Source: Gemmatimonas sp.
Lineage (GTDB): Bacteria; Gemmatimonadota; Gemmatimonadetes; Gemmatimonadales; Gemmatimonadaceae
Direction of reading: 5' to 3'
Assembly (NCBI RefSeq): GCF_021298855.1
Contig: NZ_JAJTHI010000017.1
Coordinates: 1-54,653 of the forward strand
DNA length: 54,653 nt
Part shown: positions 1 to 54,653 of the stretch, piece after piece
How positions within the stretch are numbered: the first letter of the stretch is position 1
How the letters are laid out: each line of letters begins with the position of its first letter
Program-made: the position numbers and the translations under genes
The notes under the pieces: model-generated
Databases searched by the model: none
Seen by the model: only the letters and a program-made list of their open reading frames with translations
Told to the model about the DNA's origin: nothing

Positions 1-1
1 C

Positions 2-274
2 TCGCGTCGGAAGCAGATCTTCCTGCGCGATTGGGAGCAGAAGCTCGACGATTTCTTGCGCTTCAACGAGCGCGCGGTGCTCGCGGATGGGGGGAGCGTG
101 TCGCGTGTGGAGGCCGACCAGCGCGCGGCCGCCGCGTACGACGTATTCGACGCGCGTCGCCGTGCCGAGTTGGAGGCCGCCGCGGAGCGGGACACCATGG
201 CGGAGTTGGAGCGCACGGCGAAGGCGCTGCCGAAGCGCGAGAAGAATCGGGATGCACGGGAGGGGGAGTCATGA
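2..274 (+). CDS. RhuM-family protein, C-terminal fragment (5' end outside window)
   Basis: Only the last 90 residues are in the window and the frame is open to the left edge. The visible part reads IFLRDWEQKLDDFLRFNERA, followed by an Ala/Glu/Arg-rich helix and a Lys/Arg-rich tail. This is the pattern of the C-terminus of RhuM (virulence protein RhuM) family proteins, which are often encoded inside type I restriction-modification operons. The stop codon overlaps the next gene's ATG by four bases (ATGA), so it is co-translated with hsdS. The biochemical role of RhuM proteins is not established; by context this is an accessory gene of the restriction system. hsdM is not seen and would be expected upstream, outside the window. 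Confidence 0.72.
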   Translation, partial: SRRKQIFLRDWEQKLDDFLRFNERAVLADGGSVSRVEADQRAAAAYDVFDARRRAELEAAAERDTMAELERTAKALPKREKNRDAREGES

Positions 275-1602
275 GCTTTCCGCGGTATCCCGAATACAAG
301 AACAGCGGGGTGGAGTGGCTCGGGAAAGTGCCGGCGCACTGGGAGATCGCCGCCGTTAAACGGTTGTTTCACATCATTGGTGGCTCGACGCCCGCATCTG
401 ATGTCTCTCGTTTCTGGGATGGTGACGTGCTCTGGGCTACCCCGGCAGACCTAAGCGGATCAGGTCTCGAGCTCCAATCAACGCTAAGGACCATAACCGA
501 GGCGGGTGTCGCCTCGTGCGGGACGACCGTCGCCCCCGTCGGCTCGATTATTCTCTCAACTCGTGCACCGATCGGATCATTGGCGATTGCCGCACGTCCA
601 ATGTGTACCAATCAGGGATGCAAGACACTCGTGCCTGGTTCGTTGGCAAGCTCTCGGTACTTCGCTTATGTGCTATCCGTCGCTTCGCCGGAACTTAATC
701 TGCGCGGGCGGGGGTCTACGTTCCTCGAGCTATCCGGCGATGAACTCGGGAGGTTCGCCGTGGTATGTCCGCCCGTGCGCGAGCAGCACATTATCTCCCG
801 CTTTCTGGACCACGAGACCGCCAAGATCGACGCGCTCGTGGCCGAGCAGGAGCGGCTGATCGCGCTGCTGAAGGAGAAGCGGCAGGCGGTGATCTCGCAC
901 GCGGTCACCAAGGGGCTAAACCCCGCCGCCTCGATGAAACACTCAGGAAGCGCGTGGCTTGGTCAGGTGCCGGCAAATTGGGGCGTAGCGCGCCTACGGT
1001 ATGTCAGCCCACAGCTCACGGTTGGCATTGTTGTTGAGCCATCCAAATACTACAACGATCAGGGCGTACCCGCGCTGCGTTCTTTGAATATCCGTCCTGG
1101 GAAGATCATGCTGAACAACCTTGTCTATTTGTCAGAGGAATCAAACGAGTTGCTGGGAAAGTCGAGGCTCAATGCCGGTGACATAGTCGCCGTTCGCACT
1201 GGTCAGCCAGGTACTGCCGCAGTTATTCCGCAAGAACTTGATGGATGTAATTGCATCGACCTAATCATCATACGTCGGCCGAGTGTCGGCAGTTCGGAGT
1301 ACCTGTGTAGGTACCTCGAGTCCGACTCCGCGGTTGCCCAGTTTGCGGATGGATCTGGAGGTGCGATTCAGCAGCACTTCAATGTGTCCGCAGCGCAAGA
1401 CTTAGTTGTGCCGGTTCCGCCGCCGGAAGAGCAGCTCGCGATAAGCGAGTTTGTTCAGAACCAAGTGGAAGATATCGACAAACTGATCGAGGAGGTCCAG
1501 CGTGGGAAGGAGCTACTGCTCCTGAGACGCGGGGCGTTGATCACCGCCGCCGTCACCGGTCAGATCGACGTGCGGGGGCTCGCGTCCGCGGAGGCCGCGT
1601 GA
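271..1602 (+). CDS. hsdS: Type I restriction enzyme specificity subunit HsdS
   Basis: This 443-residue protein would give DNA target recognition to a type I restriction-modification complex. It has the classic duplicated layout. Each half begins with a short motif (NSGVEWLGKVPAHW near residue 11; HSGSAWLGQVPANW near residue 227), followed by a variable target-recognition domain and a conserved helical spacer (EQHIISRFLDHETAKIDALV; EEQLAISEFVQNQVEDIDKL). The ATG at 271 is preferred over upstream in-frame codons because it starts exactly at the first conserved repeat and makes an ATGA overlap with the preceding gene. The two recognition domains look visibly less GC-rich than the conserved spacers, as expected for exchangeable modules. 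The gene ends in a GTGA overlap with the next gene. Confidence 0.93.
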   Translation: MSFPRYPEYKNSGVEWLGKVPAHWEIAAVKRLFHIIGGSTPASDVSRFWDGDVLWATPADLSGSGLELQSTLRTITEAGVASCGTTVAPVGSIILSTRAPIGSLAIAARPMCTNQGCKTLVPGSLASSRYFAYVLSVASPELNLRGRGSTFLELSGDELGRFAVVCPPVREQHIISRFLDHETAKIDALVAEQERLIALLKEKRQAVISHAVTKGLNPAASMKHSGSAWLGQVPANWGVARLRYVSPQLTVGIVVEPSKYYNDQGVPALRSLNIRPGKIMLNNLVYLSEESNELLGKSRLNAGDIVAVRTGQPGTAAVIPQELDGCNCIDLIIIRRPSVGSSEYLCRYLESDSAVAQFADGSGGAIQQHFNVSAAQDLVVPVPPPEEQLAISEFVQNQVEDIDKLIEEVQRGKELLLLRRGALITAAVTGQIDVRGLASAEAA

Positions 1603-2465
1603 CAGCGCGCGCCAAGACTATCCAGATCTTACTCCCGGCCGGTGATCCCCGGGGCATCCGCATTGCTGAGATCACCACGCGCATCGTGCAGGTGATCGAG
1701 GTCCCGCGCAGTCTGCTGGCCGACTTTCTGGCCATGCCGGAGAGCACGCAGGTGGCTCTCTACTTCCTGGTGGGCGAGACGGAGGACGGCAGCGAGGACA
1801 CGGTGTACGTGGGGCAGACCGGTGATCTCCGTGCCCGGCTCGCCGCGCACAACAAGGAGAAGGATTTCTGGGAACGGGCGTTGGTGCTTATCTCGCGCAC
1901 GAATTCGCTGACGCAGACCCACGCGCTCTTCTTGGAGTGGTACTGCATTCAATCCATTCGCGCCGCAAAGCGATTCCGCGATGAGAACGCAACGAGTGGA
2001 AGCCGACCGTTTACGCCGGCTCCGCTCGAGGCGGACTGTCTCGAGATCTACGAGACGGGGCAGGCGCTGGTCTCGACGCTTGGGTTCCCGATGTTCGACG
2101 CGGTTGCTGGTGCGGTATCTGGTCCCGCGCGGGAGGAAGTCTTCTACTGCAAGCGGCGTGGGGCGGATGGCCGAGGCCTCTTCACCCCAGAGGGGTTCGT
2201 CGTGCTGGCCGGCTCGCGCGGGCCGCGAGAGATCACCCCGTCTATGGCCAACACGAGTGATGGTCGCATGCGTGACCCGCTGTTCGAGTCCGGTGTGCTC
2301 AAGGTCGATGGTGACGAAGTCGTATTCACACGTGACCATCTTTTCAAGACACCCAGTGGTGCGGCCTATGTCTTGATCGGGGCCAGTGCCAACGGCTGGA
2401 TCGAGTGGAAGTCGAAGAGCGGGCAGACGCTGGATGCTCTCAAACGCCAGAAGGTCAGCGCGTGA
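1599..2465 (+). CDS. GIY-YIG nuclease family protein of the type I RM operon
   Basis: A 288-residue protein with a GIY-YIG core: the first strand reads ALYF (residues 53-56), the second YVGQT (70-74), followed by LRARLAAH with candidate catalytic Arg, and a helix with the candidate metal-binding Glu (FLEW, Glu113). The C-terminal part (about 170-285) resembles the DUF4357-type extension often attached to such nucleases, including a region with an F-x-V-L-x-GS pattern. It uses a GTG start that overlaps the hsdS stop by four bases, and its own stop overlaps the hsdR GTG in the same way. It sits between the specificity and motor subunits, so it is probably an accessory nuclease of this restriction operon. 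Whether it cuts DNA independently is unknown. Confidence 0.82.
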   Translation: MTARAKTIQILLPAGDPRGIRIAEITTRIVQVIEVPRSLLADFLAMPESTQVALYFLVGETEDGSEDTVYVGQTGDLRARLAAHNKEKDFWERALVLISRTNSLTQTHALFLEWYCIQSIRAAKRFRDENATSGSRPFTPAPLEADCLEIYETGQALVSTLGFPMFDAVAGAVSGPAREEVFYCKRRGADGRGLFTPEGFVVLAGSRGPREITPSMANTSDGRMRDPLFESGVLKVDGDEVVFTRDHLFKTPSGAAYVLIGASANGWIEWKSKSGQTLDALKRQKVSA

Positions 2466-5400
2466 CCCTGCACAAGGAAATCAGCTTCGAGTCCGAGCTC
2501 AGCGCCCATCTCGCCGCCAACGGCTGGCTCTACGCCGACGGCGACGCCGCCCAGTACGACCGTGCCCGGGCGCTCTTCCCGGCCGACGTCGTCGCGTGGC
2601 TTCAGGCCACACAGCCGCAGGCGTGGGAGGCGCTGGTGAAGAACCACGGCGGCAATGCCGCCGACACGTTGCTCGACCGGCTGCGCGCGCAGATCGACCA
2701 GCGCGGCACCCTCGATGTGCTGCGCAACGGCATCGAGCTGGTGGGGCTCAAGGCAAAGCTGGTGCTCGCACAGTTCAAGCCGGCGTTCGGCCTCAATGAG
2801 GAGATCCTCGCGCGCTACGAGGCCAACCGGCTGCGCGTGGTGCGCCAGGTGCGCTACTCGCTGCACAACGAGAACGCCATCGATCTGGTGCTGTTCCTCA
2901 ACGGCATCCCGGTCGCCACGGCGGAGCTCAAGACCGACTTCACGCAGCGCGTTGAAGACGCCATCGATCAGTACCGGTTCGACCGTGTGCCCAACCCCAA
3001 GGGGCAGGCGCCCGAGCCGCTGCTGAGTTTCCCCAATGGCGCGTTGGTGCACTTCGCGGTGAGCAACAGCGAGGCGTTCATGACTACGCGCCTCTCCGGG
3101 CCGGCCACCACCTTCCTGCCGTTCAACAAGGGCGACGGGGGCGGCAAGGGCAATCCGCTCAATCCGCACGGCCATCGCACCGCGTACCTGTGGGAAGAAG
3201 TGTGGGCGCGCGACAGCTGGCTCGAAATCCTCGGCCGCTATCTCGTCACGGTGCGTGACGAGAAGAAGCAGCCCGTGGGCATGATCTTTCCGCGGTATCA
3301 TCAGCTCGACGTAACGCGCAAGCTGCAGGCCGCCGTGCTCACCGACGGCTCCGGCACCAAGTACCTCGTGCAGCACAGCGCGGGCTCGGGGAAGACCAAC
3401 TCCATTGCGTGGACGGCGCACTTTCTGGCCGAGTTGCACGACGCCGAGCACACGAAGCTGTTTCACACCGTGGTGGTGGTGTCCGACCGCAAGGTGATCG
3501 ACGGGCAGCTACAGGACGCCATCTTCGACATGCAGCGCAAGACGGGCGTGGTGGCCGTCATCAAGGGGGAAGGAAAGCCCAAGAGCGAGCAGCTCGCCGA
3601 GGCGCTACAGGGCGACAAGAAGATTGTCGTCTGTACCATCCAGACGTTTCCCTTCGCGCTGGCCGCGGTACGCGAGCTTGCCGCGACGGAGGGCAAGCGC
3701 TTCGCTGTGTTGGCCGACGAAGCGCACTCGTCGCAGACCGGTGAGGCGGCGGCCAAGCTGAAGGAGCTGTTGAGCGCCGAGGAGCTGGCGGCGCTGCAGG
3801 ACGGCGGCGAGGTGAGCACGGAAGATCTGCTCGCCGCGCAGATGGCGGCCCGGGCCGACGAGAAGAACATCACCTTCGTGGCGTTCACCGCCACGCCGAA
3901 GAACAAGACGCTGGAGCTGTTCGGCACACGCCCCGATGCTTCGCGCAAGCCGGCGCCGGACAACGTGCCGCAGCCATTTCACGTGTACAGTATGCGCCAG
4001 GCCATCGAGGAGGGGTTCATCCTCGACGTGCTGCAGAACTACACGAGCTACAAGGCGGCGTTCAATCTGGCGCACGGTGGTGCCGCGTTCGACGAGAAGG
4101 AAGTCGAGCGCAGCGCGGCCATGCGCGGCATCATGGGGTGGGTGCGTCTGCACCCCTACAATGTCGCGCAGAAGGTGCAGGTGATCGTGGAGCACTTCCG
4201 CACCACGGTGTCCCCGCTGCTGGGTGGCAAGGCCAAAGCGATGGTGGTGGTGGCGAGCCGCAAGGAAGCGGTGCGCTGGCAGCTCGCGTTGCAGAAGTAC
4301 ATCGCCGAGAAGGGCTATGCGCTGCAGTCGCTGGTGGCCTTCTCCGGCGAGGTCGTGGACGCCGACAGTGGGCCGGACCCGTTCACCGAGGCCACACCGT
4401 CGCTCAACCCCGGCCTCAAGGGGCGCGATATTCGCGTCGCGTTCAAGGGACCCGAGTATCAGATTCTGCTGGCCGCGAACAAATTCCAGGCGGGGTTCGA
4501 TCAGCCACTGCTGTGCGCCATGTACGTAGACAAGCGGCTCGACGGCATTCAGGCCGTGCAGACGCTCTCGCGTCTCAATCGCGCGTATCCGGGCAAGGAC
4601 ACCACGTACGTGGTGGACTTCATGAACGAGCCGGACGACGTGCTGGCCGCGTTCAAGGTATACTACGAGACGGCAACGCTCGAGACGACCACCGATCCCA
4701 ACCTCGTGTACAACCTGCGCGCGAAGCTCGACGCGACGGGGTACTACGACGACTTCGAGGTGGACCGCGTGGCGGCGGTGGACCTCAATCCGTCATCGAA
4801 GCAGAGCGACCTCATTCGCGCCGTGGAGCCCGTCGCCGACAGGCTCACCAAGAAGTTCAGTCTAGCGTTGGCGGCGTGGCGCATGGCCACCGAGAACGAT
4901 GATGACGCGGCGGCGGAGGCGGCCAAGCACACCATGGATGCTCTCGTGCTGTTCAAGGGCGATCTCGGTGCTTTTGGGCGGCTCTACACGTTCCTCTCGC
5001 AGGTGTTCGACTACGGCAACACCGAGATCGAGAAGCGCGCGATCTTCTATCGTCATCTGCTGCGACTGCTCGACTTCGGGCGCGAGCGGGATGGTATCGA
5101 CCTGTCCAAGCTGGAGCTCACGCACTACGCCCTGCGGTACAAGGGGACGCAGAAGCCAACGCTCGTGAAGGACAGCCCCGTGCCGTTGCCCCCCATCACC
5201 GAGGCGGGTGCCGGGGCGGTGCAGGACCGCGAAAAGGCGCGGCTGGCCGAGATCATCGAGAAGGTGAACGACCTGTTTACTGGCGAGCTCACGGAGACCG
5301 ACCGGCTCACGTACGTGACCGGCGTGATCAAGGGCAAGCTCCTGGAGTCCGCCGTGCTGCGGAAGCAGGCCCTGTCGAACACCAAGGAGCAGTTCGCGGC

Positions 5401-5569
5401 GTCACCGGATCTCCCCAAGGCCAACCAGGATGCCATCATGGCGGCGCTCGATGCGCATACCGCCATGTCTTCGCAGGCGCTCAACTCGCCGGCGATTCAG
5501 AGGGCGATGCTGGATATTCTCATGACGTATGGAAAGCTGTACGAAGACCTGCGCGCCCTATCGGCCTAG
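2462..5569 (+). CDS. hsdR: Type I restriction endonuclease subunit R (HsdR)
   Basis: A 1035-residue motor and cleavage subunit. The N-terminal nuclease domain has the D-(E)xK-type pattern: Asp in AIDLVLFLNG (about residue 141) and ELK (about 155). The SF2 helicase/translocase domain has Walker A SAGSGKT (about 306-311), a DEAH box (about 418-421) and the motif III TFVAFTATPKNKT. A later LSRLNRAYPGKDTTYVVDF segment is typical of motif VI in HsdR. The GTG at 2462 is chosen because it gives a GTGA overlap with the preceding stop and starts with the usual HsdR N-terminus (LHKEISFESELSAHL). The length is normal for the family and no damage is visible. Its TAG stop overlaps, on the opposite strand, the stop of the RES gene. 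Confidence 0.95.
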   Translation: MTLHKEISFESELSAHLAANGWLYADGDAAQYDRARALFPADVVAWLQATQPQAWEALVKNHGGNAADTLLDRLRAQIDQRGTLDVLRNGIELVGLKAKLVLAQFKPAFGLNEEILARYEANRLRVVRQVRYSLHNENAIDLVLFLNGIPVATAELKTDFTQRVEDAIDQYRFDRVPNPKGQAPEPLLSFPNGALVHFAVSNSEAFMTTRLSGPATTFLPFNKGDGGGKGNPLNPHGHRTAYLWEEVWARDSWLEILGRYLVTVRDEKKQPVGMIFPRYHQLDVTRKLQAAVLTDGSGTKYLVQHSAGSGKTNSIAWTAHFLAELHDAEHTKLFHTVVVVSDRKVIDGQLQDAIFDMQRKTGVVAVIKGEGKPKSEQLAEALQGDKKIVVCTIQTFPFALAAVRELAATEGKRFAVLADEAHSSQTGEAAAKLKELLSAEELAALQDGGEVSTEDLLAAQMAARADEKNITFVAFTATPKNKTLELFGTRPDASRKPAPDNVPQPFHVYSMRQAIEEGFILDVLQNYTSYKAAFNLAHGGAAFDEKEVERSAAMRGIMGWVRLHPYNVAQKVQVIVEHFRTTVSPLLGGKAKAMVVVASRKEAVRWQLALQKYIAEKGYALQSLVAFSGEVVDADSGPDPFTEATPSLNPGLKGRDIRVAFKGPEYQILLAANKFQAGFDQPLLCAMYVDKRLDGIQAVQTLSRLNRAYPGKDTTYVVDFMNEPDDVLAAFKVYYETATLETTTDPNLVYNLRAKLDATGYYDDFEVDRVAAVDLNPSSKQSDLIRAVEPVADRLTKKFSLALAAWRMATENDDDAAAEAAKHTMDALVLFKGDLGAFGRLYTFLSQVFDYGNTEIEKRAIFYRHLLRLLDFGRERDGIDLSKLELTHYALRYKGTQKPTLVKDSPVPLPPITEAGAGAVQDREKARLAEIIEKVNDLFTGELTETDRLTYVTGVIKGKLLESAVLRKQALSNTKEQFAASPDLPKANQDAIMAALDAHTAMSSQALNSPAIQRAMLDILMTYGKLYEDLRALSA

Positions 5570-6081
5570 CTGCCCATGACGGACGGGTTCCAGAATCGCG
5601 GGTCGTACAGCCATTTGCGGACCTTCCGCGTGGTGATCCGCCCGGCGTGTACATGCCGGGGGTTGATGAGCACATTGCTTTCCTCAGGCACGACCACCGA
5701 AGGCACCTCGGCCAGCAATGAATGGCCGTCCGTCAGCCACTGCTGGCCCCACGCTTTGGACACCAGCCCGGCAGGGATCGCGTCCCACCCGATGACGTTC
5801 GTATCGGTCGGTCGACACCGTGTGCGAGCACGCCAGGCGTCCGCAGGCACCGTGATCTCCACCAGATACCGGTTGAACGGGAAGGCCCCCGCTGGGGCGG
5901 TGTGCGCCAACGTCTCCAGGCACGCAAGGGCGCGCGAGGTCGAGGTATAGAGGAGCGGGGTACCTTTCGTATTCCATCGACCCGGCGCGAGTTCCGCGCC
6001 AATGCCTGATCGGTCGTCGGCCGTGTAGCTCGGGGTATCGGTCCCGATTCGGTAGAGCGTGATGTCGCTGCGGGCGCTCAG
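5566..6081 (-). CDS. RES-domain toxin of an Xre/RES toxin-antitoxin pair (apparent CTG start)
   Basis: 171 residues with the conserved RES triad: Arg11 in TLYRIG, Glu56 in ALACLE and Ser128 in EVPSVVVPEESNVLINP. RES toxins act on NAD+, depleting it and stopping growth. The start is odd. In this frame there is no ATG, GTG or TTG between an upstream in-frame stop and the conserved Arg. The only plausible codon is CTG at 6081-6079, which overlaps the antitoxin stop as CTGA, the position where an ATGA overlap would normally be. The next TTG start (5910) would delete both the conserved Arg and the conserved Glu. Translational coupling with an unusually weak start would keep toxin output low. A sequencing error cannot be excluded. 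Confidence 0.85.
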   Translation of the reverse strand: MSARSDITLYRIGTDTPSYTADDRSGIGAELAPGRWNTKGTPLLYTSTSRALACLETLAHTAPAGAFPFNRYLVEITVPADAWRARTRCRPTDTNVIGWDAIPAGLVSKAWGQQWLTDGHSLLAEVPSVVVPEESNVLINPRHVHAGRITTRKVRKWLYDPRFWNPSVMGS

Positions 6082-6653
6082 ACGTACGCCCCCGATTCCA
6101 TGGTGGCCAGCACTCCGTCCACCAGGAGGCGCCCGTCACTCGTGTCGAGCAGCGCCAGCGGGCGCTGTCCACCCAGTGCGGGATTCGGCGACGTCAGCCA
6201 GGTGCCGAGCCATGCAAATGGATCAAACCCGGCTGCCACAGCCTCGTCGCTTGGGGTCCACCGCGCCACCCGCTCGAGCAGCTGCGCAAGTCCCACCACC
6301 CGCTCGCTGTCCGCCGCATTCAGGGGCGTCTGCAAACGGCGGTTGCGACTGACGGTTTGCGGAGCCACACCGAGTCCCTTGAGCAGCCGCTCCTTGCCAA
6401 CTCCGAGGGTCGTGTCCAGGTCATCGACCACCACGGGATCAACGCCGGCCCGAACGAGATCGATGCGGGCCATCGGCTCGAGTCCCAACAGCATGCGGAG
6501 GCGCGGCGCCTTCTTGCTCAGGTGCCTGTACACCACCTCCTGCTTGCCCATCCCCGGCGAGCCACGAACGATGGTCAACGTTTTCGGCGCACTGGCACGC
6601 TTGACGGCGGCCTTGCGCGACGCGGGCGGTGTGGCCAAAAGCGCTCCGTTCAA
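6078..6653 (-). CDS. Xre/MbcA/ParS-type antitoxin
   Basis: This antitoxin partner of the downstream RES toxin has up to 191 residues if translated from the TTG at 6653. The first 30 or so residues are basic and low-complexity, so translation could instead begin at the ATG at 6551 (157 residues). The middle carries a helical region (AGVDPVVVDDLDTTLGVGKE) and a helix-turn-helix-like LLKGLGVAPQTVSRN. The C-terminal half (about 115-191) looks like the MbcA/ParS toxin-binding domain, with DPFAWLGTWLTSPNPALGG and the final LVDGVLATMESGAYV. Its stop overlaps the toxin start. The palindromes overlapping and just upstream of the TTG start suggest autorepression. Confidence 0.86.
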   Translation of the reverse strand: MNGALLATPPASRKAAVKRASAPKTLTIVRGSPGMGKQEVVYRHLSKKAPRLRMLLGLEPMARIDLVRAGVDPVVVDDLDTTLGVGKERLLKGLGVAPQTVSRNRRLQTPLNAADSERVVGLAQLLERVARWTPSDEAVAAGFDPFAWLGTWLTSPNPALGGQRPLALLDTSDGRLLVDGVLATMESGAYV

Positions 6654-6693
6654 ATGAGTAGGTAAGTTCGCTCATTTGAGCGCCTCTCGTCAA
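6649..6693 (-). promoter_or_regulatory. Putative autoregulatory operators of the Xre/RES pair
   Basis: Two copies of the core TCA-(AA/TT)-TGA lie in opposite orientation: TTCAAATGAG at 6649-6658, overlapping the antitoxin TTG codon, and GCTCATTTGAGC at 6670-6681. Their centres are 22 bp apart, close to two helical turns. A TTGACG hexamer on the minus strand (6693-6688) could be a -35 element, which would place the outer palindrome inside the promoter. No convincing -10 is seen. Inference: the antitoxin or the toxin-antitoxin complex binds here. Confidence 0.6.
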
Positions 6694-6730
6694 CCGCCGC
6701 CTTGCCGCGAAGGCCCCCCCCGCGCCCGCC

Positions 6731-8113
6731 CTACGCCGGCAGCGACTTGCGCGAAACGCGCTTCTTTCGGGGGGCAACGGGGACGGCCGCCGCGTCGGCG
6801 CCGATTTCGGCCATCCCTTCGGCCGCCACAACCGGCGCCACGTCGGCGGCTACGGGCACGGCCAGCGTGACCTCGCGCTCCACCGGCGAGGTCGCCGCGC
6901 CCACCACATCCCCCAAAACGCCCCCGTCCACCGTGGTGGCATCGGCAGCGTCGGCATTGGCCACCGAGGCCGCCTCCCGCCGCACCGGCGCCGCAAACGG
7001 GTCGAGCGCCCAGAGGTCGTCGGCCAGTCCCGGCGATGACGCCAACGAGAAGGCCGGGCGCGGTGACACGGGGACCGATGGGTCGTGCACACCGCTCACC
7101 ACGAGCGCAGCGGCGCGCCCGGCCTGCCCGGCGCGCGCCGGCTCGCTTACCCGGAAGGTGAGCCGCGTGCGGAAGCGCTCGAGCCGCGAGAAGTCGGTGG
7201 CGTCGGCAAAATCGGAGCGGCGGAAGTAGTAGTCGGCCCCGTCGTCGCCGCGTACGAAGCCGTAGCCGTTGGCGTGCACCTTGGTCACCACGCCGCTCAG
7301 TGCCTGCGTATCAGGCGCATCCGCATACGGCGAGTCGACCCGCCCCCCCGTGTACCCGCGCGCCGCCAGCGGATACGTCTCGTCGCCAACCCCGGGCACC
7401 TCAACTTCGTCTGTGAACTCGCCCGCACCCTCAGCGCCGGGGCCGGCGGCCAATTCACCGGTCGAGCGCACGGAGCGGGCGCCGGGGGAGACGATCTGCG
7501 GCCACAGCGCGTCGAGCCACAGCGGGTCGAAGTCGCGCACCCGCATGGGGTCGTTGGGATCGCTGAGCTCGCGCGAACAGCTGCCACGCGCGCTCACGAT
7601 GGCCACGCGTTTGCCCAGCCGCCGTACCGCCTGCAGCGCCGGCACGAAGTCACGATCACCGCACACCACGATGGCAATGTCGTACGCCGACACCGCCGCC
7701 ATTTCGAGCAGCGCGGTGGCCAGCCCCACATCCACCGCCTTTTCCTGCGGCACGAAGCCCTCCTCGCCGGGGGTGCGCCGCACGCGATGCCCCCGGTAGT
7801 CGGTCTCGTAGCGATACACCTCGTAGCGATGGTGACGCCGCAGACTGTCAAAGAACTCACTGCGCCGCTGCACCGCGTCCTGATCGACCGTGTCGAAATT
7901 GGTGGCAATGGAGCCGAAGTAATGCGTCCGCACGACATCGAGGCCGGTGGCGCTGGCCATTTGGGCCGCAATCGCTTGCGCACACACGCGCGGCAACGCG
8001 CCGAAGTCGAGCGGCCCCCCGGTACGCCCCTGCAGACCGTGCTGGTCGGCCAGGCGGTTGGCGGTCACGGCCAGCCACGACCCATCGATGAAGATCATTG
8101 CGCGCGTCGACAT
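6731..8113 (-). CDS. NYN/LabA-like PIN-fold nuclease fused to a cold-shock-like domain
   Basis: 460 residues. Residues 4-200 form an NYN domain (PIN-like RNase fold): MIFIDGSW with Asp10, KAVDVGLATALLEMA with Asp128 and VVCGDRDF with Asp153/Asp155, the acidic residues expected to bind metal. Residues about 275-345 resemble a cold-shock/S1-like OB fold, with GVVTKVHANGYGFVR followed by ADYYFRRSDF, matching the RNP1/RNP2 positions. The last 100 residues are Ala/Val-rich and probably disordered, ending in a basic KKRVSRKSLPA. The pairing of nuclease and nucleic-acid-binding domains suggests an RNA-processing or RNA-decay enzyme; the substrate is unknown. The gene appears to stand alone. Confidence 0.82.
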   Translation of the reverse strand: MSTRAMIFIDGSWLAVTANRLADQHGLQGRTGGPLDFGALPRVCAQAIAAQMASATGLDVVRTHYFGSIATNFDTVDQDAVQRRSEFFDSLRRHHRYEVYRYETDYRGHRVRRTPGEEGFVPQEKAVDVGLATALLEMAAVSAYDIAIVVCGDRDFVPALQAVRRLGKRVAIVSARGSCSRELSDPNDPMRVRDFDPLWLDALWPQIVSPGARSVRSTGELAAGPGAEGAGEFTDEVEVPGVGDETYPLAARGYTGGRVDSPYADAPDTQALSGVVTKVHANGYGFVRGDDGADYYFRRSDFADATDFSRLERFRTRLTFRVSEPARAGQAGRAAALVVSGVHDPSVPVSPRPAFSLASSPGLADDLWALDPFAAPVRREAASVANADAADATTVDGGVLGDVVGAATSPVEREVTLAVPVAADVAPVVAAEGMAEIGADAAAVPVAPRKKRVSRKSLPA

Positions 8114-8178
8114 CCCAACTGCTCCATTGCCAGAGTAACGAAACCATACACCGGAACGTCGGCCAACGACGCCCGCGA

Positions 8179-8207
8179 ACTGGGCGGCAATGTACCGCTC
8201 GCCCAGT
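8179..8207 (-). terminator. Possible terminator hairpin after the DUF2911 gene
   Basis: A perfect 8-bp inverted repeat, ACTGGGCG (8179-8186) and CGCCCAGT (8200-8207), with a 13-nt loop, lies between the end of the DUF2911 gene and the start of the NYN gene, both on the minus strand. No U-tract follows on the minus strand, so it may be a weak or Rho-assisted terminator, or a structural element of the NYN leader. Confidence 0.3.
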
Positions 8208-8259
8208 CCGTCTGCATCATCATTTCACCATCAGCCTGATCATGTCGCGGCAGGCGCGA

Positions 8260-8853
8260 CTACTTGACCGACCACTCCGTGCGCAGCAGCACCGTGCCCC
8301 ACGCGATGGTGAGATCGCCCTTCTGCATCCCCGGCGCCGTGGAGGGCACGAAGGCCATGGTGAGGCTCTCCACCGGCTGTGACACGGTCGAGGCCGTCAG
8401 CGGAATGCGCGCGTAATCCTTGGCCTTGTCGTAGGCCGCCACATTCACCTGCGCCGCGCCGGTGGTCTCCTGCTGCAGAATGAGCGTCCACCCGCTCGGC
8501 TCAGGGAGCAGCTGGGCCACGTACCGTCCGGGAGCCACGGTCTTGCCACCCATGGTGAGTTCGACGTCGGTGGTGAGCAGCGTGGCCGCGTTGGCCCCCA
8601 GCCGCCACACGCGCCCCATGGGCACCAGGCTGTCGGTGAGCAACTTGCGGCCACGCAGGTGCGGTTGCCCGTAGTCGAGACGCACGAGCGCCGCCTTGCC
8701 CGCGGCGCGCTGCGCGGCGGTATCGGCCAGCGTGAGCGACAGCTCGGCGGTTGCCCGCGTGCTGGGCGCCGCGCGACGCGATTGGGCCAGGGCCGGGGAG
8801 GCAGCGAGAACGGACAACAGCGAAACGGCGCCGAGAACACGCAGGGTGCGCAT
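8260..8853 (-). CDS. DUF2911 family exported protein
   Basis: 197 residues with a clear Sec signal peptide (hydrophobic residues 5-22, cleavage near ASPALAQ-SRR). The mature part carries the DUF2911 pattern: RLDYGQPHLRGRKLLTDSLV (near 62-80), GRVWRLGANAATLLTTDVEL, GKTVAPGRYVAQLLPEP and a C-terminal LTIAWGTVLLRTEWSVK. The family is probably a secreted or periplasmic beta-rich protein of unknown function, common in Bacteroidota and Gemmatimonadota. It is transcribed alone; the upstream subtilisin-like gene is on the same strand about 100 bases away and could be co-transcribed. Confidence 0.88.
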   Translation of the reverse strand: MRTLRVLGAVSLLSVLAASPALAQSRRAAPSTRATAELSLTLADTAAQRAAGKAALVRLDYGQPHLRGRKLLTDSLVPMGRVWRLGANAATLLTTDVELTMGGKTVAPGRYVAQLLPEPSGWTLILQQETTGAAQVNVAAYDKAKDYARIPLTASTVSQPVESLTMAFVPSTAPGMQKGDLTIAWGTVLLRTEWSVK

Positions 8854-8951
8854 GCAGGAAATCCGGAAAGGGAGTGAGCGGTGACGCCCTGGCAGTCATG
8901 CCCTGGCGCGCACGCGAGGAATGGCGATGCGGGAAGCTACCATGCCCCGGG

Positions 8952-10631
8952 CTACGGGCGCAGGGCCTCGCGCTGCAGCGCCAACTTCACGGCCGCGTAG
9001 GCATCGACGAGCCCACCGGTGCGCGACAGGGAGGCAAAGGGCACCTGCTGCCCCTCGCTGCCGGGCAACGCCACCGTGAGCCCCGGGAAGGTGCGCACCG
9101 ACTGCACGATGATATCGCGCACGTCGGCCGGTGTGAGCGTCGGGAAGTAGGCAAGCAGCAGGGCGGCCACTCCCGACACCACGGGCGCCGCCATGCTGGT
9201 GCCGTCCTCCCGCTTCACGCCGCCGCCCGGCACGGTGCTGAGGATGTCTTCGCCCGGCGCGAAGAGATCGACCTGCTGCTGGCCGTAGTTGCTGAAGGCC
9301 GTGGCCAGCCGCGACGTGCCCTTCCACGAACTCGCGCCCACCTCGAGCCACAGCGTGGCGCGGGTGCCGTTCGAGAGGGCAGGCGTGGGGAAGGAGGGCA
9401 CCACATCGTTGTTCTCGCCGTCGTTGCCGGCGGCGTGCACCAGCAGCACCCCCTTCGACTGCGCATAGCGCACCGCACTGTCCACCGCCGCCTTGTTGGG
9501 CGAGAACGCCTTGCCGAAGCTCATGTTCACGATCTGTGCGCCGTGGTCCACCGCGTAGCGGATGGCGCGTGCCACGTCTTCGTCACGCTCGTCGCCATCG
9601 GGCACCGCACGCAGCGCCATGAGGCGCACATTGGGGGCAATCCCCATCATTGCGTTGGCCGGGTTGCGCTCTGCCCCGATGATCCCCGCCACGTGGGTCC
9701 CGTGTCCCGCGTCGGGCCCCGTGACATCGGCGGAGCCGCGCGCGTTCACCGCCCGCGGGAAGTAGCTGCTGTCGAGTCCGTGGGTGGCCTGGCTTTCGTA
9801 GGCCTTTCTGGCGTCGGCAATGGACGCCGGGCCCAGCCCATTGGCATCGAGCTGCAGCCAGGTGCGCCTGGCCTGCTCCTGCTGGGCATTGGTGGGCACG
9901 AAGGCCTGCACCGTGCTGCGCGTCAGGGGCGCCCCCACCGGCCCTTCGAGTGCCGACGTCACCTGCGCGAGCACCCGTTCGATGCTGCGAATCTGGCCGA
10001 GGGTACCGGTTACCTCGTCCACCTTGTCGCGGTACGCCGTGGCGATGGTGTCGCAGCGGGCGGCCGAAGGACGCGCAAGGCCGCGGCCCGCGCCGGTGCC
10101 GCGGCACGCCGCGTACAGGCGCGTCAGTTCGAACGTTTCGGCCCCCACGGCCTGACCGCTGGGCGTGACCATGAAATTCCATCCCCACACATCGTCCGTG
10201 TATCCGTTGGCATCGTCGTCGCGGCCGTTCCCTGCCACCTCTCTGGCGTTGCGCCACAGGCGCCCGCGCAGGTACGTGTGGGCGGTGTCGATGCCCCCAT
10301 CGATGACCGCCACGAGCACCTCACGCTGCGGCTGGCGCCCCGCGAGCAGCTCACGCAGGGCGCGCTCGGAGCCCACGCCCAGCACACGATCACTGTCGTA
10401 GTCGAGGCGATGCCAGTCGGTACGCGCCGTGTCGGCAGCGGCCGGCGCCGGGGGGGCGGCCGGCACCGGTGACACGGTGATGGGCGGCTGCACCACCGGC
10501 GCCGGCACCACCAGGGGCGGCGCAGCGGGTGCTGGCACGGGCGTGGGGGTGGCGCGAGCGCACGCCTGCAGCAGTACCGCGATCAGGATGGTCGCTGGGC
10601 GCCCGGCAATGAGTCGAACAGGGATCGGCAT
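8952..10631 (-). CDS. Subtilisin-like (S8) serine protease, lipoprotein
   Basis: 559 residues from the ATG at 10631. The N-terminus is a lipoprotein signal (hydrophobic stretch ending LLQAC, Cys24) followed by a long Pro/Ala linker, so the enzyme is probably anchored to a membrane. The catalytic triad is visible: Asp111 in AVIDGGID, His310 in DAGHGTHVAGIIGA and Ser479 in EDGTSMAAP; the oxyanion Asn is Asn403 in HAAGNDGEN. About 200 residues separate Asp and His, longer than in classical subtilisins, and include a Cys-containing insertion (about 170-270). Longer in-frame starts exist upstream, but only this ATG puts the lipoprotein signal at the N-terminus. Substrates are unknown; the likely roles are extracytoplasmic protein turnover or peptide scavenging. 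Confidence 0.9.
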   Translation of the reverse strand: MPIPVRLIAGRPATILIAVLLQACARATPTPVPAPAAPPLVVPAPVVQPPITVSPVPAAPPAPAAADTARTDWHRLDYDSDRVLGVGSERALRELLAGRQPQREVLVAVIDGGIDTAHTYLRGRLWRNAREVAGNGRDDDANGYTDDVWGWNFMVTPSGQAVGAETFELTRLYAACRGTGAGRGLARPSAARCDTIATAYRDKVDEVTGTLGQIRSIERVLAQVTSALEGPVGAPLTRSTVQAFVPTNAQQEQARRTWLQLDANGLGPASIADARKAYESQATHGLDSSYFPRAVNARGSADVTGPDAGHGTHVAGIIGAERNPANAMMGIAPNVRLMALRAVPDGDERDEDVARAIRYAVDHGAQIVNMSFGKAFSPNKAAVDSAVRYAQSKGVLLVHAAGNDGENNDVVPSFPTPALSNGTRATLWLEVGASSWKGTSRLATAFSNYGQQQVDLFAPGEDILSTVPGGGVKREDGTSMAAPVVSGVAALLLAYFPTLTPADVRDIIVQSVRTFPGLTVALPGSEGQQVPFASLSRTGGLVDAYAAVKLALQREALRP

Positions 10632-10847
10632 GGGGGTGAGGAACACGTGGAAGGCGTCACCGCACGGTTCGCCGGCGTCGGTTGGCGGGGCGAGGATGGA
10701 TGGAGTCTGGCACGATCGTTCTCGCGGCGGTACTGACGGCCACCATGGTCGTGTTCGCCATGCGTCCACCTTGCGGGGCGCCGACCACTCGGCGAATAGT
10801 GAAGGGAAGGCCGGAACGCTCCCGGCCGACGAGGCACGGAGGTGCCC

Positions 10848-11726
10848 ATGCCGACCCCAGCCGATCAGCGCCTCACCCTGCGCGCGTTCGAGTCCACTCG
10901 ACGCGCGTCGTGGCGTGCCCTGGGGCAGCCGTCGGTGGGAATCGGGGCGGAGGCGCTGATTCTGGCGTGCTTCGCCCTCGCCGGTTGGCTGGAGCAGCGC
11001 GCGCGGGCGGCGGACCAATCGCGCGTCGACGAGTCGGTGCGCTTTCTGGCGCCCTTTCGGCGCGCCACGCCGCCGCCGTCGCAGGAACGCCTGTCGTTCG
11101 TGGGGCTCGACGGAGCCGCGCGCTCCAACACGGGGCAGCATGCCGTGCCCAGCGATCACGGGCGCCAGCCGGTGGCCCTCGCACCGGCCGGCTCGCAGCG
11201 GCTGGAAGAGAACCAGCCGGTGCAGCCTGAAAGCGACTCACCGCGGGCCATGACGGAGATCGAGGTGGATTCCACCGCCGCCCTCGACCCCACCGCCGAA
11301 GGGCCCGTGTACCCGCCCCCGCTCATGCAGGCTGGCGTGCAGGGGGTGGTGTACGCGCAGTTCGTGGTGGACAGCACCGGCTACGCCGACACGCTCACCA
11401 TGCAGGTGCTCGACAAGGCGGACCCGCTCTTCGTGCAGGCGGTGCGAAACGCGCTGCCGCGCATGCGCTACAAGGCGGCGGTGTTCGCCGGCCGGCGCGT
11501 GAACCAGCTGGTGCAGCAGGCCTTCGTGTTCCGCATTCAGCCGCCCGGCGCGGCGCGCCCTGACACGGCGTCCATCGCGTCCTCTCGCCTTGAGGCGCTC
11601 CCGGGGAGATATTCGGCCGGTTCGCCGCCGCGGGACCTGCGGCGGCCCCCGGTCTCTCTCCCCACTGGAGCGCACGCGTGGACAGTACCCCGTTCGAATT
11701 CCTGGAGCACGCTGAAGCCGAGCTGA
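10848..11726 (+). CDS. TonB-family energy-transducer-like protein
   Basis: 292 residues. The start ATG at 10848 is supported by GGAGG five bases upstream. Residues about 30-50 form one membrane segment (ILACFALAGWL), followed by a periplasmic linker and a C-terminal TonB-like domain (about 155-232): VYPPPLMQAGVQGVVYAQFVVDSTGYADTLTMQV, then FVQAVRNALPRMRYKAAVFAGRRV. Such proteins couple the inner-membrane proton gradient to TonB-dependent outer-membrane receptors. No exbB/exbD is adjacent. The last 60 residues beyond the TonB fold are Arg/Pro/Ser-rich and unlike the family, and the reading frame runs 49 bases into the amidase gene. The extra tail may be neutral extension of the frame. Confidence 0.8.
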   Translation: MPTPADQRLTLRAFESTRRASWRALGQPSVGIGAEALILACFALAGWLEQRARAADQSRVDESVRFLAPFRRATPPPSQERLSFVGLDGAARSNTGQHAVPSDHGRQPVALAPAGSQRLEENQPVQPESDSPRAMTEIEVDSTAALDPTAEGPVYPPPLMQAGVQGVVYAQFVVDSTGYADTLTMQVLDKADPLFVQAVRNALPRMRYKAAVFAGRRVNQLVQQAFVFRIQPPGAARPDTASIASSRLEALPGRYSAGSPPRDLRRPPVSLPTGAHAWTVPRSNSWSTLKPS

Positions 11727-13525
11727 TGGCGATGGAGCACGACGCCGCCGTTACCGGCGTCGAGCGTCGCGAATTCGTCTTCCGCTCGCTGGTGGCGGCA
11801 GCGGCCAGTACCCTCGGTGTGCGGTCGCTCGGCGCGCAATCACCGCAGGCCTACCTCGATGCAACGGCCGGGCTGATCGCCCGCCCGGCGCGGCGGCAGC
11901 CACCGGCGCAGGAACCGGTGGCGCTCGGCAACGGGGAGGCACCAGCGCTGCAGTTCATGCCGTACCCCGAGGGCACCGGCGCGCTCATGGAGCGCATGGT
12001 GGCCAGGCACGGCGTGAAGGCGTTCGCCCGCAGCCCGTTCACGGTGGAGCCGTGGGTGGGCGCCGCGCCCACATCGCCCGAGGATCTCGCCTTTCTGCCG
12101 GCGCATCGCCTGTCGGCGCTCATCAAGGCACGCAAGATCACGTCGCGGCAGATCACCGACATCTATCTTGATCGGCTCGAAAAGCTGAATCCCACGCTCA
12201 ACTGCGTGGTCACGCTCATGAAGGAGTCGGCGCGCGCGGAAGCCGACGCCATGGATCGCGAGCTCGCCGCCGGCAAGTCGCGCGGGCCGCTGCATGGGGT
12301 GCCGTACGGTCTCAAGGATCTCTTTGCCACGAAGAACGCCCCCACCTCGTGGGGGACCGGTGACCTCAAGGATCAGCAGTTCGACTACGATGCCGAAATC
12401 GTCGTGCGGCTGCGCAATGCCGGCGCCGTGCTGCTGGCGAAGCTCTCCACCGGGCTGTTTGCGCAGAACGACTGGTGGTACGGGGGGCGTACCAACAATC
12501 CGTGGAATCCCACCATTGGCTCGAGTGGCTCCTCCGCCGGCCCCGGGTCGGCCACGGCGGCGGGGCTGGTGGCGTTTGCCATTGGCACGGAAACCCAGGG
12601 GTCCATCGTGTCGCCCAGTATTCGCAACGGCATTTCTGCCCTGCGTCCCACGTATGGTCGCGTGAGCCGTCACGGCGGCATGGTGCTGTCGTGGTCGCAG
12701 GACCGGGTGGGCCCCATGTGCCGTACCATCGAAGACTGTGCCATGGTGTTCAACGTGCTGCACGGCATGGACCCCAAGGACGCGAGCACGGTCACCACGC
12801 CCTTCACGTTCGAGCGCAACATTGCCCTCGCCAAACTGCGCATTGGCGTGGACCCGAATGCGCCGGCGGAACTGGTGGCGAAGCTCAAGGGGCTGGGCAT
12901 GATCCCCAAGCCCATTGGGGCGCGTCCCACGGTGGCGGGCATGGGTGGAGGCGGGCTCAACGCCGAATACGCGGCGGCGTTCGACAGTTACGTGCAGCGC
13001 AAGGCGAAGGAGTTCAACCTCGACCTGAACGCGCTCCCGGCGCGCCCCGCCACGGGCCCCGGTGCCAACGGGCCATTCGGCAACACGCCGCCGCAGCGTC
13101 CCCGCGGCATCGGCGAAGGGGAGCCCAACCCCATGGCGCCGGCCGATTGGAATCCCCGCTTCCTCGGGGGGCGCAGCGTACGAGCCTTCGACTTCGTGAA
13201 CAATCAGCGTCGCCGCCTGCTGCTGGTGCAGAAATGGGGCGAGTTCATGAAGGAGCTCGATGGCTTCATTGGCGCGCCCAACGCCGACGTGGGGCCCAAC
13301 GCGCAAACCGGTCATCCGTGCGCCGTGCTGCCGTACAAGTTCGACGTGCCGCAGTTCGGCGGCGGTGGTCCACGTGGCAACGACAGCACCCCGGCGCCGG
13401 TGTACCAGGCGCAGCCCATCTGCGGCGTGATCACCGGCAACCTGTACGCCGACGACATCATCCTCTCGGTGGCGCACCAGTTCCAGAAAGCCACCGACTT
13501 CCACGCGCGGCGGCCGTCGCTGTAA
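11678..13525 (+). CDS. Tat-exported amidase (amidase signature family)
   Basis: 615 residues. The GTG start at 11678 follows a GGAG seven bases upstream. A twin-arginine signal is visible at residues 30-53 (RREFVFRSLVAAAASTLGVRS), so the enzyme is probably exported folded. The amidase signature triad is present: Lys213 in PYGLKDLF, the cis-Ser near Ser285 in IGSSGSSAGPGSATAAG and the nucleophile Ser309 in GTETQGSIVSP. A Gly/Pro-rich insertion (about 420-500) precedes the C-terminus. The family hydrolyses amide bonds (or transfers ammonia, as in GatA); with no gatB/gatC nearby and a Tat signal, an extracytoplasmic amide or peptide hydrolase is more likely. It overlaps the preceding TonB-like gene by 49 bases. 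Confidence 0.9.
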   Translation: MDSTPFEFLEHAEAELMAMEHDAAVTGVERREFVFRSLVAAAASTLGVRSLGAQSPQAYLDATAGLIARPARRQPPAQEPVALGNGEAPALQFMPYPEGTGALMERMVARHGVKAFARSPFTVEPWVGAAPTSPEDLAFLPAHRLSALIKARKITSRQITDIYLDRLEKLNPTLNCVVTLMKESARAEADAMDRELAAGKSRGPLHGVPYGLKDLFATKNAPTSWGTGDLKDQQFDYDAEIVVRLRNAGAVLLAKLSTGLFAQNDWWYGGRTNNPWNPTIGSSGSSAGPGSATAAGLVAFAIGTETQGSIVSPSIRNGISALRPTYGRVSRHGGMVLSWSQDRVGPMCRTIEDCAMVFNVLHGMDPKDASTVTTPFTFERNIALAKLRIGVDPNAPAELVAKLKGLGMIPKPIGARPTVAGMGGGGLNAEYAAAFDSYVQRKAKEFNLDLNALPARPATGPGANGPFGNTPPQRPRGIGEGEPNPMAPADWNPRFLGGRSVRAFDFVNNQRRRLLLVQKWGEFMKELDGFIGAPNADVGPNAQTGHPCAVLPYKFDVPQFGGGGPRGNDSTPAPVYQAQPICGVITGNLYADDIILSVAHQFQKATDFHARRPSL

Positions 13526-13610
13526 GGGGGGGGCGTACCCGGCATGGCAGAATGGACAGGAGCATCGCAAGCGCATGAAACAGCAGGCGCCGTGAACGCG
13601 TAGCGCACCT

Positions 13611-14258
13611 ATGCCCTCTCCTTACGCTCCCCTCCCCATTACGGAAGCGCGCCGTGACCGGGTCGTCCGGGTGCTCGCGGCGGCCTTTGCCAACGACCTG
13701 CTCACGATGGAGCAGCTCGACGGGCGACTGGCGGCCGCCTATCGCGTGCACACCCCGGCCGAGTTGCAGCAGCTGCTGGCCGACCCGGCCGATCCCTCGC
13801 GGTCGCTGGACGATTGGCAGCGCTACGTGACCACCGAAGCGCTCGTACCCGAGCGCGGCGCCGCGGTAGCCGTGGCCGGTGGGTTCGGCGTGAAGGGCGG
13901 GTGGCTGGTGCCACGCCAGCTCAAGGTGTGGACGGTGGCCGGCGGCGGAGAGCTCGACCTGCGGGAGGCGCGCTTTGCGCCCGGCACCACGGAGATCGAG
14001 GTGGTGGCGTTCATGGGGGGCGTTGATCTCGTCCTGCCCGAGGGCGTGCGCCTCGAGGTGGTGGGCGCCGCCTTCCTGGGCGGCTTCGAGTACAAGGCCG
14101 GTGCCGCCGTGGAGGACCCGGACGCGCCACTGGTGCGGGTGAGCGGCGCCGCGATCATGGGCGGCGTGGACATCTCGCGCGGGCGCCGTGAATACAAAAG
14201 TGAGCGGCAGTATCTGGCCGCCCTCGCGCGCGCCACCGAGATTCAGCGGGGCGGCTGA
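13611..14258 (+). CDS. DUF1707 / LiaF-C-terminal-like protein
   Basis: 215 residues in two parts. Residues about 8-60 match the DUF1707 pattern ([20 protein letters not shown], then [28 protein letters not shown]). Residues about 110-205 resemble the cell-envelope stress LiaF/YvqF C-terminal beta fold, with repeated [21 protein letters not shown] and [17 protein letters not shown]. No membrane helix separates the two, so it is probably cytoplasmic. Members of this group are linked to envelope-stress sensing in other bacteria; a partner two-component system is not adjacent here. It stands alone between the amidase and ilvD genes, with 35 bases to ilvD. Confidence 0.82.
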
Positions 14259-14293
14259 CGTTTCACGGCCGCGTTCACCCTAGCGCGCCCATC

Positions 14294-16003
14294 ATGTCCG
14301 AACCACAGCGTCCCAGTCGTCACGCCATGCAGGGTCCCGAGCGCGCACCGCATCGGGCGTTCTACTATGCCATGGGGCTCACCGAGGAGCAGGTGGCGCG
14401 CCCCCTCGTGGGCGTGGTGTCCAGCTGGAACGAGGCCGCGCCCTGCAACATCGCGCTCAAGCGACAGGCCGAAGTGGCCAAACGTGGCGTCATCGCCGGA
14501 GGCGGGACGCCGCGCGAGTTCTGCACCATCACGGTGACCGATGGCATCGCCATGGGGCATGCCGGCATGAAGGCGTCGCTGGTGAGCCGCGATGTGATCG
14601 CCGACAGCATCGAACTCACCGTGCGCGGACACTGCTACGATGCGCTCGTCGGCATTGCCGGGTGCGACAAGACGCTCCCGGGCATGATGATGGCCATGGT
14701 GCGCCTCGATGTGCCCAGTGTGTTCCTCTATGGCGGCTCCATTCTGCCGGGGCGGTATCGGGATCGCGACGTCACCGTGCTGGACGTGTTCGAGGCCGTG
14801 GGCGCCTATGCGGCCGGCACGATGTCGCTCGAGGAGTTGACGGCACTCGAGAAGGTGGCCTGTCCGGGTGCCGGGTCGTGCGGCGGCCAGTACACGGCCA
14901 ACAGCATGGCGTACGTGAGCGAGGCCATTGGACTGGCGCTCCCCGGGTCGGCCAGTCCGCCGGCAGCGTACGAGACGCGCGATCGCTATGCCGAGGCGGC
15001 TGGCGAGGCGGTCATGCGGTTGCTGCGCGACGGGCTGCGCCCGCGGCAGATCGTGACACGACGCGCGCTCGAAAACGCTGCCGCAGTGGTGGCGGCCACC
15101 GGCGGCTCCACCAACGCCACGCTGCATCTGCCCGCCATGGCCCACGAATGCGGCATCGACTTCGACCTGTTCGATGTGGCCGAGGTGTTCAAGCGCACGC
15201 CGCTCATTGCCGACCTCAAGCCGGGCGGGCGCTATCTCGCGAAGGATGTGCACGACATCGGCGGAGCAGGGGTCGTCCTCAAGGCGCTGCTCGACGGGGG
15301 CTTCCTGCACGGCGACTGCATCACGGTCACGGGCAAGACCCTGGCCGAGAACCTGGCCGATGTGGTGGTGCCCGGTGACCAGCGCGTGGTGATGCCGGTG
15401 TCGCAGGCGCTGTCTCCCACAGGGGGGCTCGTGGGGCTGCGCGGCAACCTCGCCCCTGATGGCGCCATCGTGAAGGTGGCCGGGCTCGCCCATCTCGTGC
15501 ACAGCGGCCCCGCGCGCGTATTCGACAGTGAGGAGGCGTGCTTTGCCGCCGTCATGGAGCGCCAGTACGAAAAGAACGACGTGCTCGTGATTCGCTACGA
15601 AGGGCCACGCGGTGGTCCGGGGATGCGCGAGATGCTCAGCACGACCAGCGCGATCTACGGGCAGGGCATGGGCGAGCACGTGGCGCTCATCACCGACGGC
15701 CGCTTCAGTGGGGCAACCCGCGGGCTCTGTGTCGGGCACGTGGGGCCGGAAGCCGCGGTGGGTGGCCCGTTGGCCCTGCTGCGCGACGGCGACATCATCG
15801 ATATCGACGCCACGGCGGGCACACTGTCCGTGCGGCTGTCGGACGACGAACTGGCCGCCCGTCGCGCCACGTGGGAGCCGCGACAGACCGACTATCAGAG
15901 CGGCGCGATCTGGCGCTACGCCCAGACCGTGGGCCCGGCGCGCTACGGGGCGGTGACGCATCCCGGAGCGCGCGCCGAGACCCATGTGTACGCGGAGGCG
16001 TGA
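14294..16003 (+). CDS. ilvD: Dihydroxy-acid dehydratase IlvD
   Basis: 569 residues, normal length. The enzyme dehydrates 2,3-dihydroxy-isovalerate and 2,3-dihydroxy-3-methylvalerate to the 2-keto acids, the last common step of valine and isoleucine synthesis. Fe-S ligands are in place: Cys51 (EAAPCNI), Cys124 (AGCDKTLPG, followed by Lys126, a candidate carbamylated Mg ligand) and Cys196 ([14 protein letters not shown]). The catalytic Ser lies in [10 protein letters not shown] (about 472), and the C-terminal swivelling domain follows. The three-Cys pattern implies a [2Fe-2S]-type enzyme. It is the first gene of the ilv locus but is separated from ilvB by the attenuator region, so it is not subject to that leader unless it is transcribed separately. 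Confidence 0.96.
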
Positions 16004-16183
16004 ATGGCGAAGCGGGGACGGGGGCAGGGAGACGGGCCCAGGATGGCGGTGTCCCACTTGCGCGTCTGGGCCGGTCTTGCCTAAGCTCCACCCGTCGTCC
16101 CCGTTGCGCACGGCTCATCACGGTCGTCGCTCGCGCGGCATCACGGTCACACCCATCAGCGCTTTTCCGGTCACGCCACTCTG

Positions 16184-16303
16184 ATGTTCCCCACGGTCTC
16201 GCGACTCCTCAGCCTCATTCCGGCCATCGGTACGGTAGTACTCGTATCGGTAGTACGCGTGCTTGTCGGCACGCGGGAAGGCCGCCGGGTCGCGATAGCG
16301 TAA
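16184..16303 (+). CDS. Branched-chain amino acid attenuator leader peptide
   Basis: A 39-codon reading frame (ATG 16184, TAA 16301) just upstream of a terminator-type hairpin and the ilvB gene. 17 of its 39 residues are Val, Leu or Ile. Residues 17-28 read TVVLVSVVRVLV, with seven Val and two Leu. Five of those seven Val codons are GTA, a codon that looks scarce in the surrounding genes, and an ATA Ile codon is second from the end. This is the signature of an ilvB/ivbL- or ilvL-type leader peptide whose slow translation during Val/Leu shortage prevents termination. No good Shine-Dalgarno is seen before the ATG. The peptide itself probably has no function other than being translated. Confidence 0.86.
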   Translation: MFPTVSRLLSLIPAIGTVVLVSVVRVLVGTREGRRVAIA

Positions 16304-16404
16304 CGCGAACACCGCCGCCTCTCCCGCATGCGGGAGGGGCTGGCCTGGTCTGAAACGGACTCGAGGGCCCCCTCCGCACACGGTCGGAGGGGGCCCTTGT
16401 CCTT
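16273..16404 (+). promoter_or_regulatory. Transcription attenuator of ilvBNC (alternative hairpins)
   Basis: Five segments can pair in two exclusive ways. A is GCGGGAAGGC (16273-16282, inside the leader peptide just after the Val run). B is GCCTCTCCCGC (16317-16327). C is GCGGGAGGGG (16330-16339). D is the 5' arm (16365-16376) and E the 3' arm (16385-16396) of a terminator stem. A pairs with B (10 bp with one bulge) and then C is free to pair with D (GGAGGGG with CCCCTCC), which would block the terminator. If the ribosome passes the Val codons and covers A, B pairs with C and D pairs with E, giving termination before ilvB. This layout is read directly from the bases; its function is inference. 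Confidence 0.83.
16365..16396 (+). terminator. Attenuator terminator before ilvB
   Basis: A perfect 12-bp GC stem (5' arm GGGCCCCCTCCG at 16365-16376, 3' arm at 16385-16396) with an 8-nt loop, followed by TTGTCCTTT. It ends 22 bases before the ilvB ATG and overlaps the antiterminator pairing segment. Confidence 0.88.
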
Positions 16405-16418
16405 TCAGCCAGGCTCCC

Positions 16419-18284
16419 ATGATCGACGGTCTGCCCAACACCCCATGCCACGGTGCTCCCGGTGCTTCGCCCGCGCGCGAAGTCACGGGCGCGCAGATCC
16501 TGTGCGAGGCGCTCATTCGCGAGGGCGTTGCCGTGCTGTTCGGCATTCCCGGCGGCTGCATCATGCCGTTCTATCACGCCCTGTGGGAGCACCGCAGCCG
16601 GCTGCGGCACGTGCTGGTGCGCCACGAACAGGGGGGCGGGCACGCCGCCGAGGGGTACGCCCGCGCCACCGGACGCGTGGGCGTGTGCATCGGCACCAGC
16701 GGCCCCGGCGCCACCAATCTCGTCACGCCCATCGCCGACGCCTGGATGGATGGAACGCCCCTGGTGGCCATCACCGGGCAGGTGCCCAGCCACCTGCTGG
16801 GGACCGACGCGTTTCAGGAGACCGATATCACGGGCATCACCGTGCCCATCACCAAGCACAATTACCTCGTCACGCGCGCGGCCGACATTCCGCGCGTGGT
16901 GCGCGAGGCCTTTCACATTGCCCAGACCGGACGACCGGGGCCGGTGCTCATCGACATCACCAAGGACGCGCAGCAGGAACGGTGCGTGCCCGACTGGGAT
17001 GTGCGCATGGACCTGCCCGGCTATCACCCCGCAAGCCGACGTGCGGATGTCGCCGCGGTGCAGGCCATCGACGCCGCCGTCGGCGCGCTGCTGAGCGCGC
17101 GGCGTCCGCTGGTGCTGGCCGGCAACGGCGTGATGCAGGCGAATGCCGGTCACGCCCTGCGTCGCTTCGCCGAGCGTACCGGCATGCCGGTGGTCACGAC
17201 GCTGCACGGCCTCGGGGCCATGCCGCACGACCACCCGCTCATGCTCGGCATGCCAGGCATGCACGGCTGGGTGCATGTGAACCGGGCCATCCAGCAGTGC
17301 GACCTGCTCTTCAACATCGGCAGCCGCTTCGACGATCGTGTGACGGGGAAGGTGTCGGCATTCGCACCTCAGGCGCGGGTGATTCATGTGGACATCGATG
17401 CCGCGGAGATCGGCAAGCTGGTCACCGCCCACATCGGGATACTCGGCGATGCCCGCGATGTGCTGGAAACCCTCACCCCGCGGATGCCCGTGCACCCCGA
17501 GCGGTACGCCGCGTGGCGCGCAGAGATTGCCGCGCTCAAGGCGGAGTACGCACCGCGGCAGCACTACCGCCGGAGTGAACGCACTGCACCACTCATGCCG
17601 CAGGACGTCTTCGCCGCCTTCAACGCCGTGGCGGATACACGCCGGGACTGGCGCGTCGTGACCGATGTGGGCCAGCACCAGATGTGGGCCGCCCAACTCA
17701 TCGATTGGCAACGGGCCCGATCGCACATCACCAGCGGTGGTGCCGGCACCATGGGCTTTGCCGTGCCGGCGGCGCTGGGGGCGGCCATTGCCGATCCTTC
17801 ACACACGGTGTGGGTCTTCTGCGGCGACGGCGGCTTCCAGATGACCGCCTGCGAGCTGGCCACCATTCGTCAGGAAGGACTTGGCAACGTGAAGGTGGCC
17901 GTGGTGAACAACGGCTACCTGGGCATGGTGCGGCAGTGGCAGCAACTGTTCGAGGGGCGCCGCTACAGCGAAACGCCGCTCTCCGGTCCCGACTTCGCGC
18001 TGCTCGCGCGGGCGCACGGGTGGCACGCCATCACCGTGGACGAGGCGGCCGCTGCCGAATCGGCGATCCACGAGGCATGGACACACGACGGGCCGGTGCT
18101 CATCGACTTCCGCGTGGAACGGGAAGCCAACGTGTTCCCCATGGTACCCGCCGGGCGCGCCATTCACGACATGGTGCACGACGAAGCGCACCACGACCAG
18201 CAGCAGCGCGAATCACGGCTTGGCCAACACCGCCTCACGCCAGGCGCAGCGTGGGCCACCCCTCACACCACGGAGCAGGCATGA
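16419..18284 (+). CDS. ilvB: Acetolactate synthase large subunit
   Basis: 621 residues; ThDP-dependent acetohydroxyacid synthase catalytic subunit, which condenses two pyruvates, or pyruvate and 2-ketobutyrate. Catalytic Glu70 lies in VRHEQGGGHAAEGYARA. The central FAD-binding region follows, and the ThDP motif GDGGFQMTACELATI through VVNNGYLGMVRQWQ (about 469-510) is complete. The C-terminus extends about 35 residues past the usual end with a His/Gln-rich tail. ATG at 16419 lies just after the attenuator. The stop overlaps ilvN by four bases, so the two subunits are translationally coupled. Expression is expected to be set by the upstream attenuator. Confidence 0.97.
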   Translation: MIDGLPNTPCHGAPGASPAREVTGAQILCEALIREGVAVLFGIPGGCIMPFYHALWEHRSRLRHVLVRHEQGGGHAAEGYARATGRVGVCIGTSGPGATNLVTPIADAWMDGTPLVAITGQVPSHLLGTDAFQETDITGITVPITKHNYLVTRAADIPRVVREAFHIAQTGRPGPVLIDITKDAQQERCVPDWDVRMDLPGYHPASRRADVAAVQAIDAAVGALLSARRPLVLAGNGVMQANAGHALRRFAERTGMPVVTTLHGLGAMPHDHPLMLGMPGMHGWVHVNRAIQQCDLLFNIGSRFDDRVTGKVSAFAPQARVIHVDIDAAEIGKLVTAHIGILGDARDVLETLTPRMPVHPERYAAWRAEIAALKAEYAPRQHYRRSERTAPLMPQDVFAAFNAVADTRRDWRVVTDVGQHQMWAAQLIDWQRARSHITSGGAGTMGFAVPAALGAAIADPSHTVWVFCGDGGFQMTACELATIRQEGLGNVKVAVVNNGYLGMVRQWQQLFEGRRYSETPLSGPDFALLARAHGWHAITVDEAAAAESAIHEAWTHDGPVLIDFRVEREANVFPMVPAGRAIHDMVHDEAHHDQQQRESRLGQHRLTPGAAWATPHTTEQA

Positions 18285-18832
18285 CCGTGCCGGTACATAC
18301 CCTCATCGCCCTCGTGCACGACCGTCCCGGCGTGCTGCACCGCATCGTGACACTGCTGCGGCGGCGCGGCTACAACATCGTGTCGCTCGCCGTGGGGCGC
18401 AGCGAAACGCCGGGGATCTCCCGGCTTACCCTCGCGGTGAGCGTGGACGATGCCACCCAGGTGGTGAAGCAGCTCGACCGTCTCGTGGAGGTGATCGGCG
18501 TGGCCGATGCCACCGACGCCCCCACCGTGGTGCGGGAGACGGCGTTGCTCAAGGTGCGCGCGGCGAATGCCGCGCGCACGCACATCGCCGACGAAACGCT
18601 GGCCGCCGGCGGCCGCGTACTGGATCTCGGGCCGGACGACGTGATCGTGGAGATCACCGATGCCCCCGAGCGCGTGGAGCAGTTCGTGAGTGCGATGCGT
18701 CGCTTCGGCATCGCGGAACTCATGCGGACCGGCCGACTGGCCATGCTGCGCGGTCCTACGCCGCGTGTGCTCGAAGCACCCAACGACTACCGCGCGCAAG
18801 CCGACGGCGCGCCCACCGAGGAGGCTGCCTGA
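18281..18832 (+). CDS. ilvN: Acetolactate synthase small (regulatory) subunit
   Basis: 183 residues; regulatory subunit that stimulates the large subunit and confers valine feedback inhibition. The N-terminal ACT domain starts [20 protein letters not shown] with the Gly-x-x-x-Arg loop and [19 protein letters not shown] (about 30-50). The C-terminal domain (about 85-160) has the pattern [16 protein letters not shown] and [23 protein letters not shown] overlaps the ilvB stop (ATGA). Only one base separates its stop from ilvC's start region (TGAG-ATG). Confidence 0.96.
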
Positions 18833-18833
18833 G

Positions 18834-19946
18834 ATGACCCCGACCAACACGTCCAACACGACCCCCATGTGCGCCGCGCCGGTGCTGTACGACGGGGACG
18901 CCGAGCCGCAGCGCCTCCAGGGCCGCCGGATCGCCATCATCGGGTACGGCAGCCAGGGGCACGCTCACGCACGCAACCTGGCCGACCGCGGCATGAACGT
19001 GCGCGTGGGCCTGCGTGAGGGCAGCACGGGCTGGGCCGCGGCCGAAGCGGCGGGGCTGCGCGTGATGTCGGTTGCCGCCGCGGCCGCGGAGGCCGACGCC
19101 ATCATGATGCTGACGCCGGACACCGAACAGCAGCGCATTTTCGATCGCGAGATCGCCCCCAGCATGCGCCCCGGCAAGACCCTCTGGTTCGCGCACGGCT
19201 TCAACGTGCACTTCAACCTGATCGCCCCTCCCGACGGGGTGGACGTGGCCCTCATCGCGCCCAAGAGTCCGGGGCATCGGGTGCGCGAGGTGTTCACGCA
19301 GGGGGGTGGTGTGCCGGGACTCATTGCCGTGGCGCAGGATGCCAGCGGCACGGCGCGCGAGGACGCGCTCGCCTATGCCTGGGCCATCGGCTGCACCCGC
19401 GCCGGCGTCATCGAGACCAGCTTCGCCGAGGAGACGGAAACGGATCTGTTCGGCGAGCAGGCGGTGCTGTGCGGCGGTGTCAGCGCGCTGGTGAAGGCCG
19501 GCTTCGAAACGCTCGTGGAAGCCGGCTACCGCCCGGAGATGGCCTATTTCGAGTGCCTGCACGAACTCAAGCTCATCGTGGACCTCATGTACCAGGGCGG
19601 GCTCAACTACATGCGCTACTCGGTGAGCGATACCGCCGAATACGGCGACTACATTGCCGGCCCGCGCATCGTGACCGCCCAGACCAGGGACGCCATGCGC
19701 CAACTGCTGGCCGACATTCGCAGCGGCGCGTTCGCGAAGACGTGGGTGGCCGAGAACCACGCGGGGCGTCCGCACTTCAACGCGGCCCGCGCGGCTGACA
19801 TCGACCACCCCATCGAGCAGGTGGGGGTGCGACTTCGAGCGCTCATGCCATTTCTCGACGCCCGCGTCGCACGCCCCGATACGGGCGTGGCTGGTCTGGC
19901 GGAGGTCAGTCCCGCCGATCGGGGCGCTGCAGCCAGAGCGACGTGA
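18834..19946 (+). CDS. ilvC: Ketol-acid reductoisomerase (NADP+), class I
   Basis: 370 residues. It converts acetolactate or acetohydroxybutyrate to the dihydroxy acids using Mg and NAD(P)H. The Rossmann motif is [19 protein letters not shown] (about 29-48). The knotted C-terminal domain has [16 protein letters not shown] with acidic Mg ligands and [18 protein letters not shown]. The size and single-domain knot identify the short class I form. The N-terminus has an extra ~20 residues rich in Thr/Asn, and the C-terminus carries a 35-residue Ala/Arg-rich tail beyond the usual end; the last 41 bases overlap a convergent small membrane-protein gene. It is the last gene of the ilvBNC unit. Confidence 0.96.
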
Positions 19947-20127
19947 GGAACAGCGCGATGGCGAGGAGGCTGAGCGCCATGGACAGCCACACGTCGCGGT
20001 CCTTGGCGGCGATCGAACCCATCACGGCGCTCAGGCCAAGCGGGAAGAACGCCTTCGCGCGGTCCGCGGGGCGCGTGCGCCAGATGCCCACCGCGACCAC
20101 GACACACGCAGCCATGAGCCAGACCAT
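19906..20127 (-). CDS. Small hypothetical membrane protein
   Basis: 73 residues with two clear hydrophobic segments (residues 1-16, [16 protein letters not shown], and about 47-67, [19 protein letters not shown]) and a weaker middle one (about 27-41). It starts 10 bases after the end of the BNR-repeat gene on the same strand, so it is probably the second gene of that transcript. The 3' end overlaps the convergent ilvC by 41 bases. No family is recognised. The ATG start and tight spacing argue for a real gene, but the overlap leaves doubt. Confidence 0.6.
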
Positions 20128-20137
20128 GATCTCGCGC

Positions 20138-23100
20138 CTAGCCGATCGGCTTCTTGGGCACGAACACGTTCGGCACGCCCAGCCGCGACAGCAACGCGTT
20201 GAAGTCGCTCAACTCCTTGTCCTCGAGCCCCTGCAGCGTGCGCAACTGTACATCCAGCTTGCCGCCCAGGTCGCTCGTGATCTCCCCGTGTTGCTTCGTG
20301 GGCGGGTTGGTGCCCTCCAGCACCTGCGAGTTCAGCGAGATGAACATCTGGTAGAGCTTGATCGGGTAGTTCAGCGTCGCCTGATCGGCCTTGGTATAAA
20401 CCTCGTAGATCTCGGCGCGCACCGCCTCGAGCTTGCGTCGCAGCGCCGTTGACGCCGCGCGAACCTCCGCCGCGTACGCCTGCGACCCCACCTGCCGCGC
20501 CCGCTCGTCGAGCTGGCGCTGCAGGTCCTGGATGCGTGCCACCGTCTCCGTGATGCTGGTGATGCGCGCCCCCACGGCATTGGCCGCATCGAACTGCGCC
20601 TTGTACTCGGCGGCCGTGAGTGACACGCGCGGGTCGGCGACTACGGTGAACGGCTGCGACAGCGTGTCCGTGCCCACGATCAGGCGCACGGCGTACTCCC
20701 CCGGCACGGCAGTGGGGCCGTCGGTGGTGCCGTCGTCGATGATGGCGCCGGGAATGGTCCTGGGCCCGGGATAGGCGAGATCCCACGTGAAGCGGTTGGC
20801 GCCTGCGCGCGCCTGCACCACCGAGTCGGCGGGTTCGTAGGCCAGCGCCTCCGCCCGCTGCTTCACGCGCACCAGCGAAGCGGCGGAGTCGGCGGCCGGG
20901 TTGCCGGTGCTGTCCTTCCTGGGCGCACTCGCGCTGCGGAAGGTGTGCACCACCGTGCCACCCGCCTCGAGGATCTGCAGCGCGATGGGCGCGGAGGGCG
21001 CGGCCTTGAGCCAGTAGTCGATGTTCACCCCAAACCGCGGGTTGCCGCCGGCCGTGAGCGACGCGCGTCCGCTGCCGCCGCCACTGACCCAGCGAATCGC
21101 GGGCGCCGGCGCGAAGAGGTGTACCGGCTTGGCGGTGATCGTCTCCCCGAGCGTGCGCAACGGCGAGATGTCGTCGAGCGACCAGAAGGAGCGGCCGTGC
21201 GTGGCCACAATCAGATCGTTGCCATGCACGCGCAGGTCACGAATCACCACGCGCGGCAGGTTGAGCTGCAGCGGTTCCCAGCTCGTGCCGTCGTTGAGCG
21301 ACACATAGACCCCCGTTTCGGTGCCGGCGAAGAGCAGTCCCTTGCGCTTCGTGTCGCTGCGGATGGCGCGCGTGAAGGCGCCCTGCGGAATCCCCGCGTC
21401 GATGCGCGTCCAGCTGGCGCCGTAGTCGGTGGTCTTGAAGAGGTAGGGGGTGAAGTCGTCCTGCTGGTAGCGATTGGCCGCGAGGTAGGCGGTCCCCGCC
21501 TCGAAGGGTGACGCCTCGATGATGGACACGCGCGCGAATGCCCCGAACGCCTTCGGGGTCACGTTCGTCCAGGTGGCCCCGTTGTCACGCGACACATGCA
21601 CGAGACCGTCGTCGCTCCCCGTCCACAGGACGCCCTTCGTGACCGGCGACTCGGCGAAGGCGAAGATCGTGGCATACCACTCCGTGCCGGTCATGTCGCC
21701 GGTCACGGGGCCGCCGCTGCGTTGCATGGTGGCCGGATCGTGCCGCGTGAGGTCACCCGAGATCTTCTCCCAGCTGCTCCCCTGGTTGCGCGACCGCCAC
21801 ACATACTGCGACGCCGTGTACAGCACGTCCGGATCGTGCGGCGAGAAGTGAATGGGGAAGGTCCACTGGAACCGCTGCGGCACGTCGGCCACGGCATAGC
21901 CGTCGTAGTTGCCGAGCCACACCGACACGTCGCGGCGCATGTTGGTGCGCGCATCATGGCGCGAGAGCTGGCCCATGTAGCAGCCGCCAAACGTCACGTT
22001 CGGATCGCGCGGGTCGATGGCGATGTAGGCGTTCTCGCAGCCGGCCACGGGGTACCAGTCACGCTCGGTCAGGCTGCCACGGTCGCTGCGGTGGGCGATG
22101 TTGACCGTGGTGTTGTCCTGCTGTGCGCCAAGGATGCGGTACGGCTGCGACTGGTCGGTGGTGACGTGGTAGAACTGCGACGTGGGTTGGTTGTTCTGGG
22201 TGCTCCAGGTGCGGCCGCCGTCGAGCGACACCGTGGCGCCGCCGTCGTTGCCGTTGATGAGGCGCTGCGGATTCTTCGGGTCCACCCACATGATGTGCGT
22301 GTCGCCGTGCGGCACGCGCACCGTGCTGAACGTGCGACCGCCGTCGATGCTGCGGCTGACCTGCAGGTTCATCACGTACACGGTGTTCTCATTCACCGGG
22401 TCGGCGGTGATGCTCATGTAGTAGAACGGACGCACCACGAACTTCTGGTCGCCGTTCGTGCGCGTCCACGAGGCGCCCCCGTCGTCGCTGCGGAACACGC
22501 CACCCAGCGAGTCCTGCGCCTCGATGTTGGCGTACACGCGCTGCCCGTTGGCCGGGGAAACGGCCACGCCGATCTTGCCGATCAGCCCCTTGGGCATGCC
22601 GGGGTTGAAGGTGAGCTCCGTCCACGTGTCACCGCCGTCGGTGCTCTTCCACAGGCCGCTGCGCCCGGCCCCGGCATTCATCCCCCACGGCGTGCGCTGG
22701 AACTTCCACAGGCTGGCGTAGAGGATGCGCGGGTTCGTCACGTCCATGGAGAGATCGGCCGCCCCGGTGCTGTCGTCCACGAAGAGGATCTTCTTCCAGG
22801 TGGCCCCGCCGTCGGTGGTGCGAAACACGCCGCGATCGGGGTTGGGGCCGAAGGCGTGGCCCAGTGCGGTCACATAGGCCACGTCGGGGTTGGTGGGGTG
22901 CACCCGGAGGCTGGTGATCTGGTGCGTGTTGGCCAGCCCCCGCGGGACCCAGCTCTCGCCACCGTCCGTGCTGCGGTACACGCCCGTCCCGTAGGTGATG
23001 TCTTCACGCGGCTTTCCTTCGCCGCTTCCCACCCAGATCACGTTCGGGTCACTGGGCGCCACGGTAATGGCTCCCACGCTCGACAGGTCGGTCTTGCCGT

Positions 23101-23446
23101 CGGTGATGTTCTCCCACGTCTGGCCGGCGTTGGTGGTCTTCCATACGCCGCCATTCACCGCGCCGAAGTAAAAGACGAGAGGGCGGGTGGGGTCGCCGGT
23201 GACCGCCGTGGAGCGGCCCCCGCGGAAGGGGCCGACCAGTCGCCAGCGCAACGACTTGAAGGCCCGCGCCGTGCGGCTGCCATCGCTGTAGAGGGTGGGG
23301 TCGTAGGCGGGGCGTGTGCCGCCGGCGGCGGCACCAGGGCGGGCGGAGGACTGGGCCTCAACGCCGGCGGGGACCAGCGCGGCGGAAGCGACGATCGTCG
23401 CACAGATGGCGCGCAGGCCACCACGGAGAGAGCGGTTCGGGAGCAT
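20138..23446 (-). CDS. Secreted BNR/VPS10-like beta-propeller repeat protein
   Basis: 1102 residues with a Sec signal (hydrophobic residues about 10-30, cleavage near AGVEAQ). The first two thirds hold many BNR/Asp-box repeats of the type S-x-D-x-G-x-T-W: TTNAGQTWENI, STDGGESWVP, TTDGGATWKKI, STDGGDTWTEL, SDDGGASWTRT, SRDNGATWTNV, and TTDYGASWTRI. These form one or two sortilin/sialidase-like propellers. The last 350 residues contain an Ig-like or FlgD-like segment (PGEYAVRLIVGTDTLSQPFTVVADPRV) and a long helical region (VGARITSITETVARIQDLQR). Proteins of this type are often labelled glycosyl hydrolase, but the sialidase catalytic residues are not evident; the function is unknown. Divergent from the S9 peptidase gene. 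Confidence 0.88.
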   Translation of the reverse strand: MLPNRSLRGGLRAICATIVASAALVPAGVEAQSSARPGAAAGGTRPAYDPTLYSDGSRTARAFKSLRWRLVGPFRGGRSTAVTGDPTRPLVFYFGAVNGGVWKTTNAGQTWENITDGKTDLSSVGAITVAPSDPNVIWVGSGEGKPREDITYGTGVYRSTDGGESWVPRGLANTHQITSLRVHPTNPDVAYVTALGHAFGPNPDRGVFRTTDGGATWKKILFVDDSTGAADLSMDVTNPRILYASLWKFQRTPWGMNAGAGRSGLWKSTDGGDTWTELTFNPGMPKGLIGKIGVAVSPANGQRVYANIEAQDSLGGVFRSDDGGASWTRTNGDQKFVVRPFYYMSITADPVNENTVYVMNLQVSRSIDGGRTFSTVRVPHGDTHIMWVDPKNPQRLINGNDGGATVSLDGGRTWSTQNNQPTSQFYHVTTDQSQPYRILGAQQDNTTVNIAHRSDRGSLTERDWYPVAGCENAYIAIDPRDPNVTFGGCYMGQLSRHDARTNMRRDVSVWLGNYDGYAVADVPQRFQWTFPIHFSPHDPDVLYTASQYVWRSRNQGSSWEKISGDLTRHDPATMQRSGGPVTGDMTGTEWYATIFAFAESPVTKGVLWTGSDDGLVHVSRDNGATWTNVTPKAFGAFARVSIIEASPFEAGTAYLAANRYQQDDFTPYLFKTTDYGASWTRIDAGIPQGAFTRAIRSDTKRKGLLFAGTETGVYVSLNDGTSWEPLQLNLPRVVIRDLRVHGNDLIVATHGRSFWSLDDISPLRTLGETITAKPVHLFAPAPAIRWVSGGGSGRASLTAGGNPRFGVNIDYWLKAAPSAPIALQILEAGGTVVHTFRSASAPRKDSTGNPAADSAASLVRVKQRAEALAYEPADSVVQARAGANRFTWDLAYPGPRTIPGAIIDDGTTDGPTAVPGEYAVRLIVGTDTLSQPFTVVADPRVSLTAAEYKAQFDAANAVGARITSITETVARIQDLQRQLDERARQVGSQAYAAEVRAASTALRRKLEAVRAEIYEVYTKADQATLNYPIKLYQMFISLNSQVLEGTNPPTKQHGEITSDLGGKLDVQLRTLQGLEDKELSDFNALLSRLGVPNVFVPKKPIG

Positions 23447-23523
23447 TGAGAGACGTTGCTCGCCGGTCACCCCGGGTGCAAGATGGTGGCGCCCCCCATT
23501 CCCTCTTGCTGGAGTCCCACATC

Positions 23524-25836
23524 ATGCCGGTTCGGTTGACCTTCGCGGGCCGCCCTTCGCGGACCCTCCCGCCCGTGCTGCTCTCCCTGCTCTCGGCCGC
23601 CGCGCTGCAGGCGCAGGGCGGGGCGGCCAAGCGCCCCATGACCTTCCTCGACGCCCAGTACCTGCGCAGCGCCGGGGCCCCCGCCGTCTCTCCTGACGGC
23701 AAGCAGCTGCTGTACACGGTCAACACGCCCGACTGGAAGGAGGCCACCAGCCAGTCCGACATTCACGTGGTGGCCACCGACCGCGGCGTGGCGAGTTCCC
23801 GGCAGCTCACCTTCACCACCACCAAGAACGAGGGGAGCCCGCGCTGGGCCCCCACCGGTGGGTGGTTCGTATTCACCTCCAATCGCGAAGCCCCGGCGGC
23901 CAGCGGCAGCCAGCAGCAGCTGTTCATGATGCGCGCCGATGGTGGCGAGGCGCGTCGCATCACGAACGCCGCGCAGGGGGTGTCCACCTTCGCCTTCACG
24001 AAGGACGGCCAGTGGCTGGTGTATCGCAGCGGCAAGGCCACCGAGGAGCAGCTGTACGCGCTGCCCGTGGCCACGCTCGCGGCCGGTACCCCGCTCGATT
24101 CGCTGGTGCCGGCACAGCTCACGAAGCACCGTACCGGCGTGGGGGAGTGGCGTGTGGCCCCCGACTCCAAGCGGATCTACTTCCTGTCGGCCGACACCGT
24201 GGACACCGATGAGCGCCTGCGCCGCGAGAAGCGCTTCACGGTGAACATCCGCAATCAGGAGGAACCCACGGTCTCGCTGTGGGCGATCGATCTCACCAGC
24301 CCCGCCTACCCCACGTCGCGGCTCACGCGCGACACCGGCATGGCGGTGACCGGCTTTACCGTGTCCCCCGACGGCCGCTGGATCGGCTTCAACGCCGTGC
24401 CCAACAACCGGTACAAGCGCAACATCACCGAAGAGGGGATCTACGCCGATGTCTTCCTGCTGGACACGCAGGGGAACGGCATCGAACGGCTGACGACCAA
24501 TGACGAGAACGGCGAAAGTCCGCTGAGCTTCTCCCCCGACTCCCGCACCATCGCCTTCTCGGGGTCGGACGACCTCATGAAGTACAACATGAAGAATCGT
24601 CGCGTGTACGTCCGCGACGTGGCGGCCAAGGGGGCGCCATTCAGGAAGATCGGCGATCTCGACGGCGACGTCTCGGCCGAGTTCTGGTCGGCGGATGGCC
24701 GCACCATCTATTTCAACGAGGGGCTCAAGGCCACCCAGCAGCTCTTTGCCATGGACGTGGCCACGGGCAAGGTGAAGCCGGTCACGGCGGTGCAGGGGGT
24801 GGTGAGCGTGGCCCAGGACGCCGACACCAAGCGCCTGCTCATCAACTATCAGGACCCGGTCACGCCGCCGGCGCTTTACACGGTCGCGTCGCTGCTGGAG
24901 CTGCCGAAGAAGGCGGCGTGGGTGCAGCTCACCGATGTGAACCCCTGGGTGCGGGAGCAGATCGCCCTTGGCGAGGAAACCGAGGTCACCTGGACCAGCA
25001 CCGATGGCAAGCCGGTGGGGGGCGTGCTGGTGAAGCCGGTGGGCTACGAGCCCGGAAAGAAGTACCCGCTGCTGGTGGCCATTCATGGCGGGCCGGCGGC
25101 TGCCGACCAGCTCAGCTTCAACGGCGGCTATGGCGCCCAGGTGTACGCGGGGCAGGGGTGGGCGGTGCTCATGCCCAACTATCGGGGCAGCACCAACTAC
25201 GGCGAGGCGCACAAGAACGGCATCGTGGGCAACTACTTCGACCCCGGCTACCAGGACATCATGACGGGGGTCGACCATCTCATTGGCACGGGGCTGGTGG
25301 ACAGCACGAAGATGGGGGTGCTGGGATGGAGCGCCGGTGGCCACTGGAGCAACTGGATTCTGACCCACACCACGCGCTTCAAGGCGATCTCCAGCGGGGC
25401 CGGCACCTCCAACTGGATCTCCATGTACGCCCAGTCGGACGTGCAGCGAAACCGCCAGCACTATCTCGGCGACAAGCTGCCGTACGACGACTTCGATGCC
25501 TACTGGCGGCAGTCACCCATCCAGTTCATCCGCAATGCGAGGACCCCCACGATGATTCACGTGGTGGAGGGGGACCCGCGCGTCCCCAGCCCGCAGAGCG
25601 TGGAGCTGCATATGGGGCTCAAGCGGGTGGGAGTGCCTACGGAGCTGTTCATGTACCCGGGGGCGTCCCACGGCATTCCCGACGCCCGCAACCGGCTGGT
25701 GAAGTCCATGTCGGAGATGGCGTGGATGGACTACTACGTTCTGGGCAAGGGGAACAAGTTCTCCTGGCGTCAGGTGCTGGAGACGCTGGAAGACCCGAAA
25801 GCCGAAAAGAAGGTCGATGTGAAGGGGAACAACTGA
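23524..25836 (+). CDS. Secreted S9 family (prolyl oligopeptidase-like) peptidase
   Basis: 770 residues from ATG 23524, with GGAG about ten bases upstream. Signal peptide at residues 1-31 (TLPPVLLSLLSAAALQAQ). An N-terminal WD40-like (TolB/PD40-type) propeller occupies about 45-480, with repeats such as VSPDGKQLLY, VSPDGRWIGF and FSPDSRTIAF. The C-terminal alpha/beta-hydrolase domain has nucleophile Ser603 (LGWSAGGHWSN), Asp684 (VVEGDPRVPSP) and His716 (GASHGIPD). It is likely to hydrolyse short peptides in the periplasm or outside the cell. It is divergently transcribed from the BNR-repeat gene with only 77 bases between starts, so they may share regulation. Confidence 0.92.
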   Translation: MPVRLTFAGRPSRTLPPVLLSLLSAAALQAQGGAAKRPMTFLDAQYLRSAGAPAVSPDGKQLLYTVNTPDWKEATSQSDIHVVATDRGVASSRQLTFTTTKNEGSPRWAPTGGWFVFTSNREAPAASGSQQQLFMMRADGGEARRITNAAQGVSTFAFTKDGQWLVYRSGKATEEQLYALPVATLAAGTPLDSLVPAQLTKHRTGVGEWRVAPDSKRIYFLSADTVDTDERLRREKRFTVNIRNQEEPTVSLWAIDLTSPAYPTSRLTRDTGMAVTGFTVSPDGRWIGFNAVPNNRYKRNITEEGIYADVFLLDTQGNGIERLTTNDENGESPLSFSPDSRTIAFSGSDDLMKYNMKNRRVYVRDVAAKGAPFRKIGDLDGDVSAEFWSADGRTIYFNEGLKATQQLFAMDVATGKVKPVTAVQGVVSVAQDADTKRLLINYQDPVTPPALYTVASLLELPKKAAWVQLTDVNPWVREQIALGEETEVTWTSTDGKPVGGVLVKPVGYEPGKKYPLLVAIHGGPAAADQLSFNGGYGAQVYAGQGWAVLMPNYRGSTNYGEAHKNGIVGNYFDPGYQDIMTGVDHLIGTGLVDSTKMGVLGWSAGGHWSNWILTHTTRFKAISSGAGTSNWISMYAQSDVQRNRQHYLGDKLPYDDFDAYWRQSPIQFIRNARTPTMIHVVEGDPRVPSPQSVELHMGLKRVGVPTELFMYPGASHGIPDARNRLVKSMSEMAWMDYYVLGKGNKFSWRQVLETLEDPKAEKKVDVKGNN

Positions 25837-25866
25837 GGTCTGAGACCTGAGGTGCAGCCTGAGCGG

Positions 25867-26013
25867 TGAGAGGCTGAGCCGGAGAACTGAGCCGGGATAG
25901 CCGTGAGGCGGAGGGATCTAGCAGCGAGAGTTGAGGATTACGCCCTCGATTCTCACCGCTAGGACCCTCCGCCTCACTGCTAACCGGACTCAACTCTCAG
26001 CCTCAGCCTCTCA
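25867..26013. repeat. Large near-continuous inverted repeat (about 147 nt)
   Basis: The region between the S9 gene and the next minus-strand gene folds back on itself over most of its length. The outer arms TGAGAGGCTGAG (25867-25878) and CTCAGCCTCTCA (26002-26013) are perfect. The middle arms GTGAGGCGGAGGG (25903-25915) and CCCTCCGCCTCAC (25965-25977) are perfect over 13 bp. Between them CTGAGCCGG.../...CCGGACTCA and CTAGCAGCGAGAG/TTCTCACCGCTAG match with a few mismatches. It could be a two-way terminator, a REP/MITE-like element or both. No terminal target duplication was identified. Confidence 0.8.
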
Positions 26014-26038
26014 ACTCCCAGGGCTCAGCGCTGAGCAG

Positions 26039-26455
26039 TCATCCCGCCATGGGTCGGGGGAACGGGCTCGGCGTCGCCAGCGCTTCCTGCGCGGCCGCGA
26101 TGACCGACGCCGGCATGGGCCCCGTGCCGGCCCGCCGGGCTGCCTCCACCACCATCGAAAGCGCCCGGGCCTGTGCCGCATAGGCCGCAATGAGGGCGCC
26201 GCCGGCGCCAGGGGTGGTCATGATGTCGTGCGCCAGATGATCGAGGTGCTGGACCAGCGCCGCGCTCGGGGCTGGCACACTCGTCGCATCGGGACGATCG
26301 GCACGCGCGCCAAGGGCGCTCCCCTTTGGGGTCCCCTTGGAGGCGGCGCTCAGCCCCGGGAACTGGGAGGGCGCGAGCGCCTCCTGAATACGGCCATTGG
26401 TTGCGGCCAGTGCGGCCAACCGGCGACGTGCCACCTGCGACGACTCGAATCCCAC
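26039..26455 (-). CDS. Hypothetical small Ala-rich protein
   Basis: 138 residues. The GTG start at 26455 has GAGGAAG upstream on the minus strand. The sequence is helical and Ala-rich (SSQVARRRLAALAATNGRIQ near the N-terminus; AALVQHLDHLAHDIMTTPG and ALIAAYAAQARALSMVVEAARR in the middle), with no signal peptide or membrane segment. No family is recognised. It is divergent from the next hypothetical gene and lies beside the long palindrome. Confidence 0.55.
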   Translation of the reverse strand: MGFESSQVARRRLAALAATNGRIQEALAPSQFPGLSAASKGTPKGSALGARADRPDATSVPAPSAALVQHLDHLAHDIMTTPGAGGALIAAYAAQARALSMVVEAARRAGTGPMPASVIAAAQEALATPSPFPRPMAG

Positions 26456-26515
26456 GCGACTTCCTCGGAGAGGGCGGCTGGCAGGGCTGCGGCGGACAGA
26501 ATCGCGACAGTACCC

Positions 26516-26544
26516 TTGACAGACACCGAGCTGTTACATAAATG
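26516..26544 (+). promoter_or_regulatory. Putative promoter with flanking direct repeats
   Basis: A consensus -35 hexamer TTGACA (26516-26521) is followed after 17 bases by TAAATG (26539-26544) in an unusually AT-rich patch (CTGTTACATAAATG). The octamer GCGACAGT occurs just before (26504-26511) and on the -10 edge (26544-26551), 40 bases apart in direct orientation, as operator half-sites might be. A 16-codon frame starts at 26553 (Met-Ala-Met-His..., ending LLLVR), directly downstream. It probably drives the hypothetical gene at 26754. Confidence 0.45.
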
Positions 26545-26753
26545 CGACAGTGATGGCGATGCACAGCGTGCGGCTGAGCCGCATGCTGCTGTTGGTGCGC
26601 TGATTGGTGCTGGTGTTCCGGTGGTGCCGGCCGCGTTCCCGATTCCGGTCGCGCGGCCGTCGTACGCCGTCCGCAGTGACCGGCTGGTCGCTACGGTGTT
26701 CGTGCTCTCTTCCCCGCAGGACCCCGTTCGAGCTCTCCCCCTACGGAGGCTGG

Positions 26754-27695
26754 ATGCCCGTCCTCACCCCGGCCGCAGATCGTGATCTCGCCGCGCGGGC
26801 CCTGGCCGAACTGGCCCGGACCACGCTCGATGAGCATTGGGCCGTCGCCGCCATTCCCGCCGAACGCCGTGCGCTGCTGCTCGAGCGCGCCGACGCCGCG
26901 GCCTTGCGCGACGGCGACGGACTCGGCGAACCGATTGCCGACGGGCTGGCCCTGCTGGGTACCGCCTACGAACTCGCGGCGCTCAGCCAACTCGACGCGG
27001 CCCTTCAGCCCACGCCCAGTGCCGCCAGGGATCTGGCGCAGGCGGTGCTGGCGCTGGGGGCGGCTCGTGCCTTTCGGTGCGCCGCAGCCCTGCGCCCACC
27101 GCTCGACGACGGGGAATCCGCCGTGAAGTGGGCGCTCAAGCTGGGGGCGCTGGCGCTCGTGAGCCGGCAAACCGACAGCTACGTACGCTGGTGGGAAGCC
27201 CGGGCCCACATCGCCGAGACCGTGCAGCGGCTGGCGCACCGGCTCGAACAGGAGCCGTGGGAGCCGTACGCGCGCGGTACCCTGTGGATGGCCTGGCTGG
27301 GACTCATGGGCGCGCCGGTGGCGGTGCTCCCCGAGAACGCGGCGGACGAACTCCCCATGCTCTCCGCCACCCGCTCCCGCCTGGCCGCGTTCCGCGAACG
27401 TCGGGCCGACCACGACGTGCCCGGCGACGGACCGGTGCACAATGCGGCGGCGCTGCGCGCGCGCATGACGGAGTTCGCCATCCGGCATCTGGCCGACGCC
27501 ACCGAGCTGCTCACGGTAGCGGTGCTGAGACGGACGCTTCCCGATGTAAGTGCCGAATTCAAGCTGCATCTGAGTGCAGCCCGTTCGGCGATGGCGGGCG
27601 ATCATGGGCAGGACGTCCTGCTGGCGTGGTTGCAGGCTGCCGGCGTTACGCTGGCAGGCGGCGTGACCGCGCAGCTCGAACTCCCAGGATTCTAG
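26754..27695 (+). CDS. Hypothetical protein, helical
   Basis: 313 residues; ATG 26754 preceded by GGAGG. The protein is predicted from its composition to be almost entirely helical and soluble, rich in Ala, Leu, Arg and Trp (VRWWEARAHIAETVQRLAHR; LWMAWLGLMGAPVAVLPENA; MTEFAIRHLADATELLTVAV). No signal peptide, metal-binding cluster or nucleotide motif is visible. The pattern of repeated helices is compatible with a helical-repeat or scaffold fold, but no family is recognised. Its last 50 bases overlap a convergent hypothetical gene. Confidence 0.6.
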   Translation: MPVLTPAADRDLAARALAELARTTLDEHWAVAAIPAERRALLLERADAAALRDGDGLGEPIADGLALLGTAYELAALSQLDAALQPTPSAARDLAQAVLALGAARAFRCAAALRPPLDDGESAVKWALKLGALALVSRQTDSYVRWWEARAHIAETVQRLAHRLEQEPWEPYARGTLWMAWLGLMGAPVAVLPENAADELPMLSATRSRLAAFRERRADHDVPGDGPVHNAAALRARMTEFAIRHLADATELLTVAVLRRTLPDVSAEFKLHLSAARSAMAGDHGQDVLLAWLQAAGVTLAGGVTAQLELPGF

Positions 27696-28050
27696 TCCGC
27701 GCCGTGCCGCCCTTGGCGGCACGCCAGACCCGATATACGCGACGACCGGTGCTGCCCACCGGGAACGCCACGCGCCCCCCACCCAAGGGGATGATGTCGG
27801 CCATGAGGGCGCCAAGGGCGCGCCGGGCCTCGAGAGAGGCCGCCGTAGCAGCCTCCACGTCCGTCTCCTGTTCGGCGTCGATGCGATACCAGGCGACGCC
27901 GTGGTCGCCCTCCGATCGCACTACGTAGCGGTCATCATCCGTCCAGAACGCACTGATTCGGTCCGCACGCTCTTGCGTGTGGATTGGCAGGCTTGTGATG
28001 GGCGCAAGCTCCATCGGACCGATTGGCGCGTCAATGGCGACGACGTGCAT
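27646..28050 (-). CDS. Hypothetical protein
   Basis: 134 residues from ATG 28050. The middle has a plausible mixed alpha/beta sequence (ISAFWTDDDRYVVRSEGDHG, then VAWYRIDAEQETDVEAATAA and ADIIPLGGGRVAFPVG), and the end is basic (VYRVWRAAKGGTARTRILGV). It overlaps the convergent upstream gene by 50 bases, and the basic tail lies inside that overlap, so either end may be misjudged. No family is recognised. Confidence 0.45.
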   Translation of the reverse strand: MHVVAIDAPIGPMELAPITSLPIHTQERADRISAFWTDDDRYVVRSEGDHGVAWYRIDAEQETDVEAATAASLEARRALGALMADIIPLGGGRVAFPVGSTGRRVYRVWRAAKGGTARTRILGVRAARSRRLPA

Positions 28051-28175
28051 AGCTCTATTCCGTGAGGGGGCAGGAACGTGACCATCGATTTCCCGAAGTG
28101 AATCGCGTCGTCGATGGGCGGGGATGTTATGACGATCCAGGCGCCCACGCAATACGCCGCTTGCACCCTAACTTA

Positions 28176-28321
28176 TTGACATTGTTGTAGATAGGTGTGG
28201 GAAAGCGTGTGGAAAACCACGTAAGTCGCTGTTTGGGCCACACCTGGGCGGCGTTCTGGTGTGGATAAACGGCTTCGTGATGCCTCGCCGTTTTTGGGCC
28301 GCGGGGGGCAGTTTGTCCACA
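28176..28321. promoter_or_regulatory. AT-rich non-coding block with DnaA-box-like 9-mers
   Basis: The 527-base gap (28051-28577) before the ligase cassette contains an AT-rich core and several DnaA-box-like nonamers: TGTGGATAA (28260-28268, a perfect TTATCCACA on the minus strand), TGTGGAAAA (28208-28216, one mismatch), TTGTCCACA (28313-28321, one mismatch) and TGTGGGAAA (28196-28204, two mismatches). A TTGACA hexamer lies at 28176-28181. No dnaA, dnaN, gyrB or rpmH is nearby. It could be a DnaA-binding regulatory or titration site, a secondary origin-like element, or a promoter region with chance matches. The rest of the gap shows no gene. Confidence 0.5.
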
Positions 28322-28577
28322 CATGAGCGGCTCACAAAACTGCTCTTTTCTTGTTTGCCAACACAAACTTTCCGTCACGGGGCTTGTGCCACTCCTGGCC
28401 CGTGGCGTAACGATCGAGTTCGCTCAACGGACACGTTCGGACCGCCGGGAATAGACTCAGGCCGCCTTTGTCACAGCACGTGCAGGGATCGCGCGGCAGT
28501 ACCCGCGCTGCTGGCGGACGGCAGGGCTAGCCCCCATAGTGGCGATACTCACCCGTTCTGCCATTGGAGCCCTCATC

Positions 28578-29594
28578 GTGTCCATCGAACCGCGCATTGG
28601 ATTGCTCGTCGGCCGGGAATGGTCCTTCCCGCCCGCCTTTCTCGACGCCGTCAACCGTCGCCAGAGCGGCGTCTCGGCCGACTACATCAAGCTCGACGCG
28701 ACGCGCATGGGGCAGCCCGTGCCGTACACGCTCATCATTGACCGCATCAGCCACGAAGTGGGCTTCTACCGCACCTTCCTCAAGCATGCCACGCGCATGG
28801 GGGTAACGGTGGTGAACAACCCGTTCATGTGGTCGGCCGACGACAAGTTCTACGATGCCACGCTGGCCATCCAGCACGGGGTCGCCCACCCGAAGACGAT
28901 GGTCCTGCCCAACAAGGACTACATCCCCGGGATCTCCCATACCGAATCGCTGCGCAACCTCTCGTATCCCCTCGACTGGCGCGGGGTGGCCGAGCACATC
29001 GGCTTTCCCTGTGTGCTCAAGGATGCGCACGGCGGCGGGTGGCGTGACGTGTACGTGTGCCATTCCATGGAAGAGCTGCTGCAGCACTACAACAGCAGCG
29101 GGCTGCTGACCATGGTGGTCCAGGAGTTCGTGAAGTGGGACGCCTACGTCCGCTGCATGGTGCTGGGGCGGGAGCACGTCCTGCCCATGCCCTACGATCC
29201 GGGGCAGCGCCGGTACATCCCCGACCCCGGGTACCTGGGAAAGGAGCTGGAGGACCGGTGCGTGCGCGACGCCCTCACCCTGTGCCGGGCGCTGGGCTAT
29301 GACATGAACACGGTCGAGTTCGCCGTGAAGGACGGCATTCCTTACGCGATCGACTTCATGAATCCGGCGCCGGACATGGACATCAACTCCCTGACCCCCA
29401 GCTACTTCGACTGGGTGGTGGATCATATGGCCGACCTGGCGATCCGTCTGGCCACGGCGCCGCGACCCGTTCTCGCCACCGCGGAAGGGGCTGGCCCCAT
29501 CATCGGCGCTCCGCCCGCGCCTGCGCCTGCGCCCGCGCCTGCGACCGCCGCCTCCGCGGTGTCCACCGCCCCGGCATCGCGAATCACAGAATAG
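28578..29594 (+). CDS. ATP-grasp (RimK-like) amide ligase, first gene of ligase cassette
   Basis: 338 residues from GTG 28578, preceded by GGAG with eight bases spacing; an in-frame GTG at 28539 would add 13 residues but has no ribosome-binding site. An ATP-grasp fold is suggested by the FPCVLKDAHGGGWRDVYVC segment (about 148-166; Lys plus Gly-rich loop), VVQEFVKWDAYVRCMVLG and the metal/ATP end AVKDGIPYAIDFMNPAPDMD, with Asp and Asn as Mg ligands. Such enzymes activate a carboxylate as acyl phosphate and join it to an amine. The last 35 residues are a Pro/Ala repeat tail. Two bases separate it from the next gene. Confidence 0.82.
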   Translation: MSIEPRIGLLVGREWSFPPAFLDAVNRRQSGVSADYIKLDATRMGQPVPYTLIIDRISHEVGFYRTFLKHATRMGVTVVNNPFMWSADDKFYDATLAIQHGVAHPKTMVLPNKDYIPGISHTESLRNLSYPLDWRGVAEHIGFPCVLKDAHGGGWRDVYVCHSMEELLQHYNSSGLLTMVVQEFVKWDAYVRCMVLGREHVLPMPYDPGQRRYIPDPGYLGKELEDRCVRDALTLCRALGYDMNTVEFAVKDGIPYAIDFMNPAPDMDINSLTPSYFDWVVDHMADLAIRLATAPRPVLATAEGAGPIIGAPPAPAPAPAPATAASAVSTAPASRITE

Positions 29595-29596
29595 CA

Positions 29597-30970
29597 ATGT
29601 CCACGGCAACTGTCGCGCGCTACCACGATACGCTCGCTGCCGGCACGCTCGCGGCCGACTCCGCAGCGGTGTTGACACAGCAGCTTCGTGATCAGGGGCT
29701 GTTCTTCGGCGAGCGGCCGCTCTGTGGCGTGCTGCGGCCGCGTTTCCTGTCGCTCGCCGAGTATCAGCTGCTGGGGCGGGCCTGCGCTCTGGTGGGGTCG
29801 GCCTTCGAGAAGGTGCGCGTGGCGGCCATGGCGGACGCGGCATTGCGGGCGCACTTCGGCCTGACCAGCTGGGAGGAACAGGTGATTCATGCCGATCCGG
29901 GCTTCCGGACGGCCAGCCCCACCTCGCGGTTGGACGCGTTTTTCGTGTCCGGGGCTGGGCCAACCGGCCTCAAGTTCACCGAGTACAACGCCGAGACGCC
30001 GGCGGGGGCCGCCTACAACGATGCGCTCTCGCGCGCCTTTCTGGCGTTGCCCGGTATGCAGGCGTTCACCCGTGAGCACATCGTGCTTCCTATTCCCGCC
30101 GCCGCCGGGGTGGTGGATGCGCTGCTGCAGGCGTGGGCAGAATGGCGGGGCACCCGGGAGCTCCCGCAGGTGTGCATTCTGGATTGGCGCGACGTGCCCA
30201 CCTACAGTGAATTCGTGCTCTTCGAGCGGGAGTTCCAGGCGCGCGGGATCCCGGTCTTCATTGGCGATCCGCGTGACGCCGAGTATCGGAATGGGCAGCT
30301 CACGGTTGCCGGCCGGCCGGTCACGTTCATCTACAAGCGCGTCCTCATTGACGAGCTCGTTACCCGATGTGGCCTGGATTCGCCCGTCGTTCAGGCGGTG
30401 AGAGAGCGTGCGGTGTGCATGGTCAACTCCTTCCGTTGCAAGCTCTTGCACAAGAAAGCCTCACTCGCCGTGTTAAGTGATGAGCGGCAGGCTCGGCTTT
30501 TCACCGCCGACGAGCAGGCTGCGGTGCAGGCCCATGTTCCGTGGACCCGTGTGGTGGAGGCGCGGCACACGCAGTATCGCGACAGTGCGGGGGGGGAGCA
30601 GACGGTCGATCTGCTCCCGTTCATCGCGGCACGGCGGGAGTCCATGGTCCTCAAGCCCAACGATGAGTACGGCGGCAAGGGGATCGTACTGGGGTGGACA
30701 GTGGATGATGCCACCTGGCAGCGGGCCATCGAGACAGCCCTTGCCGAGCCGTATATCGTGCAGGAGCGGGTGGACGTGCCCAGCGAACTCTGGCCGGCGA
30801 TGGTGGACGGGGCGCTGCACATTGGCGAGCGCATGCTCGACACGGCGCCGTTCCTCGCCAACGGCACCACGGTGAACGGGTGTCTGACCCGCATTGCCAC
30901 GGATCCGCTCCTCAACGTCACGGCGGGGGGAGGTTCGAACGTCCCCACATTCCTGGTCGAGTCGCGCTGA
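29597..30970 (+). CDS. Circularly permuted ATP-grasp family protein
   Basis: 457 residues. The fold order suggests a circularly permuted ATP-grasp enzyme (CP-ATP-grasp/DUF407-like): TGLKFTEYNAETPAGAAYND (about 123-142), then a Rossmann-like PQVCILDWRDVPTYSEFVLF, FIYKRVLIDELV, MVNSFRCKLLHKKASLAVLS, and the ATP-binding MVLKPNDEYGGKGIVLGW (about 350-367) with AEPYIVQERVDVPSE. It ends in a Gly-rich GGGSNVPTFLVESR. Related proteins occur in predicted peptide-synthesis clusters. The stop shares one base with the next start (TGATG), indicating coupling. Substrate is not predictable. Confidence 0.84.
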   Translation: MSTATVARYHDTLAAGTLAADSAAVLTQQLRDQGLFFGERPLCGVLRPRFLSLAEYQLLGRACALVGSAFEKVRVAAMADAALRAHFGLTSWEEQVIHADPGFRTASPTSRLDAFFVSGAGPTGLKFTEYNAETPAGAAYNDALSRAFLALPGMQAFTREHIVLPIPAAAGVVDALLQAWAEWRGTRELPQVCILDWRDVPTYSEFVLFEREFQARGIPVFIGDPRDAEYRNGQLTVAGRPVTFIYKRVLIDELVTRCGLDSPVVQAVRERAVCMVNSFRCKLLHKKASLAVLSDERQARLFTADEQAAVQAHVPWTRVVEARHTQYRDSAGGEQTVDLLPFIAARRESMVLKPNDEYGGKGIVLGWTVDDATWQRAIETALAEPYIVQERVDVPSELWPAMVDGALHIGERMLDTAPFLANGTTVNGCLTRIATDPLLNVTAGGGSNVPTFLVESR

Positions 30971-31791
30971 TGTCCGCTGATATTCCCTCGTACCGCCCCA
31001 CGATCGGGCTGACCACGCAGACGCTGCATTCCATAGATGGCATTCCGCCGGCGCTCCCCTCCAGCTGGGTCATGAATCAGCGGTACTTCCACGCCGCCAC
31101 GGCGGCCGGCGCCGTGCCGTGGATGATCCCGCTGCTCGATGACGATCTCCCCACGCTGCGTGCCATCTACGAGCGCCTCGACGGGGTGCTCATCCCCGGC
31201 GGCGTGGACATCAACCCCGCCGAGTACGGCGAGTCGGTGCGCCCGGAGTGTGGAAATCTCGATCCGGCACGTGACCTCGTGGAACTGCAGCTGGTGCGCT
31301 GGGCCATCGCCGAGGGCAAGCCGGTCCTCGGGCTCTGCCGCGGCCTGCAGATCATCAACGTCTCGCAGGGCGGGACCATGTGGCAGGATCTGGCCTCACA
31401 AAACTCTGCCTTCCACAAGCACGATTTCTTCCCTACCGCGGGTTTCGAGCGCGACCATATCGCGCACGAGGTGACCGTGGTGGAGGGGAGCCGGTTGTCG
31501 CAGATGCTCGACTGTGTCCGCTGCCCGGTAAACAGCATGCACCATCAGGGCATCAAGACGCTCGGCCGCGACCTGCTGGTATCCGCCACCGCCGACGATG
31601 GACTCATTGAGGCCATCGAAGGGCGGAACGATGGCTTCTGTATCGGGGTGCAATGGCACCCGGAGGTGTTCGAAATGACCGATCCGCAAACGCGGCAGCT
31701 GTTCGGCGCCTTCATCGACGCAGCGGCCACCTGGTCGGCTGCCAACCAGCCGATGTCCCATGCGCCCCGCGTGGGCGTGGGGGCGCCATGA
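30970..31791 (+). CDS. Class I glutamine-amidotransferase-like gamma-glutamyl hydrolase (PuuD-like)
   Basis: 273 residues with the class I GATase triad: Cys123 in LGLCRGLQIINV, His230 and Glu232 in GVQWHPEVF. The oxyanion motif LIPGGVDINPAEYGE (about 74-88) and the family NSMHHQGIKTLG are typical of gamma-glutamyl-gamma-aminobutyrate hydrolase (PuuD)-like peptidases that cut gamma-glutamyl amides. In this setting it would remove or trim a gamma-glutamyl group, or supply ammonia from glutamine. It is flanked by ligases, with a 1-base overlap upstream and a 4-base ATGA overlap downstream. Confidence 0.9.
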   Translation: MSADIPSYRPTIGLTTQTLHSIDGIPPALPSSWVMNQRYFHAATAAGAVPWMIPLLDDDLPTLRAIYERLDGVLIPGGVDINPAEYGESVRPECGNLDPARDLVELQLVRWAIAEGKPVLGLCRGLQIINVSQGGTMWQDLASQNSAFHKHDFFPTAGFERDHIAHEVTVVEGSRLSQMLDCVRCPVNSMHHQGIKTLGRDLLVSATADDGLIEAIEGRNDGFCIGVQWHPEVFEMTDPQTRQLFGAFIDAAATWSAANQPMSHAPRVGVGAP

Positions 31792-33005
31792 AGGGACCTA
31801 CCCTCACGGTCGGCATCGAGGAAGAGTACCAGATCATCGATCCGGTCACGCGCGACCTGTCGCCCGGTTTCGATTCGCTGGTGCAGAGTGCCTTTGCCAC
31901 CGAAGCCGACGTCAAGGCCGAGCTGCACCAGTGCCAGGTGGAGATCGGCACCAAGCCGTGCGAATCCATTGCCGAACTGCGCCAGGAGCTGGTGAAGTTG
32001 CGCGGCCTGGTCATCCGCGCCGCCGGCGAGCAGGGACTGACCATCGCCTCGGCCGGCACGCACCCGTTCTCCAACTGGATGAACATGGAAATGACGCCGA
32101 AGGAGCGATACCTCGGCGTGAAGGCGGAGTTGCAGGATCTCGCGCACCGGCTGCTGATCTTCGGCACGCATGTGCACGTGGGGATCGAGGATCAGGAGTT
32201 CCGCATCGACTGCCTCAACGCGGCCCGGTACATCCTGCCGCACATCCTCTGCCTGTCCACCTCCTCGCCGTTCTGGTTCGGACGCAACACCGGGCTGCAT
32301 TCCTACCGCAGCATCATCTTCAAGAACTTCCCGCGTACCGGCGTGCCGCGCATTCTCAATGGATGGAGCGACTACGCCGACCTCGTGGATACGCTCACGA
32401 AGACGCGTTCCATTCCCAACGGCTCGAAGATCTGGTGGGATGTGCGCCCCCACCATCTCTATCCCACGCTCGAGTTCCGCGTGTGCGACGTGAACACGCG
32501 CGTGGACGAGGCGGTGTGCATCGCCGCCATGCTGCAGGCCGTGGTCGCCAAGATGTGGAAGCTGCGCCGGGACAACATGACATTCCGCGTGTATGCCTCC
32601 GACCTCATCGAGGAAAACAAGTGGCGCGCCGTGCGGTATGGGCTGGGAGGCAAACTCATCGACTTCGGCAAGAAGACGGAGCTCGAGGCGCCGGTGCTCA
32701 TTCGCGAGCTCATCGAATGGTTTCTGGATGACGTGCTCGACGAGCTCGGCACCCGCAAGGAGGTCGAGTATGCCTTCCGCATCATGGAGGAGGGGTCGAG
32801 CGCACAGCGGCAGTTGGCCACGTACGCGCGTACCGGGGACCTTCGCGCTGTGGTGGACCAGCTCATCCGCGAGACCGCCGAAGGCGTGTGCGAGCCAACG
32901 CTCGGTCCGCCGCTCGACACCTTCGAGCGGCCGGTGAAGGCCGTCTCGGCGGCGCGGCTCACGCCCGGGAGCAATCCGTCGGCACGGGGACAGTCGATTC
33001 CCTGA
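31788..33005 (+). CDS. YbdK-type carboxylate-amine ligase (glutamate-cysteine ligase GCS2 family)
   Basis: 405 residues. The start LTVGIEEEYQIIDPVTRDLS (about 5-24) and following TKPCESIAELR, TIASAGTHPFSNWM, LLIFGTHVHVGIED and HHLYPTLEFRVCDVNTRVDE are hallmark motifs of the GCS2/YbdK family, a glutamine-synthetase-like fold with acidic Mg ligands. YbdK has weak glutamate-cysteine ligase activity; natural substrates are mostly unknown. It is the fourth gene of a tightly overlapping cassette and so a likely gamma-glutamyl-forming step. C-terminus has a short basic/Ser tail beyond the family. Confidence 0.92.
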   Translation: MKGPTLTVGIEEEYQIIDPVTRDLSPGFDSLVQSAFATEADVKAELHQCQVEIGTKPCESIAELRQELVKLRGLVIRAAGEQGLTIASAGTHPFSNWMNMEMTPKERYLGVKAELQDLAHRLLIFGTHVHVGIEDQEFRIDCLNAARYILPHILCLSTSSPFWFGRNTGLHSYRSIIFKNFPRTGVPRILNGWSDYADLVDTLTKTRSIPNGSKIWWDVRPHHLYPTLEFRVCDVNTRVDEAVCIAAMLQAVVAKMWKLRRDNMTFRVYASDLIEENKWRAVRYGLGGKLIDFGKKTELEAPVLIRELIEWFLDDVLDELGTRKEVEYAFRIMEEGSSAQRQLATYARTGDLRAVVDQLIRETAEGVCEPTLGPPLDTFERPVKAVSAARLTPGSNPSARGQSIP

Positions 33006-33136
33006 CGGGATGAACCGCTCGCTATTGCACCGGAGTGCCGTTAGCGTCTCAGGATAGGCACCAACGCCACTCAAGGTGGCGGTCCCGTGCGCAGCTGCGG
33101 CACGATCCGCCGTCCAATCGCCCAACGGTACAAGAT

Positions 33137-34492
33137 ATGGTGGAACCGGTTGTTCCCCGCGCCACCGGCCGTGACGGGCAAGTGTCCGCTGCAAGCTTGC
33201 GGTTGCGCGCGCTGTCCACCCTGAGTGGATCGCTCACTGATGCGTTGACGCCGGAGATCGCTGCCAACCTCATCGAGCGGCAGGCGCTCACGGCGTTGGG
33301 GGCAACCGGCGCCGTCGTGGTCACGTTGGGCCACTTTCCCCCGCTCCCCGGACAGCCGCCAGCACGTCCCGGCCCAGCCGCTCGTCTGCACGTGGTACAC
33401 TCCGTCGGGGTGGACACCGAGGTGAGTGACATGCTGGAGTGGCGAACGCTCGATTCCCCGTTGCCCTTCGCTCAGGTTGCCCGTACCGGCGAGCCCCTGT
33501 TCTTCGATGTCGACGAAGCGGAACGGCAGTTCCCGGAATGGGGGGCAAGTTTGCGTCGCGCCGGAGGCCAGGCTGCCGCCGTGGTGCCGGTGTGGGCGAA
33601 TGGTGAACTGCGTGGGGTCCTGGGGCTGACGTGGCCCCATGTGCCCGTCTTCGACGAGGATGAACGGGCCTTCGTGACCACCCTCGGCATCATGTGTGCG
33701 CAAGCCATCATGCGCGCGCATCTCAAGGTGGCCGAGCGGGAGGCGCGGGAACGCGCCGAGAAAGCCAACCGCGACAAGGCCGAATTCGTGGCGAACGTAA
33801 GTCATGAACTCCGGTCACCCATCAGCGCCGTGATGAACTACGCGGAGGTGATCGCCCGCGGTGCCCAGGACGGAAGCACCGACGCCTCACAGCATCGGCT
33901 GAACCGCATGCACTCGTCGGGCCGGCATCTCATGTCGCTCATCGACGATCTGCTGGCGCAGGCACGTATCGATTCAGGCGTGGACCAGGTCCGACTGGAA
34001 CGGGTGAACCTTGGCGAAGTGCTGAAGGAAGCCATTGCCATGACGCGTCCGCTCGCGGAGCAGGCGGGAATGGATGTGGTGTTCACGCCCGCGCCGGGCG
34101 CGGTGGTCCTGCAGACCGACCCCGGCAAGGTGACGCGGATTGTCGTGAACCTCATCACGAATGCCATCAAGTACGCCCACCGCGGCGTCGTGCATGTTGC
34201 GCTGGAGCGGCCTGACGCCCCGTCGCTGGCCCACGTGCGGGTAACCGTCCAGGACGAAGGGGACGGGCTGGCCCCCGCGGATCGGGAGCATTGCTTCGAG
34301 CCGTTCTGGCGCAAGAGCGCGCTGGTTGGGGAGAGGCCTCAGCCCGGGTCGGGGCTTGGGCTCAGCATTTCCCGGCAGCTGGCCCGACTCCTGGGCGGAG
34401 ATCTCATCGTCGAGGATACTGGCCCCCTTCCGAGTACCACCTTCATTCTCACGCTTCCGTTTATCCCGCCAGCACCGCGTTCCGGCGCGTAA
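33137..34492 (+). CDS. Sensor histidine kinase with GAF-like domain
   Basis: 451 residues. ATG 33137 starts a GAF-like sensory domain (about 30-195: ALTALGATGAVVVTLG through GVLGLTWPHVPVFDEDERAF), then a short coiled coil (MRAHLKVAEREARERAEKAN) and a HisKA box FVANVSHELRSPI with phospho-acceptor His223. The HATPase_c domain follows with N box (VNLITNAIKYA), G1 (DEGDG) and G2 (GSGLGLSISRQLARLLGGDL). No membrane helix is seen, so it senses a cytoplasmic or diffusible signal. No response regulator is in the window. It lies 130 bases after the ligase cassette on the same strand, but shared transcription is unproven. Confidence 0.9.
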   Translation: MVEPVVPRATGRDGQVSAASLRLRALSTLSGSLTDALTPEIAANLIERQALTALGATGAVVVTLGHFPPLPGQPPARPGPAARLHVVHSVGVDTEVSDMLEWRTLDSPLPFAQVARTGEPLFFDVDEAERQFPEWGASLRRAGGQAAAVVPVWANGELRGVLGLTWPHVPVFDEDERAFVTTLGIMCAQAIMRAHLKVAEREARERAEKANRDKAEFVANVSHELRSPISAVMNYAEVIARGAQDGSTDASQHRLNRMHSSGRHLMSLIDDLLAQARIDSGVDQVRLERVNLGEVLKEAIAMTRPLAEQAGMDVVFTPAPGAVVLQTDPGKVTRIVVNLITNAIKYAHRGVVHVALERPDAPSLAHVRVTVQDEGDGLAPADREHCFEPFWRKSALVGERPQPGSGLGLSISRQLARLLGGDLIVEDTGPLPSTTFILTLPFIPPAPRSGA

Positions 34493-34523
34493 GCGGCCGT
34501 CGCCGCCGTCGCCGCTGCCGCGA

Positions 34524-35285
34524 TCAGGGATCGGTGGCCAGCCCGCGCAGGTAGCTGCCGACCATCTCCGCCATACCCGGGCGGGTATAGACATCCGGTC
34601 GTCGATCGGTCATGACCTGCACGATCACTGCGGCCACTTCGTCGGCGCTTTGCGAATTGGGGAGCGTGTGCGAGTCGGGGCCGCCGTGCAGGGCGTTGCT
34701 GCCGAAGGCGGTGCGCACCACGCCCGGGCTCACCAGCGAAAACTGAATCTCCGGGTGCGTCTCCTGCACTTCGGCGCGCATGTTGGTGGTGAGCGCGTTG
34801 AGGAAGTGCTTCGAGGCGCTGTAGGCCGAACGGAAGGTGGCCGTGGGCACCCGCCCCAGCATGGACGACACGTTGATGACGTGGCCGCGTCCCACGAGAC
34901 GGAAGTGCGGGAGCACCGCCTGCATGCCGTAGAGCGCGCTCTTCACGTTGACCCGCATCATGTCGTCGATGTCGGCATCGGTGAGTGCCGATGGCGCGCG
35001 CGTGATGCCACGCCCGACGTTGTTCACCCAGACGTCGAGGCGGCTGAAGCGGGCAAGGGTGGTGTCGACGATGTCGTCGACCTGCTGCCGTACGGTCACG
35101 TCGGCCGCGACGGTGACCACGTCCGGGGAGCCCAGCGTGCCGGCGAGGGCGCGGAGCGGCTCGGCGCGTCGGGCCACCAGCACGAGGTGGTGGGTGGGTG
35201 CCAGACGGGATGCCAGCGCCGCGCCAATGCCGGAGCTGGCGCCGGTGATGACGACCACGGGCCGGGCAGGAGGAGTGGGGGACAT
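34524..35285 (-). CDS. Short-chain dehydrogenase/reductase
   Basis: 253 residues, SDR fold. TGASSGIGAALA (about 14-25) binds the cofactor; the following NNVGRGITRA, catalytic Ser in VINVSSMLGR and YSASK (Tyr-x-x-x-Lys) are all present. The two downstream Arg after the first strand (VLVARRAEPLRAL) favour NADP(H). Substrate unknown. It is divergent from the HmuY-like gene, with a 91-base intergenic region containing a palindrome. Confidence 0.92.
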   Translation of the reverse strand: MSPTPPARPVVVITGASSGIGAALASRLAPTHHLVLVARRAEPLRALAGTLGSPDVVTVAADVTVRQQVDDIVDTTLARFSRLDVWVNNVGRGITRAPSALTDADIDDMMRVNVKSALYGMQAVLPHFRLVGRGHVINVSSMLGRVPTATFRSAYSASKHFLNALTTNMRAEVQETHPEIQFSLVSPGVVRTAFGSNALHGGPDSHTLPNSQSADEVAAVIVQVMTDRRPDVYTRPGMAEMVGSYLRGLATDP

Positions 35286-35314
35286 GCGCTCAATGTTAGG
35301 GGGGAGGGGAATAC

Positions 35315-35331
35315 CCGAGGTTGCCCCTCGG
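35315..35331. promoter_or_regulatory. Palindrome in the divergent region upstream of the HmuY-like gene
   Basis: CCGAGG (35315-35320) and CCTCGG (35326-35331) form a perfect inverted repeat with a 5-base spacer, lying between the divergent SDR and HmuY-like genes. It is a candidate operator. It does not resemble a Fur box, so no regulator is proposed. Confidence 0.35.
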
Positions 35332-35376
35332 ACAATTACGAATGCCCCCCGCATGACCGCGTTGCTAGGATCGGTC

Positions 35377-36495
35377 ATGCTGCTTTCCCGAACGATTCCG
35401 ACGCCGCCGACTCTTGCCGGGACGGCGCAATCCCGCCGCCGACGGGCGCGCCATACCGTTGCCACGCTGGCGGCCTTGGCCACACTTACCGCCTGCGAAG
35501 GCGAAGCCGACCTCACCGGCCCGGGCAGTCTTGGTCGCGAGCCGGCCCTCAACGAAGTGGTCACGACCGCGCCGCTCAACGCCAGCAGCAACGACACGCT
35601 GGTGTACTTCAGCTTTGCCACCGGTGGGCTGGTGCCGCGCAGCACCGATTGGGACCTGGCGCTCCGCCGGTTCGAGGTACGGCTGGCCTCTCCCGCCACC
35701 GGTGCCAGCAAGACGGTGCTGGGCTTCACGCTGGCCAACAATCAGAACGCCACCGCGCCGCAGGTGCTGGCATTCACTCCGGCCAACACGCTCGCGGCGT
35801 TTGACGCGCTGCGTGACGCGCAGGTGCCAGCCGACAGCCTGTTCGTGACCGATCGCCTGGCCGACAATCCGCAGGGGCATATCGTGCTGGGTGGTGTTCC
35901 CGTGGCCAACGCGGGCCAGTTCTGGAAGATCCGCCTGGCCAACGGGCAGTTCGCGGTGTTCCGCAACGCCGCCATCGGGTTCAACCGCACGCGCGCCACC
36001 GACTCGGTGGTGTTCGAGTCGCGGCTGCAGACGGGGACGGCGCTTGGGGCCGTGCAGCGACTGGTCGTCGTGCCCGGAACGACCACACGGGCGATCAGCC
36101 TCTCCACCAACAGTGTCGTCACGCCCAACGGCTGCAACTGGGATTTCCAGTTCAACCCGGACCCGACGCGCCTGGCCATCACCGTGAACACGGCGTGCAA
36201 CGTGGGCACCAACCCGGGTGGCGCGTCGCCAACCTTTGCGGCCGTGACGGTGGCCAACGACGCGCCGCAGTACGTGCCCTTCCTGTCGCAGCTGCTGGGC
36301 CCCATCCCCAACTCGATCCTCGATCCTCGCGCTCCGTTCCGCTACGACCTCACGGGGCAGCAGCGTCTGCACCCGGCATTCAATACGTACTTCGCCAAGG
36401 TCGGCACGCGGGTCTGGAAGTTCCAGCTCATCGACTACTACAGCGCCACGGGAGCCGCCGGATTCCCGACCATCCGCTACGCGCGCATCCGTTGA
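35377..36495 (+). CDS. HmuY-like family lipoprotein
   Basis: 372 residues from ATG 35377 (AGGA six bases upstream); an upstream in-frame ATG (35353) is also possible. The N-terminus is basic and ends in a lipobox LATLTAC with Cys40, so it is probably lipid-anchored. The mature part has the HmuY-like repeat pattern STDWDLALRRFEVRL, FWKIRLANGQFAVFR and a C-terminal VWKFQLIDYYSATGAAGFPT ending IRYARIR. HmuY proteins capture haem in Bacteroidota, usually with a TonB receptor next door, as here. Haem ligands cannot be assigned, so haem binding is inference. Confidence 0.8.
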   Translation: MLLSRTIPTPPTLAGTAQSRRRRARHTVATLAALATLTACEGEADLTGPGSLGREPALNEVVTTAPLNASSNDTLVYFSFATGGLVPRSTDWDLALRRFEVRLASPATGASKTVLGFTLANNQNATAPQVLAFTPANTLAAFDALRDAQVPADSLFVTDRLADNPQGHIVLGGVPVANAGQFWKIRLANGQFAVFRNAAIGFNRTRATDSVVFESRLQTGTALGAVQRLVVVPGTTTRAISLSTNSVVTPNGCNWDFQFNPDPTRLAITVNTACNVGTNPGGASPTFAAVTVANDAPQYVPFLSQLLGPIPNSILDPRAPFRYDLTGQQRLHPAFNTYFAKVGTRVWKFQLIDYYSATGAAGFPTIRYARIR

Positions 36496-36505
36496 GTTTC
36501 GCTCG

Positions 36506-38674
36506 GTGAGTCGGTTTGGCGGGGGGCAGGTGCTGCGGGCGGTCGCCGTCGCGGCGGTGGGACTGGGGCTGGCCGCGCTGCCGGCTGCGGCCCAGGTCCG
36601 CGGCGTGGTCGTCTCGCGCGCCGACGGTGCCCCGGTTGCGTCGGCGGAGGTGCGTCAGCTGCGTGGGAACGTACGGCTGCGCAGCGACGGCGAAGGGCGA
36701 TTCACCGTGCCCTCGCGCGCGGGCGACACGCTGCTCGTGCGGATGCTCGGCTACCGTGAGCAGCGCCTGGTGGTCACCCCGGAGCGCCTGGTGGGTGAAT
36801 GGCGTATCGCGCTCGAGCCGCTGGCCACGGTCCTGCCGGTCTTCACCACCACCATGGGCCAGCGGGTCATCCGTGCCAGCGAATCACCACGCAGCGTCAC
36901 GGTGGTCGATCGCCGGGAAATCGATGCGGTGGCGGCCGTGTCGGCCAACCAACTGCTGCGGCAACTGCCCGGCATGCAGGAACTGCCGGCGCCCCCCAGC
37001 AAGACGAGCATCTCCATTCGCGGCTTCGACGATTCGCGCGTGCTCGTGCTGGTGGATGGTGAGCCGGTGGCGGGCTCGCTCGTGGAAAGCCGCGACATCG
37101 GGCGGCTCAGCACCATTGCCGCCGAGCGGATCGAAGTCACGAAGGGCCCCAGCAGCGTGGAGTTTGGCAGCGACGCACTGGGCGGCGTGATCAACATCGT
37201 GCAGGCCGCCCCCACGCGCACGCTCACGGTGGACGGCGTGGCGCGACAGGGAGAACTCGGGCGCGAGGAGGCCTCGCTCGGCATCAGCAACACGTCGGGG
37301 CGGGTCGGCTATCGCGTGAACGGTGGCTGGCGACAGAGCGATCGGGTGACCGGCTACAATGCGGCCGGCTCCACGTTCAACCGCATCTTCGACGTGCGCA
37401 GCGATGTGCGTGTGGCACTCGGCTCGCAGTGGACCGCGCGGCTCGACGTGCAGGGCTCCCAGGAACGCCAGCGGTTTCCGCTCGATGCCAGCTTCAACGG
37501 CTTCATCGACAATCGCGGCGCGCAGGGATTCGCCGAGGCCCAGGGCCCGGCGCTGGGCGGCCACCTGCGCGTGCGGTCGTTCCAGCAGCGCTTCCGCTAC
37601 CAGTACCGTCAGGCCCGCGGGCTGCTGCCCATTCGCGGCTCTGCCGATTCGGTGGAGCAGCAGGAGCGGCAGCAGCGGTACCTGGTGGCGTATACCACGG
37701 TGGTCGGGCGTCATGCCCTCGACCTCGGGGTGCAGCATTCGCGGCGCACGCTGGTGGCTCCCGACAAGGTCGATGGTGACAGCGCGCGGGAAAACATCAG
37801 CGAAGTGTTCGTGCGCGATTCATGGACGATGGGCAACGTGCTGCTCACCGCCGGCGCGCGGTACACCGCGAGCACCTTGTGGGGGAGCACGGCCAATCCG
37901 TCGGTGGGGCTGGCGTGGCAGGCCACCCCGGCCCTGCGCTTTCGCAGCAATGTGGCGCGCGGCTTCCGGGCGCCCGGCTTCAAGGAGATTCGCTACACGT
38001 TCTTCAACCCGGCAGGGGGGTACGAGATCGTGGGCAATCCCGATCTGCGTCCCGAAAGCTCGGTGAGCGGCAGTGCCGGCGGGACGTGGGCGCCGTCGCG
38101 GCGCTGGTCGCTGGATGTGGAAGCCTACCGCAACGACGTGAAGGATCTCGTCGATTGGAGCTATCGTGGTGACAACGCCGCCGGCTTCCAGACCTACGCC
38201 AACGTGAACGTGGCCCGCGCGCGCACCCAGGGTATCGAGACCAACGCGCGGGTGAATCTGCTGGGGGCCGAGTTCAGCGTGGGGTACGACTACCTGCGGG
38301 CGCGCAACCTGTCCAGCGGGCTCCCCCTCAATCGTCGGGCCAGCCATACGGCGCGCTTCCGTGCGTCGCGCGAGTTCGGGGTGCTGCAGGGGCTCGCCGG
38401 CGATGTCTCGGTGCGCTACACCGGCGGGGCGCCGCTCGTGGGGATCCCCGCCGGCGCCCCCATCACCGGGCCGTTCTCCACGGCGCCCGGGGTCATCGGC
38501 CGCCAGGGCGCCCTGCTTTCGGTGGATGCCCAGTGGCGGTTGCGCATCACTCCCACCGCCACCTTGTCCGTGGGCGGCAACAATCTGCTGAACCAACGGC
38601 CGGCGCTGTGGACGCCGGCGTTCGACCGGCAGCTCTTTGCCGGTCTGCATATTCACTGGGCCGCGCTCAACTGA
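36506..38674 (+). CDS. TonB-dependent outer-membrane receptor
   Basis: 722 residues; GTG start at 36506, 10 bases after the HmuY-like stop. A signal peptide (RAVAVAAVGLGLAALPAAAQ) is followed by a short carboxypeptidase-regulatory-like domain (VRGVVVSRADGAPVASAEVR through LLVRMLGYREQRLVV). The plug domain is at about 125-235: SVTVVDRREIDAVAAVSANQ, TSISIRGFDDSRVLVLVDGE and VTKGPSSVEFGSDALGGVIN. The rest is a beta-barrel ending NLLNQRPALWTPAFDRQLFA and a terminal aromatic-containing strand. With the upstream lipoprotein it probably forms a haem or metal-complex uptake pair. Confidence 0.93.
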   Translation: MSRFGGGQVLRAVAVAAVGLGLAALPAAAQVRGVVVSRADGAPVASAEVRQLRGNVRLRSDGEGRFTVPSRAGDTLLVRMLGYREQRLVVTPERLVGEWRIALEPLATVLPVFTTTMGQRVIRASESPRSVTVVDRREIDAVAAVSANQLLRQLPGMQELPAPPSKTSISIRGFDDSRVLVLVDGEPVAGSLVESRDIGRLSTIAAERIEVTKGPSSVEFGSDALGGVINIVQAAPTRTLTVDGVARQGELGREEASLGISNTSGRVGYRVNGGWRQSDRVTGYNAAGSTFNRIFDVRSDVRVALGSQWTARLDVQGSQERQRFPLDASFNGFIDNRGAQGFAEAQGPALGGHLRVRSFQQRFRYQYRQARGLLPIRGSADSVEQQERQQRYLVAYTTVVGRHALDLGVQHSRRTLVAPDKVDGDSARENISEVFVRDSWTMGNVLLTAGARYTASTLWGSTANPSVGLAWQATPALRFRSNVARGFRAPGFKEIRYTFFNPAGGYEIVGNPDLRPESSVSGSAGGTWAPSRRWSLDVEAYRNDVKDLVDWSYRGDNAAGFQTYANVNVARARTQGIETNARVNLLGAEFSVGYDYLRARNLSSGLPLNRRASHTARFRASREFGVLQGLAGDVSVRYTGGAPLVGIPAGAPITGPFSTAPGVIGRQGALLSVDAQWRLRITPTATLSVGGNNLLNQRPALWTPAFDRQLFAGLHIHWAALN

Positions 38675-38728
38675 TTCGCCGCCGCGCGTGGCGCTGCCGT
38701 GCGCCGCAGCCTGCGTGTCGCCGGGCGG

Positions 38729-40555
38729 TTACAACGGCGCCAGCAGGGCGTGATCGCTGTCGGTGCGCAGGGTGAGCACCGCACGCGCCAACGGTTCGGG
38801 GAACTCGTGTGGACGCACCTCCTCCGGTGCCTCGTTCGGCACGTCGGCGTTGAACAGCCGGACGACCAGCGAGGGGCCCTCGCCTTCGACCGTGCCGCGA
38901 AAGGACGCGGTGGCACCGGTACGCCGGTGCGTGGTGCGCACCTGCCACTCCGGTTCCCCAGCAGTCACCTGCACGTCGAACGTTCCCACACGTGATGGGG
39001 CACCGGACACGGTGGCGCTGGCCGCGGCCATGGCCCCGGCGGCCACGCACAGCGTGGGATCGCGGTGCGGGAGCGCCTCCCGCACGAACACATCGCCGGC
39101 ACTCGGCGCGTCGGGACGGCCGTTGGTGGCGGGGGCCAGCCACTGCACGAACTCCGGGGTGAGTCGCGCCGCGGCGCCACTCAGCTCGAGGCAGCGCGCG
39201 GCATAGCGCAGGACCTGACGCACCTCGATGCGATCCACCTCGTCGAAGAACCAGGCACACGAGGTGAACAGTCGCAGCGCCGCACGCTGCAGTTCCAGCA
39301 GTTCACGACCGCGCCGCACCTCCGCCGCGGTCGCCCCGGCGCGCATGACCTGTTTGGCGAAGGTCTCCAGCAGGGGGCCGTCGGCGGCCACCACAGTGCC
39401 GTACCGGTCGCGCACGCTCCACGGATCGTCGACGAACAGCGTCGCGCCCTCGTGCTCGAATACGGCATGCATCTGGGCGGCCAACTGCTCGAGCGCGGCG
39501 CGCAGGGGCCCGCGCCACTGCTGCAGCGGCGGCTTGCCGCCGTCCAGACGACAGCCGCAGTTGCTGCGCCAGCGCTCCACGCCATGCGCGCAGCTCCACG
39601 CCGACGGGGAGACGAGCTGCACGTCGTGTATCGGCGCGTGGTTGGCCACCAGGGTGGCGGCGTTGGTGAGCCGGGTGCCCGACTGTCGCGAAATGAGCGC
39701 CAGCGCTTCCAGCAGCACCGAGTCGCCCGACTTGTGATGATGCCCGAACGTCTCGCCGTCGGTGGCGAGCGTCGTGCCGCGCGGCGCCTCCAGCGTCTGA
39801 CCGCGATAGGGCATGAAGCGTTCCGCGAGCGCATACGCATTGCGCAGCAGGCCGCCAAACGCCACGTCACCGGCCAATGAGCCGTCGTACGGCACAATGG
39901 TGAGTGCACGCCCGGACGCGCCGCGTCCGGTGGTGGCGCGCCAACGGACCGGCATGCCCTCCCCCTGATGCCCGTGCAGCTGATACGGCGCCAGAATCGT
40001 GAAGGCGATGCCTTCGGCGGCCACCGCTTCCAGCGTGGCCTCATCGGCCGCACACTCCGGCAGCCACATCCCCTCCGGCTCACGGCCGAAGCGCCGCCGG
40101 AAGTCGCGAATACCCCAGCGGATTTCCGTCAGCCGGTCCCGTGGCGAGGCGAGGGGCAGGATGACATGGTGATACGGTGCCGCCATGGCATTGCCGTGGC
40201 CCCAGCGTTGCACGCTCGCGGCATCGCCGGCGATCATGGCCTGCATGGTGTCGGGGGCCTCGCTGTCGAGCCATTCGCACAGCGTGGCCCCCGCATCGAA
40301 CGAGCACCACGCATAGAGATTCACCACGCGGGCCAGCCCGGAACGGGCGTCGGCATCGCGGGCCACGGCGCGCGGATCACGACGAAACGCCTCGGCACGC
40401 CCGAGTCGCGCGTAGCACTCGCGATTGATGCGGCTGTTCCAGTCGTGGTCGGGAGCGGCCGACGGTTCGCCCGGCACCAGTTCCAGCCACGGATCTTCAC
40501 GCGGCGGCTGGTAGAGGTGCTGGTGCACGATGAGGTGGTGCGCGGCCTCGCTCAT
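38729..40555 (-). CDS. Glycoside hydrolase family 57 / DUF3536 protein
   Basis: 608 residues. HHLIVHQHLYQPPREDPWLE (about 6-25) opens the GH57-like barrel; candidate catalytic residues are Glu167 in GMWLPECAADEATLEAVA and Asp266 in TTLATDGETFGHHH. A long helical C-terminal region with LRLFTSCAWFFDEVDRIEVR follows, as in DUF3536 proteins. It probably acts on alpha-glucans, since it is the third gene of a glycogen cluster with an ATGA overlap to glgA. Specific activity (hydrolysis, branching or transfer) cannot be inferred. Confidence 0.87.
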   Translation of the reverse strand: MSEAAHHLIVHQHLYQPPREDPWLELVPGEPSAAPDHDWNSRINRECYARLGRAEAFRRDPRAVARDADARSGLARVVNLYAWCSFDAGATLCEWLDSEAPDTMQAMIAGDAASVQRWGHGNAMAAPYHHVILPLASPRDRLTEIRWGIRDFRRRFGREPEGMWLPECAADEATLEAVAAEGIAFTILAPYQLHGHQGEGMPVRWRATTGRGASGRALTIVPYDGSLAGDVAFGGLLRNAYALAERFMPYRGQTLEAPRGTTLATDGETFGHHHKSGDSVLLEALALISRQSGTRLTNAATLVANHAPIHDVQLVSPSAWSCAHGVERWRSNCGCRLDGGKPPLQQWRGPLRAALEQLAAQMHAVFEHEGATLFVDDPWSVRDRYGTVVAADGPLLETFAKQVMRAGATAAEVRRGRELLELQRAALRLFTSCAWFFDEVDRIEVRQVLRYAARCLELSGAAARLTPEFVQWLAPATNGRPDAPSAGDVFVREALPHRDPTLCVAAGAMAAASATVSGAPSRVGTFDVQVTAGEPEWQVRTTHRRTGATASFRGTVEGEGPSLVVRLFNADVPNEAPEEVRPHEFPEPLARAVLTLRTDSDHALLAPL

Positions 40556-42066
40556 GCGCGGTGACGCGCGAGGTCGGTGGCGCGACGATAGACCTCGGCG
40601 TAGCGCTCGGCCGAGCGTTGCCAGCTGAAGTCGCGGCGCATGGCCGCCTGCATGCGCGGACGCCACGCGGCCGGATCGTGGAAGCGCGCGAGCGCCCGCG
40701 AGATGGCCCGATCGAAGGCCGCGGGTTCGAACGCGTCGAAGAGGAACCCGGTGGCATCATCCTCGACGGTGTCGGCAATGCCCCCGACACGTCGGCCAAT
40801 GGGCAGTGCCCCGTAGCGCTGGGCCCGCAACTGCGTGAGGCCGCACGGTTCGTACTGCGACGGCATGAGGAACATGTCGGCACCCGCCATGAGTCGGTGC
40901 TCGAGCCGGTCGGTGAAGTCGAGTTGCACCCCCACGTGGCGCGGACGGGCGCGCGCGAGGGCAGTGAGCGCCTGTTCGTATCGCGGTTCGCCGGCTCCGA
41001 GGAACACGAACTGGGCATCCAGCGTCCACACGAGGTGCGAGTTGAGCATCAGGTCGAGTCCCTTCTGCTTCACCATGCGTCCCGTGAAGCCGAAGAGCGG
41101 CGTGCGCTTGCGCTGCGGCAGCCCGAAACTGCGCTGCAGCGCCGCCTTGCAGCGCGCCTTGTCCGTCGGATCGACATCGCTGTACGGCGCCGTGATCTGG
41201 TCATCGGCTGCCGGATTCCATACGGCCTGATCGATCCCGTTCACGATGCCGGTGAAGCGGTTGCCCAGCCACAGGAAGACCTCGTGCAGGCCGAAGCCAC
41301 CGTCGGCCGTGCGCAGTTCCGTGGCGTGGTTGGGGCTGACCGTCACCACCATGTCCGCGTGCGTGAGCCCCGCCTTGAGGAAGTTCACCTGGCCGTACCA
41401 TTCGGCGTGGCGGAAGGTGAACAGCTCCGGAGGAATGCCGCAGTCGTTGAGCGCAGTCGGGGGGAAGTGCCCCTGATAGCCGCCGTTGTGCACGGTGAGC
41501 ACCGTGGGCGTGCCGGCAAATCGCTCCCGCAACTCCGCATAGTGGCGCAGGTAGAGCAGGGCGAGCGAGGCGTGCCAGTCGTGCGCGTGCACGAGCACGG
41601 GTCCCGCAACGAGCCGGGGAATGGCGTCGAGCACCGCGCGCGAGTAGAGCGCGAAGCGGCGGGCATTGTCGGCGTAGTCGCGTCCGCCTTCGCCGTACAA
41701 TCCGCTCCGCGAGAAGGCGGACGGAATGTCGACGAACACCACCTTGGGCCCCTTGGGCGCGTGGACCTCGCGGAAGAAGCGCACCTCCTCGCGGCGGAAG
41801 CCGAGGTCGACGGCAAGGGGGCGGCCAAGCGGCGCGAGATCGGGCGCGAAATCGCGCACGGTGCGGTAGAGCGGCAGGAAGACCACGACATTCGCGCCGC
41901 CCTGCACCTGGACATTGGCCAGTCCCATGACCGCCTCGGCCAGGCCGCCGGAGCGGGCGAAGGGGCTGTACTCCGCCGTGAGGTGCACGATGGTGGGCGC
42001 TCCCGATTCCGGAGCGCGCACCAGTGGCGAGCCCCAACTGGGCGTGGGCTTCATGGGGGAGGTCAT
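40552..42066 (-). CDS. glgA: Glycogen synthase (GT5)
   Basis: 504 residues of the GT5 fold. It elongates alpha-1,4-glucan from ADP- or UDP-glucose. Visible motifs: HLTAEYSPFARSGGLAEAVM at the N-terminus, VHAHDWHASLALLYLR, TVSPNHATELRT, GNRFTGIVNGIDQAVWNP, FTGRMVKQKGLDLML and the acidic PSQYEPCGLTQLRAQRYG. Position 38, normally the Lys of the K-x-G-G-L nucleotide-sugar motif, is Arg here. Start ATG 42066 lacks a clear ribosome-binding site; another ATG lies 12 bases inside. Its stop overlaps the GH57-like gene start. Confidence 0.92.
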   Translation of the reverse strand: MTSPMKPTPSWGSPLVRAPESGAPTIVHLTAEYSPFARSGGLAEAVMGLANVQVQGGANVVVFLPLYRTVRDFAPDLAPLGRPLAVDLGFRREEVRFFREVHAPKGPKVVFVDIPSAFSRSGLYGEGGRDYADNARRFALYSRAVLDAIPRLVAGPVLVHAHDWHASLALLYLRHYAELRERFAGTPTVLTVHNGGYQGHFPPTALNDCGIPPELFTFRHAEWYGQVNFLKAGLTHADMVVTVSPNHATELRTADGGFGLHEVFLWLGNRFTGIVNGIDQAVWNPAADDQITAPYSDVDPTDKARCKAALQRSFGLPQRKRTPLFGFTGRMVKQKGLDLMLNSHLVWTLDAQFVFLGAGEPRYEQALTALARARPRHVGVQLDFTDRLEHRLMAGADMFLMPSQYEPCGLTQLRAQRYGALPIGRRVGGIADTVEDDATGFLFDAFEPAAFDRAISRALARFHDPAAWRPRMQAAMRRDFSWQRSAERYAEVYRRATDLARHRA

Positions 42067-42166
42067 CGATCTATTCTAGCAGAATCCCGCGCCGATTCCC
42101 GGAACTGGTGGTGAATCGACGCGGGAACGCACATCAGGCCACGGTCTCGGTCGTCACGACGCCGGG

Positions 42167-44341
42167 TCAGGCGAGTGGCGGATCGTCGGGGAGGGAATCC
42201 CCAAGGATGGCGGGGGCGTAGTAGGCGCGCGCGTACTGCTCCACCATGCGCCGCGCCGTGAACTGCTGGCCGCCCACACGAATGGCGTGCTTCATCATCG
42301 TGAGCCAACGCCGGGGCAGCTCGTTCTTGTCGCGATCGTAAAAGCGCGGGACCACGTCCTGTTCGAGCAGTTCGTAGAGACGATTGGCCGTGTTCATGCC
42401 GCTGTCGTCGTCCACGTCGGGCTCGATGGCCCAGCCGTTGTTCCCCTCGAAGCCCTCCTCCCACCAGCCGTCCACGGTGGAGAGCTGCGGCACGCCGTTG
42501 AGCGCGGCCTTCATGCCGCTGGTTCCCGACGCCTCGAGCGGCACCCGCGGCAGGTTCATCCACAGGTCCACGCCCTGCACCAGCAGGTGGGCCAGGTGCA
42601 TGCCGTAATCCTCCACGAACGCCACACGCCCCTCGAACTGCGGGTCACGCGTGAACTGGTACACGTTCTGCAGCACCTGCTTGCCCGGAGTGTCGGCCGG
42701 GTGCGCCTTGCCGGCGAAGACGATCTGCACCGGCCGCTGCGTATTGGTCACGAGGCGCCGCAGCCGCTCGACGTCACGGAAGATGAGGTTGGCGCGCTTG
42801 TACGTGGCGAAGCGCCGCGCAAAGCCGATGGTGAGCGTGTTGGGGTCGAGCAGCGTGCCGGCGCCCACGAGCTGCGTGGTTTCCATCTGCCGCGCTGCAA
42901 AGGCTCGCCGCGCCTCTTCCCGCACCATGCGCATCAGCGTGTTCTTGAGGCGCGAGTGCGTATACCAGAGCGTTTCGTCGTCGAGCGTGAGCACCTGCTC
43001 CCACAGCGCCGGATCGTTGCTGTGTCCCCACGCCGGCCCGAGATGCTCATCGAGCATCTTCATGATCGGGGTCGCCATCCACGTGGCCAGGTGCACACCG
43101 TTGGTCACGTGCCCCACGGGAATCGACTCCGTGTCGCGGTTGGGCCAAAGCGAGCGGCTCATCTCGCGCGTCACGATCCCGTGACGGCGCGACACCGCGT
43201 TGACCCGCCGCGACAGCCGCACGCTCGCCGCCGTCATGTGGTACACGCCCGATCCGGATTCCGGGTGGAAGCCGATGCGCAGGAACGTCTCGGCGTCGAT
43301 CCCCATCTCGGTCCAATACTCGTTGGCGCACTGCCGCACTTCGTCCACCGAGAAGTGGTCGTGCCCCGCCGGCACCGGGGTGTGCGTGGTGAACACGCTC
43401 GCATTGCGCACCTGCTTGACCGCCTCCCGGTACGCCGTGCCACCCGCACACAGCTCACGCACGCGCTCGACCATCATGAAGGCTGCATGGCCTTCGTTGG
43501 CGTGCCACGCCGCCGGGTCGATGCCCAGGGCACGGAGCGCGCGCACGCCGCCCACCCCCAGCAGCCATTCCTGACGGAGGCGCATGGCCGGTCCTCCGGA
43601 ATACAGCTTGGAGAGCAGGGGCCGGTCCTCGGGATGATTCACCTCGAGGTCTGAATCGAGCAGGTACACCGGCACGCGTCCCACCTGCATCTTCCACACG
43701 CGAATGTGAATGTCGCGTCCGAACGTGTTGACGGTGACCAGGTGGCGCGCGCCGTCGCGGCCGGGGAGCGGTACCAGCGGCACCCCGTCGAACTCGATGC
43801 GCGCGTCGCTGTCCTCCTGCCAGCCATCCACCCGGATGCGCTGGTCGAAGTACCCGTTGCGGTAGAGAATGCCCACGGCCACGAGCGGGACGCCAAGATC
43901 CGACGCCGTCTTGAGGTGGTCGCCGGCCAGCACCCCCAACCCACCGGAATAGATGGGGACCGAATTGTGGATACCGAATTCGGCACAGAAGTACGCCACC
44001 GGCCTGCCCCGGAGTTCGGGGAACGTTCGGGCGTACCACGTGTGCTCGTCCGAACGCTCGGCCGCCAGCCACTGCATGGCGCGGTCGTAGCGGGCGCAGA
44101 ACACCGGGTCGGTCGCGAGCTCGTCCAATCGGCCGGGCTGGACCAGCTGCAGCAGCCGGATCGGATTGTGGCGGGTCCGGTTCCACAGCGACTCGTCGAT
44201 GGACTTGAACAGCGAGCGGGCGTCGCGGTTCCAGCTCCAGGCGAGGTTCTGAGCGAGCTGGGCCAGGCCGGCAAGGCGACCGGGGAGGGTGCCCGGTGTC
44301 TGCACGAAGGGAATCTGGGGCGCGTCGACGAGGAGTGTCAT
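42167..44341 (-). CDS. glgP: Alpha-glucan (glycogen) phosphorylase family enzyme
   Basis: 724 residues, the shorter phosphorylase type common outside enterobacteria. It releases glucose-1-phosphate from alpha-glucans using pyridoxal phosphate. Features include VAYFCAEFGIHNSVPIYSGG (about 115-134), GHDHFSVDEV, SIPVGHVTNGVHLATW, LTIGFARRFATYKRANLIFR and the PLP Lys near 610 in EASGTSGMKAALNGV. It is transcribed first in the minus-strand cluster, followed by glgA 100 bases later. It is divergent from thrA across about 110 to 156 bases (depending on the thrA start). Confidence 0.94.
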   Translation of the reverse strand: MTLLVDAPQIPFVQTPGTLPGRLAGLAQLAQNLAWSWNRDARSLFKSIDESLWNRTRHNPIRLLQLVQPGRLDELATDPVFCARYDRAMQWLAAERSDEHTWYARTFPELRGRPVAYFCAEFGIHNSVPIYSGGLGVLAGDHLKTASDLGVPLVAVGILYRNGYFDQRIRVDGWQEDSDARIEFDGVPLVPLPGRDGARHLVTVNTFGRDIHIRVWKMQVGRVPVYLLDSDLEVNHPEDRPLLSKLYSGGPAMRLRQEWLLGVGGVRALRALGIDPAAWHANEGHAAFMMVERVRELCAGGTAYREAVKQVRNASVFTTHTPVPAGHDHFSVDEVRQCANEYWTEMGIDAETFLRIGFHPESGSGVYHMTAASVRLSRRVNAVSRRHGIVTREMSRSLWPNRDTESIPVGHVTNGVHLATWMATPIMKMLDEHLGPAWGHSNDPALWEQVLTLDDETLWYTHSRLKNTLMRMVREEARRAFAARQMETTQLVGAGTLLDPNTLTIGFARRFATYKRANLIFRDVERLRRLVTNTQRPVQIVFAGKAHPADTPGKQVLQNVYQFTRDPQFEGRVAFVEDYGMHLAHLLVQGVDLWMNLPRVPLEASGTSGMKAALNGVPQLSTVDGWWEEGFEGNNGWAIEPDVDDDSGMNTANRLYELLEQDVVPRFYDRDKNELPRRWLTMMKHAIRVGGQQFTARRMVEQYARAYYAPAILGDSLPDDPPLA

Positions 44342-44497
44342 GAGCGGTAGTCTTTGTTTCTGAAAACGGGGCCTGTGCAGTTTAGCACCCCTGCACCGGA
44401 ATAGTATGCCCTGTACGCAGGGTGTGGACAGGCACACCGGGCGCGGCTAGTGTCGGAACGAACCCGTGACACAGGGCATCCCGTCTTCTCCGAGCCC

Positions 44498-47056
44498 ATG
44501 CCAGCACGCCCCGCGCCTCCCTCCCGTTCGTCTCGTGTCGCCTCCTCCGGCCGGAGAAAGGCTGTCGATGTCTTCAAGTTCGGCGGGGCGTCGCTGGCCG
44601 ATGCCGCTGCGGTCCGGCACGCCATCGACCTTATTCTGACGCCGCGCCCCTCCCCCGTGGTCACCGTCGTGTCGGCGCTGGCGGGGGTAACGGACGCCCT
44701 GCTGGCCATGGCCGAGTCTGCCCGTACCGGCGACTTCCGGGCAGCCGATGCTGCGGTGGACCGTCTCGAGGCCCGGCATGTCGCCGTGGCGGAGGGCATC
44801 ATTCCCACCCGGCGCGCCCGCGCCGCGCTGGTGAAGGAGCTGGAGGAGGCGTTCGCCGAGCTGCGGACCCTCGCGCACGGCGTCGCCAGCCTGCGCGAGC
44901 TTACCCCGCGCACCCGGGACTTTCTCGTGGCGCGGGGGGAGCAGCTGTCCGCACGGCTGGTGGTGGCCGGGATGCAGGCCCGACGCGCCAAGGCCCAGTA
45001 TGTCGAGGCGGCGGAGCTCATCGTCACCGACGGCGTCTTCGGCAACGCCTTCCCCGATCTGGCCGCAACCGACCGGCGGGTGCGCGACCGCCTGGCCCCG
45101 CTGCTGCGCCGGCGCGTCATGCCCGTGGTGCCGGGCTTCGTGGGGGCGAGTCCCGACGGCGCCCTCGTCACGCTGGGGCGCGGGGGCAGCGACCTCACGG
45201 CCACCGTCCTCGGGCGGGCCCTCAAGGCACAGCGCATCACGCTCTGGAAGGATGTGCCCGGGCTGATGACTACCGACCCGCGCCTCGTACCGAGTGCCCG
45301 TATCGTGCCGCAGCTCAACGTGCGTGAGGCGGCCGAGCTGGCCTACTACGGCGCCAAGGTGCTGCACCCGCGCGCCCTCATTCCGCTGGCGCGCATTCAG
45401 GTGCCGGTGTTCGTGCGCCCGTTTGCCGAGCCGGACGCCCCCGGCACCGAAATCAGCACGCGGCACACGTTGCAGCGCTATCCGGTGAAGGCGCTCAGCA
45501 TCGTGCGCGGCCAGGCCCTCGTAACCGTCACCGGCAACGGCATGCTCGGCGTGCCGGGTATTGCGGCGCGCACCTTCGCGGCGCTCCAGCAGGCGGGCAT
45601 CAGCGTGACCCTCATTACGCAGGCCAGCTCCGAGCACAGCATCTCGTTGTGCGTGCCGGCAGAACGTGGGGCGCAGGCCCGCACCGCACTGGAGGACGCC
45701 TTCGCGCTCGAAGTGGCGCGTCGCGAACTCGAGGGCGTGGAGGTGCAGGGCGGAATGGCCACGCTGGCCGTCGTCGGCCTTGGCATGGCGGGCTCACCGG
45801 GCATTGCCTCGCGCATGTTCTCGTCGCTCTCCGGTGCCCGTGTGAACATCGTGGCCATTGCCCAGGGGTCGAGTGAGCTCAACATCTCCGTCGTCATCAC
45901 CGAAAAGGACGCCGAACAGGCGGCGCGCGCGGTGCACGACGAGTTCCAGCTCGACAAGATTGGCGGCGGCGGCGTACGCCATGACGATCGCCTCGATGTG
46001 GTGCTGCTGGGAGTCGGACAGATCGGTCGCGAGCTGCTGCGCATCCTGCCGCGCACGCGCCGTCGCGTGAAGCCCACCATTGTGGGACTCATCGATCGCA
46101 GCGGGTACCTCTTCAACGCCGATGGCCTCTCGGCCAGGCAGCTGCTCAACGCGGTGACGCTGAAGGAACAGGGGGCATCGCTCATGGCCATCCCCGGCGC
46201 CACCAAGGCCACCGCCCCCGAGGCGGTGTCGCAGATTGCGCGGCACGCGCTGTCGCGTCCCGTGCTGGTGGACCTGACCGCCGATCAGACGTTACCGGCC
46301 ATCCGGAAGGCCATCACGGCCGAATGGGACGTGGTGCTGGCCAACAAGAAGCCGCTCTCCGCATCCCGCGTGGAGGTGGAGGCGCTGCGGGCGCTGGCCA
46401 CCCAGCACGGTGCCCGCATCCTGCACGAAACCACCGTGGGCGCCGGGCTGCCCGTCATGGACAGCTACGCCAAGCTCGTGGAGACCGGCGACAAGGTGCT
46501 GCGCATCGAAGGGTGCACCAGCGGCACCCTTGGCTTCCTGCTCACGGAGATTGGCAAGGGGCGCCCCTTCAGCGAGGCGCTGCGCGACGCCATGGCCCGC
46601 GGCTACACCGAACCCGATCCGCGCGACGACCTGAGCGGCATGGACGTGGCGCGCAAGGCGCTCATTCTCGCGAGGCTCATCGGTTTTGCCGGTGATCTGT
46701 CCGATGTCACCGTGGAGAGCCTCGTGCCCGAGGCCTTCCGCGCCATGCCGGTGGCCCGCTTCAAGGCCACGCTGGCTGATCAGGACGCGGCGTGGGCCGC
46801 GCGGCAGGCCGCGGCCACGCGGCAGGGGCGTGTGCTCCGCTACGTGCTGCGGGCAACACGCACCAGGGTGCAGGTGGGGTTGCAGGCGGTCCCCCCGTCA
46901 CATCCGCTGGCCGGACTGCGCGGCACCGACAATCAGATCGTGTTCACCACGATGCGTTATCGCGAGCATCCCCTCGTGATCACCGGCCCCGGGGCAGGTC
47001 CTGCGGTGACCGCCGCCGGGGTGCTCAACGACATCCTCCAGCTTACCCCGGCCTGA
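44498..47056 (+). CDS. thrA: Bifunctional aspartokinase/homoserine dehydrogenase
   Basis: 852 residues from ATG 44498; an in-frame GTG at 44450 would add 16 residues. The aspartokinase domain (about 20-300) starts VFKFGGASLADAAAVR and holds LVTLGRGGSDLTATVLGRAL and KDVPGLMTTDPRL. Two ACT domains follow (about 325-490: VTGNGMLGVPGIAARTFAAL, VVGLGMAGSPGIASRMFSSL), the site of threonine feedback. The homoserine dehydrogenase part (about 500-852) has VVLLGVGQIGRELLRILPR and EGCTSGTLGFLLTEIGKG, then YTEPDPRDDLSGMDVARKA. The enzyme carries out two steps of threonine synthesis; two bases separate it from thrC. No leader-type attenuator is seen. Confidence 0.95.
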   Translation: MPARPAPPSRSSRVASSGRRKAVDVFKFGGASLADAAAVRHAIDLILTPRPSPVVTVVSALAGVTDALLAMAESARTGDFRAADAAVDRLEARHVAVAEGIIPTRRARAALVKELEEAFAELRTLAHGVASLRELTPRTRDFLVARGEQLSARLVVAGMQARRAKAQYVEAAELIVTDGVFGNAFPDLAATDRRVRDRLAPLLRRRVMPVVPGFVGASPDGALVTLGRGGSDLTATVLGRALKAQRITLWKDVPGLMTTDPRLVPSARIVPQLNVREAAELAYYGAKVLHPRALIPLARIQVPVFVRPFAEPDAPGTEISTRHTLQRYPVKALSIVRGQALVTVTGNGMLGVPGIAARTFAALQQAGISVTLITQASSEHSISLCVPAERGAQARTALEDAFALEVARRELEGVEVQGGMATLAVVGLGMAGSPGIASRMFSSLSGARVNIVAIAQGSSELNISVVITEKDAEQAARAVHDEFQLDKIGGGGVRHDDRLDVVLLGVGQIGRELLRILPRTRRRVKPTIVGLIDRSGYLFNADGLSARQLLNAVTLKEQGASLMAIPGATKATAPEAVSQIARHALSRPVLVDLTADQTLPAIRKAITAEWDVVLANKKPLSASRVEVEALRALATQHGARILHETTVGAGLPVMDSYAKLVETGDKVLRIEGCTSGTLGFLLTEIGKGRPFSEALRDAMARGYTEPDPRDDLSGMDVARKALILARLIGFAGDLSDVTVESLVPEAFRAMPVARFKATLADQDAAWAARQAAATRQGRVLRYVLRATRTRVQVGLQAVPPSHPLAGLRGTDNQIVFTTMRYREHPLVITGPGAGPAVTAAGVLNDILQLTPA

Positions 47057-47058
47057 CG

Positions 47059-48411
47059 ATGGCGGCGAACGACTCGATCTTTCTGGGCGCGCACGAAGCG
47101 CCCGGGCAGCACAGCGTGCAGCGCTGCGACGCGTGCGGGGCCGACTGGCACGAACTCGACGCCAGTCCCGCCTGTCCGCACTGCGGCGGCCTGCTTGCCA
47201 TCATTCATCGGGCGCCGCTGGACAGCATGGGCGCGCCCGCCGCACCGGCGGCCTTGCAGCATGCCTTCGCGCAGCACTGCTGTGCGCGCCCGTCGGGACA
47301 CCCCTCCGGGGTCTGGCGCTTCGAGCAGGTGGTCATGCCCGCGGCCGGTGCGGCCATCACCAGCCATCCCGAAGGCAATACGCCGCTGCTCTCCCGGGCG
47401 CGCGTGAGCGCCTGGGCCGGATGTGATGGCCTGCTGCTCAAGCACGAGGGGTACAATCCCACCGGCTCGTTCAAGGATCGCGGCATGACCGTGGGCACCA
47501 CGCAGGCCGTGCGCACGGGGGCCACGGCCGTGGCGTGTGCCAGTACGGGCAACACGAGCGCCTCGCTGGCGAGCTACGCGGCCCAGGCCGGGATTCCCGG
47601 GTTGGTGTTCGTACCGGCCGGCAAGGTGGCTCTCGGCAAGATGGCGCAGACGCTCGCCTACGGCGCCACTACCCTGCTGGTGCGCGGGGACTTCGACGAC
47701 TGCCTGCGTCTCGTGCAGGATGCGTCGCGCGAGTTGGGCATCTACCTCCTGAACTCCATCAATCCGTGGCGGGTGGAGGGGCAGAAGACCATCGTGCTGG
47801 AGTTGCTGCAGCAGATGGACTGGCACGTCCCCGACTTCCTTGTGCTCCCCGCCGGCAACCTTGGCAACACGGCGGCCTTCGGCAAGGCGCTGCGCGAAGC
47901 GCATGCGCTGGGACTCATCCACCGGATGCCGCGTCTGGTAAGCGTGCAGGCCGCCGGCGCGGCGCCCTTTGCCACGGCGTTTCGCGACAGCTTCCGGGAG
48001 CGCCTCCGCGTGCAGGCCGAGACCATCGCCACCGCCATTCGCATTGGCGATCCGGCCAGCTGGGATCGGGCCGTGCGGGCCATTCGCGATACCGATGGCC
48101 TCGTGCTCAGCGTGACCGACGAGGAGATCATCGACGCCAAGGTGCAGGTGGATGCGGCCGGCGTCGGGTGTGAACCGGCCAGTGCCGCCAGTGTGGCCGG
48201 CGTCCGACAGCTGGTCCGCAGCGGGGTGATCCGCTCGGGCGATCGCGTGGTGGCGGTGCTCACCGGACACGTCCTCAAGGATCCCGGCATGCTCGTGGAG
48301 CTGCATCAGCAGCGCGACGATTTCGCCCACGCCAACCGGCCCGTGGAGATCGAAGTCTCGGTGCGGGCCGTGGCCGATGTCCTCGCCCGTCGCACCCGGG
48401 AGGGGGCATGA
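47059..48411 (+). CDS. thrC: Threonine synthase
   Basis: 450 residues, PLP-dependent. It converts O-phosphohomoserine to threonine. An N-terminal zinc-ribbon-like CxxC...CxxC (Cys23/26, Cys39/42) precedes the fold. The PLP Lys is in HEGYNPTGSFKDRGM (about 131-145), with the Ser/Gly-rich ACASTGNTSASLASYAAQ binding loop and LPAGNLGNTAAFGKAL. It follows thrA directly, so they form one transcript; no homoserine kinase (thrB) is adjacent. The stop overlaps the next gene by four bases (ATGA). Confidence 0.94.
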   Translation: MAANDSIFLGAHEAPGQHSVQRCDACGADWHELDASPACPHCGGLLAIIHRAPLDSMGAPAAPAALQHAFAQHCCARPSGHPSGVWRFEQVVMPAAGAAITSHPEGNTPLLSRARVSAWAGCDGLLLKHEGYNPTGSFKDRGMTVGTTQAVRTGATAVACASTGNTSASLASYAAQAGIPGLVFVPAGKVALGKMAQTLAYGATTLLVRGDFDDCLRLVQDASRELGIYLLNSINPWRVEGQKTIVLELLQQMDWHVPDFLVLPAGNLGNTAAFGKALREAHALGLIHRMPRLVSVQAAGAAPFATAFRDSFRERLRVQAETIATAIRIGDPASWDRAVRAIRDTDGLVLSVTDEEIIDAKVQVDAAGVGCEPASAASVAGVRQLVRSGVIRSGDRVVAVLTGHVLKDPGMLVELHQQRDDFAHANRPVEIEVSVRAVADVLARRTREGA

Positions 48412-49145
48412 ACGCGGCCAGTCCGCGCCGCACGCTCGTGACCGGTGCCTCGCGGCCACTGGGCGTCGAGTTCGTGCGCCAGAGTCTCATTCGCGGCGAT
48501 CGCGTATATGCCTGCTGCCGCAATCCCGCGCGCGTCCCCATTCTGGCCGACCTGCGTGCGGAGTTTGGCGGGCTGGAACTGCTGCCACTCGATCCGGCCG
48601 ACGCGTCGAGCGTGGCCGATGTGGTGCCGGTGCTGGAGGGACTGACCGATTCGCTGGACCTCGTGGTCATCGGCCCGGCGGAACCCGGGCCGCACGAGAC
48701 GCTCGCCAGCACCGAGCGCGATGAGCATCTGCAGACGCTCACCGGCAGCGGACTCACCGAGCATCTGCGCCGTCATGCCGTGGCGCCGCTGCTGCTGGTG
48801 CGCACGCTGCTGCCCTGGCTGGCGCGCGGCGACCGCGCGCGCGTGCTCGCCGTGAGCACCTGGCTGGGCTCCCTCGAGGGCAAGTCGCAAGGGGCCGACT
48901 ACGCCACGTGCACCAGCGCGGCGGCGTTGCACATGTACATGCGCACACTCGCCCACGACCTGGCCGAGGAGCGCATCGCCGTGCTGATCGGCAACCCGGG
49001 CAACTACGCCACGACTCCCGATGGTCCGGCCTTCAAGGTGCCCATCAACGATGCCGCGCTCGGGCTGCTCATGCAGGTCGATCGCCTCCCGCTCGATCGG
49101 ACGGGGGCGTTTCTCGACTGGACCGGGGCGGAACGGCGCTGGTAG
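48408..49145 (+). CDS. SDR-fold protein with degenerate active site
   Basis: 245 residues. The Rossmann start RRTLVTGASRPLGVEFVRQS is typical of SDRs, but the NNAG motif is replaced by VVIGPAEPG and the catalytic Tyr-x-x-x-Lys is replaced by Tyr165-x-x-x-Thr169 (YATCTSAAA), so the usual Lys is missing. Ser150 is still present. It overlaps thrC by four bases and is therefore probably translated with the threonine genes. It may bind a dinucleotide without normal redox catalysis, or use a different residue. Function unknown. Confidence 0.85.
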   Translation: MNAASPRRTLVTGASRPLGVEFVRQSLIRGDRVYACCRNPARVPILADLRAEFGGLELLPLDPADASSVADVVPVLEGLTDSLDLVVIGPAEPGPHETLASTERDEHLQTLTGSGLTEHLRRHAVAPLLLVRTLLPWLARGDRARVLAVSTWLGSLEGKSQGADYATCTSAAALHMYMRTLAHDLAEERIAVLIGNPGNYATTPDGPAFKVPINDAALGLLMQVDRLPLDRTGAFLDWTGAERRW

Positions 49146-49191
49146 CCCTCGCCGTGTCCCAATCGCGTGACGCCGTGCGGTGGCAGTGCCC

Positions 49192-50634
49192 ATGAGCCGG
49201 CGCGGCAATCGCACACGCTGTCTGGCGTTGGCCTCGCTCGTGCTCGCGGGCGCCTGCGCACGCGCCGCTGCGCCGCCCTCCGGCGCCGCCTCACCGCAAT
49301 CACTCCCGGCCAGCCCTGTCGCCGTGCGCACGGTGCCCGCTCCCGCTCCCTCGGCGGGGGCCGCGGGGGGCGGGGAACTGGCGGTGGTGCCGGTAAAGGT
49401 CACGTACGTGTTGCGGGCGCTCGTGCCATCGCTCGACTCGCTCTTTCCGGCGCGCGACTCACTCACCGCCGCGCGCTGCGCCAACGCCGGCGGGTTGGTG
49501 TGTCATCAGTACGTGTACCGGCGGGAGCCCCTGCGCGTCCGTGGCAATGGCAACCGGCTGCTCATCGACACCGATCTGGCGTTTCGCGCGCGCCTCGGCG
49601 TGATGGGCGGGGCGCGCGTGGCCAGCTGCGGGTACGCGCCGGAAGCGATGCGCCGCGCCACCCTGTCCATGAGTACGGCACTCTACTGGCGACGTGACTG
49701 GCGCATTGGCGCGCAGGACAGCCGGCTCGCGGCCACGCTGCAGGATCCGTGTCTGGTCACGGCGTTCGGTGTGGACGCGTCGAACACGCTGCAGGGAATC
49801 GTCGATCGACAGCTGAGTGTCTTTGCCGCTCAGGCTGACAGTACCATTCCGCTCGTGGCCGATTTCCGGCCGCTGGCAGACTCGCTCTGGCGCAGCTTTC
49901 TCGAGCCCACCGCGCTCGACACGGCATCCAGTCTCTGGCTGCAACTCGAGCCCGAAGCGGTGCGGGTCACCCCGTTCATGGGGGCGGACCTGAACATCAC
50001 CACCACGTTGGTCCTGTACGCACGTCCGCGCGTGGTGGCCGGTGGCAAGCCCATGGTGCGCGCGCGTCCGCTCCCGCCTCTGGCACTCGGCACGGCGCCG
50101 GCGGAGTTCTCTGTTCCGGTGACCGTGGAATTGCCCTTCGCGGAGCTGGCGCGCCGGGCCACGGTCTTGCTCACCGAGGATACCCGCAACGAGAGTGTGC
50201 GGGTGGACAGTGTGTTCGTGCGCGGTCAGGGCGATACCGTGCTCGTGGACCTCGCGGTGTCGGGCGCGTTGCGCGGCCGTCTCGGACTCGTCTCGCGACC
50301 TCGATGGGATGCCGCCACGCGCGAGCTGCGTCTCGATGATCTGGACTGGACGCTGCAGAGCCGTGGAGCACTGTCGCGCGTGAAGGCCACCCTGGCCGCG
50401 CCGCTTGTGGCCTTTGCCGTACGGCGCGCCACCGGCGGTGGCCGGGTGCCCCTGGGGGCGCAGCTCGATTCGGCGCGTACGGAGTTGCTCACCAAACTGA
50501 ATGGTACGCTCGCCCCGGGTGTGGTCATGGGCAGCAGTGTGCGCGACGTGCAGATCATGACCGTGAGTACCACGCCCACCGGCATTGTGGTGCGGGCGCG
50601 ACTCACGGGGCAAAGTGGGGTATGGATTCAATGA
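49192..50634 (+). CDS. DUF4403 family lipoprotein
   Basis: 480 residues from ATG 49192. Lipoprotein signal with LVLAGAC (Cys22) then an Ala/Pro linker. The mature part resembles DUF4403 proteins: paired segments with VVPVKVTYVLRALVPSLDSL near the start, VTPFMGADLNITTTLVLYAR in the middle and the FSVPVTVELPFAELARRATV motif further on, suggesting repeated lipid-binding-like (SMP/TULIP-type) beta domains. Role unknown; an envelope-anchored lipid-binding or transport role is possible. It follows the SDR by 46 bases and overlaps the M28 gene. Confidence 0.72.
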   Translation: MSRRGNRTRCLALASLVLAGACARAAAPPSGAASPQSLPASPVAVRTVPAPAPSAGAAGGGELAVVPVKVTYVLRALVPSLDSLFPARDSLTAARCANAGGLVCHQYVYRREPLRVRGNGNRLLIDTDLAFRARLGVMGGARVASCGYAPEAMRRATLSMSTALYWRRDWRIGAQDSRLAATLQDPCLVTAFGVDASNTLQGIVDRQLSVFAAQADSTIPLVADFRPLADSLWRSFLEPTALDTASSLWLQLEPEAVRVTPFMGADLNITTTLVLYARPRVVAGGKPMVRARPLPPLALGTAPAEFSVPVTVELPFAELARRATVLLTEDTRNESVRVDSVFVRGQGDTVLVDLAVSGALRGRLGLVSRPRWDAATRELRLDDLDWTLQSRGALSRVKATLAAPLVAFAVRRATGGGRVPLGAQLDSARTELLTKLNGTLAPGVVMGSSVRDVQIMTVSTTPTGIVVRARLTGQSGVWIQ

Positions 50635-51629
50635 CCCCGCGCCCTCACCATCCCACCCCCGTTGCCGTGTCGTTCCGCGCGTCCTGTTCCTTCCTGCTGG
50701 CAGCCGCCCTCGCTGCCGCGCCACTCGCCCCGGCGCCACTCGCCGGGCAGCCCTTCCCGCCGCCCAGCGATTCCGTCACGTCTGCCATCATGCACCGCCT
50801 GTCCGTTCTGGCGGCCGACAGTATGGAGGGGCGCCGCACCGGTACGCCCGGCAGCGCCAGGGCGCGCGCGTACCTCGTGCAGCAGCTCACCGCCATCGGG
50901 GTGCGTCCCGTTGGGGCAAGCTTCGAACACCCCTTCCGCTTTCGCGCCCGTGGCGCCGCCGCGGCCGACAGCATGGCCGGCGTGAACCTCGTGGCCCGCA
51001 TTCCCGGACGCTCCGGCTCGGGGCGCGCCCTGGTACTCAGCGCGCACTACGATCACCTCGGCGTGCGCAACGGGGAGATCTTCAACGGGGCCGACGACGA
51101 CGCGAGTGGCTGTGTGGCGCTGCTCACGGTGGCGGAACGGCTCATGCGCACGCCCCCGCAGCATGACGTCGTGCTGGTGTTCTTCGATGCCGAGGAAATG
51201 GGGCTGCAGGGCGCCCGCGCCTTCGTGAGCGCACCGCCCATTCCGCTGGAGAGCATCGCGGCGAACATCAACCTCGACATGGTGGCGCGTCAGGATGCCG
51301 GTGCGCTCTGGGTCGCCGGTACCTCGCATTATCCGTTTCTCAAGCCGCTGGCCGAGGCGGCGGCGGCGGCCTCCAAGGTCACCGTACGTTTCGGGCACGA
51401 CACCAGGGATCTCAAGCCGGGCGATGACTGGACGGGGTCGTCGGACCACGGCGCCTTCCACGCCAAGGGGATCCCCTTTCTGTATCTGGGGGTCGAGGAT
51501 CACCCCGATTATCACAAGCCGGGCGACGATGTCGACAAGGTGGATCCGGCCTTCTATCGCCGCAGCGTGGAGTTTGCCGCCGCGCTCGTGCGCCAGCTCG
51601 ACGGGGCGTTGGGAACGATCAGGCGCTGA
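50631..51629 (+). CDS. M28 family zinc aminopeptidase, secreted
   Basis: 332 residues from ATG 50631, chosen for the ATGA overlap with the preceding stop; an ATG at 50622 is possible. Signal peptide (SCSFLLAAALAAAPLAPAPL). Di-zinc ligands are recognisable: His139 in LSAHYDHLGV, Asp156 in FNGADDDASG, Glu188/Glu189 in VFFDAEEMGL, Asp216 in NINLDMVARQ, and a C-terminal His in SSDHGAFHAKGIPFLYLG. It should remove amino acids from peptides outside the cytoplasm, complementing the S9 peptidases nearby. Confidence 0.92.
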   Translation: MTPRPHHPTPVAVSFRASCSFLLAAALAAAPLAPAPLAGQPFPPPSDSVTSAIMHRLSVLAADSMEGRRTGTPGSARARAYLVQQLTAIGVRPVGASFEHPFRFRARGAAAADSMAGVNLVARIPGRSGSGRALVLSAHYDHLGVRNGEIFNGADDDASGCVALLTVAERLMRTPPQHDVVLVFFDAEEMGLQGARAFVSAPPIPLESIAANINLDMVARQDAGALWVAGTSHYPFLKPLAEAAAAASKVTVRFGHDTRDLKPGDDWTGSSDHGAFHAKGIPFLYLGVEDHPDYHKPGDDVDKVDPAFYRRSVEFAAALVRQLDGALGTIRR

Positions 51630-51666
51630 CGGGGGAGAGGGGCCTGCTGTGTGCCTCCCCAACTCT

Positions 51667-51706
51667 GCGCCTCCCCACCTCCGCGCCTCCCCACCTCCGC
51701 GCCTCC
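51667..51706. repeat. 16-bp tandem repeat after the M28 gene
   Basis: GCGCCTCCCCACCTCC occurs twice in tandem (51667-51682, 51683-51698) followed by a partial third copy (GCGCCTCC, 51699-51706), with a degenerate unit just before. It lies between the M28 stop and the two-way terminator. Confidence 0.85.
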
Positions 51707-51723
51707 GGTTACCCCGCAACGAC

Positions 51724-51758
51724 GAAGGGCCGCCCGTTCGAAAACGGGACGGCCCTTC
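51724..51758. terminator. Two-way terminator hairpin
   Basis: GAAGGGCCG plus CCCGTT (51724-51738) pair with AACGGG plus CGGCCCTTC (51743-51758), giving a GC stem of about 15 bp with a bulge and a CGAA loop. It lies after the M28 gene on the plus strand and after the small minus-strand peptide gene, and can serve both. Confidence 0.75.
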
Positions 51759-51806
51759 ATGATTTCCCTGCCGGCTCGAGGAGACCCTGAACCGGAAGAA
51801 CCCGTG

Positions 51807-51872
51807 TTACCGGGCGCCGATCAGGAGATCCGCTGCCCAGGACGAGCCGGCAAAGGGACAGGAACTAGACAA
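51807..51872 (-). CDS. 21-residue peptide gene with perfect Shine-Dalgarno
   Basis: TTG at 51872 to TAA at 51807 encodes a 21-residue peptide that includes SCPFAGSSWAADLLIGAR. It is preceded on the minus strand by AGGAGGTGATC (51885-51875), a full-length complement of the 16S rRNA 3' end, with seven bases between GGAGG and TTG. A terminator hairpin follows 50 bases downstream. The strong ribosome-binding site, the tight spacing and the terminator argue for a real short transcript. Possible roles are a small regulatory or signalling peptide, or a dual-function RNA. There is no downstream gene for it to regulate in cis. No family is recognised. Confidence 0.55.
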   Translation of the reverse strand: MSSSCPFAGSSWAADLLIGAR

Positions 51873-52079
51873 ATGATCACCTCCTCGAGTAAGTGTGGAA
51901 CATCGGGCGTGAACTACCACCGATTTGCTGCGCCGCCCCTGCGAATCGGCACACCGGCTGGCTGCCGGGGACGAAATTTCGGGTCGGTTACGCGGCCGCT
52001 CCTCCGCGATGCCGAACATCCTACGACGGATCACACGGAAGGGCAATAGTGAAGCGGCCCCGATGTCACATTCCTGCCC

Positions 52080-52099
52080 TTTGTGATCTGTCGCACAAA
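52080..52099. promoter_or_regulatory. CRP/FNR-like palindrome upstream of S9 peptidase
   Basis: TTTGTG (52080-52085) and CACAAA (52094-52099) are perfect inverted arms with an 8-base spacer; read as TGTGA-N6-GCACA it differs from the CRP consensus at one position. It lies 160 bases before the S9 gene and 208 bases upstream of the small peptide start, so it may control either. The rest of the 51630-52258 gap shows only the tandem repeat, terminator and peptide gene. Confidence 0.5.
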
Positions 52100-52258
52100 T
52101 GCTGATGGGCTGGGGAGTTGACCGGGGAACCTCAACCGTGTCGGGGAGGCATGGCGCTACGGCGGAGCAGGCGCCGCGTACCGGGCAGGGGTGTCGTCAC
52201 GACGGCAAACGGGCGAAGATAGGAGGCCTCCCACTGTTCGGCTTCCTTCCCTACAGCC

Positions 52259-54490
52259 ATGCCTACCGGACGCCAACTCCGCCCCTGGCGCAGCGCCGTC
52301 GCCCTCGCGCTCGCCCCTCAACTGCTCCTCCTCCCGGCCGCGCTGACGGCCCAGACCACTCCGCGCGGCGGCGCCGCGGCGACCACCACGCCCCTGCCCA
52401 AGGGGCCGCGCGCCATGATGCTCGGCGACTGGTACCGCGTGGTGAACGTCGGTGCGCCCGCCGTGTCCCCCGACGGTAAACGGATCGCCATGACGGTCAC
52501 CAAGGCCGTCGAGAACGAGAACCGCCGTCACAGCGAAGTGTGGGTGGTGAACACCGCCGGCGGGGAGCCGCAGCGCTGGACCTCGCCCGGCACCGAAAGC
52601 AGCAACCCGCGCTGGAGCCCGGACGGCACGTACCTGTTCTTCACGTCGTCGCGCAGCGGCGGCACCGGCAACACGTGGGCCATCCGGCTCGACCAGCCCA
52701 GCGGGGAGGCCATTCAGGTGCCCAGCTACCCCACCAGCGGTACCATGCCGGCCAACGGCGCGTTCGCCGTGTTCGCCGAGGCGGCCACGCCGGCGCCGCA
52801 GGTGCCTGCCGGCGACCCATTCGCGCAGCAGCAGCCCATGGCGCGCCCGCCGTTCGATGCCATCACGCGCCCCGCCGTGCCGACGCGCTTCGACGGCCGC
52901 CACGTGGTGGACATGGCCTACAAGAACAACGCCACCGGCTTCGTGCCTGGCCGCCGTGTGGCGCGCACGTGGCGTCCGCAGCAGCTCTTCAAGCAGACCG
53001 TGGGCGACACCGCAAAGAAGCAGATCACGAATGTGGCGTATTCACACCGAAGCCCGGTGGTGAGCCCCGACGGCAAGTGGGTGGCGTTCGTGGCCGATGC
53101 GCGCCTGCGGCCGGACAGCGTGGTGGAGCTCGAGCGTGACTCGCTGGCCAGGCTGCCCTACGACAAGGTGCGTGACGAGGCCGAACGCAACGATGCCGAC
53201 ATCTACCTGCTGAGCGTGGACGGGGGGGCGCCGCGCAAGGTGGCCGACTGGATGGGGGCGGAGTCGGACCTGACGTGGTCTCCCGACGGCAAGCAGTTGG
53301 CCTTCATTGGCCGCCCCGGCCGCACGAAGAGTGCGCGCATCTTCGTCGTCGATGTGAACGGTGGCTCGCCGCGCAACCTGCTGGGCGACTGGCAGTTCGA
53401 GCCGAGTGGCATGGACTGGCTGCGCACGGGCATCCAGTTCACCGCCGACATCGGCGGGCGCTCGGCGGTCCTGCGCGCCGACCTCACCGGCAAGGGCGCG
53501 CCGAAGGAACTCGTGGGCGGTCGCCGGCAGATCCGCGGCACGAGCTACGATGCCGCCGGCAAGGTGCTCGCGTTCGTGGCAACGAGCATGACGAAGCCCA
53601 CGGAGCTGTTCGTCGCCAATGCCGACGGCACGGGCGAGCGCAAGCTCACCGGCTTCAATGACGCCGTGAACGCCGACGTGGTGTGGAGCGACGCCGAGCG
53701 CTTCACCTACAAGAGCGTGGGCAACGTGGAGATCGAAGGCTGGCTCATGAAGCCCTACGGATACGAGGCAGGGAAGAAGTATCCCATGGTGATCTACATC
53801 CACGGCGGCCCGCACTCCGCCTACGGCGAAGGGTGGTTCGACGAGTTCCAGAACCTCGCCGCGCAGGGGATGTTCGTGCTGTTCACCAACCCGCGTGGTT
53901 CGAGCGGCTACGGCGCCGACTTCACGTACAGCACGCGCGGCCGTTGGGGCATGGAAGACTACGAGGACCTCATGAAGGCCGTGGACATCGTGGCCGCCCG
54001 GCCCGACGTGGACGCCACGAAGCTCGGCGCCACCGGGGGGTCGTACGGTGGGTTCATGACCACCTGGATGGCCACCAAGACCAATCGGTTCGCGGCCATC
54101 CAGACCGACCGCACGATCACTGACTGGACGTACTGGTACGGCTCCAGCGACGCGCAGGGGCTCACCGAGTTCGAATTCTACGGCAAGCCATGGGACAACC
54201 AGGCGCTGTACGACACGCTCTCGCCCATCCGCTACGTGCAGAAGGTGAAGACGCCCATGCTCATCGTGCAGAGCGAGGAGGACCACCGCACGCCCATGGG
54301 GAGCGCGGAGATGTGGTTCATGTCGCTCAAGAAGCAGGGCGTGCCAGTGGAACTGGTGCGGTATCCTCGCTCCAATCACGACCTGAGCCGCACGGGTGAA
54401 CCGTGGCTGCTGGTGGACCGGCTGGGGCGACTCCGGCAGTGGTTCGGCTACTGGCTCCAGGGGCAGAAGCCGGGTACGTCGGCCAACTGA
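52259..54490 (+). CDS. Secreted S9 family peptidase (dipeptidyl/acylaminoacyl type)
   Basis: 743 residues. Signal peptide (SAVALALAPQLLLLPAALTAQ). PD40/TolB-like propeller repeats at about 55-470 (VSPDGKRIAM, WSPDGTYLFF, VSPDGKWVAF, WSPDGKQLAF). Catalytic domain has nucleophile Ser595 in TGGSYGGFMTTW, Asp675 in QSEEDHRTPMG and His707 in YPRSNHDLSR, with an IHGGPHSAYGEGW oxyanion loop. It should release di- or short peptides or acyl amino acids. It differs from the window's other S9 enzyme in its canonical G-x-S-Y-G-G motif. ATG 52259. Confidence 0.93.
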   Translation: MPTGRQLRPWRSAVALALAPQLLLLPAALTAQTTPRGGAAATTTPLPKGPRAMMLGDWYRVVNVGAPAVSPDGKRIAMTVTKAVENENRRHSEVWVVNTAGGEPQRWTSPGTESSNPRWSPDGTYLFFTSSRSGGTGNTWAIRLDQPSGEAIQVPSYPTSGTMPANGAFAVFAEAATPAPQVPAGDPFAQQQPMARPPFDAITRPAVPTRFDGRHVVDMAYKNNATGFVPGRRVARTWRPQQLFKQTVGDTAKKQITNVAYSHRSPVVSPDGKWVAFVADARLRPDSVVELERDSLARLPYDKVRDEAERNDADIYLLSVDGGAPRKVADWMGAESDLTWSPDGKQLAFIGRPGRTKSARIFVVDVNGGSPRNLLGDWQFEPSGMDWLRTGIQFTADIGGRSAVLRADLTGKGAPKELVGGRRQIRGTSYDAAGKVLAFVATSMTKPTELFVANADGTGERKLTGFNDAVNADVVWSDAERFTYKSVGNVEIEGWLMKPYGYEAGKKYPMVIYIHGGPHSAYGEGWFDEFQNLAAQGMFVLFTNPRGSSGYGADFTYSTRGRWGMEDYEDLMKAVDIVAARPDVDATKLGATGGSYGGFMTTWMATKTNRFAAIQTDRTITDWTYWYGSSDAQGLTEFEFYGKPWDNQALYDTLSPIRYVQKVKTPMLIVQSEEDHRTPMGSAEMWFMSLKKQGVPVELVRYPRSNHDLSRTGEPWLLVDRLGRLRQWFGYWLQGQKPGTSAN

Positions 54491-54495
54491 TTCAC

Positions 54496-54538
54496 CCGCA
54501 GACGGCAGACGGCAGGAACGACAGTCCGCAGACGGCAG
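54496..54538. repeat. Direct repeat after S9 peptidase
   Basis: CCGCAGACGGCAG appears at 54496-54508 and 54526-54538, with a shorter partial copy (ACGGCAG) between. It lies in the spacer before the terminator. No function is proposed. Confidence 0.7.
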
Positions 54539-54556
54539 GGATGTGGTCGAACAAAA

Positions 54557-54588
54557 CGGGCGCCACTGCTTCGCAGGGCGCCCGATTT
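54557..54588 (+). terminator. Rho-independent terminator after S9 peptidase
   Basis: CGGGCGCC (54557-54564) pairs with GGCGCCCG (54577-54584); the interior CTGC/GCAG extends the stem around a TTC loop with one bulged A. It is followed by ATTTCCTTT. It ends the S9 transcript. Confidence 0.82.
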
Positions 54589-54653
54589 CCTTTGCGGTTG
54601 GGAGATCGGCGGCGGCGCGCAGCGCACGCCGCCGAGTGGTTCTTCCGCTTCCC

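Follow-up and report, generated by a model that had tools for sequence, protein, structure and literature searches.

A probable ribosome-mediated transcription attenuator upstream of ilvBNC in Gemmatimonadaceae

The enterobacterial attenuators of ilvB, ilvGMEDA and leu share a leader peptide with a Val/Leu run, four pairing segments whose choice of partner follows the position of the ribosome, and a terminator before the biosynthetic gene. The enterobacterial his leader is built as a chain of alternating hairpins; it differs from the element described here in amino acid, operon and sequence. The ilvBNC attenuator of Corynebacterium glutamicum (ilvB-II motif) serves the same operon type as the present locus and combines a short leader peptide of the Leu/Val type with alternating hairpins and a terminator upstream of ilvB (PMC11857589, PMC10272879). 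A terminator/antiterminator/anti-antiterminator scheme has been proposed for it, and the element reported here resembles that scheme (PMC11857589). For ilvB genes of actinobacteria, which are another phylum, Seliverstov et al. (2005) likewise listed candidate leader peptides together with a terminator before the gene; their predictions of classical attenuators concerned trp, trpS and leuS, the ilvB cases being described as leader peptides with terminators (PMC1262725). According to Naville and Gautheret, Proteobacteria and Actinobacteria were the only groups in which leader-peptide attenuation had been demonstrated until they added a histidine case in Firmicutes (2010; PMC2965389). The initial annotation of the present locus knew of no described case in Gemmatimonadota, and none was found in searches of the open-access literature.

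The window, meaning the whole stretch of DNA that was analysed, is a single contig of 54,653 bp from a genome of 4.09 Mb in 91 contigs. Based on Pfam matches the gene order is ilvD, leader, ilvB-ilvN-ilvC, and all features given below lie on the forward (+) strand. The gene upstream of the leader, ilvD (dihydroxy-acid dehydratase, 14294..16003), matched ILVD_EDD_N with an E-value of 6.9e-127. The presumed controlled gene, ilvB (acetohydroxyacid synthase (AHAS) large subunit, 16419..18284; TPP_enzyme N/M/C), is followed by ilvN (AHAS small subunit, 18281..18832; ALS_ss_C and ACT_AHAS_ss), the product of which carries a C-terminal tail, and by ilvC (ketol-acid reductoisomerase, 18834..19946; KARI_N/KARI_C). 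Judged from the sequence and from folding models, the element ahead of ilvB would be a ribosome-mediated transcription attenuator that puts ilvBNC under the control of Val/Leu/Ile tRNA charging, a reading to which we assign a probability of roughly 0.88. As the device recurs in about 15 related genera, Gemmatimonadota, a phylum of soil bacteria, very probably use ribosome stalling to sense Val/Leu/Ile.

The leader ORF MFPTVSRLLSLIPAIGTVVLVSVVRVLVGTREGRRVAIA (16184..16303, putative start) can be read directly as 39 codons, 17 of which specify the branched-chain amino acids (BCAA) Val (nine), Leu (five) and Ile (three), exactly as first annotated. This is an excess over the 19.5% background in neighbouring genes (binomial P of 3.6e-4). 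The BCAA-rich frame was kept in 37 loci, which fall into three groups with a BCAA share of 39-46% in their leaders, against the same 19.5%. Val is the most frequent residue in leaders of the ilvB-first type and Leu in those of the ilvD-first type. The control run (codons 18-28, VVLVSVVRVLV in the window) differs between loci in its choice among V, L and I; the frame and its BCAA content stay, and the stop position and the offset of the first pairing segment (A, below) are conserved as well. The leaders use strikingly rare codons, and their codon choice is the reverse of that in the operon (ilvDBC). The Val codon GTG accounts for 14% in leaders versus 79% in ilvDBC and GTA for 31% versus 2%, GTA being used for five of the nine Val codons of the window leader. 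The same was found for Leu CTT (46% versus 3%) and Ile ATT (57% versus 25%).

Upstream of the leader start, several relatives have a promoter-like pair of -35 and -10 elements (TTG-N17-TANNNT-like) whose -10 ends 6-9 nt before that start, examples being TTGTGC-17-TAAAAT (L150) and TTGACA-16-TAAGTT (L161). At this distance the transcript would begin with the leader and the mRNA would be leaderless, which is also the case for the ilvBNC leader mRNA of C. glutamicum (PMC11857589, PMC10272879). A sigma-70-like consensus promoter was sought just upstream of the window leader and none was recognisable, so transcription there may derive from ilvD read-through or from an atypical promoter.

Five segments able to form two exclusive sets of hairpins had been proposed from the letters, and their coordinates were confirmed. 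Segment A (GCGGGAAGGC, 16273..16282) lies in the leader beyond the Val run and has segment B (GCCTCTCCCGC, 16317..16327) as its partner. B can pair instead with segment C (GCGGGAGGGGC, 16330..16340), and C in turn with segment D (GGGCCCCCTCCG, 16365..16376), which is otherwise the 5' arm of a terminator completed by segment E (CGGAGGGGGCCC, 16385..16396). The exclusive sets are therefore A:B with C:D, or B:C with D:E. A small conserved hairpin at the leader stop codon (16287..16313) is nested in A:B. A sixth segment, Z (16199..16221), situated in the leader's 5' half, is predicted from folding only (full-leader MFE and the no-ribosome profile) to pair with A together with the 3' flank of A in an untranslated leader. 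The region is far more stable than dinucleotide shuffles of it, with z scores of -7.3 (16184-16410), -5.5 (from 16275) and -6.9 (from 16300). When the RNA was cut just before E, four of the six closest loci, the window among them, exchanged an MFE structure of B:C plus D:E for one of A:B plus C:D, which shows that the exclusive sets are genuine alternatives, as opposed to a single structure drawn in two ways. The terminator claimed in the initial annotation held as regards its stem, D:E being a perfect 12-bp helix with an 8-nt loop, 22 nt before the ilvB ATG at 16419. Its supposedly T-rich tail (TTGTCCTTT, 16397-16405) proved to be a poor U-tract, and a consensus terminator scan of the window did not flag D:E.

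Pairing across relatives was examined in an alignment of 28 rows (A5) from which antisense matches were excluded, the hairpins being near-palindromic. Taken together, the stop-codon hairpin, B:C and D:E were paired in 91.4% of cells compared with 81.1% in shuffles, and two-sided changes occurred in 22 of 25 pairs where 10.5 were expected. This level of pairing and covariation was reached by none of 500 shuffles and by no slid control; pairing fell to 47-59% when partners were slid by 1-3 columns. Each of the three was also individually supported in A5. The D:E helix was 96% paired with double changes in 12 of 12 pairs, the B:C helix 92% paired with double changes in six of nine, and helices 1-2 of the stop-codon hairpin 58-76% paired with two-sided changes. 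For A:B, a covariance-model alignment gave 88% pairing and a few double changes. An alignment-free comparison of duplex energies between own and permuted partners, using one locus per genus or lineage, gave p = 2e-4 for A:B. For C:D it gave p = 1.4e-3 (0.0014) with D corrected by hand in several mis-parsed loci and p = 0.22 before that correction. Control pairs in the same test were not significant (A:C, p = 0.88; B:D, p = 0.45). As the genomes are related and are not independent samples, which inflates tests of this kind, the covariation p values are taken as strong but not as exact probabilities. The clearest compensation in A:B was seen in L156, L159 and L163 (A = GTGGGA..GAGGC, B = CTGCCTCTCCCAC) and in L161. 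Single-locus tests of A:B against synonymous shuffles fell below 0.05 in 12 of 37 loci, most loci being non-significant singly. On this comparative evidence a mutually exclusive antiterminator is conserved by covariation, and the proposed check of related ilvB leaders found that relatives keep the BCAA codons as well as the alternative pairings.

The effect of ribosome position was modelled by folding the RNA downstream of the ribosome with each leader codon in turn in the A site and with the RNA ending at D. With the A site at any codon up to 27, equilibrium folding of the window element gave A:B at close to 100%, with C sequestering D. Once the A site reached codon 28, B:C was near 100% and D was mostly free, completely so near the stop. 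In the absence of a ribosome the 5' half of the leader was predicted to bind A, and B:C formed. In the window and in most relatives the predicted switch thus falls where the BCAA run ends. In 18 of 18 loci its amplitude was above that of the synonymous-codon null and of the codon-order null (Wilcoxon p of 1e-4 each). At five loci (L004, L148, L150, L151 and L160) there was little or no release of D at equilibrium even with the ribosome at the stop; the equilibrium model fails there and kinetics must matter.

These profiles are consistent with the following sequence of events. RNA polymerase would transcribe the leader with a ribosome trailing on the 39-codon frame. When Val, Leu or Ile is short, the ribosome would stall in the rare codons 18-27, with Z covered or already passed and A exposed, so that A:B could form as B emerges; C would then pair with D, the D:E terminator would be blocked and ilvBNC transcribed. 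With ample amino acids the ribosome would cross A and reach the stop, B:C and D:E would form, and transcription would end before ilvB. An untranslated leader would arrive at the same terminating state through Z:A pairing.

The initial annotation had a ribosome stalled at A favouring antitermination. The outcome and the polarity agree with the model, while the means does not. A ribosome covering A would favour B:C and D:E, hence termination; read-through needs a stall upstream that leaves A free. The reverse polarity, in which a stalled ribosome covers A, frees B for C and makes starvation promote termination, draws on the closeness of A to the run, since A starts just 5 nt past the last Val codon and a ribosome at codon 28 already covers part of it, at which point the model turns to B:C. 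It is nevertheless highly improbable: modelled stalls up to codon 27 leave A free, with read-through as the outcome for the window and most relatives, repression of BCAA synthesis during BCAA starvation would be physiologically senseless, and the no-translation state likewise terminates in the model, as in classic superattenuation.

The element was found in about 15 genera of the Gemmatimonadaceae. A close ilvB was present in 33 of 179 family genomes. The leader and hairpins lie directly upstream of ilvB in nine loci (six initially, plus L169, L173 and L174), and in 22 loci they precede a tight ilvDB operon in which ilvD abuts ilvB. A covariance model built on the first six loci found the element again in the phylum, with sequences outside the training set scoring down to 35-40 bits. 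In L030/L162 (G053, same genus) ilvB was present and no leader was recognisable within the stretches examined. This distribution bears on another account of the window, by which the hairpins would do no more than terminate ilvD transcription, the leader frame having arisen by chance in a GC-rich stretch between the genes. The element does sit between ilvD and ilvB in the window, D:E would terminate by itself, and an open frame of 39 codons is not unusual in GC-rich DNA. Against this, the 22 other loci have the leader and hairpins upstream of ilvD, conservation extends to the BCAA-rich frame and to segments A and C, none of which a terminator requires, and the leader has a rare-codon bias, all of which makes a plain ilvD terminator very unlikely.

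Other families of the class gave mostly ordinary terminators as model matches, and these were rejected; a BCAA-rich leader accompanied the match in one genus only (g76). There, in three genomes (L132, L204 and L212, that is G198, G444 and G238), a Leu-rich leader and a terminator lie upstream of leuA-leuB-ilvB, and the B:C hairpin is absent. This leader is a probable relative of the Gemmatimonadaceae element and may be a simpler form of the attenuator. The match at G000:C44:30060 (L175) was likewise rejected as an attenuator, as it has no BCAA-rich leader and resembles a plain terminator.

A ligand-binding riboswitch or a protein-binding leader with an incidental peptide was also considered. 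The small conserved hairpin at the stop codon might be read in that sense, and ppGpp-sensing riboswitches have been reported for ilv operons in some bacteria (PMC11857589). An Rfam scan of the whole window was empty at the gathering threshold and gave only sub-threshold chance matches at a relaxed E-value; beyond the alternating arms nothing resembling a conserved, unpaired aptamer core is present, and in the control run V, L and I replace one another while the frame and BCAA content hold. Such a leader is most improbable here.

With attenuation by a ribosome as the preferred reading, the element can be set against the described systems. The initial annotation called it the classic enterobacterial design, which fits only roughly. 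The four-segment ilv/leu/trp scheme of enterobacteria is exceeded by an extra alternating (relay) hairpin, B:C, between the leader-borne segment and the terminator, giving six functional segments (Z and A to E) where the enterobacterial ilvB, ilvGMEDA and leu attenuators have four. Having one more alternating hairpin than that form, the element comes nearer to the his leader, whose parity it shares: Z:A, B:C and D:E for off, A:B and C:D for on. Compared with C. glutamicum ilvBNC, there is no sequence family match and the leader is longer; after the control run come a separate segment A and an additional B:C hairpin, so that two new helices (A:B and C:D) would have to form for read-through. The element would thus be of a known attenuator type, with a relay hairpin beyond the textbook four segments, in a phylum for which no described case was found. 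Leader-peptide attenuation would thereby be extended to Gemmatimonadota by a covarying, family-wide case, and the 37 loci supply directly testable structures in cultivable Gemmatimonas relatives.

A second copy of the element was found in the genome of the window at G000:C90:18369-18495 (L166:2370-2496), with a score of 54.5 bits to the covariance model; further second-copy loci are L167, L168, L170-L172, L196 and L199-L201. The copy has a BlaR1-like M56 gene upstream and is followed by a ribosome-binding-like AGGAGG and an ORF of 55 aa, which had no Pfam match. Small ORFs of this kind (52-55 aa) occur in 13 genus members, with the attenuator in front of each. The ketol-acid reductoisomerase gene ilvC (PF01450) was present in three of 30 genus genomes searched, all three among these 13, so that ten of the 13 members with a second copy are without it; an IlvD-family gene is kept in 29 of the 30. 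The rarity of ilvC beside this retention suggests that many members of the genus are BCAA auxotrophs.

At its C-terminus the small protein has [FY]R[ED]QADGAP, which is the tail motif of IlvN in the family (YRAQADGAP-like; the C-terminus of IlvN is encoded at 18770-18832 in the window); such a tail is otherwise nearly absent from the genus genomes. At the original ilvD site three genomes carry remnants behind the attenuator: an N-terminal ilvB fragment in G056 (L169), a C-terminal IlvN fragment in G052 (L220), and in G058 (L173) an ORF of 60 aa with only the IlvN tail. As judged from their sequences, these are stages in the loss of ilvBNC behind a retained attenuator. Based upon this series and the tail motif, we infer that the small ORF descends from IlvN. 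It is possible, and we put it forward tentatively, that the attenuator outlived its operon in Gemmatimonas-group genomes that lost ilvBNC and whose hosts must import BCAA, and that it now fronts a stand-alone, starvation-induced microprotein of 52-55 aa with the IlvN tail ([FY]RxQADGAP), or acts as a trans-acting leader. Genomes which lose ilvBNC and yet keep the attenuator would indicate that a regulatory RNA can detach from its operon.

The persistence of the second copy in 13 genus members, most of them without ilvC, also bears on whether the attenuator, working as described, has in addition a terminated leader RNA or peptide that acts in trans, as reported for the attenuator peptide peTrpL of Sinorhizobium (PMC7298713). 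Because the second copy precedes a conserved small ORF, ordinary control in cis suffices, and an added action in trans is unlikely. The M56 gene adjoining the second copy (L166:521-2197) encodes an M56 peptidase of the BlaR1 type that carries a fused TonB plug-like domain at its C-terminus.
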